The notes under the pieces are model-generated. The model was not told where the DNA came from, did no database searches, and worked only from the letters and a program-made list of their open reading frames with translations. 50,431 bases of DNA from Muribaculaceae bacterium Zag1 (GTDB lineage: Bacteria > Bacteroidota > Bacteroidia > Bacteroidales > Muribaculaceae), in contig NWBJ01000067.1 in NCBI GenBank assembly GCA_002633115.1, positions 1 through 50,431 on the forward strand, written 5' to 3'. Positions 1 through 50,431 of this stretch are shown one piece after another. Numbering within the stretch: position 1 is the stretch's first letter; each line of letters begins with the position of its first letter. Position numbers and translations under genes: made by a program.

Positions 1-107
1 TCACAAAATTTTGGACACCCTATCAAATAGGCTTTGTTCTTCTCCGAGCCGAACATTCTCTTGAAACCGAAGTCGGTGAATGGGTTGATGTATCTTTCAG
101 TGCACAT
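1..107 (-). CDS. Rpn-family nuclease/transposase, N-terminal fragment at window edge
   Basis: Reading the minus strand from an ATG at 105-107 gives a frame that stays open to the window edge. Residues 7-20 read INPFTDFGFKRMFG, which is the characteristic opening of Bacteroidales Rpn proteins (PD-(D/E)XK recombination-promoting nuclease / putative transposase). After about residue 28 (..AYLI) the expected continuation (a FLNALL-like stretch) is replaced by GCPKFC. Either this copy diverges or something is inserted; the last bases on the minus strand (GGGTGTCCAAAATTTTG) could be an insertion-sequence end, but that is only an impression. Family call is from the N-terminus alone. Confidence 0.5.
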   Translation of the reverse strand, partial: MCTERYINPFTDFGFKRMFGSEKNKAYLIGCPKFC

Positions 108-280
108 GGTCAATGGGTTTTAGTCTATGGTTTTAAAGGTTACTTTGCAAAGATGCGACTAAAAATTCAAATGTCAAAGTGACGAGAATAAAAATCTGAG
201 GACCGAGAGAATAAGTTAAAGCTTATAGGGTGTAAGTTTAACATCAATTTTACTCTCCACTTCTGGAATACCGTCAGCTC

Positions 281-1114
281 TTATTCGATTTGGTTGGCGG
301 ATTGGTCGCGGGCGATCTGGAGGCGGCGGTCGAGTTTTTCGCGGAGGAGCTGGGCTGAACGCTGACGGAGTTTCAGGTCAGCGTATTTCCAGGCAATGCC
401 GAAAGAGGCGGCTTGCTTGGGATTGAGTTTTACCTTTTGGTTGCCCTTGGTGCCGTAGAGGGTGGCGCCATTGATCTGCGATGCGTTGTCCCAAGCCCAT
501 GCGCCAAGTTCGTTTACCTCCTCCGGGATGAATACGGCGATTTCGCTCCCTTCAACCACCTCCACGCGAGCCGAACCGGCAGGAATCTCATTTGAGACAC
601 ACTCCTGCTGAGGAGTATTGAGAGCCACCTGATTGAGGCCGATGGTTTTGTCCTTCGACTGAGCGGCAACATAATAGGTGAGGTTGGCATCATTGATGCG
701 CGGTTCTACACCAGTGGCATTGATAAACGACGGATTGTAGGCATCAGCCACCACATAGTATCCCTCAAGGCTGTTGCCGTCGATATGCTTCATCTTGGGT
801 TCTATTTCTGCGAGCTGCAGAGTAATCTCAGCCAGCAGACTGTCGGCATGCGCCATCTGCTGCATGGTAGCCTGCTCGATAGCCTTGGGACGCAAGGCAG
901 TGACCCGCTTGCGCTCATCGATCTGCGTAGGATACTTCTTATCCACAGTGTCCATGAGGGCGAGAGCCTCCTCATACTGTCCCTGAGCCAATTGCTGCTC
1001 GATGGTCTCGACTAAGGCCGAAGCGGCCTCCTTCTCCTCGTTCTTCTTTGAGCAACCCATTGCCATCGAGGCCACTGCCACGAGGAGGATTGCCTTACTT
1101 GCTGCGTTGCACAT
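281..1114 (-). CDS. Lipoprotein of unknown function
   Basis: 277 residues. The N-terminus has a short hydrophobic stretch followed by the lipobox SMAMGC, so the mature protein should begin at Cys21 and be lipid-anchored. Residues about 30-110 are rich in A, E, Q and L and look helical or coiled-coil (TPR-like spacing is possible: QLAQGQYEEALALMDTV). The C-terminal half is beta-rich and ends in a basic amphipathic helix. I do not recognise the family. The start codon lies inside the 3' end of the rel gene (20-base overlap), so it is probably the second gene of a rel operon and translationally coupled. A link to stringent response is suggested only by this position. Confidence 0.75.
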   Translation of the reverse strand: MCNAASKAILLVAVASMAMGCSKKNEEKEAASALVETIEQQLAQGQYEEALALMDTVDKKYPTQIDERKRVTALRPKAIEQATMQQMAHADSLLAEITLQLAEIEPKMKHIDGNSLEGYYVVADAYNPSFINATGVEPRINDANLTYYVAAQSKDKTIGLNQVALNTPQQECVSNEIPAGSARVEVVEGSEIAVFIPEEVNELGAWAWDNASQINGATLYGTKGNQKVKLNPKQAASFGIAWKYADLKLRQRSAQLLREKLDRRLQIARDQSANQIE

Positions 1115-3305
1115 CTTTTACGCCTTTTACTGTTTTTAGTTTTTTGATTAGATTATCCAATGACTTGGTGTCGTTGACCCCCACGATCAGATAGCCCTGG
1201 AACAGGCCATCGTTGGAGTCAATCGAGATATTGCGCAGTGACACATCTTTCTCCTTATTAATAATAGATGTGATGTTGGTGACGATGCCGATGTCGTCGC
1301 GCCCTACGATGCGTAGAGTGGCTGCGAACTGTCCTCCGAGTTTTCCCGACCACTGCGTGCGGATTATGCGGTAAGGATACTTCTCCTTGATGTTTTGCGC
1401 ATTGGGGCAATCAATTCGGTGAATCTTCACCACGCCCTCCTGCGATACGAATCCGAACACCTGGTCGCCGTAGATAGGATTGCAGCAGCGGGCAAACTTG
1501 AAATTCAACCCTTTGACATTGTTGTCGATGATCAAGATGTCGTGGCCAGAGGCCAACTCCTGATCCTCGGCTGTCTGCTGCAGCACATACTCTCCGGCCG
1601 ACACCTTGGCGCTCTCTTCCCGAGCCTTGCGCTCCATGTCGAGATATGCCTCGATAACAGTGTTGACATCGAGCGTCTCATCGGCCAGAGCAGTGTAGAA
1701 GTCAGTAGCGGTGCGATACCCGAGCTTCTTGACCACACGGGCCACATCGCCGTCGGGGATCTCAATCTTGCGGTTCTTGCAGCGACGCTGCAACAACTCC
1801 TTGCCTATCTCAGCCGATGCGGCCGCTTGCTCCTTGACAGCCACGCGTATCTTGTTGCGTGCCTTTGAGGTCACGGTATAGTTGAGCCAGTCGGCTTTAG
1901 GCTTCTGAGTAGGAGAAGTGAGAATCTCGACCGTATCGCCGGTACGCAGCTTGTAGCTGATCTTCTGGTTGCGCCCATTGACTTTGCCGCCGGTGCACTT
2001 GCATCCGAGGCCGGTGTGGATGTTGAAGGCGAAGTCGAGCACCGAGGCACCCATCGGCAGCTTGTAGAGGTCGCCGCGAGGAGTGAAGACAAACACCTCC
2101 TTGTCGTAGACATCCATCTTGAAATTCTTCATCAGCTCCATCGGGCCGGTCTCGGCAGTCTCGAGGATGTCGCGCACATTATTCATCCACTTATCCAGGT
2201 CGTTCTCGCTCTTGATGCCCTTGTACTTCCAGTGGGCAGCGAGGCCCTTCTCGGCAATCTCATCCATGCGGCGAGTGCGTATCTGCACCTCCACCCACTT
2301 CTCGGCCGGCCCATAGACAGTGATATGCAGCGACTCATAGCCGTTGCTCTTGGGTATGCTTATCCAGTCCTTCATGCGTGCCGGATTGGGCCGATACATG
2401 TCGGTGATAATCGAATAGACATACCAGCACATCGCCTTTTCCTTCTCCGGAGGCACATTCAGGATGATGCGAATGGCAAACAGGTCGTAGATGTCGTCGA
2501 CATCGTTTTTCTGCTTGCGCATCTTGTTCCAAATCGAATAGATCGACTTGGTGCGCCCTTTCAGCTCAAAGTCCAGCCCCTCCTCTTCAAGTCGCTTGCG
2601 GATGGGCTCGATAAAGGCGGCGATGTAAGCCTCGCGCTCAGCCTTCTTCTGGTTGAGCTTGTGGGCAATCTCGGTATACATCGCGCGGTCGGTGTACTTG
2701 AGCGACATATCCTCAAGTTCCGACTTCATGGCATAGAGGCCCAAGCGGTGGGCCAACGGGGCATAGAGGTAGTTGGCCTCATAAGCCACATCGTGCACGA
2801 ATTTGTCGTTGGGGTGATGGTTGATGGCTCGCATCAGTGCCAGACGGTCAACGATCATGATGATGATCACCCTGATGTCTTTGGCGAAGGCGAGAAGCAG
2901 TTTGCGGAAATTCTCGCTCTCGACTGCCGCTTGCTTGGAGTAGAGCTCAGCCACCTTTTGCAAGCCGCGCAGCAGCTTGGCCACATCGGCTCCCCATTGG
3001 GTCTCAAGATCTTGGGTTGAGATAAAATCGTCCTTGGCCAGGCTGTATAGCAGTATGGCGAGTGCCATGTTGCGATCGGGACTGACTTTTTCGCATAGCA
3101 GACAGGCAGTCTGCAGGTTGTGATGGAGCGGATTGATGCCGTAGCGGTCGCGTTGGCATAAGCCATCGGCCACTGCCTGAGCCATCAGGGTTTTCACTTT
3201 CCGAAAGTCGTCTGGGGCGCTGTCGCTGCGCAGATAGCCCCATAGTTGGCGGCTAAGTTTGATGATGTCTGCGCGTTCGGTGTCGTTGAAATATCCGTGT
3301 TCCAT
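1095..3305 (-). CDS. rel: RelA/SpoT-family (p)ppGpp synthetase with degenerate hydrolase domain
   Basis: 736 residues with the full long-Rel layout. An HD-like region spans about 50-200, a synthetase domain about 250-365 (GRTKSIYSIWNKM, RMKD at 310-313, YESLH, EVQIRT), TGS starts near 402 (FVFTPRGDLYKLP), then a Cys-Cys region (FARCCNPIYGDQVFGF) and a C-terminal ACT domain. The HD doublet of the hydrolase (normally LLHD) reads LLYS at 85-88, and the usual RLHNMRT motif reads RLALMRA. This pattern resembles synthetase-only RelA, although the synthetase keeps the RxKD form typical of bifunctional Rel. I infer ppGpp synthesis without hydrolysis, so a second Rel/SpoT should exist elsewhere in the genome. 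Transcribed divergently from the LolE-like gene. Confidence 0.93.
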   Translation of the reverse strand: MEHGYFNDTERADIIKLSRQLWGYLRSDSAPDDFRKVKTLMAQAVADGLCQRDRYGINPLHHNLQTACLLCEKVSPDRNMALAILLYSLAKDDFISTQDLETQWGADVAKLLRGLQKVAELYSKQAAVESENFRKLLLAFAKDIRVIIIMIVDRLALMRAINHHPNDKFVHDVAYEANYLYAPLAHRLGLYAMKSELEDMSLKYTDRAMYTEIAHKLNQKKAEREAYIAAFIEPIRKRLEEEGLDFELKGRTKSIYSIWNKMRKQKNDVDDIYDLFAIRIILNVPPEKEKAMCWYVYSIITDMYRPNPARMKDWISIPKSNGYESLHITVYGPAEKWVEVQIRTRRMDEIAEKGLAAHWKYKGIKSENDLDKWMNNVRDILETAETGPMELMKNFKMDVYDKEVFVFTPRGDLYKLPMGASVLDFAFNIHTGLGCKCTGGKVNGRNQKISYKLRTGDTVEILTSPTQKPKADWLNYTVTSKARNKIRVAVKEQAAASAEIGKELLQRRCKNRKIEIPDGDVARVVKKLGYRTATDFYTALADETLDVNTVIEAYLDMERKAREESAKVSAGEYVLQQTAEDQELASGHDILIIDNNVKGLNFKFARCCNPIYGDQVFGFVSQEGVVKIHRIDCPNAQNIKEKYPYRIIRTQWSGKLGGQFAATLRIVGRDDIGIVTNITSIINKEKDVSLRNISIDSNDGLFQGYLIVGVNDTKSLDNLIKKLKTVKGVKDVQRSK

Positions 3306-3361
3306 CTTTGTCTGAAGCTTTGCGATGCTTTGAACTAAAGAAATTATAACAAAAAATCAAA

Positions 3362-3369
3362 CAAAGTTA
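3362..3369 (-). promoter_or_regulatory. -7 box for rel
   Basis: The minus strand reads TAACTTTG, a perfect Bacteroidetes TAnnTTTG -7 element, 57 bases from the rel start. No convincing -33 TTTG at the usual 19-21 base spacing. Confidence 0.65.
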
Positions 3370-3392
3370 CCGCTTTTTTTTGATATTTGCAG

Positions 3393-3400
3393 TAACTTTG
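3393..3400 (+). promoter_or_regulatory. -7 box for the LolE-like gene
   Basis: TAACTTTG, 34 bases before the ATG at 3435. It lies only 23 bases from the opposing rel -7 box, so two polymerases could not occupy both promoters at once. A -33 element is not obvious. Confidence 0.65.
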
Positions 3401-3434
3401 CTGAAAATTTTCCCTTTCAGCAATATAACCAAAG

Positions 3435-4688
3435 ATGAATTTCATACTCTGGGCCTCGCGCAGGCTAAAGCTCAACCCAAATTCCAATGGCGCTAACGCC
3501 ACCGGAGCGGTCATCGCTGTGGCAGGCGTAGCCCTCGCCTTGGCGATTATGGAGTGCACCTTGGCCGTGGTGAGCGGATTCAAGAACCAGATCACCGCCC
3601 GCATCATGGGTTTTGACGGCCAGGTGAGCGTGCTGCCCGCCTACGATTACCAGTCGGCCACCACAGCCGCATCCATATCCCTCTCTCCTGCCCTGCTCAG
3701 CGCCATTGAGACAGTAAGCCCGGGAGCCGAACCCGAACTAAGGCTGCAACAGCCCGGCATACTCAAGACCGATACCGATTTCTCCGGAGCTTATTTCTTG
3801 AGCTACGACTCGGCCCATTCTTACGACTTTGAGCGACGCGCCATCGTCGAGGGAATGCTTCCAGATTTTTTCAACCCAGAGTCGGCCAACAAGATTGCCA
3901 TATCCAAGGCATCGGCCACGAGCCTTGGACTGAGCCTTGGTGACAAGCCTTATGCCTATTTCTTTGTGGATGGGGCCGTCAAGGCTCGGCGCTTCGAGAT
4001 AGCCGGAATCTATGAGACCGGTTTTTCTGATTACGACAAGACGATAATCTTCGCGCCATTGGCCACCATGCAAGGCGTGTCGGGCCTCGACAGTATCTCA
4101 GCCACGCAGATAGTGTTTGACGCATCGACCGTCGACGACATCGAGAGCGAAGCCGCCGACCTGCAGAACCTGCTCATCTCACAATACCACCTTGGCCACA
4201 TCGAGCACCTCTACCCGGTTGACAATGTAAAGCACACTGGGGCCGTGTTCTTCAACTGGCTCGACCTGCTCGACACCAATGTGGTGGTAATCTTCATCTT
4301 GATGGCATGCGTGGCTGGGTTTACGCTGATATCGAGCATGTTCATCCTGATCCTGGACCGCATCTCCACGATCGGACTGCTGCGAGCCATGGGAGCCACC
4401 AAGCGGCAGGTGAGACTGCTCTTCGCCTCATTGGCCATGAAGGTGGTGGGAGCCGGCATCATCATCGGCAACATCATAGGCCTGGGCATACTTTATTGGC
4501 AACAAACCACCCAGACCCTTAAACTCAATCCCGACATGTACTACCTGCCAGCCGTACCGGTAGAAATCAACTGGGGATGGGTAGTGATCCTCAACGTGTG
4601 CGTAGCCGCTGTGGCAGCCGCCGTGCTGCTGTTGCCAGCCGGAATGGCCGCCCGGGTAAGCCCGGCCTCGTCGATGCGTTTTGAATAA
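3435..4688 (+). CDS. FtsX-like ABC permease, LolC/LolE type
   Basis: 417 residues. One N-terminal transmembrane helix (GAVIAVAGVALALAIMEC, about 24-45) is followed by a large extracytoplasmic MacB-PCD-like region. Three C-terminal helices (about 275-305, 330-360 and 378-405) carry the FtsX fold (ILDRISTIGLLRAMGATKRQVR between the first two). This is the architecture of the LolC/E lipoprotein-releasing permease and of MacB-like exporters. The matching ATPase is not adjacent, which is common for LolC/E in Bacteroidetes. A role in moving lipoproteins from the inner membrane is the best family-level guess; peptide or metabolite export cannot be excluded. Confidence 0.8.
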   Translation: MNFILWASRRLKLNPNSNGANATGAVIAVAGVALALAIMECTLAVVSGFKNQITARIMGFDGQVSVLPAYDYQSATTAASISLSPALLSAIETVSPGAEPELRLQQPGILKTDTDFSGAYFLSYDSAHSYDFERRAIVEGMLPDFFNPESANKIAISKASATSLGLSLGDKPYAYFFVDGAVKARRFEIAGIYETGFSDYDKTIIFAPLATMQGVSGLDSISATQIVFDASTVDDIESEAADLQNLLISQYHLGHIEHLYPVDNVKHTGAVFFNWLDLLDTNVVVIFILMACVAGFTLISSMFILILDRISTIGLLRAMGATKRQVRLLFASLAMKVVGAGIIIGNIIGLGILYWQQTTQTLKLNPDMYYLPAVPVEINWGWVVILNVCVAAVAAAVLLLPAGMAARVSPASSMRFE

Positions 4689-4802
4689 AACTATAAGGGC
4701 TTGGAAAACGTTAAGAATATAAAAGCGCCGCATTTGTTACAAATAAATGCAAAAATCCCATAAGGCAACCAAATGCCTTCACCGCGTTTCAATATTTTTA
4801 CT

Positions 4803-4810
4803 TAACTTTG
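4803..4810 (+). promoter_or_regulatory. -7 box for rsfS-ftsH
   Basis: TAACTTTG, 30 bases before the rsfS ATG, matching the Bacteroidetes -7 consensus. It probably drives rsfS and ftsH together. Confidence 0.65.
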
Positions 4811-4840
4811 CAAGTTCAAATTAACACCTGACAGCTTAGA

Positions 4841-5200
4841 ATGACTCAAACCACTCAACTGCCCAATCTCATAATCGACGCTATACAAGACCGCAAGGGC
4901 AAGAACATAACCCTGGTCGACATGTCGCAAATTGAATCAGCCCCAACCCAGCTCTTCATCATCGCCGAGGGCAATTCAACTCAGCAAGTTGCCGCCATTG
5001 CCGACAACATCAGAGAGAAAGTGCAAGAGAAAAGCGGCGTTAAGCCCTACAATTATGACGGATACTCAAACAGCGAATGGATCATCATCGACTATGGCTG
5101 GGCTATGGTGCATGTGTTCCTCCCCACCGAACGTCAGCGCTACAACCTCGAGGAGCTGTGGAGCGACGCCGCCATAGAAGACGTGCCCAACCTCGACTGA
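4841..5200 (+). CDS. rsfS: Ribosomal silencing factor RsfS
   Basis: 119 residues, the normal size for RsfS (formerly Iojap/YbeB). Recognisable stretches are DIQDRKGKNITLVDMSQIES-like strand-helix, the QVAAIADNIREKVQEK helix, and the C-terminal WIIIDYGWAMVHVFLPTERQRYNLEELW signature. RsfS binds ribosomal protein uL14 and blocks subunit joining under starvation. It lies 35 bases upstream of ftsH on the same strand, so the two are probably co-transcribed. Confidence 0.93.
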   Translation: MTQTTQLPNLIIDAIQDRKGKNITLVDMSQIESAPTQLFIIAEGNSTQQVAAIADNIREKVQEKSGVKPYNYDGYSNSEWIIIDYGWAMVHVFLPTERQRYNLEELWSDAAIEDVPNLD

Positions 5201-5235
5201 CATTTCCCGCCAACACCTACACATAACATTTCCCC

Positions 5236-7314
5236 ATGCCTATACCTCTAAATCCAAATAATAAGAAAAAGCCCTTCGGCTCCAGTCTTTTCTGGATGTA
5301 CGCCATTATCCTGCTTGTGCTCGTGGGTCTTTTCTATCTCGACGACAATTCCATCACCAAGGATGTCAGTTACTCGGAATTTGAGAGTTACATCGTCAAT
5401 GATCACGGAATCGAGAAAATCATCGTCTACACCGACAAGCGCCAAGCCGAGGGTTTCCTCACCGACTCGCTGGCCCAAGCCCTATTCCCCGGCCAATTCC
5501 AACCCGGCAAGGGCATGGAGGCCAAGGTGATCGCCGATGTGCCATCGGCTGACAAGATTGACGACAAGATCGAATACTGGCGGGCCACCGGAGCTTTCCC
5601 GCCCAACGGCGAAGTGAAATATGAGCGCAGTGGCGGCTTGACTACCCTGCTATGGTCATTCGGCCCGATACTGCTGCTGATATTCTTCTGGTTCTACATG
5701 ATGAAGCGCATGTCGGGCACCGGAGGCAGCGGCGGAGGAGTATTCAGCGTCGGCAAATCAAAGGCACAAGTATTCGACAAGGACAGCCAGAACAAGGTGA
5801 CATTCAAGGATGTGGCCGGACTGACCGAGGCCAAGACTGAAATCGAAGAAATAGTAGAATTCCTCAAGAACCCCAAGCGATACACCGACCTGGGTGGCAA
5901 GATACCCAAGGGCGCTCTGCTGGTAGGCCCTCCCGGCACTGGCAAGACCCTGCTCGCCAAGGCTGTGGCCGGCGAGGCCAACGTGCCTTTCTTCTCTATG
6001 TCGGGTTCCGACTTTGTGGAGATGTTTGTAGGCGTGGGCGCATCGCGTGTGCGCGACCTGTTCCGCCAGGCCAAAGAGAAAGCCCCCTGTATCGTATTTA
6101 TCGATGAGATCGACGCTGTGGGCCGCGCTCGCGGCAAGAACCCCAACATGGGAGCCAACGACGAACGCGAGAACACCCTCAACCAGCTGCTCACCGAGAT
6201 GGACGGCTTTGGCAGCAATAGCGGCGTAATCATTCTCGCCGCCACCAACCGCGCCGACATCCTCGACAAGGCTCTGATGCGCGCTGGCCGCTTTGACCGC
6301 CAGATCTATGTAGAGCTCCCCGATGTCAACGACCGCGTGGCTATATTCAAGGTGCACCTGCGCAATATCAAGATCAACCAAAACCTCGATATCGAACTCC
6401 TGGCTCGCCAGACAGCTGGATTCTCGGGCGCCGACATCGCCAACGTGTGCAACGAGGCAGCTCTTATCGCTGCTCGACACAACAAGACGAGCGTAGACCT
6501 TGACGATTTCAACGCCGCTGTCGACCGCATCATCGGCGGCTTGGAAAAGAAGAACAAACTCACCACCAACGAGGAGAAACAGAGCGTGGCTATCCACGAG
6601 GCAGGACACGCCACCGTGTCGTGGCACCTGCAATACGGCGACCCGCTGGTCAAGGTCACTATCGTGCCTCGTGGCAAAGCCCTCGGCGCTGCCTGGTATC
6701 TGCCCGAGGAACGCCAGAGAGTGCCCGCTCAGGCCCTGCTTGACCAGATATGCTCGCTGATGGCCGGACGCGCGTCTGAGGATGTGATCCTCGGCAGCGT
6801 GGCCACCGGAGCCCTCAACGACCTGGAGCGCGCTACCAAGATTGCTTACGCCTTGGTAGTGTACTATGGCATGAGCGAAAAGCTGCCCAACATCAGCTAC
6901 TACGACTCATCGGGCCAAGGATATGGATTCACCAAACCCTACAGCGAGGAACGCGCCAAGATCATCGACGAAGAGGTATCGCGCATCCTGACAGAGCAGT
7001 ACAAGCGCGCCAAGGATATCCTGAACCAGTATTATGACGGACTGGTAGAACTATCCGACGAGCTGTACAATCGCGAGGTGATATTCACCGCCGATGTCGA
7101 GAAAATCTTTGGCAAGCGCCAGTGGGTATCGCGCACCGACGAGATCATGGCCGAGCAGAAAGAAAAGGACAAGGCGCTGCCCCCAGCCGACGCAACCGCT
7201 GATGCCAAGGCCAAACCCGACGAGCCACAGGCTCCAGAGCCTGACGCTCCCAAATACCCGGACCCAGACGCTCCAGCACCCTCAACCCCGACGCCTCCGC
7301 CCTACAAGGCATAG
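5236..7314 (+). CDS. ftsH: ATP-dependent zinc metalloprotease FtsH
   Basis: 692 residues. Two transmembrane segments (about 17-35 and 137-157) bracket a periplasmic domain. The AAA module has Walker A GPPGTGKT starting at residue 231, Walker [13 protein letters not shown], and the second region of homology [20 protein letters not shown]. The peptidase zinc motif HEAGH starts at residue 454. The C-terminus after about 645 is a proline/aspartate-rich, probably disordered tail. FtsH degrades misfolded membrane proteins and some short-lived cytoplasmic regulators. It is the last gene of the rsfS-ftsH unit and is followed by an intrinsic terminator. Confidence 0.97.
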
Positions 7315-7346
7315 ACCATATTTGGCAAATTAGACATTATAGGCGC

Positions 7347-7370
7347 CTTAGGATTCCTAGGATTCCTAAG
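7347..7370. repeat. AGGATTCCT nonamer palindrome
   Basis: Two copies of TAGGATTCC between CTTAGG and CTAAG make a near-palindrome downstream of ftsH, itself flanked by ATAGGC / GCCTAT. A related four-unit array lies at 33217-33252. Confidence 0.6.
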
Positions 7371-7449
7371 CCGCCTATCGTTTTAGGCCATTAGATATCT
7401 TTATGACCGCATGTCCTTATGGTTTTATTTCCTTATGGTTTTAGGGTTT

Positions 7450-7476
7450 AAATTGGCGTTTTTACGCCAATTTTTT
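7450..7476 (+). terminator. Intrinsic terminator after ftsH
   Basis: A 10-base perfect stem (AAATTGGCGT at 7450-7459, ACGCCAATTT at 7464-7473) closes on a TTTT loop and runs into a T tract. Confidence 0.85.
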
Positions 7477-7551
7477 CTACTTTAATCCAAGAATGATGAA
7501 ATAATGTCTATTTTTGGTGAAAAAATGTTCTTCACAATTGCAAATTATTCG

Positions 7552-7559
7552 TAACTTTG
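7552..7559 (+). promoter_or_regulatory. -7 box for galE
   Basis: TAACTTTG, 33 bases before the preferred ATG at 7593. It also shows that an upstream in-frame start at 7557 would fall inside the promoter and is not the real one. Confidence 0.65.
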
Positions 7560-7592
7560 CGATACTCAACCATACCGAAAAACTTTTCAAAC

Positions 7593-8627
7593 ATGAAACA
7601 AACCATTCTCGTCACAGGAGGCACCGGTTTTATCGGATCGCACACCACTGTAGAGCTCATCAACGCCGGCTACGACGTGGTGATAGTTGACAACCTCTCC
7701 AATTCGCAGGAAAATGTCATCGACGGCATTGAAGAAATCACCGGAGTGCGTCCTGCATTCGTCAAGGCTGACTGCTGCGACAAAGAGGCAATGGACAAAG
7801 TGATGTCTGACTATCCAATCTCAGGCATCATCCATTTCGCCGCAAGCAAGGCTGTGGGCGAAAGCGTTGAAAAACCCCTCCTCTACTATCGCAACAACAT
7901 CCTCTCGCTGGTGAATCTGCTTGAGCTCATGCCTAAGCATGATGTGAAAGGCATCATCTTCTCGTCGAGCTGCACCGTCTACGGACAACCCGACCCAGAG
8001 AACCTGCCCGTGACTGAGGAGGCCCCCATCAAGCCTGCTGAGAGCCCCTATGGCAACACCAAGCAAATCAACGAGGAAATCATCCGCGACGACATCGCCA
8101 GCGGCGCTCCCATCAAGGCTATCCTCCTGCGCTACTTCAACCCCATCGGTTCGCACCCGTCAGCTATCATCGGTGAACTCCCGACCGGTGTGCCTATGAA
8201 TCTGATCCCCTTTGTGACCCAGACTGCCATCGGCATCCGCGAACAGCTCAAGGTGTTCGGCAACGACTATGACACCCCCGATGGAACTTGCATCCGCGAC
8301 TATATCTATGTCGTTGACCTCGCCAAGGCTCACGTCAAGGCTATGCAGCGCGTGCTCGACACCGACAGCCCGCAGCTCGAGGTGTTCAACATCGGCACCG
8401 GCAATGGGTGCTCGACCAAGCAGATCATCGACGCCTTTGAGAAGGCAACTGGCGTGAAACTCAACTGGGCTTACGCTCCCCGCCGTGCTGGCGATATCGA
8501 GAAGGTTTGGGCCAATCCCGAGAAGGCCAACAAGGTGCTGGGCTGGAAAGCCGACACATCGCTCGAGGACACCCTCAAGTCAGCCTGGAACTGGCAGCTC
8601 AAGTTGCGCGAACGCGGCATCCAATAA
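7593..8627 (+). CDS. galE: UDP-glucose 4-epimerase
   Basis: 344 residues from the ATG at 7593, where the protein begins MKQTILVTGGTGFIGSH. The Rossmann motif GGTGFIGSH and the catalytic YGNTK (YxxxK) with an upstream SSSCTVYG serine are present, as is the C-terminal substrate-binding portion typical of the GalE branch of short-chain epimerases. The enzyme interconverts UDP-glucose and UDP-galactose using bound NAD, supplying galactose for surface glycans or feeding the Leloir pathway. The next gene is a sugar nucleotidyltransferase, which fits nucleotide-sugar metabolism. Confidence 0.95.
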   Translation: MKQTILVTGGTGFIGSHTTVELINAGYDVVIVDNLSNSQENVIDGIEEITGVRPAFVKADCCDKEAMDKVMSDYPISGIIHFAASKAVGESVEKPLLYYRNNILSLVNLLELMPKHDVKGIIFSSSCTVYGQPDPENLPVTEEAPIKPAESPYGNTKQINEEIIRDDIASGAPIKAILLRYFNPIGSHPSAIIGELPTGVPMNLIPFVTQTAIGIREQLKVFGNDYDTPDGTCIRDYIYVVDLAKAHVKAMQRVLDTDSPQLEVFNIGTGNGCSTKQIIDAFEKATGVKLNWAYAPRRAGDIEKVWANPEKANKVLGWKADTSLEDTLKSAWNWQLKLRERGIQ

Positions 8628-8632
8628 GGAAT

Positions 8633-8723
8633 GAAAAATGAAGAATGAAGAATGAAGAATGCATAATGAAGAATGCATAATGAAAAATGAAAAATTCACG
8701 ATGCACAATTCATAATGCACAAA
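8633..8723. repeat. Heptanucleotide tandem array after galE (13 units)
   Basis: Thirteen 7-base units in uninterrupted register starting 6 bases after the galE stop. Units are GAAAAAT, GAAGAAT, GCATAAT, TCACGAT, GCACAAT, TCATAAT and a final GCACAAA. All but the last end in AT. Confidence 0.9.
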
Positions 8724-8777
8724 TTAAGTAACATCCTCAAATAGCTTATCACTTATAACTTATACCTTATCCCTAAC

Positions 8778-9680
8778 ATGAAGCCTACATTATACGTATT
8801 AGCAGCTGGCATGGGCAGCCGTTACGGCGGTCTGAAGCAGCTCGACGGCGTTGGCCCCAACGGCCAGACAATCATGGACTACTCAATCTACGACGCTATC
8901 CGCTCGGGATTTGGCAAGGTAGTCTTCGTAATCCGCAAAGACTTTGAGAAGGACTTCAACGAGAAGATCCTCAGCAAATACAAGGGCCACATTCCCGTGG
9001 AGGTTGTATTCCAGGCTGTCGACAAGCTCCCCGAGGGCTACAAGTGCCCCGAAGAACGCACCAAGCCCTGGGGCACCAACCACGCTGTGCTCATGGCTAA
9101 GGACGTGATCAAAGAACCGTTTACCGTCATCAACGCCGACGACTTCTATGGCCAGGACGCTTTCCGCGTAATTGCTGAGGAACTGAGCCGTCCGCATGAC
9201 CGCAAGGGCGACTACTGCATGGTAGGATTCCGCGTAGGCAACACTATGAGCGAGAATGGCACCGTATCGCGCGGCGTATGCGAGAATGTCGATGGTCTGC
9301 TCACCTCGGTGGTTGAACGCACCGCTATCGGCTACAACCCCAAACATGAGATCGCATTTGTCGACGAGAAGGGCGAAGAGCAAATCCTCGATCCCAAGAC
9401 TCCCGTGTCTATGAATATGTGGGGCTTCACTCCCGACTACTTTGAGTATGGCGAGCGTGAGTTCAAGAAATTCCTTGACAAGGACCTTAATACCCCCAAG
9501 GCTGAGATGACCATTCCGCCATCAGTGGATGCTCTCATCCGCTCAGGCGAAGCCACAGTCAAGGTGCTCGACACCACCTCAAAGTGGTTCGGTGTGACAT
9601 ATCCCGAGGATCGTCCCGACGTAGTAGCCAAGCTCGCTGAGCTCCACGCCAAGGGCGAATATCCCGAGAAGATGTTTTGA
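8778..9680 (+). CDS. Sugar-phosphate nucleotidyltransferase family protein
   Basis: 300 residues. The N-terminus LYVLAAGMGSRYGGLKQLD is the nucleotide-binding loop of NTP_transferase proteins (LAAGxGxRxxxxK pattern). VINADDFYG is the metal-binding D-x-D-like segment. Such enzymes activate a sugar phosphate with an NTP to give an NDP-sugar and pyrophosphate. The substrate cannot be assigned from sequence: it does not look like a standard GalU, RfbA or ManC over its whole length. Placement after galE suggests nucleotide-sugar supply for glycans, but heptamer repeats separate the two and no shared operon signal is seen. Confidence 0.8.
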   Translation: MKPTLYVLAAGMGSRYGGLKQLDGVGPNGQTIMDYSIYDAIRSGFGKVVFVIRKDFEKDFNEKILSKYKGHIPVEVVFQAVDKLPEGYKCPEERTKPWGTNHAVLMAKDVIKEPFTVINADDFYGQDAFRVIAEELSRPHDRKGDYCMVGFRVGNTMSENGTVSRGVCENVDGLLTSVVERTAIGYNPKHEIAFVDEKGEEQILDPKTPVSMNMWGFTPDYFEYGEREFKKFLDKDLNTPKAEMTIPPSVDALIRSGEATVKVLDTTSKWFGVTYPEDRPDVVAKLAELHAKGEYPEKMF

Positions 9681-9681
9681 T

Positions 9682-9742
9682 AATCAGGCATAAAAAAATC
9701 AAGCCCATCCGACTGGATGGGCTTGATTTTTTATGCCTGATT
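9682..9742. terminator. Bidirectional terminator between convergent genes
   Basis: A long inverted repeat (left arm 9682-9710, right arm 9715-9742, loop GACT, one bulged A) has A and T runs on both sides. The top of the stem is CCCATCC / GGATGGG, resembling the CCATCC palindrome core seen in other gaps. It separates the nucleotidyltransferase from the convergent GH13 gene. Confidence 0.85.
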
Positions 9743-9746
9743 TAGA

Positions 9747-11183
9747 TTAGCGGGTATAGAGGATGTAGGTGGTGAGGGGTTGGAGCTCGCCAGTGAGCTG
9801 GCCATTCGACACCTTGAAGTTGGTACGATGCACACGGTCGATGTAAGTGCCCGAGGGCAGAGTGGTCGGGAAGTCAACATCAATCGTATTGTCAGAGAAA
9901 TTGACCAGAGCTGCGCCAGCCTCGCCGCGCTGCACCTCGGCAGCTACGCCATCGGCAGTGACATACAGAGTCTCGGGTTGTCCGCTCATAGCCTTACGGA
10001 ACTGATTGGCGGCTACCACCTCGGGATGGAAGAACTCGTCATTGCCGCGAGCGCCAATGCGGTTGTTGCCCCAGTAATTCTCGCGAGTGCTGCCAGCGGG
10101 ACGGCTGAAGAACAGAGGTGTGCCGTGCTGACGGGCGGTCAGGAACACCCAACCAGCGCGGATTTGGTCGTCGGTCAGACCGGCTGACTCATGCTCATTG
10201 CAATATGTGTCGTGGCTCTCAACCCAGGTGACGAGTTGCTCGGGAGCTACGGGATGGTGCCAGTCGGCCAGTGACTCGGCGCTATCGGCCTTGCCTTGCT
10301 CGAGCACATGGCGCAGAGCGTGGCCATAAGAGCTGGCGGTCATATCCATATATTCAGCATACTCGGTCTCCTTGACATTGCGGTCTTGGAGCACCTCGCC
10401 ATAGATAAACAAGCTGTCTGCCGGGAGAGCGAGCTGCACGCCATCGACTGCCTCGCGGCCAGTGGCAACGTCCCAAAAGTTGTTGCGCTCAGCCTTGGGA
10501 TCCAGAGGGTCGGAGGGCAGACCGATGTGCTTGGCTGTGTCATAGCGGAAACCGCGCACGCCGAGAGCGAGCAGGTCGTTGACATACTGCATATAATATT
10601 TCTGGAAGTCAGGATTCTCGGTATTCACATCAGGCAGACCGCCCATCTCCATAGTGGTGCACTGCAAGCGATCATTATAATCTGTGATGGGAGTGAAACC
10701 GTTGGCGTGGTACAGATTCTCATGACCGCCGACTGCAGCATCGAGAGTTGGAAGCACAGCCTTGTGGTCAATGGCTGTATGGTTGGGCAGCACGTCGACT
10801 ATGACCTTGACGCCATATTTGGCTGCGCTGTCGCACATAGCGGCCAGAGCCTCCTTGTCGCCAAGCATGTAGTTGCCTATTTGCCAGTCGGTGGGCTGAT
10901 AGTAGTAATACCATTTGCCCATCACTGAGTCGCCATCTTGGCTGAAAAGAGCCATGCCGCCTCCGTCGCCTACATAACAGGTCTGAGCAGGCGAGGTCTG
11001 TACGTAGGCATAGCCGGCGTCGGCGATTTGCTGCATGTTTGCTGCGATGGTGTCGAATGCCCAAGACCAGGCGTGAAGAATGACGTCGTCCTCGGTGGGA
11101 GCTCCCGGATTGGTAGCGGGTGTCTTGCCACAGCTGGCCATCAACAGACCAGCCGCAATCACTGCGTAAGATTTAAAATTCAT
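9747..11183 (-). CDS. GH13 alpha-amylase-family lipoprotein
   Basis: 478 residues from the ATG at 11181-11183; this start puts a lipoprotein signal (GLLMASCGK) right at the N-terminus, whereas the longer frame would add ten unlikely residues. GH13 landmarks are visible: VIVDVLPNHT (region I), GFRYDTAKH (nucleophile Asp), FIYGEVLQD (acid/base Glu) and WVESHDTYC (transition-state Asp). The barrel is followed by a short beta C-domain. It should hydrolyse alpha-1,4-glucans at the cell surface or periplasm. There are no Sus partners beside it, so it is a stand-alone enzyme. The subfamily resembles Firmicutes-type amylases (HAWSWAFDTI, QTSPAQ), an impression only. Confidence 0.9.
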   Translation of the reverse strand: MNFKSYAVIAAGLLMASCGKTPATNPGAPTEDDVILHAWSWAFDTIAANMQQIADAGYAYVQTSPAQTCYVGDGGGMALFSQDGDSVMGKWYYYYQPTDWQIGNYMLGDKEALAAMCDSAAKYGVKVIVDVLPNHTAIDHKAVLPTLDAAVGGHENLYHANGFTPITDYNDRLQCTTMEMGGLPDVNTENPDFQKYYMQYVNDLLALGVRGFRYDTAKHIGLPSDPLDPKAERNNFWDVATGREAVDGVQLALPADSLFIYGEVLQDRNVKETEYAEYMDMTASSYGHALRHVLEQGKADSAESLADWHHPVAPEQLVTWVESHDTYCNEHESAGLTDDQIRAGWVFLTARQHGTPLFFSRPAGSTRENYWGNNRIGARGNDEFFHPEVVAANQFRKAMSGQPETLYVTADGVAAEVQRGEAGAALVNFSDNTIDVDFPTTLPSGTYIDRVHRTNFKVSNGQLTGELQPLTTYILYTR

Positions 11184-11437
11184 TTGTATAGGGTTTTGAT
11201 TATAGGTATACAATTTACGTCAAACATTGGAATAACGTAAATTCACGACAAATAGTTTGACAAATTTCAATAAATATTTTTAAACTGCTTTCAGTGCGTA
11301 AAAATCCGCAAAAAGACCAAAAAAAATCTGATATACCCCTTAATCTGAGCACATTTCGACAAACCTTTTTTGCCGTGGCTCGTTATAATTTTACAAATGC
11401 AACAAAATTGTAAATTTCCTTAACTCCAATCTGCGAG

Positions 11438-11791
11438 ATGATTACCAACCAAGTGATCGAAGCCATATACAAGAAATACGACAAAAGGCCCAAGAGCATC
11501 GACAGCTTGGATTTCGCCTTGTTGTTTGAGAAGGCCGGGCTTCAGCACGACATCCTCATTGATCCAGAAACCAATGAGATGACAATTTCATCTATTGCTG
11601 AGGACTCGCCTTTCCATCAGATTCCACTGCACAACATCAATGCGATTGTGCCATTTGAGGAATGGACCGCAATCGTGATGCATTCATCCATCATCTTTTT
11701 GAATGTGAAGAAACCCATCAACTCGATTCACATCAAGGCCCCCAGCCTCTCGCTCTGGGATCGAATCAAAGGGGTAGCAGTAAAGGCGTAG
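11438..11791 (+). CDS. Conserved-looking small protein, function unknown
   Basis: 117 residues, no signal peptide or membrane segment. The pattern is a helical N-terminus, a hydrophobic two-strand middle (NEMTISSIAED, AIVMHSSIIFLNVKK) and a basic C-terminal end (WDRIKGVAVKA). Codon use matches the neighbours, and the upstream gap holds a degenerate -7-like TAATTTTA at 11386. I do not recognise the family. A heptamer array begins three bases after the stop. Confidence 0.65.
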   Translation: MITNQVIEAIYKKYDKRPKSIDSLDFALLFEKAGLQHDILIDPETNEMTISSIAEDSPFHQIPLHNINAIVPFEEWTAIVMHSSIIFLNVKKPINSIHIKAPSLSLWDRIKGVAVKA

Positions 11792-11793
11792 AC

Positions 11794-11870
11794 AAGTCAA
11801 AAGGCAAGAGGCAAAAGTCTAAAGTATTAAGGCAAAAGTCAAAAGTCAAAAGTATTAAGACAAAAGTAGT
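11794..11870. repeat. Heptanucleotide array (11 units, AAGTCAA type)
   Basis: Eleven 7-base units in register from just after the stop at 11791: AAGTCAA, AAGGCAA, GAGGCAA, AAGTCTA, AAGTATT, AAGACAA and AAGTAGT variants. It is the same family as the complement of the array behind ddl (AAGTCAA / AAGTAAT). Confidence 0.88.
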
Positions 11871-11895
11871 TATTTTGAATAAGTAAAAACTCGGT

Positions 11896-12537
11896 ATGTT
11901 AAGAGTAAAGCAATTCGCATTCAGCATGTTTGGGGTCAACACTTACGTAGTGATTGACCAAGCCACAAAAGAAGCAGCAGTGATTGACCCGGCAATGGCA
12001 GACCCAGCCGAGCAAAAGCGTTTCGACGATTTCATCAAAGAGAGCGGCGCAAAAATCACACAAATCATAAATACACACCTGCATCTCGACCATTGCTTTG
12101 GCGAGAATTATGTAAAGGATAAATACGGAGTGCCAGTAGCAGCCAATGTCGACGATGCGCCGTTGGGCGAAAGCATGACTTTGCAGTATTCCAAATTCGG
12201 CCTCAAGGGTGATGGCGCCAATGTGCATATCGACGTGCCACTCAAGGACGGCGACATTATCCACATCGGCGACAGCGAACTCAAGGTAATCACCACCCCC
12301 GGCCATACTCCCGGCGGAATATGCCTATACAGCCCAGATGGCAAGATATTGTTCTCAGGCGACACACTGTTTCGGGGTTCGGTTGGACGCACCGACCTGG
12401 AGGGGGGAAACCATCGCGACCTGATCAACAGCATCAGGCATAAGCTATACGCCCTGCCCGATGATGTAACCGTACTCCCCGGCCACGATGCCCACACCAC
12501 CATAGGTTGGGAAAAACGCAACAACCCATATACATAA
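11896..12537 (+). CDS. Metallo-beta-lactamase-fold hydrolase, glyoxalase II-like
   Basis: 213 residues. The metal motif THLHLDH (HxHxDH) is followed by TTPGHTPGG, FSGDTLF and a late VLPGHDAHT, which supply the remaining zinc ligands. Length and motif order fit the short GloB-like / YcbL group that hydrolyses thioesters such as S-lactoylglutathione, though the true substrate in Bacteroidetes is usually unknown. The start is close behind the 11 kb heptamer array. The stop codon overlaps the first unit of the palindromic repeat at 12536. Confidence 0.88.
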   Translation: MLRVKQFAFSMFGVNTYVVIDQATKEAAVIDPAMADPAEQKRFDDFIKESGAKITQIINTHLHLDHCFGENYVKDKYGVPVAANVDDAPLGESMTLQYSKFGLKGDGANVHIDVPLKDGDIIHIGDSELKVITTPGHTPGGICLYSPDGKILFSGDTLFRGSVGRTDLEGGNHRDLINSIRHKLYALPDDVTVLPGHDAHTTIGWEKRNNPYT

Positions 12538-12601
12538 ATGAAGAATGAAGAATGAAAAATGGCCATCCAGATGGCCATTTTTCATTCTTCATTCTTCATT
12601 T
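12536..12601. terminator. 32-base perfect palindrome made of heptamers, between convergent genes
   Basis: Left arm 12536-12567 and right arm 12570-12601 are exact reverse complements with only two central bases. The outer part is GAAGAAT/GAAAAAT heptamers and the inner part is GGCCATC/GATGGCC. The MBL-hydrolase stop lies inside the left end and the convergent gene ends five bases beyond the right end. Probably a bidirectional terminator, although the classical T-tract is weak. Confidence 0.8.
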
Positions 12602-12606
12602 TTCAT

Positions 12607-13284
12607 TCAGAAGAGGTAGCCTACGCCGATTGAGAAGTTGTTGCGTCGGAATCTGGCGCCTTCCCAATCAGCGCCTCCGGCCATATTGGTGATGCCTATG
12701 CCACCGCTGATGTCGGCAAACCAGCTATTGGAATAATAAAATCTGACGCCTATCAGCCACTGCAAGTCGCAACGGTGCCACCCTTGGTCGTAGAGGTCGA
12801 CCGAACGGCCAGTACCTTTTTCATGCTCCTTCAGCGAAAATCCTACATTGAGCTGAGGCCCAGTATAGATTGACATGGCGATATCATCAGTGATGTCAAA
12901 TCGGTAGCCGAAAGTAAGGGGTATCCTTATGCCTGAGTTACGCAACGAGCCTTCGGGCGTAAGCGGGTAGCCAAGCTCCATATCCTCGACCACATCCTGG
13001 CTGATCAGCATGGTGTTGTAGAAGAAATTCACGCTGGGCTCGATATACAGATTCTTATAAATAGGTATGCTGTAAAAAGCTCCAGCGGTTATGCCTGAGC
13101 CATTGTGATATGTGGGGACAATACGATTGAGATTGGTGTTCGGACACGACAAAGTCCAATCGACATGGATGCCGAACCGAGGACGATTGTGACCAGCATC
13201 CAGCATATCGGCGAGGGTGCCTTCTTGAGCATAGGCTCCCATTGCCACTACCCCTATCAAAAAAGCAATAAGTGTCCTTTTCAT
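12607..13284 (-). CDS. Small outer-membrane beta-barrel protein (PorT/OMP-b-brl type)
   Basis: 225 residues with a cleavable signal peptide (LIAFLIGVVAMGAYAQ). The rest is alternating strands with glycine turns (FGIHVDWTLSCP, LYIEPSVNFFYNT, MSIYTGPQLNVGFSL, LIGVRFYYSN) and ends in an aromatic strand FSIGVGYLF, a typical outer-membrane insertion signal. This is the common Bacteroidetes 8-stranded barrel group often labelled PorT-like or OMP_b-brl. No specific function can be given. Confidence 0.8.
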   Translation of the reverse strand: MKRTLIAFLIGVVAMGAYAQEGTLADMLDAGHNRPRFGIHVDWTLSCPNTNLNRIVPTYHNGSGITAGAFYSIPIYKNLYIEPSVNFFYNTMLISQDVVEDMELGYPLTPEGSLRNSGIRIPLTFGYRFDITDDIAMSIYTGPQLNVGFSLKEHEKGTGRSVDLYDQGWHRCDLQWLIGVRFYYSNSWFADISGGIGITNMAGGADWEGARFRRNNFSIGVGYLF

Positions 13285-13383
13285 AATATCATCTATTTTT
13301 ATAATTATAACGCTTGGAGAGGGCCAAACGTTTATTTTTCCTCTGTCTACACAGTTTTTGGGGCGAAATCCTCTTTTCGACTA

Positions 13384-13391
13384 CAAATATA
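13384..13391 (-). promoter_or_regulatory. -7 box for the outer-membrane barrel gene
   Basis: The minus strand reads TATATTTG, matching TAnnTTTG, about 100 bases from the start at 13284. It is divergent to the box at 13425. Confidence 0.5.
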
Positions 13392-13424
13392 TTACAATTC
13401 TTAGAAAGAATCGGAAAAAATCCT

Positions 13425-13432
13425 TAACTTTG
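13425..13432 (+). promoter_or_regulatory. -7 box for the T9SS cargo gene
   Basis: TAACTTTG, 23 bases before the first of three consecutive ATG codons at 13456. Confidence 0.65.
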
Positions 13433-13455
13433 CCTATATACTTTTACCAATATTA

Positions 13456-15357
13456 ATGATGATGAAAAAACAAACTTTGCTTTTGGCTTCTGCGCTGCTC
13501 GCTACAGGGAGCGCTTGGGCGCAAATAGAGCCTGACATCTGGGACGGACTGCAGATTATTTCTGTTTCGCCCAACGGCCAATGGGCCCTCAGTGCTGACG
13601 ATGGCACTGGAGCCATGGTAGTGCTCGACCTCGTAAATGGAACTTATGTTGAGCTGTACAACTCCAGCAACTTCTATTCTGGGGGTCTTGGCAACACCAT
13701 CTCAAACGATGGCATCGTGGTGGGCAACACCGACAGCGACTGCCACGTGGCAGCCTACTATGAGAATGGCGTATGGACTGCTCTCCCATTGAAATCTACC
13801 GACACCGGCGTCAATCTGGCACAAGGCATCACTGGCGACGGCTCACGCATTTGCGGCCAAGTCAGCCTGAGAGGAATGACAGAAGACGGCTTGATGCAGA
13901 AACCCGTGTATTGGGAGCGCCAAGCCGATGGCACTTACGGCGACTATATCGAGCTCCCCCATCCCGAAACTGACTTCACTGGTCGCGAGCCCCAATACGT
14001 GACAGCTGTCTGCATCAGCGGTGATGGCCGCACCATCGCAGGCCAAGTCACCGACTATTCAGGTCTCTACATTCTGCCTATCGTGTTCACCCAAGATGCC
14101 GAAGGCGAGTGGAGCTGGCACTATCCCTATGATATCAATCCCAATGGCATCGAGTTGCCCGAGTTCCCCGGTTACGGGCCCACCATCCCCAGCCCTGAGA
14201 CCTATATGACAGAAGACGAGGTTGAGGCTTTTGAAGAGGCTGTCGAGGAATACTGGACACTCTATGACGCCAAGCCACAAGAAGCCGACTTCATGACCGA
14301 AGAGGAAGCAGCAGCCTACCAGGCAGCTTATGACGCATATCTTGCCGACCCCTATACTCATACCTATCCCAACCGCAAGGATTATATGAGCGAGGAGAGT
14401 TATGCCGCCTATCAAGCCGCTCTGTCAGCTTGGAGAGAAGCTCTGGTTTATCCTGAATACGAGGACTACATGACCGCTGAGGAATATGCCGCTTATCTTG
14501 AGGAAGAATCAACCTACTCTGACCGCTATGACCAATGGACAAAGGACTATTCAGCATACATCGACGCTCTGAATGCTCTTACAGCTGATGCACCCTCGTT
14601 CTCATTCAACAACGTCAAGCTCTCAGACAACGGTCGCTATTACGCCACTACCGACGTGACAGCCGACTGGTGGATGGCCGATGCATCTTCGACCCCCTAT
14701 TTGCTTGACCTGCAAGAGGGCACTTGCGTTGAGATGGCCTCTGGCAGCGGCATGTACAGCTGTGCTGTCAGCGACAAAGGCGAGGTGCTTGCCGCATCGC
14801 CCCTCTCCGACTACCTGCGCCACGCTTATTATGCAGCTTCGGACAAAGACGACTTCATTCTTCTCGAGGATTACATCAAAAGTGTAGACCCCAGCCTGTA
14901 TGAGTGGATAGAAGACAACATGGTGCATAGCTATGACTATGACGTGTACGTTTCGGGGTCGACCGAAGTCATCACCCAATACTTTGAGGATGACTGCCTA
15001 ATCGGTACTCCTTGCGCCAATGCTGATTTCTCAATGATATGTTCGTTTGAGTTCAACGTGTGGGACTATAACACCAACGAGGACTACATCTCATACGTTC
15101 TGCCCATCAATGGCGGTCCCTTAGGAATCAAATCAGTCACTGTCAAGAGCGCCGACCTGCAGATCAACGCTGCCAATGGTATGATCTACCTCACTGGCAA
15201 CGCTTCGGCAATCGAGGTTTACGATGTCAATGGCCGTCGCCTCTACTCTGCTGCCAACCCCAGTTCAGCTATCAACCCGGGCCTTGCACAGGGTATCTAT
15301 CTGATCAAAGCTACCGACGCTGACGGCAAGATCGCCACTGCCAAGGTCGCTTTCTAA
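13456..15357 (+). CDS. Secreted protein with T9SS-type C-terminal domain and acidic repeat insert
   Basis: 633 residues. Signal peptide (LLLASALLATGSAWAQ) followed by beta-propeller-like repeats about 35-240 (ISVSPNGQWALSADDG, NTISNDGIVVGNT, AQGITGDGSRICGQ, AVCISGDGRTIAGQ), each with an S/G-x-DGxxxxG turn. Residues about 249-375 break the pattern: four acidic, aromatic repeats begin YMTEDEVEAF, FMTEEEAAAY, YMSEESYAAY and YMTAEEYAAY and look helical. Propeller-like sequence then resumes (NNVKLSDNGRYYATTD). The last 50 residues (IEVYDVNGRRLY ... QGIYLIKATDADGK) match the Por secretion sorting domain, predicting outer-membrane export by T9SS. Function unknown. Confidence 0.8.
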   Translation: MMMKKQTLLLASALLATGSAWAQIEPDIWDGLQIISVSPNGQWALSADDGTGAMVVLDLVNGTYVELYNSSNFYSGGLGNTISNDGIVVGNTDSDCHVAAYYENGVWTALPLKSTDTGVNLAQGITGDGSRICGQVSLRGMTEDGLMQKPVYWERQADGTYGDYIELPHPETDFTGREPQYVTAVCISGDGRTIAGQVTDYSGLYILPIVFTQDAEGEWSWHYPYDINPNGIELPEFPGYGPTIPSPETYMTEDEVEAFEEAVEEYWTLYDAKPQEADFMTEEEAAAYQAAYDAYLADPYTHTYPNRKDYMSEESYAAYQAALSAWREALVYPEYEDYMTAEEYAAYLEEESTYSDRYDQWTKDYSAYIDALNALTADAPSFSFNNVKLSDNGRYYATTDVTADWWMADASSTPYLLDLQEGTCVEMASGSGMYSCAVSDKGEVLAASPLSDYLRHAYYAASDKDDFILLEDYIKSVDPSLYEWIEDNMVHSYDYDVYVSGSTEVITQYFEDDCLIGTPCANADFSMICSFEFNVWDYNTNEDYISYVLPINGGPLGIKSVTVKSADLQINAANGMIYLTGNASAIEVYDVNGRRLYSAANPSSAINPGLAQGIYLIKATDADGKIATAKVAF

Positions 15358-15380
15358 TCCAAGAAACATATTTTTAGTAG

Positions 15381-15410
15381 AAATCCGCAAGAAAACTTGC
15401 GGATTTTTTT
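15381..15410 (+). terminator. Intrinsic terminator after the T9SS cargo gene
   Basis: An 11-base perfect stem (15381-15391 with 15396-15406) closes on an AAAA loop and ends in a T tract. The same T tract supplies the -33 box of the next promoter. Confidence 0.9.
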
Positions 15411-15438
15411 GTCAATTAAAAAATAGTGCTTACCTTTG
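15408..15438 (+). promoter_or_regulatory. Promoter of the TraB/GumN gene
   Basis: TTTG (15408-15411), 19 bases, then TACCTTTG (15431-15438): a full Bacteroidetes -33/-7 pair. Transcription should begin near 15443, giving a leader of about 155 bases that carries a GTGTTG/CAACAC hairpin and the GTGCGTAGCAC repeats. Confidence 0.7.
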
Positions 15439-15467
15439 CAGTGTTGTAGTTAAGCACAACACCACAA

Positions 15468-15575
15468 GCCATCCAGATGGCGAGTGCATAGCACGTCCCT
15501 TGTCTGTCACACATGGAGTGCGTAGCACGGAATGTGGGGTCACTATCCACCCGGATGGCGAGTGCGTAGCACGAC
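15468..15575. repeat. Three-copy GTGCGTAGCAC leader element
   Basis: Small palindromes GTGCATAGCAC (15484-15494), GTGCGTAGCAC (15518-15528) and GTGCGTAGCAC (15562-15572), the first and third preceded by CCATCCAGATGGCGA / CCACCCGGATGGCGA. The same arrangement occurs upstream of ridA at 40094-40192. Confidence 0.85.
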
Positions 15576-15598
15576 TCTATAACTAAAACTAAGATATT

Positions 15599-16483
15599 AT
15601 GGCACGTAAAACTATTCTTTGCCTTTTGGCTCTTCTAACAGCCCTATGCTCTCAGGCCCAACTCCTCTGGAAAATCACCGGACCCAACGTCAAAACTACC
15701 TCATATCTGCTTGGCAGCCATCACCTGGCTCCTGCTGCCATGATTGACTCGATCCAGGGTCTGCGTCAAGCCATCGAGAGTGCCGATGCCGTGTATGGCG
15801 AAGTCGAAAAGAGCGAACTTGATCCCATGAAACAACAGCAAAAACTGATGGAGTATGCCATGGCTCCCGCAGATAGCACCCTCAACAAAGTGCTCACCTC
15901 GGAGCAATTCGCCCGATTAGACAGCGTACTGGCCGTATATATGGGTATGCCTGGCCTCGCCTCTCAGTTGTCACAATTCAAGCCCAACCTAATTTCTACC
16001 CAATTGGCCGTGTTGATGTCGCTTAAGGCATTCCCTACCTTTGACCCAACCAATGTGTTTGATGTCGCAGTGATGGGCCTCGGCGAAGAAAAAGGCAAAT
16101 CAATCAATGGCTTTGAGACAGTCGAAGAGCAACTACAAGTATTGTTCGGCTCTCCCATCGCTGACCAAGCCGAAGACCTGATGGAGACAGTTGACAAAGA
16201 CCAAGAAATGATACAGTACGCCCTCGAGCTTGGCCAAGCCTTTGAGTGCCAAGACCTGGAGAAGGTAAACCAACTGATGACCAACTCGGAATGTGGCATG
16301 TCGGAGAAATCACGCAAAGCCCTTATCACTGACCGCAACCACAATTGGGCCAACAAACTGCAGATGCTGCTGCCAATGCGCAATCTATTCATCGTTGTCG
16401 GTTCGGGACACCTGCTTGGCAACGAAGGCTTAATACAACTGCTGCGCAATCTCGGCTATACTGTAGAACCCGTCAAACCTTAA
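15599..16483 (+). CDS. TraB/GumN-family protein
   Basis: 294 residues with a signal peptide (ILCLLALLTALCSQAQ). Family landmarks are LLWKITGPN..TSYLLGSHHL near the mature N-terminus, a conserved glutamate segment (ADAVYGEVEKSE), and the C-terminal FIVVGSGHLLGNEGLIQLL. TraB/GumN proteins share a Tiki-like fold and are suspected metalloproteases; GxxH and E/H residues needed for this are present here (GSHH, GEVE, GSGH). The mature protein should be periplasmic or surface-exposed. It is followed by heptamer repeats and then the ABC operon. Confidence 0.85.
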   Translation: MARKTILCLLALLTALCSQAQLLWKITGPNVKTTSYLLGSHHLAPAAMIDSIQGLRQAIESADAVYGEVEKSELDPMKQQQKLMEYAMAPADSTLNKVLTSEQFARLDSVLAVYMGMPGLASQLSQFKPNLISTQLAVLMSLKAFPTFDPTNVFDVAVMGLGEEKGKSINGFETVEEQLQVLFGSPIADQAEDLMETVDKDQEMIQYALELGQAFECQDLEKVNQLMTNSECGMSEKSRKALITDRNHNWANKLQMLLPMRNLFIVVGSGHLLGNEGLIQLLRNLGYTVEPVKP

Positions 16484-16494
16484 AATAATGGTTT

Positions 16495-16557
16495 AAAAGC
16501 CAAAAACCAAAAAATGACACCAACGATCCAAAAGCTAAAAGCCAAAAACCAAATACC
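16495..16557. repeat. Heptanucleotide array before the ABC operon (9 units, AAAAACC type)
   Basis: Nine 7-base units in register (AAAAGCC, AAAAACC, AAAAAAT, GACACCA, ACGATCC, AAAAGCT, AAAAGCC, AAAAACC, AAATACC), ending five bases before the start codon at 16563. The ridA start has a related array. Confidence 0.85.
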
Positions 16558-16562
16558 ATCCT

Positions 16563-17417
16563 ATGATACGGATTGATAACGTAACATTCGCCTACCCGCA
16601 TAATCTGCCAGCCATCACCAGCGCTTGGGCAGAAATCCCTGAGGGAATACAGCTATTGCTCGGGCCCAACGGAGCTGGCAAGACCACCCTGCTCAAGCTA
16701 ATATGCGGCATGCTGATACCCCAAAGCGGATGCGTCATGATCGACGACCAATCGATGTCAAAGCGTTTGCCCTCTGAATTGCAACGCATCTTCTTCATCT
16801 CCGACAGTGAGCTGATGCCGCTTGCCACCATACAGCAGATGGTGCTGAGGCATGCGCCTTTCTATCCCACATTCTCGCTCGAGCGCCTGCAAGAGAACCT
16901 GCAAGCCTTCGGTCTCTCTGGCGAGGAGAAACTCGCCGACCTCTCGCTTGGTTTCCGTCAAAAGTCAAACATCGCCTACGCTCTGGCCCTCGGCACCGAG
17001 GTGCTGCTGCTCGACGAACCCACCAATGGCATGGATATCTTTGCGAAGAAGACCTTCAACCGGCTCCTCGCCTCCAATATACAGCCATCTCAAACCATCA
17101 TCGTGGCTACCCACTCGCTCCACCCCATGCGCAATCTGTTTGACGGAGTGACTGTGTTGAACCATGGTCGAATCGAACTCTCGGCCTCAATCGAGGACAT
17201 CACCAAGCGCTTGGCGTTTGTCACCTCGCCGACCCTGCCTCAGAGCGCGATTTATTTCGAGAGTGATGTCAATGGGTTCCACTCAATCGTGCCCAATCCA
17301 GGAGGAGCAGACTCAAGTGTAGATTTCGAGTTGCTCTATGGCGGCATTGTCAGCGACCGAGGTCCACAAATTCTCAACTACTTTACACCACAAGAGACAT
17401 GTCAGCAGAATCTATAA
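16563..17417 (+). CDS. ABC transporter ATP-binding protein (YtrB-like)
   Basis: 284 residues. Walker A is LLGPNGAGKTTL near residue 33, the signature region reads LADLSLGFRQK (relaxed LSGGQ), Walker B is VLLLDEPTNGMD, and the switch histidine lies in ATHSLHP. The C-terminal 80 residues are a regulatory-like extension. It is the first gene of a five-gene operon of GntR-controlled ABC-2-like exporters, comparable with ytrABCDEF of Bacillus. Overlaps the next gene by 19 bases. Substrate unknown. Confidence 0.9.
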   Translation: MIRIDNVTFAYPHNLPAITSAWAEIPEGIQLLLGPNGAGKTTLLKLICGMLIPQSGCVMIDDQSMSKRLPSELQRIFFISDSELMPLATIQQMVLRHAPFYPTFSLERLQENLQAFGLSGEEKLADLSLGFRQKSNIAYALALGTEVLLLDEPTNGMDIFAKKTFNRLLASNIQPSQTIIVATHSLHPMRNLFDGVTVLNHGRIELSASIEDITKRLAFVTSPTLPQSAIYFESDVNGFHSIVPNPGGADSSVDFELLYGGIVSDRGPQILNYFTPQETCQQNL

Positions 17418-18185
17418 CTCTCAATCCCGACCGCTTCAGCTGGCGCAGAGTGTGGATGATTTTTCAGCTCTATTACCCAGCTCTGAAAAAGCAAATGATC
17501 TGTTTCCCCTTGGTTTCACTTGCCTTGATGTGGATTGGAGCCCTATATTACCGTATGGGTTGCGACTTAGAGATGTCGCTGTTAATCCCCGTGACAGCCG
17601 CCAGTGCAATGTACTACGTGGCCCCGATTGGAATAGCGCGGAGAGACTTCAAGCCTATCAGCGCCCTGCTACTTGTCACGGCCAGTGAGAAAATGACCTT
17701 CTTGCTGCTCTATTTCGGCTTGTTCATAGCCGTAGAAATCAATCTGTCGATAATCATCTCAGCATTGATTGTGCTTTCCTCCATACCAAACGGCCTTTCA
17801 ACCCTATGGGGCATTATGACTGGTTTTGGCAAACACTATCCTCCCGTGTTTTTAGTCATCTCATGGGGACCAGCCTTGGCGATTTTGCTATGCGTGCTCT
17901 ACACAGTTGTAACAGTCAAACGCAATCGCGTATTCAAGGGACTTTCTGGCCTTTGTGGTAGCCCTGATTTTACTGATGCTGGTGATGGGAATAATAGGCT
18001 TCATCGTCGGAATGTTAGAAGGCTATGGATATCTCCCTGACCTGGAGCTATGGGATAATTACGCAAAAACCCTCACGCCAAGATTTTCCTATCTCTTGAT
18101 TTCTCTGGGATTTGCATTCTCTCTGCCAATAGTGGCAACATATTTGGTATTGCTTTACAAAAAACTCCAGCGCAGTGGATTTTAA
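17399..18185 (+). pseudogene. ABC-2-type permease, interrupted by a +1 frameshift
   Basis: Starts MSAESITLN at 17399 and runs in one frame to about 17938 with four or five hydrophobic helices (MICFPLVSLALMWIGALYY, FLLLYFGLFIAVEINLSI, PALAILLCVLYTVVTV). That frame then gives low-hydrophobicity nonsense and ends at 18040. The next frame continues naturally as FLAFVVALILLMLVMGII and ends at 18185 with a further helix. Removing one G from the GGG at 17938-17940 restores a single reading frame of about 261 residues (FKDFLAFVV). It could be a real inactivating mutation or a sequencing error; the site does not look like a known programmed frameshift signal. It should be the membrane partner of the preceding ATPase. 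Confidence 0.8.
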
Positions 18186-18579
18186 GACCGACAAGCCGAT
18201 CTTTCGACAAATAGTAGACTTGTGCTACGCTCGCATACTCAGCGGTGAATGGCTGCCGGGGCAGAAGATTCCCTCTGTCAGGGAGGTCGCTGTGGAGCTG
18301 TCGGTCAATACCCGCACTGTGCTCAGCGCCTTCGACCTGCTGCAAGCCTCCGAGATCATCGCTCCCAAAAGAGGCATGGGATTCTATCTGGCCGACGACG
18401 CTGTGGAGAGAGTAAGGAGCGAATTGAAAAAAGAATTTTTCGACAGCACCCTCATCGAAACCTTCTGCCGCATGGAGCAATTGGGGATTACGATGGAAGA
18501 GGTGGTGCAATGCTACACTGCCTGGAGCGTCTCCTCCCCAAGCTCTGCCTTGATTGAAAAAATACTGATAAACAAATGA
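18175..18579 (+). CDS. GntR-family regulator, YtrA subfamily
   Basis: 134 residues from a GTG start at 18175, the only start that includes the conserved opening DFKTDKPIFRQIVDLCYARIL. The winged helix is GQKIPSVREVAVELSVNTRTVLSAFDLL-type (about 32-60), followed by a GMGFYL wing and a short helical C-terminus typical of YtrA rather than of long effector-binding GntR proteins. It overlaps the permease end by 11 bases and the next ATPase by 4 (ATGA). These regulators usually repress their own transporter operon and respond to cell-envelope stress; here it lies in the middle rather than at the head. Confidence 0.9.
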   Translation: MDFKTDKPIFRQIVDLCYARILSGEWLPGQKIPSVREVAVELSVNTRTVLSAFDLLQASEIIAPKRGMGFYLADDAVERVRSELKKEFFDSTLIETFCRMEQLGITMEEVVQCYTAWSVSSPSSALIEKILINK

Positions 18580-19550
18580 ATATACTCCAAGCCAACAACA
18601 TCGTAAAAGACTACACCGGGCATCGCGCTCTCGACAATGTGTCGATCGCTGTGCCGCAAGGAAAAGTCTACGGTCTGCTAGGCCCTAACGGCGCCGGCAA
18701 GACCACTCTAATCCGCATCATCAACCACATAACCGCCCCCGACAGCGGAGAGGTGATATTTGATGGCCATCGCCTCACCCAGAATGATGTGAGGCAAATC
18801 GGCTACCTCCCCGAGGAACGCGGCCTCTACAAGAAGATGCGTGTGGGCGACCAAGCCCTCTTCTTCGCCCAACTCAAAGGCCTAAACCGCAGCCAAGCCG
18901 AGCAAGAACTCCGCAAATGGTTTGACCGCTTTGACATTTCCTCATGGTGGGGAAAGAAGGTGGAAGAGCTCTCAAAGGGCATGGCCCAGAAGGTGCAATT
19001 CATCGTGACGGTGCTCCACCGCCCCAAGTTGCTCATCTTCGACGAACCCTTCTCGGGCTTCGACCCCATCAACGCCCAGCTGCTCAAGAATGAGATCCTA
19101 CGCCTAAGAGACGAGGGAGCCACAGTGATATTCTCCACCCACAATATGCCGAGCGTGGAGGAGCTATGCGACCATATTACACTGATCAACAACTCGCATA
19201 ATATCCTCACCGGCGATGTAGAAGAATTGCGTTCGCGCTATGGCAAAGACAAATATGTGTTGTCATACCAAGGCGACTCCCACGCCCTCGCCCAAGCCTT
19301 GGCTTCATGCTGCCGCGAGATACAGATGCTCGACCAGGACAAGAACCAACGCCAGACCATGGAGATCAGCCTTATCGACAGCGACGCTCGCCGCAACGCC
19401 ATCGCCGAGGCTAACAAGGCAGTAGAACTATACTCCTTCCAACCCAAACTGATGTCGATGAGCGACATCTTCATCAAGGCTGTGGCCGAATCTAACGAGA
19501 CGCTTCCTCCGGAGTTCAACCCCCAAATGATTACCTCAAATGAATTCTAA
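18576..19550 (+). CDS. ABC transporter ATP-binding protein (NatA-like)
   Basis: 324 residues. Walker A LLGPNGAGKTTL (about 34-45), signature ELSKGMAQKVQF, Walker B LLIFDEPFSGFDP, and the switch STHNMPSVEELC. A C-terminal domain of about 110 residues (DUF4162-like) is typical of the NatA/ABC-2 subfamily. Starts in the ATGA overlap with the GntR gene and overlaps the permease downstream by 11 bases, so the pair is translationally coupled. It should power the NatB-like permease. Confidence 0.93.
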   Translation: MNILQANNIVKDYTGHRALDNVSIAVPQGKVYGLLGPNGAGKTTLIRIINHITAPDSGEVIFDGHRLTQNDVRQIGYLPEERGLYKKMRVGDQALFFAQLKGLNRSQAEQELRKWFDRFDISSWWGKKVEELSKGMAQKVQFIVTVLHRPKLLIFDEPFSGFDPINAQLLKNEILRLRDEGATVIFSTHNMPSVEELCDHITLINNSHNILTGDVEELRSRYGKDKYVLSYQGDSHALAQALASCCREIQMLDQDKNQRQTMEISLIDSDARRNAIAEANKAVELYSFQPKLMSMSDIFIKAVAESNETLPPEFNPQMITSNEF

Positions 19551-20799
19551 CCTATATATTATCGTACGCCGAGAATATCTCGAAAGAGTAAAGACCAAGA
19601 GCTTTATCATCACCACCATACTGATGCCTCTGTTGATGCTCGCCCTAATGTTTGTGCCGGCTCTGGTAATGATTATGGCCGAACCCGAGAGCAAAACAAT
19701 CGCCGTGGTCGATAATAGCGGAATCATTTCCAACTCGCTTGATGGCACCAAAGACCTGACGTTTGTGCTTGTAAACAATGCCGATACCGAATCGCTTAAG
19801 AAAAACTCTGATTATGACGGCATCCTGATCATTGGCAGCGATTTGGTTGACAATCCATCAAATGTGCAACTCTACACTCATAGCGCATCATCGATGGAAA
19901 CTGAGGGCTTTATCACCAACCAGCTCAGCCAAGCCGTACGCAACGTACGCCTTCAGAAATACGACATCGACAACTTGTCGCAAATTTTGGCTGATGCCAA
20001 GGTGAATGTGAAGATGAGCACCTACCGCCTCGACAGCGAGGAAGAGAAAGAGACCTCATCGACCGCATCCTACCTGATCGGCTTGGTAATGTCGATGATG
20101 CTCTACATGTTCCTGCTCATCTACGGACAGATGGTGATGACCTCGATTATCGAGGAGAAAAACAACCGAGTGCTCGAGGTTGTTGTATCATCAGTAAAGC
20201 CCAAGGCCCTGATGCTCGGCAAAATCCTTGGCATCTGCGCCGTGGCAATCACCCAGATACTGATTTGGGGCGTTATCATCAGCGCATGCAGCGTATGGCT
20301 CATGCCGTTGCTCACCAAGAGCGTTCCTTCTGACGAGATGGATCTGATGGTAGCCGTAGGCCAACTTGGTGATTTGGGCTATGTGCTGGGCATGTTTGGT
20401 TGCCTCACGCTGTTCCTCATCGGTGGATTCATGCTATACTCATCGATGTATGCAGCTATTGGTTCGGCTGTCGACAACATCCAGGATGCTTCGCAGCTCA
20501 CCTCGATTGTGATGGTGCCCATTATCCTGGCAATCATCTTCTCGATGGCTGTAGCGCAAGATCCCAACTCTTCGATGGCCGTATGGCTGTCAATCATCCC
20601 ATTCACATCGCCAATGGTGATGATGGCACGATTGCCATTCGGCATTCCAGCTTGGGAGATTTGGGTATCTCTGGCAGTGCTCTATGCCTCATTCTTTGTG
20701 ATGGTATGGCTGGCAGCCAAGATATACCGCGTGGGCATATTCATGTATGGCAAGAAACCCTCAGTAAAAGACCTGGTCCGTTGGGCCCAATATAAGTAA
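19540..20799 (+). CDS. ABC-2-type permease (NatB-like)
   Basis: 419 residues. One N-terminal helix (IITTILMPLLMLALMFVPALV) is followed by an extracytoplasmic domain of about 140 residues and then five or six helices after residue 175 (SYLIGLVMSMMLYMFLLIYG onward). The segment IIEEKNNRVLEVVVSSVKP between helices is a hallmark of NatB/ABC-2 permeases. Last gene of the ABC/GntR operon. Its final lysine codon and stop are part of the heptamer AAGTAAT at 20794. Confidence 0.92.
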   Translation: MNSNLYIIVRREYLERVKTKSFIITTILMPLLMLALMFVPALVMIMAEPESKTIAVVDNSGIISNSLDGTKDLTFVLVNNADTESLKKNSDYDGILIIGSDLVDNPSNVQLYTHSASSMETEGFITNQLSQAVRNVRLQKYDIDNLSQILADAKVNVKMSTYRLDSEEEKETSSTASYLIGLVMSMMLYMFLLIYGQMVMTSIIEEKNNRVLEVVVSSVKPKALMLGKILGICAVAITQILIWGVIISACSVWLMPLLTKSVPSDEMDLMVAVGQLGDLGYVLGMFGCLTLFLIGGFMLYSSMYAAIGSAVDNIQDASQLTSIVMVPIILAIIFSMAVAQDPNSSMAVWLSIIPFTSPMVMMARLPFGIPAWEIWVSLAVLYASFFVMVWLAAKIYRVGIFMYGKKPSVKDLVRWAQYK

Positions 20800-20821
20800 T
20801 GAGTAATGAGTAATAAGTAAT
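20794..20821. repeat. Heptanucleotide array on the natB-like stop codon (4 units)
   Basis: AAGTAAT, GAGTAAT, GAGTAAT, AAGTAAT in register. The first unit contains the Lys codon and TAA stop of the upstream gene. Confidence 0.85.
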
Positions 20822-20846
20822 AGGACAATGCCCTCCCGGTTCTGTG

Positions 20847-20867
20847 GCGAGCCGCTTAGCGGCTCGC
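20847..20867. repeat. GC-rich hairpin before prmC
   Basis: Perfect nine-base arms GCGAGCCGC / GCGGCTCGC with a TTA loop, 20 bases before the prmC ATG. There is no T tract. It could be a weak terminator or a structure in the prmC leader. Confidence 0.6.
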
Positions 20868-20886
20868 TCCCAAATTAAATATTACT

Positions 20887-21744
20887 ATGACAATCAAAGA
20901 TATGCGACAAAAGCTCACCGAGAGGCTCACGCCTGCGGTGGGCGATAGCGAGGCCAAAGCCATGGCCGACACTATCATAATGGACATAAAAGGTTGCACC
21001 CAGCTCGACCTGGCAGTGAATTCTCATCGAGATTTGCTGCCAGAGACCGAGAAGCGCATGCTCGATGCAGCGCAAAAGGTCATCGACGGCATGCCGCTGC
21101 AGTACGCCCTGGGCGTGGCCTCATTTCATGGCCGAATGATAGGCGTGGATGCCTCCACGCTTATCCCCCGGCCCGAAACCTCTCAATTGGTGGATATCAT
21201 CGAGAAGGATTGGCAAGGGCATTCAGACCTGCGCATCCTCGACATCGGCACTGGCAGCGGCTGCATCGCCATCTCGCTGGCGCTCGACTTGCCATTCTCG
21301 CAAGTAACTGGCATCGACATCTCAGACCGCGCGCTCACTCGCGCCCAAGCCAACGCAAAGCAGCTAAAGGCACGGGTAGAATTTCTCAAAGCCGACGCTC
21401 TGCATATCGAGCAGTCGGCCGTCAAGGATAAACGCTGGAACATTGTGGTGAGCAATCCCCCTTATGTCTTGATGAGCCAGAAAGCCTCAATGGATACGCG
21501 TGTCACCGAGCACGAACCACCTACGGCCCTATTCGTGCCCGACAGTGACCCGGTGAAATTTTACAAGCCCATAGCTGATTACGCTTACCGCACGCTTGAG
21601 CCGCAAGGTATGCTCTATCTTGAGTGCAATCCCTTGTGCATCAAGCAAGTGGTTGACACAGTAAAGCAAGCAGGATTCTCTGACCCGCGCTCTCTGCTCG
21701 ATTACAAGGGAAAATTGCGCTTTGTCATAGCTAAGAAAGATTGA
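20887..21744 (+). CDS. prmC: Peptide chain release factor N5-glutamine methyltransferase
   Basis: 285 residues. The SAM-binding motif LDIGTGSGCIAISLAL is followed by the substrate-glutamine motif VVSNPPYV (NPPY), and the family-specific LIPRPETSQLVD segment is present. The helical N-terminal domain contacts release factors. PrmC methylates the GGQ glutamine of RF1/RF2. recX follows one base after its stop, so the two are co-transcribed. Confidence 0.95.
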   Translation: MTIKDMRQKLTERLTPAVGDSEAKAMADTIIMDIKGCTQLDLAVNSHRDLLPETEKRMLDAAQKVIDGMPLQYALGVASFHGRMIGVDASTLIPRPETSQLVDIIEKDWQGHSDLRILDIGTGSGCIAISLALDLPFSQVTGIDISDRALTRAQANAKQLKARVEFLKADALHIEQSAVKDKRWNIVVSNPPYVLMSQKASMDTRVTEHEPPTALFVPDSDPVKFYKPIADYAYRTLEPQGMLYLECNPLCIKQVVDTVKQAGFSDPRSLLDYKGKLRFVIAKKD

Positions 21745-21745
21745 T

Positions 21746-22225
21746 ATGGCCATACTCGACCCCGATAAAGCCAGAATACGGCTTGAAACCCTCTGCGCCA
21801 AAGCCGAACATTGCGAAAGTGAGATGCGAAAGAAGCTCGCCCAATGGGGAGTATCGGCCCGCGATGCCAATGAGATTATCGAGCATCTAAAGCGCAACAA
21901 GTTTGTCGATGACAACCGATTCGCTCAGGCTTATGTCATCGACAAGATGCGCTTTGCTCGCTGGGGAAAGCGCAAAATAGCAATGGGGCTGCGCACCAAG
22001 GGCATCCACTCAGACGTGATGCAACAGGCGCTCGCCTCGCTGCCCCAACAAGAATACGCTGATATCCTAAGAGCGCTGATGGTAGCGAAAGCAAAGTCTG
22101 ACCCCCAGATGGTTCTCACCTTCGAGGGGCGCACTCGCCTGTATAGATTCGCATTGCAACGCGGATTCGAGCCGGAGCTCATTTCCCAATGCATCAAGCA
22201 GTTGTTACTTTCCCAATCTTCCTGA
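21746..22225 (+). CDS. recX: Regulatory protein RecX
   Basis: 159 residues made of three-helix RecX repeats: CAKAEHCESEMRKKLAQWGV, the typical IIEHLKRNKFVDDNRFAQAYV, and RWGKRKIAMGLRTKGI. RecX binds the RecA filament and limits recombination. It follows prmC directly; its 3' end overlaps the convergent OmpA-like gene by 21 bases. Confidence 0.9.
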   Translation: MAILDPDKARIRLETLCAKAEHCESEMRKKLAQWGVSARDANEIIEHLKRNKFVDDNRFAQAYVIDKMRFARWGKRKIAMGLRTKGIHSDVMQQALASLPQQEYADILRALMVAKAKSDPQMVLTFEGRTRLYRFALQRGFEPELISQCIKQLLLSQSS

Positions 22226-22843
22226 TTTGGCTGAATCTATCATTTGCCATTCGGGCACAATGTAAATCTCGACACGCCGATTCTTGCTGCGATTCTCCAT
22301 AGAATCATTAGGCACCAATGGGTCGTCAGGGCCCAAGCCGAAAGGTATCAAGTTGGCATCGGTGCGCTTGGCCTCTTGCTCAAGAAAAGCATCGATAGCG
22401 TTGGCTCGCTCCTCGGTCAGCGCATCGAGGTATGCCGGTTCGCCCGTGGCATCGCTATGCACTGCTACCACCACCTTGTACATTGTTGGATATTTCAGCA
22501 AGTCGACAAAGGGACGCAGATATCTCTTGCCGCTCTCTTTCAGCACTGTCTCGTTGGGATTGAACAGCCCAGCGCATGGCAATGTCACCATCACCACCTC
22601 GCCATTCCTGATCAACTGAGCTTGCATATTGTGCTTGACCAGCGATTGCTGGATTTCGGTCAAGTGATTGCGTATCCCCTTTTGCGCCTTGGTTGGCACC
22701 ACCGGTGTGTCGATAGCTTCGCCGAATGTAGTATCCCCTTGCGGCTGCGCCTCGCCTCCCACGGCTTGCGCCGGGAGCAGGAGGCAGAGGGCAGCCGTTG
22801 CCAGCAGGGCCTGTTGCTTAATCTTTGTCAAGCTCATCCTCAT
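22205..22843 (-). CDS. OmpA-family periplasmic peptidoglycan-binding protein
   Basis: 212 residues with a signal peptide (LLATAALCLLLPAQAVG). From about residue 85 the OmpA-C fold is visible: LFNPNETVLKESGKRYLRPF, VVVAVHSDATGEPAYLDALTEERANAI, and NRSKNRRVEIYIVP. The Asp and Arg that bind meso-diaminopimelate (HSD.. and NRRVEI) are retained. No beta-barrel is present, so it is a free periplasmic or loosely anchored protein. It overlaps the upstream small gene by 26 bases, suggesting coupled translation. Confidence 0.85.
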   Translation of the reverse strand: MRMSLTKIKQQALLATAALCLLLPAQAVGGEAQPQGDTTFGEAIDTPVVPTKAQKGIRNHLTEIQQSLVKHNMQAQLIRNGEVVMVTLPCAGLFNPNETVLKESGKRYLRPFVDLLKYPTMYKVVVAVHSDATGEPAYLDALTEERANAIDAFLEQEAKRTDANLIPFGLGPDDPLVPNDSMENRSKNRRVEIYIVPEWQMIDSAKSGRLGK

Positions 22844-23126
22844 AGTCGAGTTCGGCCTTTACGATAGTCTCCACATCATGGACGGAGAGGGGCGATTGGC
22901 GGTCTTTGGCCACCATTTTCTTTACATAAGCCAGGAGGTCGGCCAGATCGAGCTCATCGGGACCGTCTTCGTCAAGGTCCATGTTGAGGAACCCGTTTTC
23001 GTCATAATAGTCCCAGATCATATCGATGACGTTGAGAATCTCATCATCATCGAGATCTTTGGCTGTTTCAGCCGGCAAGCGCTTGCGGATGTAATCGATA
23101 GCGGCTTGTTCGTCGTAATCTTTCAT
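22818..23126 (-). CDS. Small acidic protein of unknown function
   Basis: 102 residues from the ATG at 23124-23126 (MKDYDEQAAIDYIRKRL). A longer frame from 23195 would overlap the -7 box at 23193 and is rejected. The protein is very acidic (DDDEILNVIDMIWDYYDENG, DLDEDGPDELDLADLL) and helical, with no signal peptide. It resembles conserved Bacteroidetes hypotheticals, but I cannot name a family. It forms a two-gene unit with the OmpA-like gene. Confidence 0.75.
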   Translation of the reverse strand: MKDYDEQAAIDYIRKRLPAETAKDLDDDEILNVIDMIWDYYDENGFLNMDLDEDGPDELDLADLLAYVKKMVAKDRQSPLSVHDVETIVKAELDYEDELDKD

Positions 23127-23192
23127 TGTCTGTTGAAATATGTTCGAGATAGTGTGGCGCCTTTTTCTCTCATTATTTGCGCCTTTCGATGG

Positions 23193-23200
23193 CAAATTTA
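23193..23200 (-). promoter_or_regulatory. -7 box for the small acidic protein and OmpA-like gene
   Basis: The minus strand reads TAAATTTG (TAnnTTTG), 66 bases from the start at 23126. Confidence 0.5.
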
Positions 23201-23280
23201 CAAATTTTTCTTTAATTGCACTATCCCCAATAGATTATTATTTATCCAATATGGATTTTTTTCAAAATATCGACAAAATC

Positions 23281-25701
23281 TTAGAAATCCACGGTCAATC
23301 TCACATTCAGTTGGCGACGCGTCAGGTAGTTGGGCACAGCATACTGTATGCCATTGACATCAGTCACCCAGTAATAGCTGCTAACATTGCTGATATCCAA
23401 CAGGTTGAAAACGTCTAAGCCCAACCATACGCCCTTGAGTTTGCCAGCGATGCCGCTACGGCGCGGTTCGCCCTCAGCTCGCGGCGACAGCAAAGCATAG
23501 CTGAATCCGATATCCAAGCGCTTGTAGGCCGGCATGCGGAAATAACTCTGATCGCGCGTCAGGCGAGGCGAAGTTGTGGGTATGCCGTCAGAGAGAATGC
23601 CTCGCAGACTGAATTTCAACTTGGGATAGTTGGGGAAAAAGTCGGTGAAATAGATGGCGAAATTGTACCGGCGATCGGTAGGTCGCGGCACTTTCACTCC
23701 GTTGAGATCCTCCTGTGTCTTCATCAGTGAGAAACTAATCCAAGAATCCGAGCCAGGCACAAACTGACCAAACAGCTTGAAATCCAAGCCCATAGTGTAA
23801 CCGCTTGAAGAATTTACACCAGTGTACACAACTTTGAGATTGTCAACCTCGTAAGGGATGAGATTACCGAGTATTTTATAATAAGCCTCACCTGATAGCT
23901 TGAAGGGCCTACCCCAAGCGCGGAAGGTGTAGTCGGTGCCAAAGATGAATTGGAAACTGCGCTGCGATTTGATATCACGGTTTAGTTCTATGATTGTATT
24001 GCCCAACTCATCGACTACGGGCATTCGGTATTCCTTGAAAAATGGCGACTGGTAATAGAGACCAGTAGCGAATCGGAACGACCAGCGCGGAGCCTTGGAT
24101 GGCACGAAGGTGGCAGTGATGCGCGGGCTAACCAGGAACTCCTTGTTGAAATCCCAATACGAGAGGCGTATGCCGCCATTGACATTGAGATAACCAGCCG
24201 AGGTGTCAAGACGATAAGTGTCTTGGGCATAGAAGGAATAGCGGTTTGAGGCTATCTCATTGTCAGAATAGGAATTATAGAATACTTGCAACACATCAGG
24301 ATTGAGTGGCAGGGAATAGCCAGCAGAGTCATGGAGTTCCCATTCGCGCGAACGCTCAGTAATCTTCTCGTGATTGAATTGCATGCCATATTCCAGAGTA
24401 TGGCCATTCAGACCAGTCACGCCTCTCAAGCCGATGGAGAACACTGAGGCCTTAAGCCTATTGCGAGCATGCTCCAGATACTTGCCCACGCCGAGTTCGC
24501 CGCCTACGGTGCTTCCCTCCGAATCGCTGCCCCCGGCTTGGTCAAGCCAATATTCGCCCGAGATGTCATACGACACCAGCTCGTTGGTGAGGAAGCCCGA
24601 AGTCAGAAGCGAGAAATGATTAGCCTTGTTAGGACTGTATGTGAGATTGAGTGCGCCAAAGAAGGTCTCGAATTTGTCCTTCTCTTGTCCATCAAAATAC
24701 ACTTTGAATTGCTTTGCATCGGTCGAGGTGCCAAAGCTCGTCTCTCTCGTGGCTGGCACGAATTTGTAATCATTGATTGCTATGTTGCCAAGGAATGAGG
24801 CCTTGAACTTGTCAGAGGCTTTCCAGGTCATCGAGGTCTGGTAATCAAAATAGCGTGGGTCGTATTCGCCCTTGTCCTCCATCGATGAGAGCAGCGACGA
24901 ATTTGCCTTATATCTCACGCCATGCAGCATCGAGAAATGGCGCGATGAGGCTCCTATCGCCACATTGCCACCCATCAGAGAGGCACCGACTGTGCCCTCA
25001 AAAGCCTCGGGTTCGCGATATGTGATGTCAAGGGCCGACGACATCTTGTCGGCATACTGAGCCGGGAAGCCGCCAGTCGAGAATTTCACTGACCCCACCA
25101 GGTCGGGATTGATAATCGAGAGGCCCTCTTGCTGACCCGAGGTCACAAGCAGCGGGCGGTAGACCTCTACACCATTTATATATACGCTGTTTTCATCATA
25201 AGTGCCGCCGCGCACCGAGTACTGGCTTGACATCTCATTGCTTGATGCTACGCCGGCCATCGTAGAGATCATCGACTCTACACTGCCGCCGCTCACATCG
25301 GGTGCCAAGCGGTAGTTATCGATATTGATGTCTTGCATCTGGCCTACTTGCTTGCGTATCTCTGTAACCTCGACACCGCCCAGGCTGTAGCTCTTGGGAG
25401 TCATCTTGACATTAACAGTGACTTCGCCTTTGGGCTCGATCAGTCGGCGGTTAGCCTCTTCGTATCCTATGCAACTGAAGACCAATCGCAGCGTGTCGGT
25501 GTCGGCCACGGTCAGGGTATAGTCGCCATTGAGGTTGGTCATGGTGCCCAGGGCTGTGCCTTTCACTTTTACGGCCACAAACTCGAGCGGCTCGTTCTCT
25601 TCTTGCGTCACTTTGCCGTGGATAGTCACAGAGGCATAGCCCTGGGCCATTGCCAGCAGCCACGCCATTGCCAAAGCGATTATGCGCATTCTTTTAATCA
25701 T
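23281..25701 (-). CDS. TonB-dependent receptor with carboxypeptidase-regulatory-like domain
   Basis: 806 residues. Signal peptide, then a CarboxypepD_reg-like domain (about 25-105: IHGKVTQEENEPLEFVAVKV, LNGDYTLTV, VFSCIGYEE), a plug domain (about 115-230: YSVRGGTYDENSVYINGVEV) and a long barrel ending LNVRLTVDF. There is no SusD gene beside it and no SusC-type signature, so it is an orphan receptor. The substrate is unknown; metal chelates, cobamides or peptides are as likely as glycans. Confidence 0.92.
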   Translation of the reverse strand: MIKRMRIIALAMAWLLAMAQGYASVTIHGKVTQEENEPLEFVAVKVKGTALGTMTNLNGDYTLTVADTDTLRLVFSCIGYEEANRRLIEPKGEVTVNVKMTPKSYSLGGVEVTEIRKQVGQMQDINIDNYRLAPDVSGGSVESMISTMAGVASSNEMSSQYSVRGGTYDENSVYINGVEVYRPLLVTSGQQEGLSIINPDLVGSVKFSTGGFPAQYADKMSSALDITYREPEAFEGTVGASLMGGNVAIGASSRHFSMLHGVRYKANSSLLSSMEDKGEYDPRYFDYQTSMTWKASDKFKASFLGNIAINDYKFVPATRETSFGTSTDAKQFKVYFDGQEKDKFETFFGALNLTYSPNKANHFSLLTSGFLTNELVSYDISGEYWLDQAGGSDSEGSTVGGELGVGKYLEHARNRLKASVFSIGLRGVTGLNGHTLEYGMQFNHEKITERSREWELHDSAGYSLPLNPDVLQVFYNSYSDNEIASNRYSFYAQDTYRLDTSAGYLNVNGGIRLSYWDFNKEFLVSPRITATFVPSKAPRWSFRFATGLYYQSPFFKEYRMPVVDELGNTIIELNRDIKSQRSFQFIFGTDYTFRAWGRPFKLSGEAYYKILGNLIPYEVDNLKVVYTGVNSSSGYTMGLDFKLFGQFVPGSDSWISFSLMKTQEDLNGVKVPRPTDRRYNFAIYFTDFFPNYPKLKFSLRGILSDGIPTTSPRLTRDQSYFRMPAYKRLDIGFSYALLSPRAEGEPRRSGIAGKLKGVWLGLDVFNLLDISNVSSYYWVTDVNGIQYAVPNYLTRRQLNVRLTVDF

Positions 25702-25784
25702 ACCCTTTACTAACGAGTTTGTACCATTTAAATTGTGTTTTCACTCGCCAGTGCGCCACACCTTTATTTAATTGAGATGAAATG

Positions 25785-25815
25785 TTTCGCAATTGGGAAA
25801 AAAGAATTAATTTTG
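25785..25815 (+). promoter_or_regulatory. Promoter of the AAA+ gene
   Basis: TTTC (25785-25788), 19 bases, then TAATTTTG (25808-25815), 25 bases before the ATG: a near-consensus -33 with a perfect -7. Confidence 0.6.
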
Positions 25816-25840
25816 CATATACTTTCTCAATCATACCACC

Positions 25841-27346
25841 ATGGGAATATTTGACGGCACATATTATTTCGGCAGTAACAACAATAACGACAACACCCTA
25901 TACTCAAAAGCCCTAAAGGCTACCGAGGCCCTGATGGATTGCTACAAGGCGATGGACAACAACAAGCAGGTCAAGAATGCCCTGCTCAGCCAACCGCAAC
26001 TCAAAGCTATCAATCATAGCGAATTTCCATCAATATTCAAAACCAAAAGCATCGCTGTGCTCGCCTTTGATGATTTGCACAAGGTGTTTAAGGGACTTGG
26101 CCAGGACTGTCTGCAAGACGATGACGAGGGGCTGATCCTCGGCATAATGCTGTTGCGCCTGTTTATGTCGTCAGAGAAGACATGGGAGAACGAAAGCCTA
26201 ACCCGCATGGCGCATGCCCAAGGCATTACGACCAACCTATACGATTCGATGCGCCGCTGCATCAATATCGAATACGACCCCGACCGCTTCTTGCTCATCG
26301 ACTTGCTGCGCACCCAGGGAGTCGATGAGGAATTTGTGCACACTTATGCTGTCAGGCTTTACCAATTCGCCACTCTTATAGCCCAAGCCGACAATGAGAT
26401 TACACCTAAGGAGAAAGAATGGCTGGCCCAAATTCTCGCCATCTCTGACGGCACGCTGCCCCCACCCTCAAAATATTTTCACCCCAAGGAGCAACCCGGC
26501 GATGAGACTCATAAGGAAGAAGAAGCCGAAGCACAGACAGAGATCATCGAGCACCCGATGGAGGAACTCAAAGCCCTCATCGGCTTGGAGAATGTCAAGA
26601 AGGAGGTGCAAAATATATACAATCTTGTAAAGATACAGAAGATACGCTCAGCAAAAGGCCTCAAAACCTCATCGATCAGCTATCACTGCGTCTTCACGGG
26701 CAATCCCGGCACTGGCAAAACCACAGTTGCGCGTCTGATTGCGCAGATTTACCGCGAATTAGGTGTGCTGAAAAAGGGTCAACTGGTTGAGACTGACCGC
26801 TCGGGCTTGGTGGCTGAATATGTGGGCCAAACCGCAGTGAAGACAAATAAAATCATCGATGCCGCGCTCGACGGTGTGCTGTTTATCGATGAAGCCTACG
26901 CCCTGCTCAATCCGGCACGCGAGGATTTCGGCGCCGAGGCGATAGCCACGCTGCTCAAGCGCATGGAGGACAACCGCAACCGCCTGGTGGTGATTCTGGC
27001 TGGATATTCTGATAAGATGTCTGATTTCATCAACTCCAACCCGGGGTTGCAGTCGAGATTCAACCGATACATCCACTTTGATGACTACTCGGTGGCAGAA
27101 TTGATGGAAATCTACAAATACAATCTCGAAAAGTTTGACTATAAGCTCACCGACTTGGCCTATCTCAGGCTGCTCAACACCCTGGCTCAGGCGGTAGCGT
27201 CAAAGGACAAGAATTTCGGAAACGCCCGATTCGTCCGCAACCTGTTTGAGAAAACCCTCGAGCGCCAAGCCAACCGCCTGGCCGTCCTCGACAACTACTC
27301 CGACGAAGACCTCTCAGAAATCCTCCCCGACGATATCCCGGAATGA
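25841..27346 (+). CDS. CbbX/SpoVK-type AAA+ ATPase with TerB-like N-terminal region
   Basis: 501 residues. The N-terminal ~220 residues are helical and end with a TerB-like segment (YQFATLIAQADNEITPKEKEWLAQIL). The AAA+ module begins with ELKALIGLENVKKEVQ, Walker A GNPGTGKT at residue 287, Walker B GVLFIDEAYAL, sensor VVILAGYSDKM and arginine-finger region NPGLQSRFNRYIHF. This is the CbbX/SpoVK class whose known members remodel protein complexes. No partner is evident, so the target is unknown. The stop codon lies in the first unit of the heptamer palindrome downstream. Confidence 0.88.
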   Translation: MGIFDGTYYFGSNNNNDNTLYSKALKATEALMDCYKAMDNNKQVKNALLSQPQLKAINHSEFPSIFKTKSIAVLAFDDLHKVFKGLGQDCLQDDDEGLILGIMLLRLFMSSEKTWENESLTRMAHAQGITTNLYDSMRRCINIEYDPDRFLLIDLLRTQGVDEEFVHTYAVRLYQFATLIAQADNEITPKEKEWLAQILAISDGTLPPPSKYFHPKEQPGDETHKEEEAEAQTEIIEHPMEELKALIGLENVKKEVQNIYNLVKIQKIRSAKGLKTSSISYHCVFTGNPGTGKTTVARLIAQIYRELGVLKKGQLVETDRSGLVAEYVGQTAVKTNKIIDAALDGVLFIDEAYALLNPAREDFGAEAIATLLKRMEDNRNRLVVILAGYSDKMSDFINSNPGLQSRFNRYIHFDDYSVAELMEIYKYNLEKFDYKLTDLAYLRLLNTLAQAVASKDKNFGNARFVRNLFEKTLERQANRLAVLDNYSDEDLSEILPDDIPE

Positions 27347-27450
27347 AGAATGAAGAATGAAAAATGAAAAATGAAAAATGGCCATCCGGCTGGGCACCCG
27401 GATGGCCATTTTTCATTTTTCATTTTTCATTTAGATGGCCATTTTTCATT
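27345..27450. repeat. Heptamer palindrome with GGCCATCCGG core after the AAA+ gene
   Basis: Perfect 34-base arms 27356-27389 and 27398-27431 with an 8-base loop. The outer part is GAAAAAT heptamers, the inner part GGCCATCCGG. A further half copy (AGATGGCCATTTTTCATTC) follows at 27433-27451. Organised like the element at 12536 and also placed between convergent genes; probably terminates both. Confidence 0.85.
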
Positions 27451-27458
27451 CTTCATTT

Positions 27459-28850
27459 TCACGTTGAGTGTGGTATCTTCTCTTTCGCATCATTGTAATA
27501 GTTCCAGATGCGATTGACATAATCCACTGTTTCTCGTCCTCGCGAATAACCGTATTTTACTACCGGGTCGCGATAATACTTTTTGTTCATCTTCATCAAC
27601 ATGGCCTTCTCGACATTTCCATCCCATTTGGTGGGATCGTAGCCGTATTTCTTAGCGAGGGCTATGGCATCGAGCACATGGCCTGGGCCGGCATTGTATG
27701 CCGCCATCACAAATTTCTGCCGCTCCACGGGGTCGGGCACCTTTGAGGCGAGGATGCCGTCATAATTGTTGAGAATCTTCACTGCCGTCTCGATCGAGCG
27801 CGATGCGTTGGTGGTCTCTGACTGCTTCAGACCGAATTGCTTAGCTGTCTTTGGCATGATTTGCATCACTCCTCTCGCGCCCGCCCACGAGCGAGCTGTT
27901 GTGTCAAATTTGCTCTCTGCATAGGCTTGGGCAGCCAGCAGGCGCCAGTCCCATTGGGTGCCCTCGGTGTGCTGTTTGAAGAGGTGGTCAAATGGCGAAG
28001 CGTAACCGTTCTTGAAATTGCGATCAAACTTGGCGCCCTCGACAGGGAAATTCTTGAGCGAGTCGAAATATTTCCTCAGGATCTCGGTCTCGACCTCGCG
28101 GGGTTTGGGTTCGCCCACCCAATGGTCGATGGTATCGGCAAACCATTTCATATCGTGAGCCACAGCCCACCGAGAATTCTCGGGAGTCCCAAGAGCGAGG
28201 GTGATATTCAAATCGGGATAATAGGTCTTGTTGTATTTGGCGGTCTCGCTGTCGACAACAGCCAGATGGATATCCCCCCGAGCCACTGATGCCAGCATAT
28301 CCTCAGTTGCCAACGAGTCGGGGTCAACCGGTCGGATATTAATGCCTCCGCCCAGCTTGTCATTGACTTTCTCGAGTGCGTCGAGGCTCTTGGTATCTTT
28401 CTCGACATACACGGTGCGGCCGATCAGCTGGTTGACATCAACAATCACGGTGTCGCCTGGCGGTTGTACGAGCACTTGCTCTATGTGGGTCTCTGGTCCG
28501 CAAGGCACGACTCGGCGTTTGTACTCGCTATTTACTGGGATTTGAGCCGCGATAAGAATCGACATGCCTGAATCGACCAGCTCGATTGCCTCATCAATCG
28601 AATTGACAATCATCCAGTTGATTACCAGATTGTGCTCTTCGGCAAGTTCCTCCATCAGGTCATAGTCATAACCCATGATGGTATCGCGATAATAGAAAAA
28701 CGACACTGGCCCATACAGGGTAGCCACATTCAGTGTGTCGGGGATGTAATGCGTGGTCCGTGATGAACCACAGCTCGTGCTCAAAAAGGCTGGGGCAGAA
28801 AACAACAAAGCCAATGCCAACAGCACGTAGAGGGGGATTCGTCGTTTCAC
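27459..28850 (-). CDS. mltF: Membrane-bound lytic murein transglycosylase F
   Basis: 463 residues. Lipoprotein signal (FLSTSCGSS), then a periplasmic solute-binding-type domain (about 40-270: YDYDLMEELAEEHNL, SGMSILIAAQIPV) and a C-terminal SLT domain (about 300-440: LLAAQAYAESKFD with the catalytic Glu, SWAGARGVMQIMPKTAKQFG, VMAAYNAGPGHV). This is the standard MltF order. It cleaves the glycan strands of peptidoglycan from the outer-membrane inner leaflet, with the first domain regulating activity on peptide binding. Confidence 0.95.
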   Translation of the reverse strand: MKRRIPLYVLLALALLFSAPAFLSTSCGSSRTTHYIPDTLNVATLYGPVSFFYYRDTIMGYDYDLMEELAEEHNLVINWMIVNSIDEAIELVDSGMSILIAAQIPVNSEYKRRVVPCGPETHIEQVLVQPPGDTVIVDVNQLIGRTVYVEKDTKSLDALEKVNDKLGGGINIRPVDPDSLATEDMLASVARGDIHLAVVDSETAKYNKTYYPDLNITLALGTPENSRWAVAHDMKWFADTIDHWVGEPKPREVETEILRKYFDSLKNFPVEGAKFDRNFKNGYASPFDHLFKQHTEGTQWDWRLLAAQAYAESKFDTTARSWAGARGVMQIMPKTAKQFGLKQSETTNASRSIETAVKILNNYDGILASKVPDPVERQKFVMAAYNAGPGHVLDAIALAKKYGYDPTKWDGNVEKAMLMKMNKKYYRDPVVKYGYSRGRETVDYVNRIWNYYNDAKEKIPHST

Positions 28851-28966
28851 AAATAGTTGAATTTTTGGTTACACGTGGTGGGCCGCAATTGGCCGCTTTT
28901 AACTTAATAACGATTAAAACACCATAAGGATTAACCGACCAAGATAATTTTTCCTTTTGCTTATTG

Positions 28967-29041
28967 AAAAACCACGGATTTCACGGATTACACGGATTCT
29001 TGCTGTAAAAATCCGTGTAATCCGTGAAATCCGTGGTTTTT
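28967..29041. terminator. 32-base perfect inverted repeat of CACGGATT nonamers
   Basis: Left arm 28967-28998 and right arm 29010-29041 match perfectly around an 11-base loop. The arms are AAAAACC followed by nonamers of the CACGGATTT / CACGGATTA kind. It lies 21 bases beyond the end of the beta-helix gene on the minus strand and probably terminates it. The rest of the 28851-28966 gap shows nothing clear. Confidence 0.75.
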
Positions 29042-29062
29042 ATGCCTAATATTCAGGAATCC

Positions 29063-31285
29063 TTATCTCACGGTGGTTACCATCTGGGTGGGAGTGAAGG
29101 TCTTCTTGGCTGAGCCAGGGGTGTATTCGGCATCGACGGTGATGTCATAATACTCGGTGCCTCCAGTCACTGTACCCCCGGTATAAATGGTATAGGTGCC
29201 ATTGTTGGTAATACCTGGCGATGAGAAGAGCATCTGTCCCGACACCGACTTGGGCGACTTAAACGAAAATACCTGTTCTCCCGACGGATTGGTAATCGTA
29301 TATGTCGTCCCATTTGAGAACGAGGTGGTACCATACAGCACTACCCTCTGTGTGCATGCGCTGGTGGTCGGCGTTGAGTTATCTCCGCCGAGACCAACGA
29401 TTATGCCCCCGGTGATGGCAAAGCGATTGTTGTCGCAATCCAGTCCGCCCTCAGGCGACGATGTGCCAACGGCAATCACCACACCGCCCGAGATGGTCAA
29501 GGTGCCATTTGAATCAATGGCATCATTGCCCGAAGCCAAGCAGCGAATCACACCTCCGGCAATCTCGATATGATTAGCGGCATTGATGCAATCATCGTAG
29601 GTCGAAATGTAGATGTCGCCTCCATTGATGGTCAGCGTCGACTTGCTCTCGAGGCCCTCGCCACCATCCTGCGACGACGACAGGGTCAATGCGCCATTGT
29701 TGACGATGAGGTTGCCAATGGCTTTGATGACCTTGGGATTGGCATAGTCTTCGTTCTGGTTGAAGTCGCCTCCGCCGGGGCCCCAGCCTCCGCCGCCTCC
29801 ACCGGGATTATTGCCGCCTCCGCCACCAGGACCGGCTGCGGCATGCCATCCGCCAGCTTGGCTCTCTGAGATGCGTGCGCCAGTAGTTTTGGCGTTGATA
29901 GTGGGTCCACCATCGGCATTGCCAATCACAATCTCCACATCGGCTTTGATGCCCTTTCCGGCGCTGCCGGTATTGGAAATATCAAATGTGCCGCCATATA
30001 GATAGATGTTGGCATCGCCAGTAATGGCAGTGCAACAATATGTGTCATAGTTATTATTTGCATCGGTATAGACCACTCCGGCACCCGACTGCTCAATCTG
30101 GAAATCTCCGCTGTAGATAGTGATGTCACCATCGGCCGAAATGCCCTTTGAACCGCTGCCGGTCGATTTGATTTTGACAGTACCGCCATTGATCGTCACA
30201 TAGTCGTCACTCTTGATCACGGTGCAGTACGATGGGTCGCCATCAGTCACCACGGCCGCGCCTGAGGTGTTGGCGGTTATAGCTCCGCCATTGATTACTA
30301 TTCCTTCTTTCGACTTCAGGCCTTTGCCCTGAGGCGAAGAAATGGTAAGAGTGATGTCGCCACCCTCCATCTGTATCAGGCCATCGGCCTTGAGTGCCTT
30401 GACATCATCGGCGCTGATATTGATGTCGACAGTGCCGCCATTGATGAGCAGGCTCGAATCATCGGCATCGATGCCATCGCCCGTGGTGAGCTGAGACACA
30501 TAGCAGCCCCCATCTATGGTAACGCCGCTCGCATGGATGCCATCATTGGCCGAATACACCACCTCGACTGTTCCGCTCTCAAGCGTGATGCTTTTCTCGC
30601 TGCAAATTGCATGTTTATAGTTACCTTTTGCTTGCAATGAGCCGTCGCCTTTGATAGTCAGAGCCTTAAGTGAATAGACAGTGCTTTTCTCCTTTTCACC
30701 ATCTGGAGTGGAATATTCAGCTCCGTCTTCAACATAGTTGCTGCCCGACAGGATAAGTTGGCACTTGGCACTGACTTGCAGATTCACCGCGCTGCCGCTT
30801 TGGTTGGTAATTGAGGCATCAGATAGGGTCACATACACTGGAATATCGCCATATACCTTGACTTGGCCATCGGTTGTAGTGCCGGTCACAGTGAAAGCGA
30901 AACTCTCCATATCGGCAAAACTGTCGCCAAGGGTAATGGTCACATGGTCGCCATCGGCAGCCACGGTCATACCTTGCATAGTCGCATCGGCAAAGTATTC
31001 AGGACAATAGAATCTCGGGGCCGACCCGCTGAAATCCAACACGCACTCGCCATCGGTGTCGCCAAAGGTCACATTTTGGAGCGCAGAGGTTGCAACTGTA
31101 CCCAAGACTGTAGTGCCTTGCATTACTTTTACTTCAGAATAATCTGACGAATACACGATATCCACATCGGCCTCAGGCTGCACGCCCATACTCAGGCCCG
31201 AATCGGCATTAAGCCAAACGATATCATAAGCCGCTGCCACGAGAGCGGCGCCCAGTGTGAGGGTAATGATTGGTAGCCGCTTCAT
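29063..31285 (-). CDS. Secreted beta-helix carbohydrate-binding protein (Cthe_2159-like)
   Basis: 740 residues, signal peptide at the start (PIITLTLGAALVAAAYD). The body is a long series of strands with INGGTV / ITIYSGDFQI / IEIAGGVIR-type turns and repeated GIDADDSS, GISADGD, GIKADVE and DDCINAANH segments, as in the polygalacturonate-binding right-handed beta-helix family of Cthe_2159 (DUF4353), whose Asp-rich turns bind calcium. A glycine-rich stretch at about 482-505 interrupts the helix. The C-terminal ~100 residues are a separate beta domain. The start overlaps the preceding gene by 4 bases. Carbohydrate binding is a family-level inference; the ligand is unknown. Confidence 0.8.
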   Translation of the reverse strand: MKRLPIITLTLGAALVAAAYDIVWLNADSGLSMGVQPEADVDIVYSSDYSEVKVMQGTTVLGTVATSALQNVTFGDTDGECVLDFSGSAPRFYCPEYFADATMQGMTVAADGDHVTITLGDSFADMESFAFTVTGTTTDGQVKVYGDIPVYVTLSDASITNQSGSAVNLQVSAKCQLILSGSNYVEDGAEYSTPDGEKEKSTVYSLKALTIKGDGSLQAKGNYKHAICSEKSITLESGTVEVVYSANDGIHASGVTIDGGCYVSQLTTGDGIDADDSSLLINGGTVDINISADDVKALKADGLIQMEGGDITLTISSPQGKGLKSKEGIVINGGAITANTSGAAVVTDGDPSYCTVIKSDDYVTINGGTVKIKSTGSGSKGISADGDITIYSGDFQIEQSGAGVVYTDANNNYDTYCCTAITGDANIYLYGGTFDISNTGSAGKGIKADVEIVIGNADGGPTINAKTTGARISESQAGGWHAAAGPGGGGGNNPGGGGGGWGPGGGDFNQNEDYANPKVIKAIGNLIVNNGALTLSSSQDGGEGLESKSTLTINGGDIYISTYDDCINAANHIEIAGGVIRCLASGNDAIDSNGTLTISGGVVIAVGTSSPEGGLDCDNNRFAITGGIIVGLGGDNSTPTTSACTQRVVLYGTTSFSNGTTYTITNPSGEQVFSFKSPKSVSGQMLFSSPGITNNGTYTIYTGGTVTGGTEYYDITVDAEYTPGSAKKTFTPTQMVTTVR

Positions 31286-31725
31286 TTCAACAGTATTTTT
31301 GAGGTTACGGTATTGGTCTTAACTACATAGACGCCAGCTGGCAACCTCTTGATTTTCAAGATGCCGCTTGCCGACTTGCCGCACAGGCGACCAGTCGTGT
31401 CATACATTTCGATGGGCCCGCCATCGCCGCTGTAAATGGCCCCATTCTTGACAGTAAAAGCCAAGGGGGTTACTACCGCCTCAACGCCAGCGCCATCGGA
31501 AAAACCGATTGACTTGAACTCATCGGCGCTTACATACACTTGCGTGCCATCAGTCATCATGACTGTGGCATCGCCTTCGGTCGAGAGCACTATGCTCGAC
31601 ACCTGGTCGGAGTCATACGAGCGATTGCTCCCTGATTCGCGCACCACCACGGTGTAGGCGTGCGCCATAGCCATAGCGCTCGCAAGCAGCGCCATGGCCA
31701 TCATACGTTTCCAATTTTTCTTCAT
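31282..31725 (-). CDS. Small secreted protein with T9SS-like C-terminal domain
   Basis: 147 residues. Signal peptide (MALLASAMAMAHAYT), a middle domain (about 28-75: SDQVSSIVLSTEGDATVMMTDGTQVYVSAD-type) and a C-terminal segment about 90-147 with IEMYDTTGRLCG ... LPAGVYVVKTN ... SKILLK, the pattern of Por secretion sorting domains. It overlaps the beta-helix gene by 4 bases (ATGA), so both are made from one mRNA. The middle domain may let it interact with its neighbour at the surface; function unknown. Confidence 0.75.
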   Translation of the reverse strand: MKKNWKRMMAMALLASAMAMAHAYTVVVRESGSNRSYDSDQVSSIVLSTEGDATVMMTDGTQVYVSADEFKSIGFSDGAGVEAVVTPLAFTVKNGAIYSGDGGPIEMYDTTGRLCGKSASGILKIKRLPAGVYVVKTNTVTSKILLK

Positions 31726-31796
31726 CAGCCAACATTATTTTTAGTTTTGAGTTATGAGTTCCTCCCCACAACTCCTCCCCACAACCGTTGTTCACT

Positions 31797-31999
31797 ATTA
31801 CTTTTGACTTATTACTTATTACTTTTGACTTTTGACTTTTGACTTATTACTTATTACTTATTACTTTTGACTTTTGACTTTTGACTTTTGACTTATTACT
31901 TATTACTTTTGACTTTTGACTTTTGACTTATTACTTATTACTTATTACTTTTGACTTATTACTTTTGACTTATTACTTTTGACTTTTGACTTATTACTT
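31797..31999. repeat. Two-letter heptanucleotide array behind ddl (29 units)
   Basis: Twenty-nine 7-base units in perfect register with no indel. Each unit is exactly ATTACTT or TTGACTT (AAGTAAT or AAGTCAA on the ddl strand). In + strand order the run lengths, starting with ATTACTT, are 1,1,2,3,3,4,2,3,3,1,1,1,1,2,1. The array reaches the ddl stop codon at 31998-32000. Confidence 0.95.
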
Positions 32000-33173
32000 A
32001 TTTCTTGATTCCTCCCTTTAGGCCTTTGCCCATCGAGAAGATGTTCTGGTCGTAGCTTACCGTCTTTTGCTTCAGGTCGCGACTGCGCTTCAGAGCCAGG
32101 GCCACAAGGCGGTCCATCAGTTTGTCAAAGGGTATGCCCGTGGCCTCCCATAGGTAGAACGACAGGCTGCCGGGTATGGTGTTGATCTCGTTGACGTAGA
32201 TGTTGCGGTTGTCGCGGTCGATGATCATATCCACGCGGCTCACGCCATGGCATGACAGCACGCGGAATGTCTCGCCTGCCAGGAACTGAATGCGCTTGGT
32301 CTCGTCCTCTGGCAGGTCGGCCGGGATGCGCTTCTTGGCCGACTGCATGCCCTTTGAGCTCTTGGTGCCACCCATGTATTTGTCTTGATATGAGAGGATT
32401 TCGCCGCTCTTGATGGGCTCCTCGAGCACCGATGCCTGGTATTCGTTGCAGTCGCCGAGCACCGAGCAGTTGATCTCTTGCAGATTCTCAACCATGTGCT
32501 CCACGATGATGCGCTGCGAATATTTCTCAGCCTCGGTCACATGCTCGATCAGAGCTTCGCGATTGGCAGCGCGACCGATGCCCACGCTCGAACCAAGGTT
32601 GGCGGGCTTCACGATTACGGGATAGCCAAGTTTGTCTTCAATCTTCTTGACTATCTCGTCGCGGCGATTGAACCATTCCTTGTCAGTAAACCATACATAG
32701 TCCACCACCGGAATGTCGCAGGCCTGGAGTATCATTTTCATAGTGATCTTGTCCATGCCATTGGCCGAGGCCAAAGTGTTGCACCCGGCGTAAGGTATGC
32801 CCATCGAGTCGAGAATACCCTCAAATGTTCCGTCTTCGCCGTTGCTGCCATGCAGCACAGGCAGAGCCACATCCAGGGTGGTCACTACCGGGCTTTGGAA
32901 CATCTTTTTCTGCTTGCGGTACAGGTTGAAGTCGCCATAGCTCGGCTCCATGTAGACCTCCTCGCACTTCTCGAGCAGGGCTGGGATGTCGCGGTAGTTT
33001 GAGAGTTCGAGCAGAGCCGGGCCGGTGTACCATTTGCCCTGCTTGCTTATATATATAGGTGTAATGTCATATTTCTCCTGGTTGAGAGCGTTGATAGCCT
33101 GGTTGGCCGAAATCACTGAGATCTCATGTTCGGTCGAGCGTCCTCCAAAGAACACTCCTACATTTGTTTTCAT
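31998..33173 (-). CDS. ddl: D-alanine--D-alanine ligase
   Basis: 391 residues. The N-terminal VGVFFGGRSTEHEISVISA, VLHGSNGEDGTFEGILD, the ATP-grasp VIVKPANLGSSVGIGRA, and the terminal VNEINTIPGSLSFYLWEATG (metal and D-Ala sites) are all intact. It makes the D-Ala-D-Ala dipeptide for peptidoglycan. It is slightly longer than many Ddl enzymes because of a basic tail (SMGKGLKGGIKK). Follows the MurF-like gene on the same strand; together they make and attach the dipeptide. Confidence 0.95.
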   Translation of the reverse strand: MKTNVGVFFGGRSTEHEISVISANQAINALNQEKYDITPIYISKQGKWYTGPALLELSNYRDIPALLEKCEEVYMEPSYGDFNLYRKQKKMFQSPVVTTLDVALPVLHGSNGEDGTFEGILDSMGIPYAGCNTLASANGMDKITMKMILQACDIPVVDYVWFTDKEWFNRRDEIVKKIEDKLGYPVIVKPANLGSSVGIGRAANREALIEHVTEAEKYSQRIIVEHMVENLQEINCSVLGDCNEYQASVLEEPIKSGEILSYQDKYMGGTKSSKGMQSAKKRIPADLPEDETKRIQFLAGETFRVLSCHGVSRVDMIIDRDNRNIYVNEINTIPGSLSFYLWEATGIPFDKLMDRLVALALKRSRDLKQKTVSYDQNIFSMGKGLKGGIKK

Positions 33174-33216
33174 ATTCTATTATTTATGGTCTATATCTTT
33201 TTATGTTTAGGCTTCT

Positions 33217-33252
33217 TAGGAATCCTAGGAATCCTATAAATCCTATAAATCC
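33217..33252. repeat. Nonamer array upstream of ddl
   Basis: Four 9-base units in register: TAGGAATCC twice, then TATAAATCC twice. The AGGAATCCT centre relates it to the palindrome at 7347-7370. Confidence 0.75.
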
Positions 33253-33274
33253 TAAGCCACCATCAACACCCGTT

Positions 33275-33302
33275 ATTCACTATTCACTATTCACTATTAC
33301 TT
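33275..33302. repeat. Heptanucleotide array on the murF stop codon (4 units)
   Basis: On the minus strand the units read AAGTAAT then AGTGAAT three times. The first contains the final Lys codon and TAA stop of the MurF-like gene. Confidence 0.85.
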
Positions 33303-34901
33303 AAACGTGTCCGGCAGGTCATTCTCATAGAGGACGGTGTCGCCGGCCTTGGCCATCTTCAGCATCTCTTGCTGGGCCTCGGCAAAGGTTGCCGACTCGA
33401 TTAGTTGAGGTTTCTCCTCGAGCATGGCTGCCGCGGCATTAAAGCCCTCGGTGATGGCTTTGCGGTTGTATTCCCCCACCACGATGGCTACGTCTACGCT
33501 GCGAGCTATCTCTTCGCCGAACTTGCGGTTGAGATCTTCTTGATTTTGTCCGAGTTCGACCATGCCGGGGGTAATGATTATGCGCTTGCCCCCCTTCATG
33601 CCCGACAGCACCTCGAGGGCCATCTTCGACCCCACCGGGTTGCTATTGTATGCGTCATCGATGATGGTGATTCCGGCCGGGGTGCGCTTCATGCTCAAGC
33701 GATGCTCCACCTGCTCGATATTCTCTACAGCGTAACGTATCTTGTCCTTGTTCATGCCTAAGCGCAAAGCCACAATCACAGCAGCCACCAAGTTTGAAAC
33801 GTTGCAGCTCCCTACCAATCTGGTATGCAAGTCGATTACCTTCTCGCCTTCCTTGTCATAGATGGCAAAAGTCGTGCCTTGGGGAGTGTACTGGATATCT
33901 GAGGCATAATAGTCGGCGCCAGCATCGGGGTTGGTGCTGTAGCGAACGCACTCTACATTGTCTACCTTGCGCTCGGCGATAGGTTCGAAGTCGTTGTTGA
34001 CTACTGCCAAGCCGTCGGCCGGCAGGGCATCGGCGAGTTCGAATTTTGTGCGTTGCACATTCTCAATCGTACCGAATGACTCAAGGTGCTGAGGCCCAAC
34101 CGCAGTAATGATGCCAATCTGCGGGTGCACCAGGTCGCATATCTCCTTGATATCGCCGCGCTGCTTGGCTCCCATCTCAGCGATGAAGATCTCGTTGTAG
34201 GGTTTCATCTGCTCTCTGACAGTGCGGATCACACCGAGGGTGGTGTTGAAGTTTCCGGGGGTCATCAACACATCAAATTGCTCAGACAGTATGCGGTTGA
34301 GATAGTGCTTGGTGCTGGTCTTGCCATAGCTGCCGGTGATGCCAATCACCTTTAGGTCGGGCATCGAGCGCAGCATCTTGGCAGCCTCGTCGTAATATTT
34401 CTTGTTGATTCGTCGTTCCACAGGGCCCAATAGCCAATTGGCTGCCAGCATATAAGCGTCGGCGCAGCAGAACACAAACACCAGAAATACAGCCACATTG
34501 AAGAATCGCTGCATCACTCCGCCACTGGTAGCGGCAAAGATGGGTATCAGCAGCGTAGCGGCTACCAGAAAGATTGTAACGCCGTAGATGCGCTTGGCGC
34601 GGGCTGTCCATACCAGTGGTTTCTTGTAATGCTCAGTGCCAAGCCTCAGCATCACCCACGAGGCGAAGAGGCCCACCAGGGTCATGCCCAGCCAATGAGG
34701 CATGATTGCCAATAGGCACAAAAAGAATATTACCCAGCCCACCAGATTGACCATGCTGGTGCTGTCCTTCGACTCGGCCATCCAATGCCGGAAGCGGTCG
34801 TTGCGGTACGAGTTCTGCTGCAGCATCATCAAGTCGCGCTTCATCTTCATCAGCGCGGCTATCAATGCGGCCACGGCCACAAGTATTGCGAAAACTGTCA
34901 T
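33297..34901 (-). CDS. murF: MurF-like Mur ligase with N-terminal membrane domain
   Basis: 534 residues from the ATG at 34899-34901; a TTG six bases upstream would add two residues and is less likely. The first ~160 residues hold four or five membrane helices (VFAILVAVAALIAALM, LVGWVIFFLCLLAIMP, MTLVGLFASWVML, VTIFLVAATLLIPIF, FFNVAVFLVFVFCCAD). A Mur ligase follows: P-loop GITGSYGKTST (about 187-197), central-domain AEMGAKQRGDI and AVGPQHLESFGTI, and C-terminal IIDDAYNSNPVGSKMAL. The ligase part is closest to MurF, which adds D-Ala-D-Ala to UDP-MurNAc-tripeptide. Pairing with ddl supports this. The membrane anchor is unlike E. coli MurF; a canonical soluble paralogue could exist elsewhere. 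Confidence 0.85.
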   Translation of the reverse strand: MTVFAILVAVAALIAALMKMKRDLMMLQQNSYRNDRFRHWMAESKDSTSMVNLVGWVIFFLCLLAIMPHWLGMTLVGLFASWVMLRLGTEHYKKPLVWTARAKRIYGVTIFLVAATLLIPIFAATSGGVMQRFFNVAVFLVFVFCCADAYMLAANWLLGPVERRINKKYYDEAAKMLRSMPDLKVIGITGSYGKTSTKHYLNRILSEQFDVLMTPGNFNTTLGVIRTVREQMKPYNEIFIAEMGAKQRGDIKEICDLVHPQIGIITAVGPQHLESFGTIENVQRTKFELADALPADGLAVVNNDFEPIAERKVDNVECVRYSTNPDAGADYYASDIQYTPQGTTFAIYDKEGEKVIDLHTRLVGSCNVSNLVAAVIVALRLGMNKDKIRYAVENIEQVEHRLSMKRTPAGITIIDDAYNSNPVGSKMALEVLSGMKGGKRIIITPGMVELGQNQEDLNRKFGEEIARSVDVAIVVGEYNRKAITEGFNAAAAMLEEKPQLIESATFAEAQQEMLKMAKAGDTVLYENDLPDTFK

Positions 34902-34970
34902 AAGCAAATAGCTTTTTGCGTTGCCGGCGTCAAAAGCCCAAGGACTGCGACGCCGTAAAATTAAAACTTA

Positions 34971-34978
34971 CAAAGTTA
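34971..34978 (-). promoter_or_regulatory. -7 box for the murF-ddl unit
   Basis: The minus strand reads TAACTTTG, 70 bases from the murF ATG; divergent from the box at 35023. Confidence 0.6.
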
Positions 34979-35022
34979 ACGTTTTTCTCCAACATATTAC
35001 CTAATATTTGGCCGAAAATTAT

Positions 35023-35030
35023 TAATTTTG
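35023..35030 (+). promoter_or_regulatory. -7 box for the MFS exporter
   Basis: TAATTTTG, 62 bases before the ATG at 35093, matching the -7 consensus. No clear -33 at standard spacing. Confidence 0.55.
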
Positions 35031-35092
35031 CAACACAAAACCGGAGACAGGATGCTCCTTAATCATCCCCACGCGCTTTTAAATAGTTATTG

Positions 35093-36298
35093 ATGAGCAA
35101 CAAACAACAGTTGGCAGCCGAGCGAAACGGATACTTCTGGTTCCTGATCGTCTTCCTGGGCATGCTTTCAGCTTTCGGTCCCTTTGTGACCGATATGTAC
35201 CTACCCACTCTCCCCTCAATGGTCGAGGTGTTCCACACGTCTGAATCAATGGTGCAGTTGGGCCTCACCACTGCCATGATCGGATTGGCCATTGGCCAGA
35301 TTTTTTTCGGACCCCTCAGTGAGAAATACGGCCGCAAGCCCATCGTGGTGCTCTCGATGGTGATTTTCTCAATTGCTGCCTTGGCCTCGGTGTTCTCCAC
35401 TTCGATCGGATTTTTCCTGGTGTGCCGTTTCTTCCAAGGCATAGGCGGTTCGGGTGGCATCGTCATCTCGCGTTCTATATCGACTGACAGTTACAGCGGC
35501 CGCGAATTGGCCAAGGTGATGGGCATCATTGGCGCCGTCCACGGCGTGGCCCCGGTTGCAGCCCCAGTGATCGGCGGCTTGATGGCTGGCACTCTCGGCT
35601 GGCGAGGCATATTCGTGGTGCTGCTGGTGTTGGGCCTGATATTGCTGGGCATGTGCGTCAAGTTTGTCGAGACTCTGCCCAAGGAGAAGCGCATGACTGG
35701 CTCTATCCTCTCCACCTTCGGCGGTTTTGCCCAAGTTGTCAGGGTGCGGTCGTTCGTGTTCCCGGTCCTGGCATTCGGTGGCGGATATTTCTTCCTATTC
35801 GCCTACATCTCATCGGCACCGTTTATCATGCAGCAGATGTTCGGATTCTCGGCCCTGTCGTTCTCAATATTCTTTGCTGTCAACGCTGTGGCGATAGGCT
35901 TGGGAGCGTCGCTCGCGGCCAAGTTTCGCCGTCTCAGCCACGCGCTGATCGTTGGCGCTGTGCTGATGGGGGTGTTCTCAGTGGGCGAATTGCTCAACTC
36001 GCTTTTCTGGCACTCCTTTATTATATATGAGTGCTTGGTGTGGCTGGCCCTGTTCTCGCTGGGCTTTATCTTCACCTCGGCATCGACCATGGCCATGGAG
36101 GCCGGACGTGTGTGCATCGGGGCCGCTGCGGCCATCGTGGGTGCCATCGGCTTCTTGATTGGCGGCATCGTTTCGCCTATCGTGGGCATGGGCAACATCT
36201 TGGTGACCACGAGCATAGTGTTTGTGGGCGGTTCGCTCTTCACTCTTTTCTTTGCTTACTATGTATACCTGCGCAATCGCGGACAAAATGTGATATGA
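35093..36298 (+). CDS. Bcr/CflA-family multidrug efflux MFS transporter
   Basis: 401 residues from the ATG at 35093 (MSNKQQLAAERNGYFWFLI). Twelve hydrophobic helices are evident. DMYLPTLPSM in the first loop and the motif A loop GPLSEKYGRKP between helices 2 and 3 are typical of the Bcr/CflA drug:proton antiporters. Exports small hydrophobic compounds such as chloramphenicol or bicyclomycin in characterised relatives; the substrate here is unknown. The TrmH gene starts one base after its stop. Confidence 0.9.
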   Translation: MSNKQQLAAERNGYFWFLIVFLGMLSAFGPFVTDMYLPTLPSMVEVFHTSESMVQLGLTTAMIGLAIGQIFFGPLSEKYGRKPIVVLSMVIFSIAALASVFSTSIGFFLVCRFFQGIGGSGGIVISRSISTDSYSGRELAKVMGIIGAVHGVAPVAAPVIGGLMAGTLGWRGIFVVLLVLGLILLGMCVKFVETLPKEKRMTGSILSTFGGFAQVVRVRSFVFPVLAFGGGYFFLFAYISSAPFIMQQMFGFSALSFSIFFAVNAVAIGLGASLAAKFRRLSHALIVGAVLMGVFSVGELLNSLFWHSFIIYECLVWLALFSLGFIFTSASTMAMEAGRVCIGAAAAIVGAIGFLIGGIVSPIVGMGNILVTTSIVFVGGSLFTLFFAYYVYLRNRGQNVI

Positions 36299-36299
36299 T

Positions 36300-37061
36300 A
36301 TGGAATTGACCAACGCTCTACGCAAGACCTACGCCTCGCTCTCCACTACCAAGGGGCGCAACGCCACTGGCCTGTTTATGGCCCAAGGCTCAAAGTGCGT
36401 GCTCGACACTATCGACCATTTCGAGCTCGAAGTTCTACTCGCCACCGATGCCTGGGTGCGCGAACACCCTGACTATGCCTCACGTGCTATGGTGGTCAGG
36501 AAGAGTGACTTGGAGCGCATATCGTCGCTGTCAACCGCCCCAGATTGCATTGCCGTCTACCAGATGCCCCCGTTGCCGCTCGATTTTACACCCAATCCTG
36601 ACGAGTTGGCATTGGCGCTCGACTGCATACAGGACCCTGGCAACCTGGGCACAATCATACGCGTGGCGGACTGGATGGGGGTGCGGCAGATATGGGCGTC
36701 GGATGACACTGCCGATGTGTGGAATCCCAAGGTGGTGCAAGCCACAATGGGTGCCATATCGAGGGTACAGGTCAGCTATGTCGACCTCCCCGATTTCCTC
36801 TATCGCGCCGCACAGCAGGGTCTACCGGTCTACGGCACCTTCCTAAACGGCGAAAACATCTACACCGCTCCCCTCACCACCGCTGGCATAATTGTGATGG
36901 GCAACGAGGGCAACGGCATCTCCCCCCTCTCAGCCGAATCGGTGACCCACCGCCTCTACATCCCCTCCTATCCCCCCGGCTCCCCCACCTCAGAATCCCT
37001 CAACGTGGCCATCGCCACCGCCATCACCCTCTCCGAGTTCCGCCGCCGCACCCTCCCCTAA
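36300..37061 (+). CDS. TrmH/SpoU-family RNA 2'-O-methyltransferase
   Basis: 253 residues. A substrate-binding-like N-terminal domain (about 1-95) precedes the SPOUT knot with its three motifs: LDCIQDPGNLGTIIRVADW, IIVMGNEGNGIS and SESLNVAIATAITL. Such enzymes methylate a ribose 2'-OH in rRNA or tRNA; the particular nucleotide cannot be read from sequence. The C-terminus ends FRRRTLP. It follows the MFS gene directly, likely on the same transcript. Confidence 0.9.
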   Translation: MELTNALRKTYASLSTTKGRNATGLFMAQGSKCVLDTIDHFELEVLLATDAWVREHPDYASRAMVVRKSDLERISSLSTAPDCIAVYQMPPLPLDFTPNPDELALALDCIQDPGNLGTIIRVADWMGVRQIWASDDTADVWNPKVVQATMGAISRVQVSYVDLPDFLYRAAQQGLPVYGTFLNGENIYTAPLTTAGIIVMGNEGNGISPLSAESVTHRLYIPSYPPGSPTSESLNVAIATAITLSEFRRRTLP

Positions 37062-37071
37062 TCCCTCAATC

Positions 37072-37234
37072 TTAACCACGAAGGCCACGAAGAATTCACG
37101 AAGGTCACGAAGATTTCCTTGAAACTTTTGGTTAAGGAGCGGCTTCGTGGCCTTGCGGCCCTTCCCAACGCAAAATCAAAGGAAAGAGTAAGTCTTCGTG
37201 GCCTTCGTGAACCCTTCGTGACCTTCGTGGTTAA
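37072..37234. repeat. Inverted pair of CACGAAGG nonamer arrays upstream of radA
   Basis: Left arm 37072-37112 (TTAACCACGAAGGCCACGAAG onward) and right arm 37194-37234 are reverse complements at 37 of 41 positions. The ~80-base interior contains a smaller CTTCGTGGCC piece. It fills the gap between the TrmH gene and radA; no promoter box is visible inside. Confidence 0.85.
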
Positions 37235-37259
37235 ATTTTAAATAAACAGAGCAGTTAAA

Positions 37260-38624
37260 GTGGCTAAGAAAGAAAAGACAGCATGGTTTTGCAGCGCCTG
37301 CGGCGCGCAGAGCACCCGGTGGGAGGGGCGCTGCCCCGCCTGCGGCGAGTGGAACACCATGGTTGAAGAAAAGATCAAGGAGAAGCCGTCGCGAGCCTCC
37401 TCGTCCGTGCGCATCGCCACCTCCCGCCCCATGGCCGTGTCGAGCATCGAGGCCGAGGCTGAGCCTCGCATCCACATGCCATCCGAGGAGCTAAACCGCG
37501 TGCTCGGCGGCGGCCTCGTGCCCGGCTCCATCGTCCTCATCGGCGGCGAACCCGGCATCGGCAAGTCCACCCTCGTGCTCCAGAACCTCCTCGCCATCAA
37601 GTCAAAGACCATCCTCTACGTCTCCGGCGAGGAGAGCGCTACTCAGCTCAAGCTCCGCGCCGACCGCATCGGCCGTGGCTCCGACAACTGCTTCATCGTC
37701 TGCGAGACCTCGCTCGAAAACATCTTCGACCACATCGAGGCCGTTCAGCCCGGCATCCTCGTTGTCGACTCGATCCAAACCATCGCCACCGACACCCTCG
37801 AATCCTCGGCTGGCAGCGTCAGCCAGGTACGCGAGTGCGCCGCACAGCTCCTCAAATATGCCAAAGACTCGGGCGTGCCAGTCCTCCTGATCGGCCATAT
37901 AAATAAGGAGGGCAGCCTCGCCGGCCCCAAGGTGCTCGAGCACATCGTCGACGCTGTGCTGCAGTTCGACGGCGACAACCACTACATGTACCGCATCCTG
38001 CGCCCCATCAAAAACCGTTTCGGCAGCACCTCAGAGCTTGGCATCTATGAAATGGGCCAAAAAGGCCTGCGCGAGGTCAAGAACCCATCCGAGATGCTCC
38101 TCACCGCCCACGACCAAGAGCTGTCGGGCATCGCCATCGGCGTAACCATCGACGGCGCCCGCCCCTTCCTGATCGAGACGCAAGCCCTGGTCAGCTCGGC
38201 CGCCTACGGCACCCCGCAGCGCTCGGTCACCGGATTTGACTACAAGCGCATGAATATGCTGCTGGCCGTGCTCGAGAAACGCGTCGGCTTCAAGCTCGGC
38301 CAGAAAGACGTATTCCTCAACATCGCCGGCGGTCTGCGCGTCAACGACCCAGCCCTCGACCTGGCCGTCATCTCGGCCATCCTGTCGAGCAATGTCGACA
38401 TCGCCATACCCCAGAGCACATGCTTTGCCGGAGAGGTGGGCCTGTCGGGCGAAATCCGTCCCATCTCCCGCATCGAGCAGCGCATCACCGAGGCCCAAAA
38501 GCTCGGCATGGAAACAATTCTGATTCCCAAAAACAATCTTAAGGGAGTAAATGTTAAAAATCTAAACATTCGCATCCAAGAGGTCGGCAAGGTAGAAGAA
38601 GCTTTTCGCTGCCTCTTCGGTTGA
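37260..38624 (+). CDS. radA: DNA repair protein RadA
   Basis: 454 residues from a GTG start (no ATG available before the zinc finger). A four-cysteine zinc finger (WFCSACGAQS ... GRCPACGEWN), Walker A GGEPGIGKSTL, the RadA-specific KNRFGSTSELG motif and a C-terminal Lon-protease-like domain (VGFKLGQKDVFLNIAGGLRV, SGEIRPISRIEQRI) are all present. RadA is a hexameric helicase driving branch migration at RecA filaments. The YihY gene follows immediately. Confidence 0.95.
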   Translation: MAKKEKTAWFCSACGAQSTRWEGRCPACGEWNTMVEEKIKEKPSRASSSVRIATSRPMAVSSIEAEAEPRIHMPSEELNRVLGGGLVPGSIVLIGGEPGIGKSTLVLQNLLAIKSKTILYVSGEESATQLKLRADRIGRGSDNCFIVCETSLENIFDHIEAVQPGILVVDSIQTIATDTLESSAGSVSQVRECAAQLLKYAKDSGVPVLLIGHINKEGSLAGPKVLEHIVDAVLQFDGDNHYMYRILRPIKNRFGSTSELGIYEMGQKGLREVKNPSEMLLTAHDQELSGIAIGVTIDGARPFLIETQALVSSAAYGTPQRSVTGFDYKRMNMLLAVLEKRVGFKLGQKDVFLNIAGGLRVNDPALDLAVISAILSSNVDIAIPQSTCFAGEVGLSGEIRPISRIEQRITEAQKLGMETILIPKNNLKGVNVKNLNIRIQEVGKVEEAFRCLFG

Positions 38625-38638
38625 CCTCAGCAGCTGAC

Positions 38639-39994
38639 ATGGCCGAACAGAAAGAGTCATTCATAAAGCGCCTTGTAAACAAGGCCGTCAAATTTTACGA
38701 GTATTGCACCACCGGTGTGTGGAGCGATACCCGCAGTTCGCTTAAAGTCAACATTATCAAGACTCTGAGCATCACCATCCGCTCTTTTCTCAACACCGAC
38801 ATACAGACCCAGGCGTGCGCCATGACCTACCGCACGCTCCTCGCCATCGTCCCGGCCCTGGCCCTGCTCTTCGCCATTGGCCGAGGCTTCGGGCTGCAGA
38901 ATTTCCTCCAGGACGAACTATACAATATGTTTCCGAGCCAGAAAGATGCCATCCGCCACGCCTTGGCATTTGTCGATTCATACCTCAACCAAGCCAGCGA
39001 GGGCATTTTCGTCGGCATCGGCCTCCTATTCCTGCTCTACACGGTGATCAACCTGATGAGCAATGTCGAGGATGCCTTCAATCTGATTTGGAATGTCAGG
39101 CAGGGGCGCAGCTTCTGGCGCAAAATTACCGACTATACGGCCATGCTGCTTATCCTGCCGGTGCTGATGATTTGCGGCGGCGGTCTCGCCGTGTTTGTCA
39201 GCAACACGCTGCAGTCAATCTTCCATTTTGGATTCATGACCCCAGTCATCAAGGCACTTTGCGAACTGGGCTACTTCCTGTTCACCTGCCTATTCTTCGG
39301 TGCGGCGTTTATGATGATTCCCAACACCAAGGTCAAGTTCAAAAATGCCATGATGGCAGGCCTGTTCACCGGCGTGGGCTTCTCGGTGCTGCAGTGGCTG
39401 TTTGTCAGCGGTCAATTGTACGTGGCCAAGTACAACGCCATCTACGGTACGTTCTCGTTCCTGCCGTTGATGCTCATCTGGCTGCAGTTCGTATGGGTAA
39501 TCTTCATGTCGGGCGCGCTCATCTGCTACGCCTCGCAGAATATCTTCCAATTCACTTTCAGCAATCAGATCCAGAGCATCGCGCCGTGCTACAAGGACAA
39601 GGTGACGCTTGCCATAGCCACGGTCATTGTGCAGCACTTCGTCAAGCGCATGTCGCCAGTGACCGACCTGGATATTATCGCTGCCTACGGCATACCTTCG
39701 CGCCTGGTCACCTCGGTGATTGACAATCTGACGGATGCGGGCGTGGTGTCGAGAGTAATCATCGATGAGAAACGCCAAATCATTGGCTATCAACCAGCTG
39801 TCGAGCCCTCGCTGATCACAATCGACTATCTGCGCACCAAGCTCAACTCGATCGGCTACCGCGATTTCATTCCCAAATTCGGTGAGAATTTCCCCGGCGT
39901 AGTCCAGGCCATGGAGCAAATCGACTCAGCCCTCGCCTCCTCCCCCGCCGACACCCCCCTCTCCTCCCTCAAAATCACCACCCTCAATAAGTAA
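38639..39994 (+). CDS. YihY/BrkB-family inner membrane protein
   Basis: 451 residues from the ATG at 38639; a TTG at 38621 overlaps the radA stop but is less likely. Six hydrophobic helices between about 60 and 300 carry the family pattern (AMTYRTLLAIVPALALLFAI, LLFLLYTVINLMSNVEDAFN, FLPLMLIWLQFVWVIFMSGALI). A cytosolic C-terminal domain of about 140 residues looks like a winged helix (FVKRMSPVTDLDIIAAYGIP, VIDNLTDAGVVSRV). The function of YihY proteins is unsettled; older RNase BN claims are not valid. The last Lys codon and stop are part of a heptamer array. Confidence 0.88.
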   Translation: MAEQKESFIKRLVNKAVKFYEYCTTGVWSDTRSSLKVNIIKTLSITIRSFLNTDIQTQACAMTYRTLLAIVPALALLFAIGRGFGLQNFLQDELYNMFPSQKDAIRHALAFVDSYLNQASEGIFVGIGLLFLLYTVINLMSNVEDAFNLIWNVRQGRSFWRKITDYTAMLLILPVLMICGGGLAVFVSNTLQSIFHFGFMTPVIKALCELGYFLFTCLFFGAAFMMIPNTKVKFKNAMMAGLFTGVGFSVLQWLFVSGQLYVAKYNAIYGTFSFLPLMLIWLQFVWVIFMSGALICYASQNIFQFTFSNQIQSIAPCYKDKVTLAIATVIVQHFVKRMSPVTDLDIIAAYGIPSRLVTSVIDNLTDAGVVSRVIIDEKRQIIGYQPAVEPSLITIDYLRTKLNSIGYRDFIPKFGENFPGVVQAMEQIDSALASSPADTPLSSLKITTLNK

Positions 39995-40023
39995 TGAAAA
40001 ATGAATAATGAAGAATGAAAAAT
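39989..40023. repeat. Heptanucleotide array on the yihY stop codon (5 units)
   Basis: AAGTAAT, GAAAAAT, GAATAAT, GAAGAAT, GAAAAAT in register. The first unit supplies the final Lys codon and TAA stop. Confidence 0.88.
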
Positions 40024-40026
40024 GAC

Positions 40027-40192
40027 CAACCGGATGGCCTGGGGGGGGCCAGGCGCCCTCGCGGGCCCAGTCAGCCGAGATTCCAGATGGCGAGTGCGTA
40101 GCACGATTCTTGTCTGTTAACCCCACATGGAGTGCGTAGCACGGAATGTGGGGGAGAAACAATTCTCTTCCTCCTAAGAAGAGTGCGTAGCA
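40027..40192. repeat. Three-copy GTGCGTAGCAC element upstream of ridA
   Basis: GTGCGTAGCAC at 40094-40104, 40132-40142 and 40182-40192, with CCAGATGGCGA before the first copy and GGAATGTGGG after the second, exactly as in the TraB leader at 15468-15575. It is preceded by a CCGGATGGCC half site and a GC-rich piece (GGCCAGGCGCCCTCGCGGG) whose relative occurs at 41735. Confidence 0.85.
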
Positions 40193-40223
40193 CGGCTCTG
40201 TAGTAACGTATCAAAAGATTTCC

Positions 40224-40251
40224 AAAAACCAAATACCAAAAACCAAAAACC
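40224..40251. repeat. Heptanucleotide array before ridA (4 units, AAAAACC type)
   Basis: AAAAACC, AAATACC, AAAAACC, AAAAACC in register, ending three bases before the ridA ATG. Confidence 0.85.
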
Positions 40252-40254
40252 CCT

Positions 40255-40629
40255 ATGAAGCATCCAATTGTAACCCCTGCGGCTCCCGGTGCCATCGGCC
40301 CCTACAGCCAAGCCATCGATGCCGGCGCATTTGTCTACACCTCCGGCCAACTCCCCATCGACCCCGCCACCAACGAAATGCCCGACGGCATACGCGAACA
40401 GACAGCCCAGTCGCTCGAAAACGTCAAGGCTATCCTCACCGCTGCCGGTCTCGGCATGGAAAATGTAGTTAAGACTCTGGTATTCCTCGCCGACATGGCC
40501 GAGTTCGGTCCCATGAACGAGGTCTACTCGCTCTACTTCACCGAGCCCTTCCCCGCTCGTTCGGCCGTCGCTGTCAAGGACCTGCCCAAGGGCGCACGCG
40601 TCGAGATCGAGGTCATCGCTGTGCGCTGA
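40255..40629 (+). CDS. ridA: RidA-family enamine/imine deaminase
   Basis: 124 residues, the normal RidA length. Landmarks are PIVTPAAPGAIGPYSQAI at the N-terminus, YTSGQLPIDP, and the C-terminal RSAVAVKDLPKGARVEIEVIA containing the catalytic-site arginine. RidA hydrolyses reactive 2-aminoacrylate-type imines released by PLP enzymes and so protects metabolism. It ends five bases from the convergent CDF gene. Confidence 0.93.
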   Translation: MKHPIVTPAAPGAIGPYSQAIDAGAFVYTSGQLPIDPATNEMPDGIREQTAQSLENVKAILTAAGLGMENVVKTLVFLADMAEFGPMNEVYSLYFTEPFPARSAVAVKDLPKGARVEIEVIAVR

Positions 40630-40634
40630 GCCGC

Positions 40635-41603
40635 TCAGTCGCGGCATGAACCGTCGTGATAAATCGTTTCGCCTTTGTAAGGCTCGATGTGGGTGCTGAC
40701 CATCACATTCACATCCGGATACAGTCCATGGATTCGCCTCTCAGCCTCTGAGGCGATTTCATGGGCTTCGTTTACCGTCAGGCAGCCGTTGACCTTGATA
40801 TGCACGTCGACGATCACATCTGCGCCCGAGGTAGCGGTGCGCAGATGGTGGTAGGTGATGATGCCGGCTGTAGATGCCAACGCTTTCTTGATATGCTCTT
40901 GCTGTTCGGTGGGCAGCGAGCGCCCCAAGAGCTGGCTCATCGACGGGCCAGCCATCCTGATGCTTAGTATGGCGATGAAGATGGCCACAATCAGGGCTGC
41001 CACTGGGTCGAGCACTCGCCACTCCCGACCCAGAAACATAGCTCCGGCCACGCCTATCAGCGTGGCTATCGATGAGAAGGCGTCGCTCCGATGGTGCCAG
41101 GCGTTGGCGATAACGGCCTCGGAGTGAATCCGTCGGCCAGCGCGGCGCGTGTAGTGGTATAGCCACTCCTTGACGGCTATCGAGGCGGCGCAGATGATGA
41201 GGGCAATCATGCCGGGTTCGGGCAGGGTGCGGCCGTGAATCACGGCCATGATCTTGTCTCCGGCATCGACAGCGATGCCGATGGCAACGATCAGCAGGGC
41301 GAGAGACAACAGGATGGTCGCCATGGTCTCGTAGCGGCCATGGCCGAACTCGTGGCCTCTATCGGGCTTGCGCCGAGCGATGCCAACCATCACCAGCACG
41401 AGGATGTCGCTTATAAAGTCAGAAAATGAATGTATGCCGTCGGCTACCAGTGCGCCGCTTCGGCCCACGATGCCCGCGGCGACCTTGGCGCCGCCCAGAG
41501 CGGCGTTGCACCAAAACCCCACCCAGGTCACATGCCGCGCAATTCCAATAGCCTCCCTATCCGAAATCCGCTGCCCGCTGCCTATGTCTTCTCTTCTTCC
41601 CAT
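40635..41603 (-). CDS. Cation diffusion facilitator (CDF) metal transporter
   Basis: 322 residues. Six transmembrane helices in the first ~215 residues carry the paired metal sites: LVADGIHSFSDFISD in helix 2 and AWHHRSDAFSSIATLIG in helix 5, with the loop motif GHEFGHGRYE between. The cytosolic C-terminal domain (about 220-310: TYHHLRTATSGADVIVDVHI, EAERRIHGLYPDVNVMVSTHIEP) is the ferredoxin-like metal sensor. It should export Zn, Fe, Mn or similar divalent ions by proton exchange; the metal cannot be assigned. Confidence 0.92.
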   Translation of the reverse strand: MGRREDIGSGQRISDREAIGIARHVTWVGFWCNAALGGAKVAAGIVGRSGALVADGIHSFSDFISDILVLVMVGIARRKPDRGHEFGHGRYETMATILLSLALLIVAIGIAVDAGDKIMAVIHGRTLPEPGMIALIICAASIAVKEWLYHYTRRAGRRIHSEAVIANAWHHRSDAFSSIATLIGVAGAMFLGREWRVLDPVAALIVAIFIAILSIRMAGPSMSQLLGRSLPTEQQEHIKKALASTAGIITYHHLRTATSGADVIVDVHIKVNGCLTVNEAHEIASEAERRIHGLYPDVNVMVSTHIEPYKGETIYHDGSCRD

Positions 41604-41639
41604 ATCCTATTAACACCTAATGCCTATAAATTGTTATCT

Positions 41640-41810
41640 GCCCCCTAACCCCCCGCTGCGGGGGGAAGGCTACCGCCTGCTGAGGGAGACCCATCAGCAA
41701 CCCGTAGCGACGTGCTGCGTCAGCGTGAGGGGCCCAGGCGCCCTCGCAGGTCCGGTAAGCAACCCGAAGCGACGTTGTTGGTGGAGGCGCGAGTCTATGA
41801 CCCTTAGGGG
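41640..41810. repeat. CCCCTAACCCCC element, copy 1
   Basis: Begins GCCCCCTAACCCCCCGCTGC, then GGCTACCGCCTGCT, AGCAACCCGTAGCGACGT, a GGCCCAGGCGCCCTCGCAGG block, and a second GCAACCCGAAGCGACGTTGT. Related copies lie at 43420 and 48660. Part of the 881-base gap 41604-42484, which has no credible gene. Confidence 0.8.
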
Positions 41811-41826
41811 TGCATTGTTGGTGGCT

Positions 41827-42015
41827 ATACACAGATTTCACAGATGACACACAGATTTTCCCGTGAGGATGTTAAAATTTCATAGAGAGCCAAGGGCTCT
41901 GACAGATTCCACAGACCATCCGGATGGCATCTGTGCCATCTGTCGGCGCTTTGCGCCTCTAAGGAATTGATTTCCCAGCCTTGGTTTCTGTGTGACATCT
42001 GTGTCATCTGTGTAT
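41827..42015. repeat. Nested palindromic element A (ACACAGATT type)
   Basis: Outer arms 41827-41854 and 41988-42015 (25 of 28 complementary). An inner palindrome 41899-41946 (CTGACAGATTCCACAGA ... CATCTGTCGG) is centred on CCATCCGGATGG. The right-hand interior has GCGCCTCTAAGGAAT. Same plan as element B at 48792-48994. Confidence 0.85.
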
Positions 42016-42239
42016 CTGGACAACAACGCACCGCTAATGGTCTCTAACCGAGTCCATCAGCCGATGCTAATTTTGTGTCCGCATGGCTTCGTGAGCTTCG
42101 TGCCCCCTTCGTACTTCGTGGTTTCCCTTCTCTGAGCCCCCAAAGGGGGCGATTTAATCAATTTATCACTTTTTCCACCCCAAATTCCACCAAAATGTTT
42201 AAAAAATTGCAAATTGAGTGATATTTTCTAATATATTGC

Positions 42240-42270
42240 TTGGTAATCCCAAGAAAAAGCCGTAACTTTG
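42240..42270 (+). promoter_or_regulatory. Promoter without a downstream gene
   Basis: TTG (42240-42242), 20 bases, TAACTTTG (42263-42270): a full -33/-7 pair. The only thing downstream on this strand is a terminator 40-70 bases later. Confidence 0.7.
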
Positions 42271-42274
42271 CCAC

Positions 42275-42341
42275 GTGTTTTTTCATGGTATTAGATTTAA
42301 GGTTAACTAAGATTGGTTGTCGAGAGACAATCAATTTTTTT
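42275..42341 (+). ncRNA. Candidate small RNA (about 65 bases)
   Basis: Lies between a consensus promoter and an intrinsic terminator, with no open frame of note. The transcript would contain CATGGTATTAGATTTAAGG and GTTAAC followed by the terminator hairpin. The CATGGTATTAGATTTAAGG piece reminds me of leaders in front of RNA-binding and cold-shock genes in Bacteroides, but I cannot verify that; here no such gene follows. It could be a stand-alone sRNA or an orphaned leader left after a gene was lost. Start position is estimated from the -7 box. Confidence 0.5.
42309..42341 (+). terminator. Intrinsic terminator of the candidate small RNA
   Basis: Stem ATTGGTTGTC / GACAATCAAT (one G-T pair) with a GAGA loop at 42322-42325, then seven T residues. 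Confidence 0.85.
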
Positions 42342-42356
42342 ATGCCCATACGGTAA

Positions 42357-42431
42357 AAAACCACGGATTGCACTGATTTTACGGAAGCCCTTGTGGCTAC
42401 TATCCGTCTAATCCGTGCAATCCGTGGTTTT
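42357..42431. repeat. CACGGATT inverted repeat
   Basis: Perfect 17-base outer arms (AAAACCACGGATTGCAC and its complement, 42357-42373 and 42415-42431) with an imperfect inner ACGGA/TCCGT stem. Same family as the hairpin at 28967-29041. Confidence 0.8.
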
Positions 42432-42484
42432 GTGAGGCAATCCCTGGTGTCATTCGTCGTCCAGATGAGCGTCAGGGAAGAGGC

Positions 42485-42742
42485 TCATAGTCTCCCCCCC
42501 CCCCCATCTGCAACATCTTGATTTTCAGGGCTTTGCGATTCTTCTTGCCATTCGCAGCTGAGATCCTCGAAGAAATCATGGTTGAGTGCTTTGCTAATCC
42601 GCGCGAGCATCCCGGTGTCGATGCTGGCGGTGCGAAAAATTTTGTATACGTGCGGCCGGGTACAGCAAATCTGATCAGCCAACCAATTGACCCGTATACC
42701 CTTTTCTTTTACAACTTTGTGAATCTGGTTACCTATATGCAT
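42485..42742 (-). CDS. Small XRE-family HTH regulator
   Basis: 85 residues. A helix-turn-helix of the Cro/CI type spans about 8-58 (IHKVVKEKGIRVNWLADQIC, CTRPHVYKIFRTASIDTGML, ARISKALNHDFFEDL). Such short XRE proteins are common Bacteroidetes regulators, often of nearby mobile or surface genes. The 3' end contains twelve consecutive G on the coding strand (encoding the GGGG before the terminal RL), so one-base slippage would change the last residues. Targets unknown; the S26 peptidase and the fusion gene are its nearest neighbours. Confidence 0.8.
   Translation of the reverse strand: MHIGNQIHKVVKEKGIRVNWLADQICCTRPHVYKIFRTASIDTGMLARISKALNHDFFEDLSCEWQEESQSPENQDVADGGGGRL
42494..42505. repeat. 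Twelve-base C homopolymer inside the XRE gene
   Basis: Twelve C on the + strand (G on the coding strand) at the very end of the HTH gene, the longest mononucleotide run noticed in the window. A candidate slippage tract, or a sequencing weak point. Confidence 0.9.
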
Positions 42743-42820
42743 GACTATTGTGGTGGTATGGTTTCATGGGTCAATCCCACCCAGTGCGCCCCTCTCTTGG
42801 GGCTTTTAGGTTGAGATTCG

Positions 42821-42828
42821 CAAATTTA
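42821..42828 (-). promoter_or_regulatory. -7 box for the XRE gene
   Basis: The minus strand reads TAAATTTG, 78 bases from the ATG at 42742. No matching -33 found. Confidence 0.45.
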
Positions 42829-42919
42829 CAACTTTTTTCTTAATACACATTAAATTTTCCACCAAAAAATTTCTTCCTACCAACAAATAAACCGCAAAAT
42901 CACTCAATTCGCCATGTTT

Positions 42920-42972
42920 TCCTTAACCACACGAAGGATTTCACGAAGTACGAAGAGCCCTTCGTGGTTAAC
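42920..42972. repeat. CACGAAGG-type inverted repeat between the XRE and peptidase genes
   Basis: CCTTAACCACACGAAGG, then CACGAAGTACGAAG, then the complementary CCCTTCGTGGTTAAC. A short form of the 37072 element, placed just beyond the peptidase stop. Confidence 0.7.
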
Positions 42973-43393
42973 TTCCCCATTTCAGGATGAAGAGGAGGTA
43001 GCGCCGCAGAGGGCGGAGGGCCAGCCAGAGGCGCCCTTTGCGCCGCTCGGCGGCTGTGTCGAGGCGCCGTTGGCGCCCTCGCCGCTCGGCCGCGACAGCC
43101 ACCCCCACCACGTCGGCGCGCTTCACGCGCTCACGCGCCTGAATGTTGCCATCGCCCATCAGCGTCAGCTCCTCGCCGTCGACCGCCACGATGCGGTGCA
43201 TCACGTAGGGATGCTCAGCCGTGTACCGCGCCAGAACAATCGCGCCCACGCGCATAACCTCCGCCTCCGGCGGCGCAAGCGTCACCAGGTCCAATCCGGG
43301 CCTGAGCCAAGGCCTCATGCTGACCCCGCTCACCGGTATCATCACCTGCCTCCCCTCCTCCAGCAGCCTCGCTGCCTCATCTATTATTGTCAT
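42968..43393 (-). CDS. S24/S26-family peptidase, Ser-His (SipW/Sec11-like) type
   Basis: 141 residues. The nucleophile box is VSGVSMRPWLRPG (Ser25). The place where bacterial signal peptidase I has its catalytic lysine reads YVMHRIVAV (His66), as in ER/SipW-type signal peptidases, and MGDGN (Asp81) follows. There is no N-terminal membrane helix; the only hydrophobic stretch is the basic C-terminus (LWLALRPLRRYLLFILKWG). It may process a small secreted peptide or surface protein rather than act as the general signal peptidase. Divergent from the fusion gene across a repeat-rich gap. Confidence 0.8.
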   Translation of the reverse strand: MTIIDEAARLLEEGRQVMIPVSGVSMRPWLRPGLDLVTLAPPEAEVMRVGAIVLARYTAEHPYVMHRIVAVDGEELTLMGDGNIQARERVKRADVVGVAVAAERRGRQRRLDTAAERRKGRLWLALRPLRRYLLFILKWGS

Positions 43394-43419
43394 ATCTATA
43401 CAAAAACAACCAACTCCCA

Positions 43420-43628
43420 GCCCCCTAACCCCCTAAAGGGGGGGGAAGGCTACCGCCTGCTTGGGGAGCCCCATCCGCAACCTGTAGCGACATTGTTGGC
43501 GCAAGGGCGCGTCTTCGACCGCCCCCACCCAGGTTTCTGCCTCTCGGTTCTGTGGCTTGCTGCTTGGCAGCTGGCATCCCCTCAACCCGAATCCGCATGG
43601 CAATTCCCCCTTTAGGGGGTTAGGGGCT
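43420..43628. repeat. Inverted CCCCTAACCCC repeats flanking a 162-base segment (element copy 2)
   Basis: Left arm 43420-43443 (AGCCCCCTAACCCCCTAAAG onward) and right arm 43606-43628 (its complement with one base missing). The interior begins GGCTACCGCCTGCTTGGGG and GCAACCTGTAGCGACATTGT, as in the copy at 41640. The right arm lies directly upstream of the fusion-gene promoter. No -7 box is visible inside the segment on either strand. Confidence 0.8.
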
Positions 43629-43639
43629 GTGCTTTTTAT

Positions 43640-43670
43640 TTTGTCAATTCAAAAAAAATCGGTAATTTTG
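43640..43670 (+). promoter_or_regulatory. Promoter of the recombinase-like/NusG fusion gene
   Basis: TTTG (43640-43643), 19 bases, TAATTTTG (43663-43670): the best -33/-7 pair in the window. Transcription should start near 43675, leaving a leader of under 20 bases before the ATG at 43692, so the gene is not controlled by a long leader. Confidence 0.8.
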
Positions 43671-43691
43671 CGCGACCCTAACACACACCAC

Positions 43692-45167
43692 ATGAATTGG
43701 AGTGAAATCTTCGATATGAGCATGGCCCAGCGCCATTCGGCGCTCTACGCGCCGGGCGACCAGGGCGACCTCGGCCTGGCCCGCGCCAGCCTTATGGCCT
43801 TCCTCGCCGCACGCGGCGAGACGCTCGACACCGACATCATCGACATCGCCCAACCCGACTGGCTGCCAGCCTATTACCAGTTCGTAAAAGACAATTACCA
43901 GTCTAACAAGTCGCGCAACCTCTCCTCGGCTCCCACTGCCGCCGAGCGGCAACGCTGGGCCAACCGATACATCAAGTGCATACGCAAAGTCGTAAACCGC
44001 TGCATCCGCTACGGCTACCTCCCCAATATCGACTATTTCCACGCCCTGCCAGAGTTCTCGCGCCGCCAAGGCATCGAGGAGGTCAGCCGCGTCACCGCCC
44101 AACTCACCCAGCTCGCTCGCGCCAAGAGCGCGTTCCGCGACGGCCAACTCGTGGTCGGCGCCATCGACCTGTACCTGCTGTGCATGTACTGCGGGGGCCT
44201 CGAGCTCGACGAATTTTTCGCCCTCGCCCCCGAGGCCATCAAGTCCGACCCTCCTCGGCTGCATCTGCCGTGGGCTGGCATCGACATCGAGCTGTCGCCG
44301 ACAGTCTACAACGCCCTGCTGCAGGGACGCGAGACGGCGCCCCGCTCGCCAGCCACCGTCAGCCGCGCCCTCGAGGCCCTCAACATCGACCTATACAAGT
44401 CGCAGTCGGTGTTCTCCGACTGGCTCCGCTTCGCCAAGGATATTGGCATCTCTGACCAGGCAATCCTTGAGATGCTTGAGTTGCGCCGCCAGCCTGGCTC
44501 CGTGGCTTCGCCGCAGCTGGCCGAGGCTATCCGCATGGTGGTCAAGCGCATGAATCAGGCGTACAATAAGTACAAAAAGCAGTGGTACTGCCTATACGTT
44601 CATCGCGGCTGGGCCAAGGAGAAATGCGAGGAGATCCTCGCCTCCGACCCGCCAGTGCTGCCGGGCATCGCGGCGCGAGCCGAAGATTTTTACTATCCCA
44701 ACACCGCCAATGTCAAGATGGCCAAACTCAAAGGGCAGAAACTGCAAGACCCCGGCAAGGTGCTGCGCCGCTATCTGTTTGTTCACTGCTATCTGAGCGA
44801 AATACAGACGATTGCGCGCGAGGTGCCGCGCGTGTCGGTGCTGTCGCGCCGCGAAAGCGGACTGCGCGAGTATGTGGCCATCCCCTCGCATGAGGTGTAC
44901 ACCCTCAAGTTAATGCTCGACAATCTGCGTGGCTCTGAGGCCGAACTGATGCTGCAAGACGAGGACATCGTCGAGGCCATCGACCTGTCGCCACTGCACG
45001 AGCAAGAGCGCGTGCGCATCGTCTCGCCCGGCTACGAAGACTACGAGGCCGTCATCGCCAAGGTCAAGCCCAACTCCACCTACTCTGTCACCTTCCCCAA
45101 CCTCGGCCTCTCCTTCACCCTCCAAAACGTCCCCCGCGCCCTAATCCAACGCCTACCGCCCCCATAA
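43692..45167 (+). CDS. Degenerate tyrosine-recombinase-like region fused to a NusG/UpxY-like antiterminator
   Basis: 491 residues from the ATG at 43692 (MNWSEIFDMS); the longer frame from 43557 crosses the promoter. Residues ~1-120 are helical and resemble a phage-integrase core-binding domain (RWANRYIKCIRKVVNRCIRY). Residues ~130-290 resemble the recombinase catalytic fold: DLYLLCMYCGGLELDEFFAL matches the usual LTGLRxSE helix with the arginine lost, and WLRFAKDIGISDQAILEML matches the HxLRHTFA-helix without catalytic His/Arg; no tyrosine nucleophile is seen. Residues ~297-410 are an NGN domain (KQWYCLYVHRGWAKEKCEEI, VLRRYLFVHCYLSEIQTI, REYVAIPSHEV), and 440-490 a KOW-like end (RVRIVSPGYEDYEAVIAKV). 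I infer a sequence-targeted antiterminator. Whether it serves the convergent glycosyltransferase operon is not shown. Confidence 0.75.
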   Translation: MNWSEIFDMSMAQRHSALYAPGDQGDLGLARASLMAFLAARGETLDTDIIDIAQPDWLPAYYQFVKDNYQSNKSRNLSSAPTAAERQRWANRYIKCIRKVVNRCIRYGYLPNIDYFHALPEFSRRQGIEEVSRVTAQLTQLARAKSAFRDGQLVVGAIDLYLLCMYCGGLELDEFFALAPEAIKSDPPRLHLPWAGIDIELSPTVYNALLQGRETAPRSPATVSRALEALNIDLYKSQSVFSDWLRFAKDIGISDQAILEMLELRRQPGSVASPQLAEAIRMVVKRMNQAYNKYKKQWYCLYVHRGWAKEKCEEILASDPPVLPGIAARAEDFYYPNTANVKMAKLKGQKLQDPGKVLRRYLFVHCYLSEIQTIAREVPRVSVLSRRESGLREYVAIPSHEVYTLKLMLDNLRGSEAELMLQDEDIVEAIDLSPLHEQERVRIVSPGYEDYEAVIAKVKPNSTYSVTFPNLGLSFTLQNVPRALIQRLPPP

Positions 45168-45174
45168 CATAATT

Positions 45175-45470
45175 TAACCACGAAGGCCACTAAGACCTCA
45201 CGAAGATCACGAAGGAATCATACCCACTCTGATAGTTAAGCCGGCAAGGTCACGAAGTCGCTATCGCTCGAAAAGGTCACGAAGCCCTGCTCCACAACCC
45301 CACCAGCAGCCCAAAACCGCATGGCCTCCGTGCCCACCGCTAAGGCCATGCCGCCTCCGTGTAAAGGGCTAACCTCTCCTCTGTCTCTCCGTGGTTAAAA
45401 ATTGAGAATCAGTGGTTTAACCATAGTGTTTTTTCTAAACCACGGAGGTACGGAGGGCCACGGAGCATTT
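45175..45470. repeat. CACGAAG / ACGGAGG repeat gap between convergent genes
   Basis: The 307-base gap 45168-45474 has no gene. It opens with TTAACCACGAAGGCCACTAAG and further CACGAAG units to about 45215, more AAGGTCACGAAG units at 45246-45286, a CTCTCCGTGGTTA end near 45385, and a second start ACCACGGAGGTACGGAGG near 45440. Looks like two decayed nonamer elements. Confidence 0.65.
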
Positions 45471-45474
45471 CATT

Positions 45475-46569
45475 TTACACGGGGGCTAGTATCATCTCAA
45501 ACAATTCGCCCCAACTGCTCACCCTTTCATCATCGTAGGGAACGGGAGGATTCGGCTGCCCTTGCCCTCCATTCAGAGCATCCTCCATGGCCTGAGCAAG
45601 GGCCGTGGCATCCTCCATGTCGAAGAAGCGTACATTCTCGGCCCCAGCCGAGGCCTCATGCGCATACGGCGCATCGGCCAACAACATTAGCCTCCCTGTT
45701 GGCAAAAACTCGCTGATGGGCAATCCCCATGTCTCTACTCTCGATGGAAAAACCAGAGCATTGGCTTGGGAATACAGGCGTTGCATCCCCTCTAGATCTT
45801 GCAGTCCGGCAAAGTCTATTGACTTTACTTCTCCCCACCGCTTATGCAACCACCGCCCATACCTATTCTCGGTGCCATCGATAGTGATCACCACCTTGAA
45901 TCGTCCTGTTCCGACCTTATCCTCAAGCAAACGCGCTGCCTGACATAGTAATTCAAAATTTTTATGCGAATCCGGAAATGCGGGATAGAAGAATACGAAC
46001 TCGCCATCTGAGCGCGCATCTCCTATCATTGTCCTTTTCACCTGTGGCGGAAAGACAATGAATTTCTCCTTCTCTACTCCAAGCAACCGAGCAAATGCCT
46101 CTTTGAGCCAATGAGTTTGCACCACCACATGCTGGTTTTGCAGTGCATTTTGCTTATAGGCATGCTTAGCCATCAGGCAAAGCAAAGGTATCTTTGGATC
46201 GTATAGCCAATCGCGTGGTCTGACGCGCATAAACGGGAAAGATGTTTGACAATACACTACCTGCCTCCGAGCTCTGACTTTTGGAGTGGTGTCATGGATT
46301 GAGAACCATAACTCTATCTCCCCCCAATCCCGAGCCAGTCGGTCAAATCCCTTGAATTCCCATCTCAAACGTTTCAGCCAGTGGTTGGATGCCTCTGGTA
46401 TTTCTACCATCTCTACGCCTGGAGCATCATATAGCTTGGCATCATGCACCAGGGCTATCACCCGATATTCTGGTGTCAACACCCTCGCGGCCTCGCTCAG
46501 GCACTCCCTGAATATCTTCAGCGTCCCTCCCTTATGTATGCTTATCCCCGAAAATACTATGGTTTTCAT
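45475..46569 (-). CDS. GT4-type glycosyltransferase (third gene of operon)
   Basis: 364 residues from the ATG at 46567-46569 (MKTIVFSGISIHKGGTLKIF), which gives a 4-base overlap with the upstream gene. GT-B fold features: the N-terminal glycine-rich loop, a second Rossmann half (EFVFFYPAFPDSHKNFELLC) and the retaining motif FPSRVETWGLPISEFL (E-x7-E). It transfers a sugar from a nucleotide donor in surface polysaccharide synthesis; donor and acceptor are unknown. Confidence 0.88.
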   Translation of the reverse strand: MKTIVFSGISIHKGGTLKIFRECLSEAARVLTPEYRVIALVHDAKLYDAPGVEMVEIPEASNHWLKRLRWEFKGFDRLARDWGEIELWFSIHDTTPKVRARRQVVYCQTSFPFMRVRPRDWLYDPKIPLLCLMAKHAYKQNALQNQHVVVQTHWLKEAFARLLGVEKEKFIVFPPQVKRTMIGDARSDGEFVFFYPAFPDSHKNFELLCQAARLLEDKVGTGRFKVVITIDGTENRYGRWLHKRWGEVKSIDFAGLQDLEGMQRLYSQANALVFPSRVETWGLPISEFLPTGRLMLLADAPYAHEASAGAENVRFFDMEDATALAQAMEDALNGGQGQPNPPVPYDDERVSSWGELFEMILAPV

Positions 46570-47687
46570 AGGCCCCCCAGGACTTTCACCCACCTCTTCA
46601 TTATCTTGTCTTCGTCAAATTCGCCCGAGCGCTCTCGTGACTTGCGGCCCATGGCTTTTCTGAGTGCGGTATCGTCCATCAGCTTTTCAAGCGCAGCAGC
46701 GAGGGCATGGATATCGCCATTTGGCACCAGCAGTCCATTCTCGCCATCCTCGATCAGATCCTTCGGACCGCATTTGCAGTCAAAGGCCACCATCGGCAGT
46801 CCATACTCCTGAGCCTCGAGCATTACCATCGGCAGTCCCTCATAGCGCGAAGATAGCACAAATATCGATGCCCCGAGATAGACGGCGCCCATGTTGGGCC
46901 GGTTGGTGACAAACTCAATCTTATCCTCCACTCCGAGGGCACAAGCCCGACTGCGCAGGCTTTCTTCCTCTTCGCCTTGGCCAACAATGCGCAGCAGCCA
47001 ATCGGGATGCTTCTTGCTGGCAATTGCCCAAGCCTCGATTAAGCGGTCAAAGCCCTTTTGATAGTTATATCTTCCTACTGCCACTGCCACTTTTGCATCA
47101 AGTGGCGCAACGCTCTCCGAGGTGAATGTGCGCGGATTGGGTATCACCTCAAGATTCTGCAGCCCTTGCCAATATTCTGCATCTTCCTGGGTCAGCACCA
47201 CCATCTTGTCAAATCGGGATGCCAACTTTGCGCTCTTGCGGCTCATCACCTTGTCGGCGAGAGCCCAGATGCCTTTGCGGCCATATTCGAGATGCTTGAA
47301 GCGCGAGAAATGTATCTCTTGCACCAGCTGCCATCGGCCTCGAGTGGCAGCGACTGCCGACGCATCGACTCCGCCAGTCGAAATCACTACATCAGGCTGC
47401 AGTTCCTCGAGCAGCCGCTGCAAGCGGCGCTTGTGATGGCGTGTCTTTTGCAGATAGCCGAGGGTTTTGACCAGTATGTTTTTGCCATTTGTGGCTTCGT
47501 AATTGATGCCGAGGTCGTAGGTCATGATGCCCTCATTGAGGGCGAAAAATGGCTTTCGGCCCATCTGATCAGACGTGACAATAGCCACTTCATAGCCATG
47601 GCTCTGCAGCCAGTTAGCCTTCTGACTAACCACCCTCTCCATCCCCGCCGAATTATACAGCCCAGGTATGCAATATACAATTTTCAT
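46566..47687 (-). CDS. GT4-type glycosyltransferase (second gene of operon)
   Basis: 373 residues from the ATG at 47685-47687 (MKIVYCIPGLYNSAGMERVV). The 54 extra residues of the longer frame are Arg/Pro-rich and lie inside the upstream gene, so they are rejected. Typical GT4: GLYNSAGMERVVSQ near the start, AVGRYNYQKGFDRLIEAWA, and the catalytic FVLSSRYEGLPMVMLEAQEYG (E-x7-E). 4-base overlaps at both ends. Probably acts in the same glycan as its neighbours. Confidence 0.9.
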   Translation of the reverse strand: MKIVYCIPGLYNSAGMERVVSQKANWLQSHGYEVAIVTSDQMGRKPFFALNEGIMTYDLGINYEATNGKNILVKTLGYLQKTRHHKRRLQRLLEELQPDVVISTGGVDASAVAATRGRWQLVQEIHFSRFKHLEYGRKGIWALADKVMSRKSAKLASRFDKMVVLTQEDAEYWQGLQNLEVIPNPRTFTSESVAPLDAKVAVAVGRYNYQKGFDRLIEAWAIASKKHPDWLLRIVGQGEEEESLRSRACALGVEDKIEFVTNRPNMGAVYLGASIFVLSSRYEGLPMVMLEAQEYGLPMVAFDCKCGPKDLIEDGENGLLVPNGDIHALAAALEKLMDDTALRKAMGRKSRERSGEFDEDKIMKRWVKVLGGL

Positions 47688-48658
47688 CGGAATATATGGC
47701 CGTACACCACCTTGTTGATTAGCCAGCCGTAGAGGGCTGGGATGAACATCAGGCCGCGGGCAGCGGCCAGCTGCACCCAGCGGGTGCGAGTGCTCCAGTG
47801 CCGATTGCGCCCGATGTAGGCGTTGGCCTCGGGCCATAGCTCGCGCCAAGCGCGACGCCCGTCAGCGTCGCTGAGCAGCATCGGCCACTTGGCCTCAAGC
47901 TTCATAAATGCAATCTCGTCATCGACAGCGTTGCCCAGTTCGCGCCGCATAAACTCCTCGGTGCGAGCCACATTGTATTTCAAATCAACAAGATGGCTCG
48001 GCTTCTTTGTCATCGAGAACGCCCCCGTGTTGAGCTTTACATAGTGGTAGAGCGCCTCGGGCAGATGAGCCACTCGCCCAGCGCGTGCGAACAGCATCAT
48101 CATCGTCATATCCTCGCCCATGCCGTGCCCAGCCGGAAAACGTATATCCTCGCCGTAGAGCGAGCGCCGACACAGCTTGTTCCACACATTGTACTTCATC
48201 TCGCCGCTGAGCATCCCCCGCAGCGCCTCGATGGGCGTGGAGTACGACGGCTGGTGCATGTATCTCTCCTTTTCGGAGAACGACAGCCACCAGTCAGTCC
48301 ACACGATGTCGGCATCTTGCGCCCGAGCGCAAGCGAGCATCTTCTCGAGCGCATCCGGCTCGACAAAGTCGTCGCTGTCGCAATGGTAGATGTATTCGCC
48401 TCGAGCTGCCGCCAACCCCGTGTTACGGGCTGCTGGCAGCCCCTGGTTCTGCTCATGCTCGATGATGCGCACCTGGCCCTCGCGCTCGGAATGCCGCGCG
48501 ATGACCTGCCTGAGCAGCTCGATGCTCCGGTCCTTAGTGGCGTCATTGACAAAAATAAACTCCACCCCATCCCTCATCGTCTGCCCCATCAGCGCCTCCG
48601 CCCCCTTCTCAATAAACTTCTCCACGCCGTAGACAGGTATTATCACCGTTATTAACAT
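47684..48658 (-). CDS. GT2-type glycosyltransferase (first gene of operon)
   Basis: 324 residues from the ATG at 48656-48658 (MLITVIIPVYGVEKFIEKGA). An upstream in-frame stretch would translate the CCCCTAACC repeat and is rejected. GT-A fold with VIIPVYG, FIFVNDATKDRS, GLPAARNTGLAAARGEYIYHCDSDD (metal-binding DSD) and a helical, basic C-terminus. It heads a three-gene operon whose promoter is not obvious; a weak TTAATTTG lies near 48765. The repeat element directly in front of the ATG would form a strong hairpin in the mRNA. Confidence 0.9.
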   Translation of the reverse strand: MLITVIIPVYGVEKFIEKGAEALMGQTMRDGVEFIFVNDATKDRSIELLRQVIARHSEREGQVRIIEHEQNQGLPAARNTGLAAARGEYIYHCDSDDFVEPDALEKMLACARAQDADIVWTDWWLSFSEKERYMHQPSYSTPIEALRGMLSGEMKYNVWNKLCRRSLYGEDIRFPAGHGMGEDMTMMMLFARAGRVAHLPEALYHYVKLNTGAFSMTKKPSHLVDLKYNVARTEEFMRRELGNAVDDEIAFMKLEAKWPMLLSDADGRRAWRELWPEANAYIGRNRHWSTRTRWVQLAAARGLMFIPALYGWLINKVVYGHIFR

Positions 48659-48659
48659 G

Positions 48660-48712
48660 CGGCCCCCTAACCCCCGCAGCGGGGGGAGGCTGCCGCCTGC
48701 TTGGGGACTCCC
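48660..48712. repeat. CCCCTAACCCCC element, copy 3, at the glycosyltransferase start
   Basis: GCCCCCTAACCCCCGCAGCG, then GGAGGCTGCCGCCTGCTTGG, ending two bases from the GT2 start codon. Self-complementary CCCCCGC/GCGGGGG. On the mRNA strand it would be the 5' leader. Confidence 0.85.
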
Positions 48713-48791
48713 ACTTGAATCCTTTGATGACATATTATTAAATTAATCTGTATAAGTAAAGGGTCAAATTAAAATTAAATTTTAGTTTGAA

Positions 48792-48994
48792 AAAGGAACC
48801 ACAGATTTACACAGATTCACACAGATTCAACTATGCGAATCGCCTATTCCATGGAGGCGCAGTCGCGCCGACAGATTTCCACAGATGCCATCCGGATGGT
48901 CTGTGAAATCTGTCGGCACCTCTGGTGCTCTAAGAAATACAATAGTGGTCATCTGAGGAATCTGTGTGAATCTGTGTAAATCTGTGGTTCCTTT
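48792..48994. repeat. Nested palindromic element B (ACACAGATT type)
   Basis: Outer arms 48792-48828 and 48958-48994 are 37-base perfect reverse complements (AAAGGAACCACAGATTTACA onward). The inner palindrome 48867-48917 (GCCGACAGATTTCC ... AAATCTGTCGGC) has CCATCCGGATGG at its centre (48888-48899). Right interior GCTCTAAGAAAT matches GCCTCTAAGGAAT of element A. It fills most of the 382-base gap 48659-49040. Confidence 0.92.
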
Positions 48995-49040
48995 CCATAT
49001 TTTAAATTCAAAATGGAAGGTTACTTAATCTGCTCGTTTT

Positions 49041-49289
49041 TTATGTGGCTGCGCCAAACTTTTCTATTTCCACCCTCGTCAGGCCGGTATAGAGCATTAT
49101 CTTGTTGATGGCGAGGCCATCTGCCAACATAGACATAGCCCCAGCGGAGCGACGCAGAGCCTCAGCTCTCCCATTTCGCTTAGCAGTGGCAATAGTGTTT
49201 TCGTAATCCCATATAATCTTCTGCCTCTCTCCAAAGGGCCACCTCTCATCCTCCATGAAATGTTCCTGACTGTTTTCTTGCATATCCAT
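49041..49289 (-). CDS. Rpn-type nuclease C-terminal tail, small ORF or remnant
   Basis: 82 residues. The segment IIWDYENTIATAKRNGRAEALR followed by MLADGLAINKIMLYTGLTRVEIEKF matches the C-terminal tail of Bacteroidales Rpn (PD-(D/E)XK) proteins: a linker, an AEGRAEG-like helix, then a short HTH-like TGLSxxEIxxL motif. The nuclease domain is absent. Some Rpn genes express such a tail separately through an internal start; here no upstream nuclease frame remains, so a remnant is more likely. Confidence 0.55.
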   Translation of the reverse strand: MDMQENSQEHFMEDERWPFGERQKIIWDYENTIATAKRNGRAEALRRSAGAMSMLADGLAINKIMLYTGLTRVEIEKFGAAT

Positions 49290-49385
49290 AATCTCCTCCT
49301 CTTCATTTATTACAGCACTGAGGAAATCAACAAGTTTACCTTGTTAGCCTCAGTGCCAAACCGTAGCCATCCCCTTCCGTGGGGG

Positions 49386-49595
49386 TTAGGAAGCTGTTTT
49401 CCTGAGGAAATATTCGTCAACAATATAGGCATCACTCATCAGACACAATTCTGTGGCTTGATTGACAAGGGTGTTGTAAACCTTGCTGCCATAGAATTCC
49501 AGCAAAGCTTGTGCCTGAGATATGCCCTCCTTGAGGGCTATTGCGGCTACAATGCGCGCTATCTTGCGTTGAAGGATATATTCTTTCATAGTCAT
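49386..49595 (-). CDS. DUF3791-like small protein
   Basis: 69 residues: MTMKEYILQRKIARIVAAIA, then ISQAQALLEFYGSKVYNTL and LMSDAYIVDEYFL. The helix pattern and the closing LMSDxYIVDEY resemble DUF3791 proteins, which in Bacteroidales usually sit in small clusters around a DUF3990 (ADP-ribosyltransferase-like) gene. No DUF3990 gene lies beside it. Same strand as the next gene, 51 bases apart. Confidence 0.6.
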   Translation of the reverse strand: MTMKEYILQRKIARIVAAIALKEGISQAQALLEFYGSKVYNTLVNQATELCLMSDAYIVDEYFLRKTAS

Positions 49596-49646
49596 CGGCC
49601 CCCAGACACCGCAGCTGGGGAGTTGCCATCCAGGCTCGGGTTTTCT

Positions 49647-49949
49647 CTACGGGTTAAGGGCAGTTTTCTGTTCCCTATTCAAGAGGCACTCCATCAGGTC
49701 ATCGGCGACATATTCGCGGCTCTGAGTGTGGAGCAAGTCGTAGTATTTCCAAAGACGCCCCTCGATGAGTCCTTGTTTCTGCAAGCGTGCTACGAGTTCA
49801 GGAGCAGGTATCCCATATCGCTTGGCAGTTTCCTCGATGGCAATGACAGCGAACCTTAATTCCTCGCTTGGCAAAGAATAAAGGTCGAGCGGCTCCTCCT
49901 CACTCCGTGAATGAACACCACTATTGGTATTTATGCTCTTAGCTTCCAT
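49647..49949 (-). CDS. DUF3791-like small protein
   Basis: 100 residues from the ATG at 49947-49949; the -7 box at 49971 makes this start preferable to the one at 50006. The core LRFAVIAIEETAKRYGIPAP, then LVARLQKQGLIEGRLWKYYD and LLHTQSREYVADDLMECL matches the DUF3791 pattern (YDxLHTQxxEYVxxD). Probably co-transcribed with the next DUF3791-like gene. The usual DUF3990 partner between such genes is missing. Confidence 0.65.
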   Translation of the reverse strand: MEAKSINTNSGVHSRSEEEPLDLYSLPSEELRFAVIAIEETAKRYGIPAPELVARLQKQGLIEGRLWKYYDLLHTQSREYVADDLMECLLNREQKTALNP

Positions 49950-49970
49950 ATACAATAATTTTGTATCCTG

Positions 49971-50002
49971 CAAATATAACACATTTTCCCCAATTTCACC
50001 AA
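49971..50002 (-). promoter_or_regulatory. Promoter of the DUF3791-like pair
   Basis: On the minus strand TTG (50002-50000), 21 bases, then TATATTTG (49978-49971), 21 bases before the ATG. Confidence 0.55.
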
Positions 50003-50182
50003 TCACCCCCTCAAAAATTTGTCACTTCTACGTAAATCCGCTGAATCTGTGAGTCTAATTTCCTCCTCAAACCTCTGGGCCGAGAGTCCAGTCAATTCTG
50101 GAGAAGAATGTATTGGTATTGCCATGATAGTATCAAATTTTGAAATGCCTTAACAGTTAATCTTTTCAATCAAAGCTGAGAG

Positions 50183-50431
50183 TCAGTTGTGTATCTCTGA
50201 GTAGGTGTAATTACACATGGGGGTTGACATCAATTTGCGGGCAATTCGAGTACGGTGGCATTGAGATGGATCGTGCTCGAAACAAGTGAGGGCGATGCGG
50301 TCGTCCCATTGCAATAGCAAGTATAGTTGATTCAAGGCATTCCTCTCCTTGACCAATACCGTAGCCTCATATTCCTCAAACAAACGGTCATAATCCTCCT
50401 GACAGTACAAAATCATAACTCCGCTCCTCCA
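50183..50431 (-). CDS. DUF488-family protein, C-terminal part, running off the window
   Basis: The frame is open from the window edge to the stop at 50183; an internal ATG lies at 50414-50416. RIALTCFEHDPSQCHRTRIARKL is the C-terminal signature of DUF488 (LxCFExDPxxCHR), and YDRLFEEYEATVL is the preceding helix. The N-terminal half expected for DUF488 must lie outside. DUF488 proteins are uncharacterised, with a conserved Cys-His motif that may bind metal. The gap 50007-50182 shows nothing else. Confidence 0.7.
   Translation of the reverse strand, partial: WRSGVMILYCQEDYDRLFEEYEATVLVKERNALNQLYLLLQWDDRIALTCFEHDPSQCHRTRIARKLMSTPMCNYTYSEIHN

Follow-up and report, generated by a model that had tools for sequence, protein, structure and literature searches.

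A Muribaculaceae protein family with a UpxY-type NGN-KOW half and a putatively recombinase-derived half that has lost its catalytic residues

The window, i.e. the whole analysed stretch of 50,431 nucleotides (contig NWBJ01000067.1 of Muribaculaceae bacterium Zag1, assembly GCA_002633115.1), carries on its forward strand a gene for a pseudo-recombinase/NGN fusion protein of 491 amino acids (43692–45167), which was delimited by its open reading frame and by matches to NusG and UpxY profiles. The frame runs from an ATG at 43692 to the stop codon at 45167 and stays open in the 5′ direction as far as a TTG at 43557. A preliminary description of the locus had assigned the gene a promoter of its own and had placed it opposite a glycosyltransferase operon; promoter motif and glycosyltransferase genes are indeed in place. 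The motif TTTG-N19-TAATTTTG (43640–43670, forward strand; TTTG at 43640–43643, TAATTTTG at 43663–43670), which we take from the consensus to be a Bacteroidetes-type promoter, lies 21 nt before the ATG, so that the leader is about 21 nt long. The fusion gene is monocistronic, with no operon behind it. Convergent to it, three glycosyltransferase genes (45475–46593, 46566–47849 and 47684–48733), identified as such by Pfam and NCBIfam, make up a run on the reverse strand (45475–48733); the sister genome shows the nearest of them in the same convergent position relative to its fusion. On the other side, a small signal-peptidase-I-like gene is divergent (42968–43393, reverse strand; NCBIfam sigpep_I_arch, E = 1e-6, below cut-off). 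Upstream of the promoter there is an inverted-repeat pair (43422–43626) with arms at 43422–43443 and 43605–43626. Each arm is one copy of a dispersed palindrome rich in GC, CCCCTAACCCCC...GGGGG, and the pair can therefore be ruled out as a specific inversion site; the repeat occurs four times in the window (41642–41663, 43422–43443, 43605–43626 and 48664–48685), where none would be expected by chance, and no promoter motif lies between the arms. Minor features of the window are a small RNA of the FopS family (RF04319, Bacteroidetes; 42275–42344, forward strand; 77 bits in Rfam, cut-off 56) and a long near-palindrome 5′ of the glycosyltransferase run (about 48790–49000), which was spotted by eye.

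In the carboxy-terminal part of the protein, Pfam NusG (PF02357) matches residues 296–404 (44577–44903, forward strand) with E = 2e-4 and 22.2 bits, which is exactly the cut-off, and with 24.8 bits when this part is searched alone. The NCBIfam UpxY profile (NF033644) matches residues 298–477 (44583–45122, forward strand), i.e. the NGN domain and a KOW-like C-terminus, at E = 7e-10 and 39.1 bits, below its curated cut-off of 100, and the RfaH and LoaP profiles gave no match to the window protein at E ≤ 1. The NGN-plus-KOW reading of the preliminary description is thereby confirmed for an NGN domain of the UpxY/NusG type; the KOW domain, for which Pfam gave no match in the window protein, is predicted from the UpxY and family profiles. 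The amino-terminal half (residues 1–290, 43692–44561, forward strand) is recognizable through its family as a core-binding region followed by a catalytic-like region without catalytic residues. No Pfam family matched the N-terminal 293 residues, a search of PDB sequences with the window protein alone returned four matches at chance level, and a single-sequence structure model had a mean pLDDT of 35.5, too low for a fold comparison.

The host genome (4.46 Mb, 137 contigs) encodes a second full-length homologue on contig C49, which is 28% identical. Narrow searches, which gave 2 of 61, 1 of 393 and 2 of 297 genomes with the own genome included, would restrict the fusion to the host and its sister. 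Such uniqueness was rejected because wider profiles found many more members: 19 of 297 genomes from the host's family were hit by a three-row profile (E ≤ 1e-12), which also yielded further long frames, and a fusion profile matched 93 of 397 genomes of this family, in 12 of 30 genera, at E ≤ 1e-30, some of these matches spanning one half only. Thus, the search for homologues with the same fusion that the preliminary description had proposed led to a widespread family. As 60 regions were picked by hand from the matches in the 93 genomes as spanning both halves, the counts given in the following describe full-length fusions and not all matches; together with the window and C49 they constitute a set of 62 loci. 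The N-terminal part measures 267–344 amino acids in 63 of 64 fusions, and in 16 aligned fusions Pfam detected PF13102 in eight, NusG in eight and KOW in five (E ≤ 0.1). One member found via long-frame UpxY proteins, L016 (459 amino acids), combines PF13102 (3e-11) and XerD-type matches at its N-terminus with NusG (1e-5) and a weak KOW match, and its UpxY score of 104 bits passes the cut-off of 100. L120 (44 bits) and L169 (50 bits) fall far below this cut-off, as does the window protein, i.e. three of the four scored fusions. In L020 (291 amino acids; 428–1300, reverse strand) the core-binding domain leads straight into NGN-KOW, with no catalytic-like domain in between.

Across the order, a 16-row profile matched 33 of 393 genomes at E ≤ 1e-20. 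The 37 places listed comprise the two host fusions and, in a Rosetta-stone pattern, 35 other places that correspond either to the recombinase half (28) or to the UpxY half (7); with the best few candidates per genome scored, these 393 genomes yielded no fusion in another family. A mobile-element home of the fusion was ruled out by plasmid, phage and viral-contig searches. The window protein had no match in the plasmid and phage collections, the 18 phage records matched by L016 correspond to the recombinase half (10) or the UpxY half (8) with none covering 80%, and no relative was confirmed among viral contigs. In the passages returned by full-text literature searches we found no report of a recombinase–NGN fusion architecture, and the excerpts obtained of PMC7819879, PMC7593976, PMC9247905, PMC12691694, PMC12632263 and PMC12118408 do not describe the fusion.

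The relationship of the amino-terminal half to recombinases becomes apparent at the level of the family. Against a profile of 27 recombinases the N-terminal half of the window protein gave E = 3.3, which is not significant; against the N-terminal profile of the other fusions it gave E = 5e-7, and 20 shuffled copies produced no listed match at E ≤ 10. A profile–profile comparison of 61 fusion N-terminal halves (window, its paralogue and L020 left out) with the 27 recombinases reached 99.8% (E = 5.9e-29 over 260 columns) versus 0.28% for the C-terminal half as a control, by which a chance resemblance is ruled out. When three divergent members (window, C49 paralogue and L123) were pooled, the match to the recombinases still amounted to 95.9% (E = 5.8e-9). 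The 16-row fusion profile retrieved from the PDB sequences NusG (E = 8.5e-11), the integrase domain 2key (2e-4) and Cre (0.0017 at best), and the N-terminus of the C49 paralogue matched PF13102 (recombinase core-binding) at 9e-4 with 20.0 bits against a cut-off of 22.3. As judged from these profiles, residues 1–290 are recombinase-derived, in line with the preliminary description, although for the window protein this holds through its relatives only.

The preliminary description had also noted the absence of the catalytic Arg, His-x-x-Arg and Tyr positions, and the alignment agrees: the window protein has G (Arg I), F (Arg II, taken from reading the alignment), R (His III) and Q (Tyr) at the catalytic columns, so that none of the four residues is kept. 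Over the whole set of 64 fusions, which includes L020 without its catalytic-like region and both L155 fusions, Arg I is kept in 3 (versus 24 of 27 recombinases), Arg II in 9 (versus 27 of 27), His III in 7 (versus 26 of 27) and the catalytic Tyr in 1 (versus 25 of 27). The structural Trp of the HSWAT box is present in 62 of 64 fusions and 26 of 27 recombinases. Counted per protein, 46 fusions retain no catalytic residue, 16 retain one and two retain two; among the recombinases, 22 have all four, four have three and one has two. Homologues with intact catalytic residues, which the preliminary description had considered, were not encountered, since none of the 64 fusions holds all four. The loss extends to the charge. 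With both groups compared over one set of 291 alignment columns, the median net charge of the N-terminal half is 0 in the fusions (−11 to 10, n = 63) versus +12 in the recombinases (1 to 21, n = 27), a difference whose p value (2e-12) should not be read at face value, given that the sequences are related. Only one basic position, a Lys (63%), is conserved at 60% or more in the N-terminal half of the fusions. Given the difference in net charge, the basic DNA-binding surface of the recombinase half seems to be mostly lost.

The window copy is under purifying selection. Relative to the sister genome G006, dN/dS amounts to 0.076 (codons 26–491), with 0.095 for the N-terminal half (codons 26–290) and 0.045 for the C-terminal half (codons 291–491); at codon 20 the sister copy differs in length by one base. 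The genomes of the host (G000) and its sister (G006) measure 4.1–4.5 Mb, versus 1.9–2.9 Mb in 35 other listed genomes of the genus. In a tree of NGN-KOW sequences, into which L020 entered twice, 59 of the 64 fusions lie on one side of a branch (100/92), and with midpoint rooting the window and C49 sequences together form a long-branched first split. Because five other fusions are located with or beside plain UpxY sequences and at least three label changes are forced, a single origin cannot be claimed. The simplest reading, long branches permitting, would be a large clade accompanied by at least one additional fusion. L020 is possibly an independent fusion, as it groups with plain UpxY. A group of its own in the NGN tree is formed by UpxY-like proteins of 301–366 amino acids from three genomes that are extended at the C-terminal instead of the N-terminal end (L017, 1077–2174; L018, 598–1620; L019, 937–1839; all on the reverse strand).

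The next ORF downstream that has 110 or more amino acids shares the strand of the fusion in 47 of the 62 loci. Among 87 downstream proteins, the Pfam families assigned most often were polysaccharide synthesis (8), class I/II aminotransferase (8), nucleotidyltransferase (6), DegT (5) and Poly_export (5). Upstream, where 87 of 103 proteins were scanned (ten among the longest were omitted, plus the six from L175, L176 and the window), HIT (6) and recombinase core-binding (4) domains were found and the remainder was scattered. The C49 fusion is followed by an rmlA-like gene, presumably rmlA, and an RmlD-family gene. A full promoter match within 700 nt is present at 26 of the 47 operon-head loci, versus a rate of 2% in mononucleotide-shuffled upstream regions; in 21 of the 26 it is at least 83 nt from the called start, whereby the leader lengths are minima because start codons were called at the most upstream position. 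The class of 13 loci in which the fusion appears alone contains mis-calls caused by small spurious ORFs, and L138 was placed in the operon-head class. By judgement, nine loci are stand-alone, namely the window and eight loci of genus g231, which, like the window, have a TAATTTTG- or TAACTTTG-type promoter close before the start. One of these g231 fusions (L143, 4030–13201) lies amid pectin-degradation genes (GH88, GH106, rhamnogalacturonan lyase), and the neighbours at the seven other loci are similar in size. Within this large family, the window copy is a divergent and unusual member that stands alone behind a short leader.

An inverted-repeat pair just upstream of the fusion (at least 17 nt, at most one mismatch in the seed, 110–420 apart) was detected in 21 of 62 loci, the window included, versus 1 of 95 control windows, which were random and covered intergenic and other DNA alike. 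In 19 of the 21 pairs we interpret the arms as forms of TATCTCTT-N3-AAGAGATA whose spacers are inverted, which would be expected of paired recombinase sites. The promoter motif TANNTTTG, which is short, is located within 19 of the 21 pairs, forward only in 10, reversed only in 5 and in both orientations in 4; the two pairs without it, those of the window and C49, have GC-rich arms. In a total of 890,412 bases, 33 instances of TCTCTT-N3-AAGAGA were counted. They are spread over 20 loci and all fall between 453 nt upstream and 19 nt past the called fusion start; none was found in the host genome. From these arrangements, promoter inversion is predicted for the loci with family-type arms. The tie to polysaccharide switching made in the preliminary description hence applies to the relatives, with their operons and repeats, but not to the window locus. 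The contig end upstream of the C49 fusion (L021, 1–175) has two direct and two inverted CTACCCCGTAGGGG-type palindromes. For Bacteroides and Parabacteroides, an arrangement comprising an invertase, palindromic repeats and UpxY or NusG is on record (excerpts of PMC12118408; see also PMC12632263).

Complementary 7-mers are enriched in 36 leaders, and part of them are inversion sites of the TCTCTT-N3-AAGAGA type. A second leader element (R1) is a candidate RNA hairpin of the form CCUCYGU...ACRGRGGG, followed by UCGG or AAGA. In a by-eye alignment of 20 leaders, which were also selected by eye, 89.4% of the cells are paired, compared with 78.8% in shuffles and 51–68% when the pairing is slid, and the covariation is 0.48, compared with 0.28 and 0.17–0.23, respectively, a value reached in 0 of 500 shuffles; because the stem was picked by eye, these figures are biased towards it. 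Variation on both sides is seen in six of the eight pairs, and further pair types are no higher than in shuffles (70/500). A model of the hairpin gave 34 matches over 60 loci at E ≤ 1, and the 31 at E ≤ 0.13 that were checked comprise the 20 of the training set and 11 new ones. Ten of these 11 are on the strand of the fusion near its start, two before it and eight inside the called ORF by 12–140 nt, which fit only if the true start is later; the match at L137 is on the opposite strand inside the fusion. All in all, the hairpin is near the fusion start in 31 of 62 loci. In 31 further sources the model gave seven matches at E ≤ 1, one of them before the C49 fusion (19.2 bits; E = 0.025 among the 31 sources and 0.5 for the whole genome). 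The window had no match at E ≤ 1. Since another of these matches precedes a plain UpxY gene of the host genome (18 bits), the hairpin may belong to UpxY-type leaders at large. A match on C133 was ruled out as a trans target, being within a flippase-like gene. Two further matches are located about 740 nt before a called UpxY ORF (L036, E = 0.0095) and beyond the end of the sister's fusion (L025, E = 0.06).

We consider it fairly probable that the fusion is a UpxY-type antiterminator with a domesticated, catalytically dead invertase half, whose relatives act at operon heads and whose window copy acts in trans. Most likely, the family arose by fusion of adjacent genes for a tyrosine invertase and UpxY in Bacteroidales polysaccharide loci. 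In most relatives the fusion leads an operon, behind a promoter that often lies between invertase-type inverted repeats. If UpxY and LoaP are taken as models, its NGN-KOW part would load on RNA polymerase in the leader and enable it to traverse the long polysaccharide operon. The pseudo-invertase half would probably serve as a contact module for an active invertase, for itself or for weakly bound inversion sites, and could in this way tie antitermination to the state of its own switch. We propose a contact role because selection has preserved this half even after it lost its catalytic activity and the bulk of its positive charge; that it is found at inversion-type promoters argues for a link with the switch. 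Having no operon, no hairpin and no family-type inversion sites, the window copy would probably be trans-acting like RfaH. A bolder version, which we regard as speculative and rather unlikely, casts the pseudo-invertase half as a sensor or lock for the inversion state of its own promoter and lets the hairpin-loaded NGN half license transcription of the operon; stand-alone copies would have spread to other targets. If true, switch and elongation control would be united in one molecule.

The preliminary description had instead regarded the dead recombinase half as a sequence-specific DNA-targeting module that brings the NGN domain to chosen operons. The recombinase ancestry, the invertase-type palindromes at the promoters of relatives and a slightly higher N-terminal charge in fusions with an inverted-repeat pair (median +3, n = 22, versus −1 without, n = 41) fit this idea, but it is weakened by the same-column net charge of 0 versus +12 and by the single conserved Lys, and the hairpin found near the start in half of the loci could supply specificity without any DNA binding. 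A DNA-targeting module is thus not borne out and appears doubtful; a protein-contact role is at least as likely. It is conceivable, if similarly improbable, that the pseudo-invertase pairs with or blocks an active invertase and thereby fixes its own promoter in the on (or off) state, leaving antitermination to the NGN domain. Inner promoter motifs in the pairs at 19 loci, reversed only in five, would suit such a lock, as would the putatively active recombinase genes upstream of the fusion at L169 and L167, of which that of L169 is confirmed by family matches. Yet the host genome is devoid of family-type repeats, and eight of the nine stand-alone loci have kept the N-terminal half without any pair, the ninth being the window with its dispersed repeat.

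That the N-terminal half is a functionless, decaying relic of a read-through fusion could be suspected from its high divergence, the lost catalytic residues and the missing catalytic-like part of L020. This we judge highly improbable in view of the low dN/dS of this half in the window, its narrow length range and the structural Trp, which persist in nearly all fusions, and the many diverged lineages. Better placed, albeit short of probable, is an RfaH-like role of the window copy as a trans factor for the adjoining glycosyltransferase run or for the rml locus on C49. Its monocistronic gene with a 21-nt leader, the convergent glycosyltransferase gene conserved in the sister genome and the promoter motif near the start of eight stand-alone relatives from another genus favour this assignment, but no shared element was found, the window has no R1 hairpin and the C49 locus possesses a fusion of its own.

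UpxY prevents termination in its leader, and capsule control is regarded as having two layers, phase variation by promoter inversion and UpxY antitermination. That a dead invertase and the antiterminator are physically joined throughout a widespread family suggests that both layers communicate. The fusion shares its NGN-KOW part with UpxY (NF033644) of Bacteroides capsule loci, but UpxY lacks the roughly 290 recombinase-derived N-terminal residues. With Mpi and the locus-linked tyrosine DNA invertases upstream of CPS loci it has the core-binding and catalytic-domain ancestry in common, and the palindromic inverted repeats of these invertases recur at the promoters of fusion relatives; it differs from them in having lost catalytic residues and charge and in being joined to an NGN domain. 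RfaH is monocistronic and acts in trans on ops. The window copy resembles it in being monocistronic with a short leader but carries an extra domain and fails to match the RfaH profile. In LoaP, which acts with the dfn leader hairpin, a NusG paralogue is likewise associated with a leader RNA hairpin, although the candidate hairpin of the fusion family has another sequence and the window protein does not match the LoaP profile. According to the excerpts of PMC12632263 and PMC12118408, polysaccharide operons with invertible-type promoters begin with UpxY; most fusion relatives share this trait, which the stand-alone window copy lacks. Through the family it may become accessible how UpxY-type factors locate the operon they belong to, and whether they recognize leader RNA like LoaP, a question for which the covarying hairpin offers itself as a target. 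The family also represents a clear case of a recombinase-derived domain retained by selection without catalytic residues. Separate adjacent recombinase and UpxY genes are present in the host genome and in other families. On host contig C38 (L052, 1015–3232, forward strand), a recombinase gene is directly followed by a gene for a 360-amino-acid UpxY-like protein without a Pfam match.
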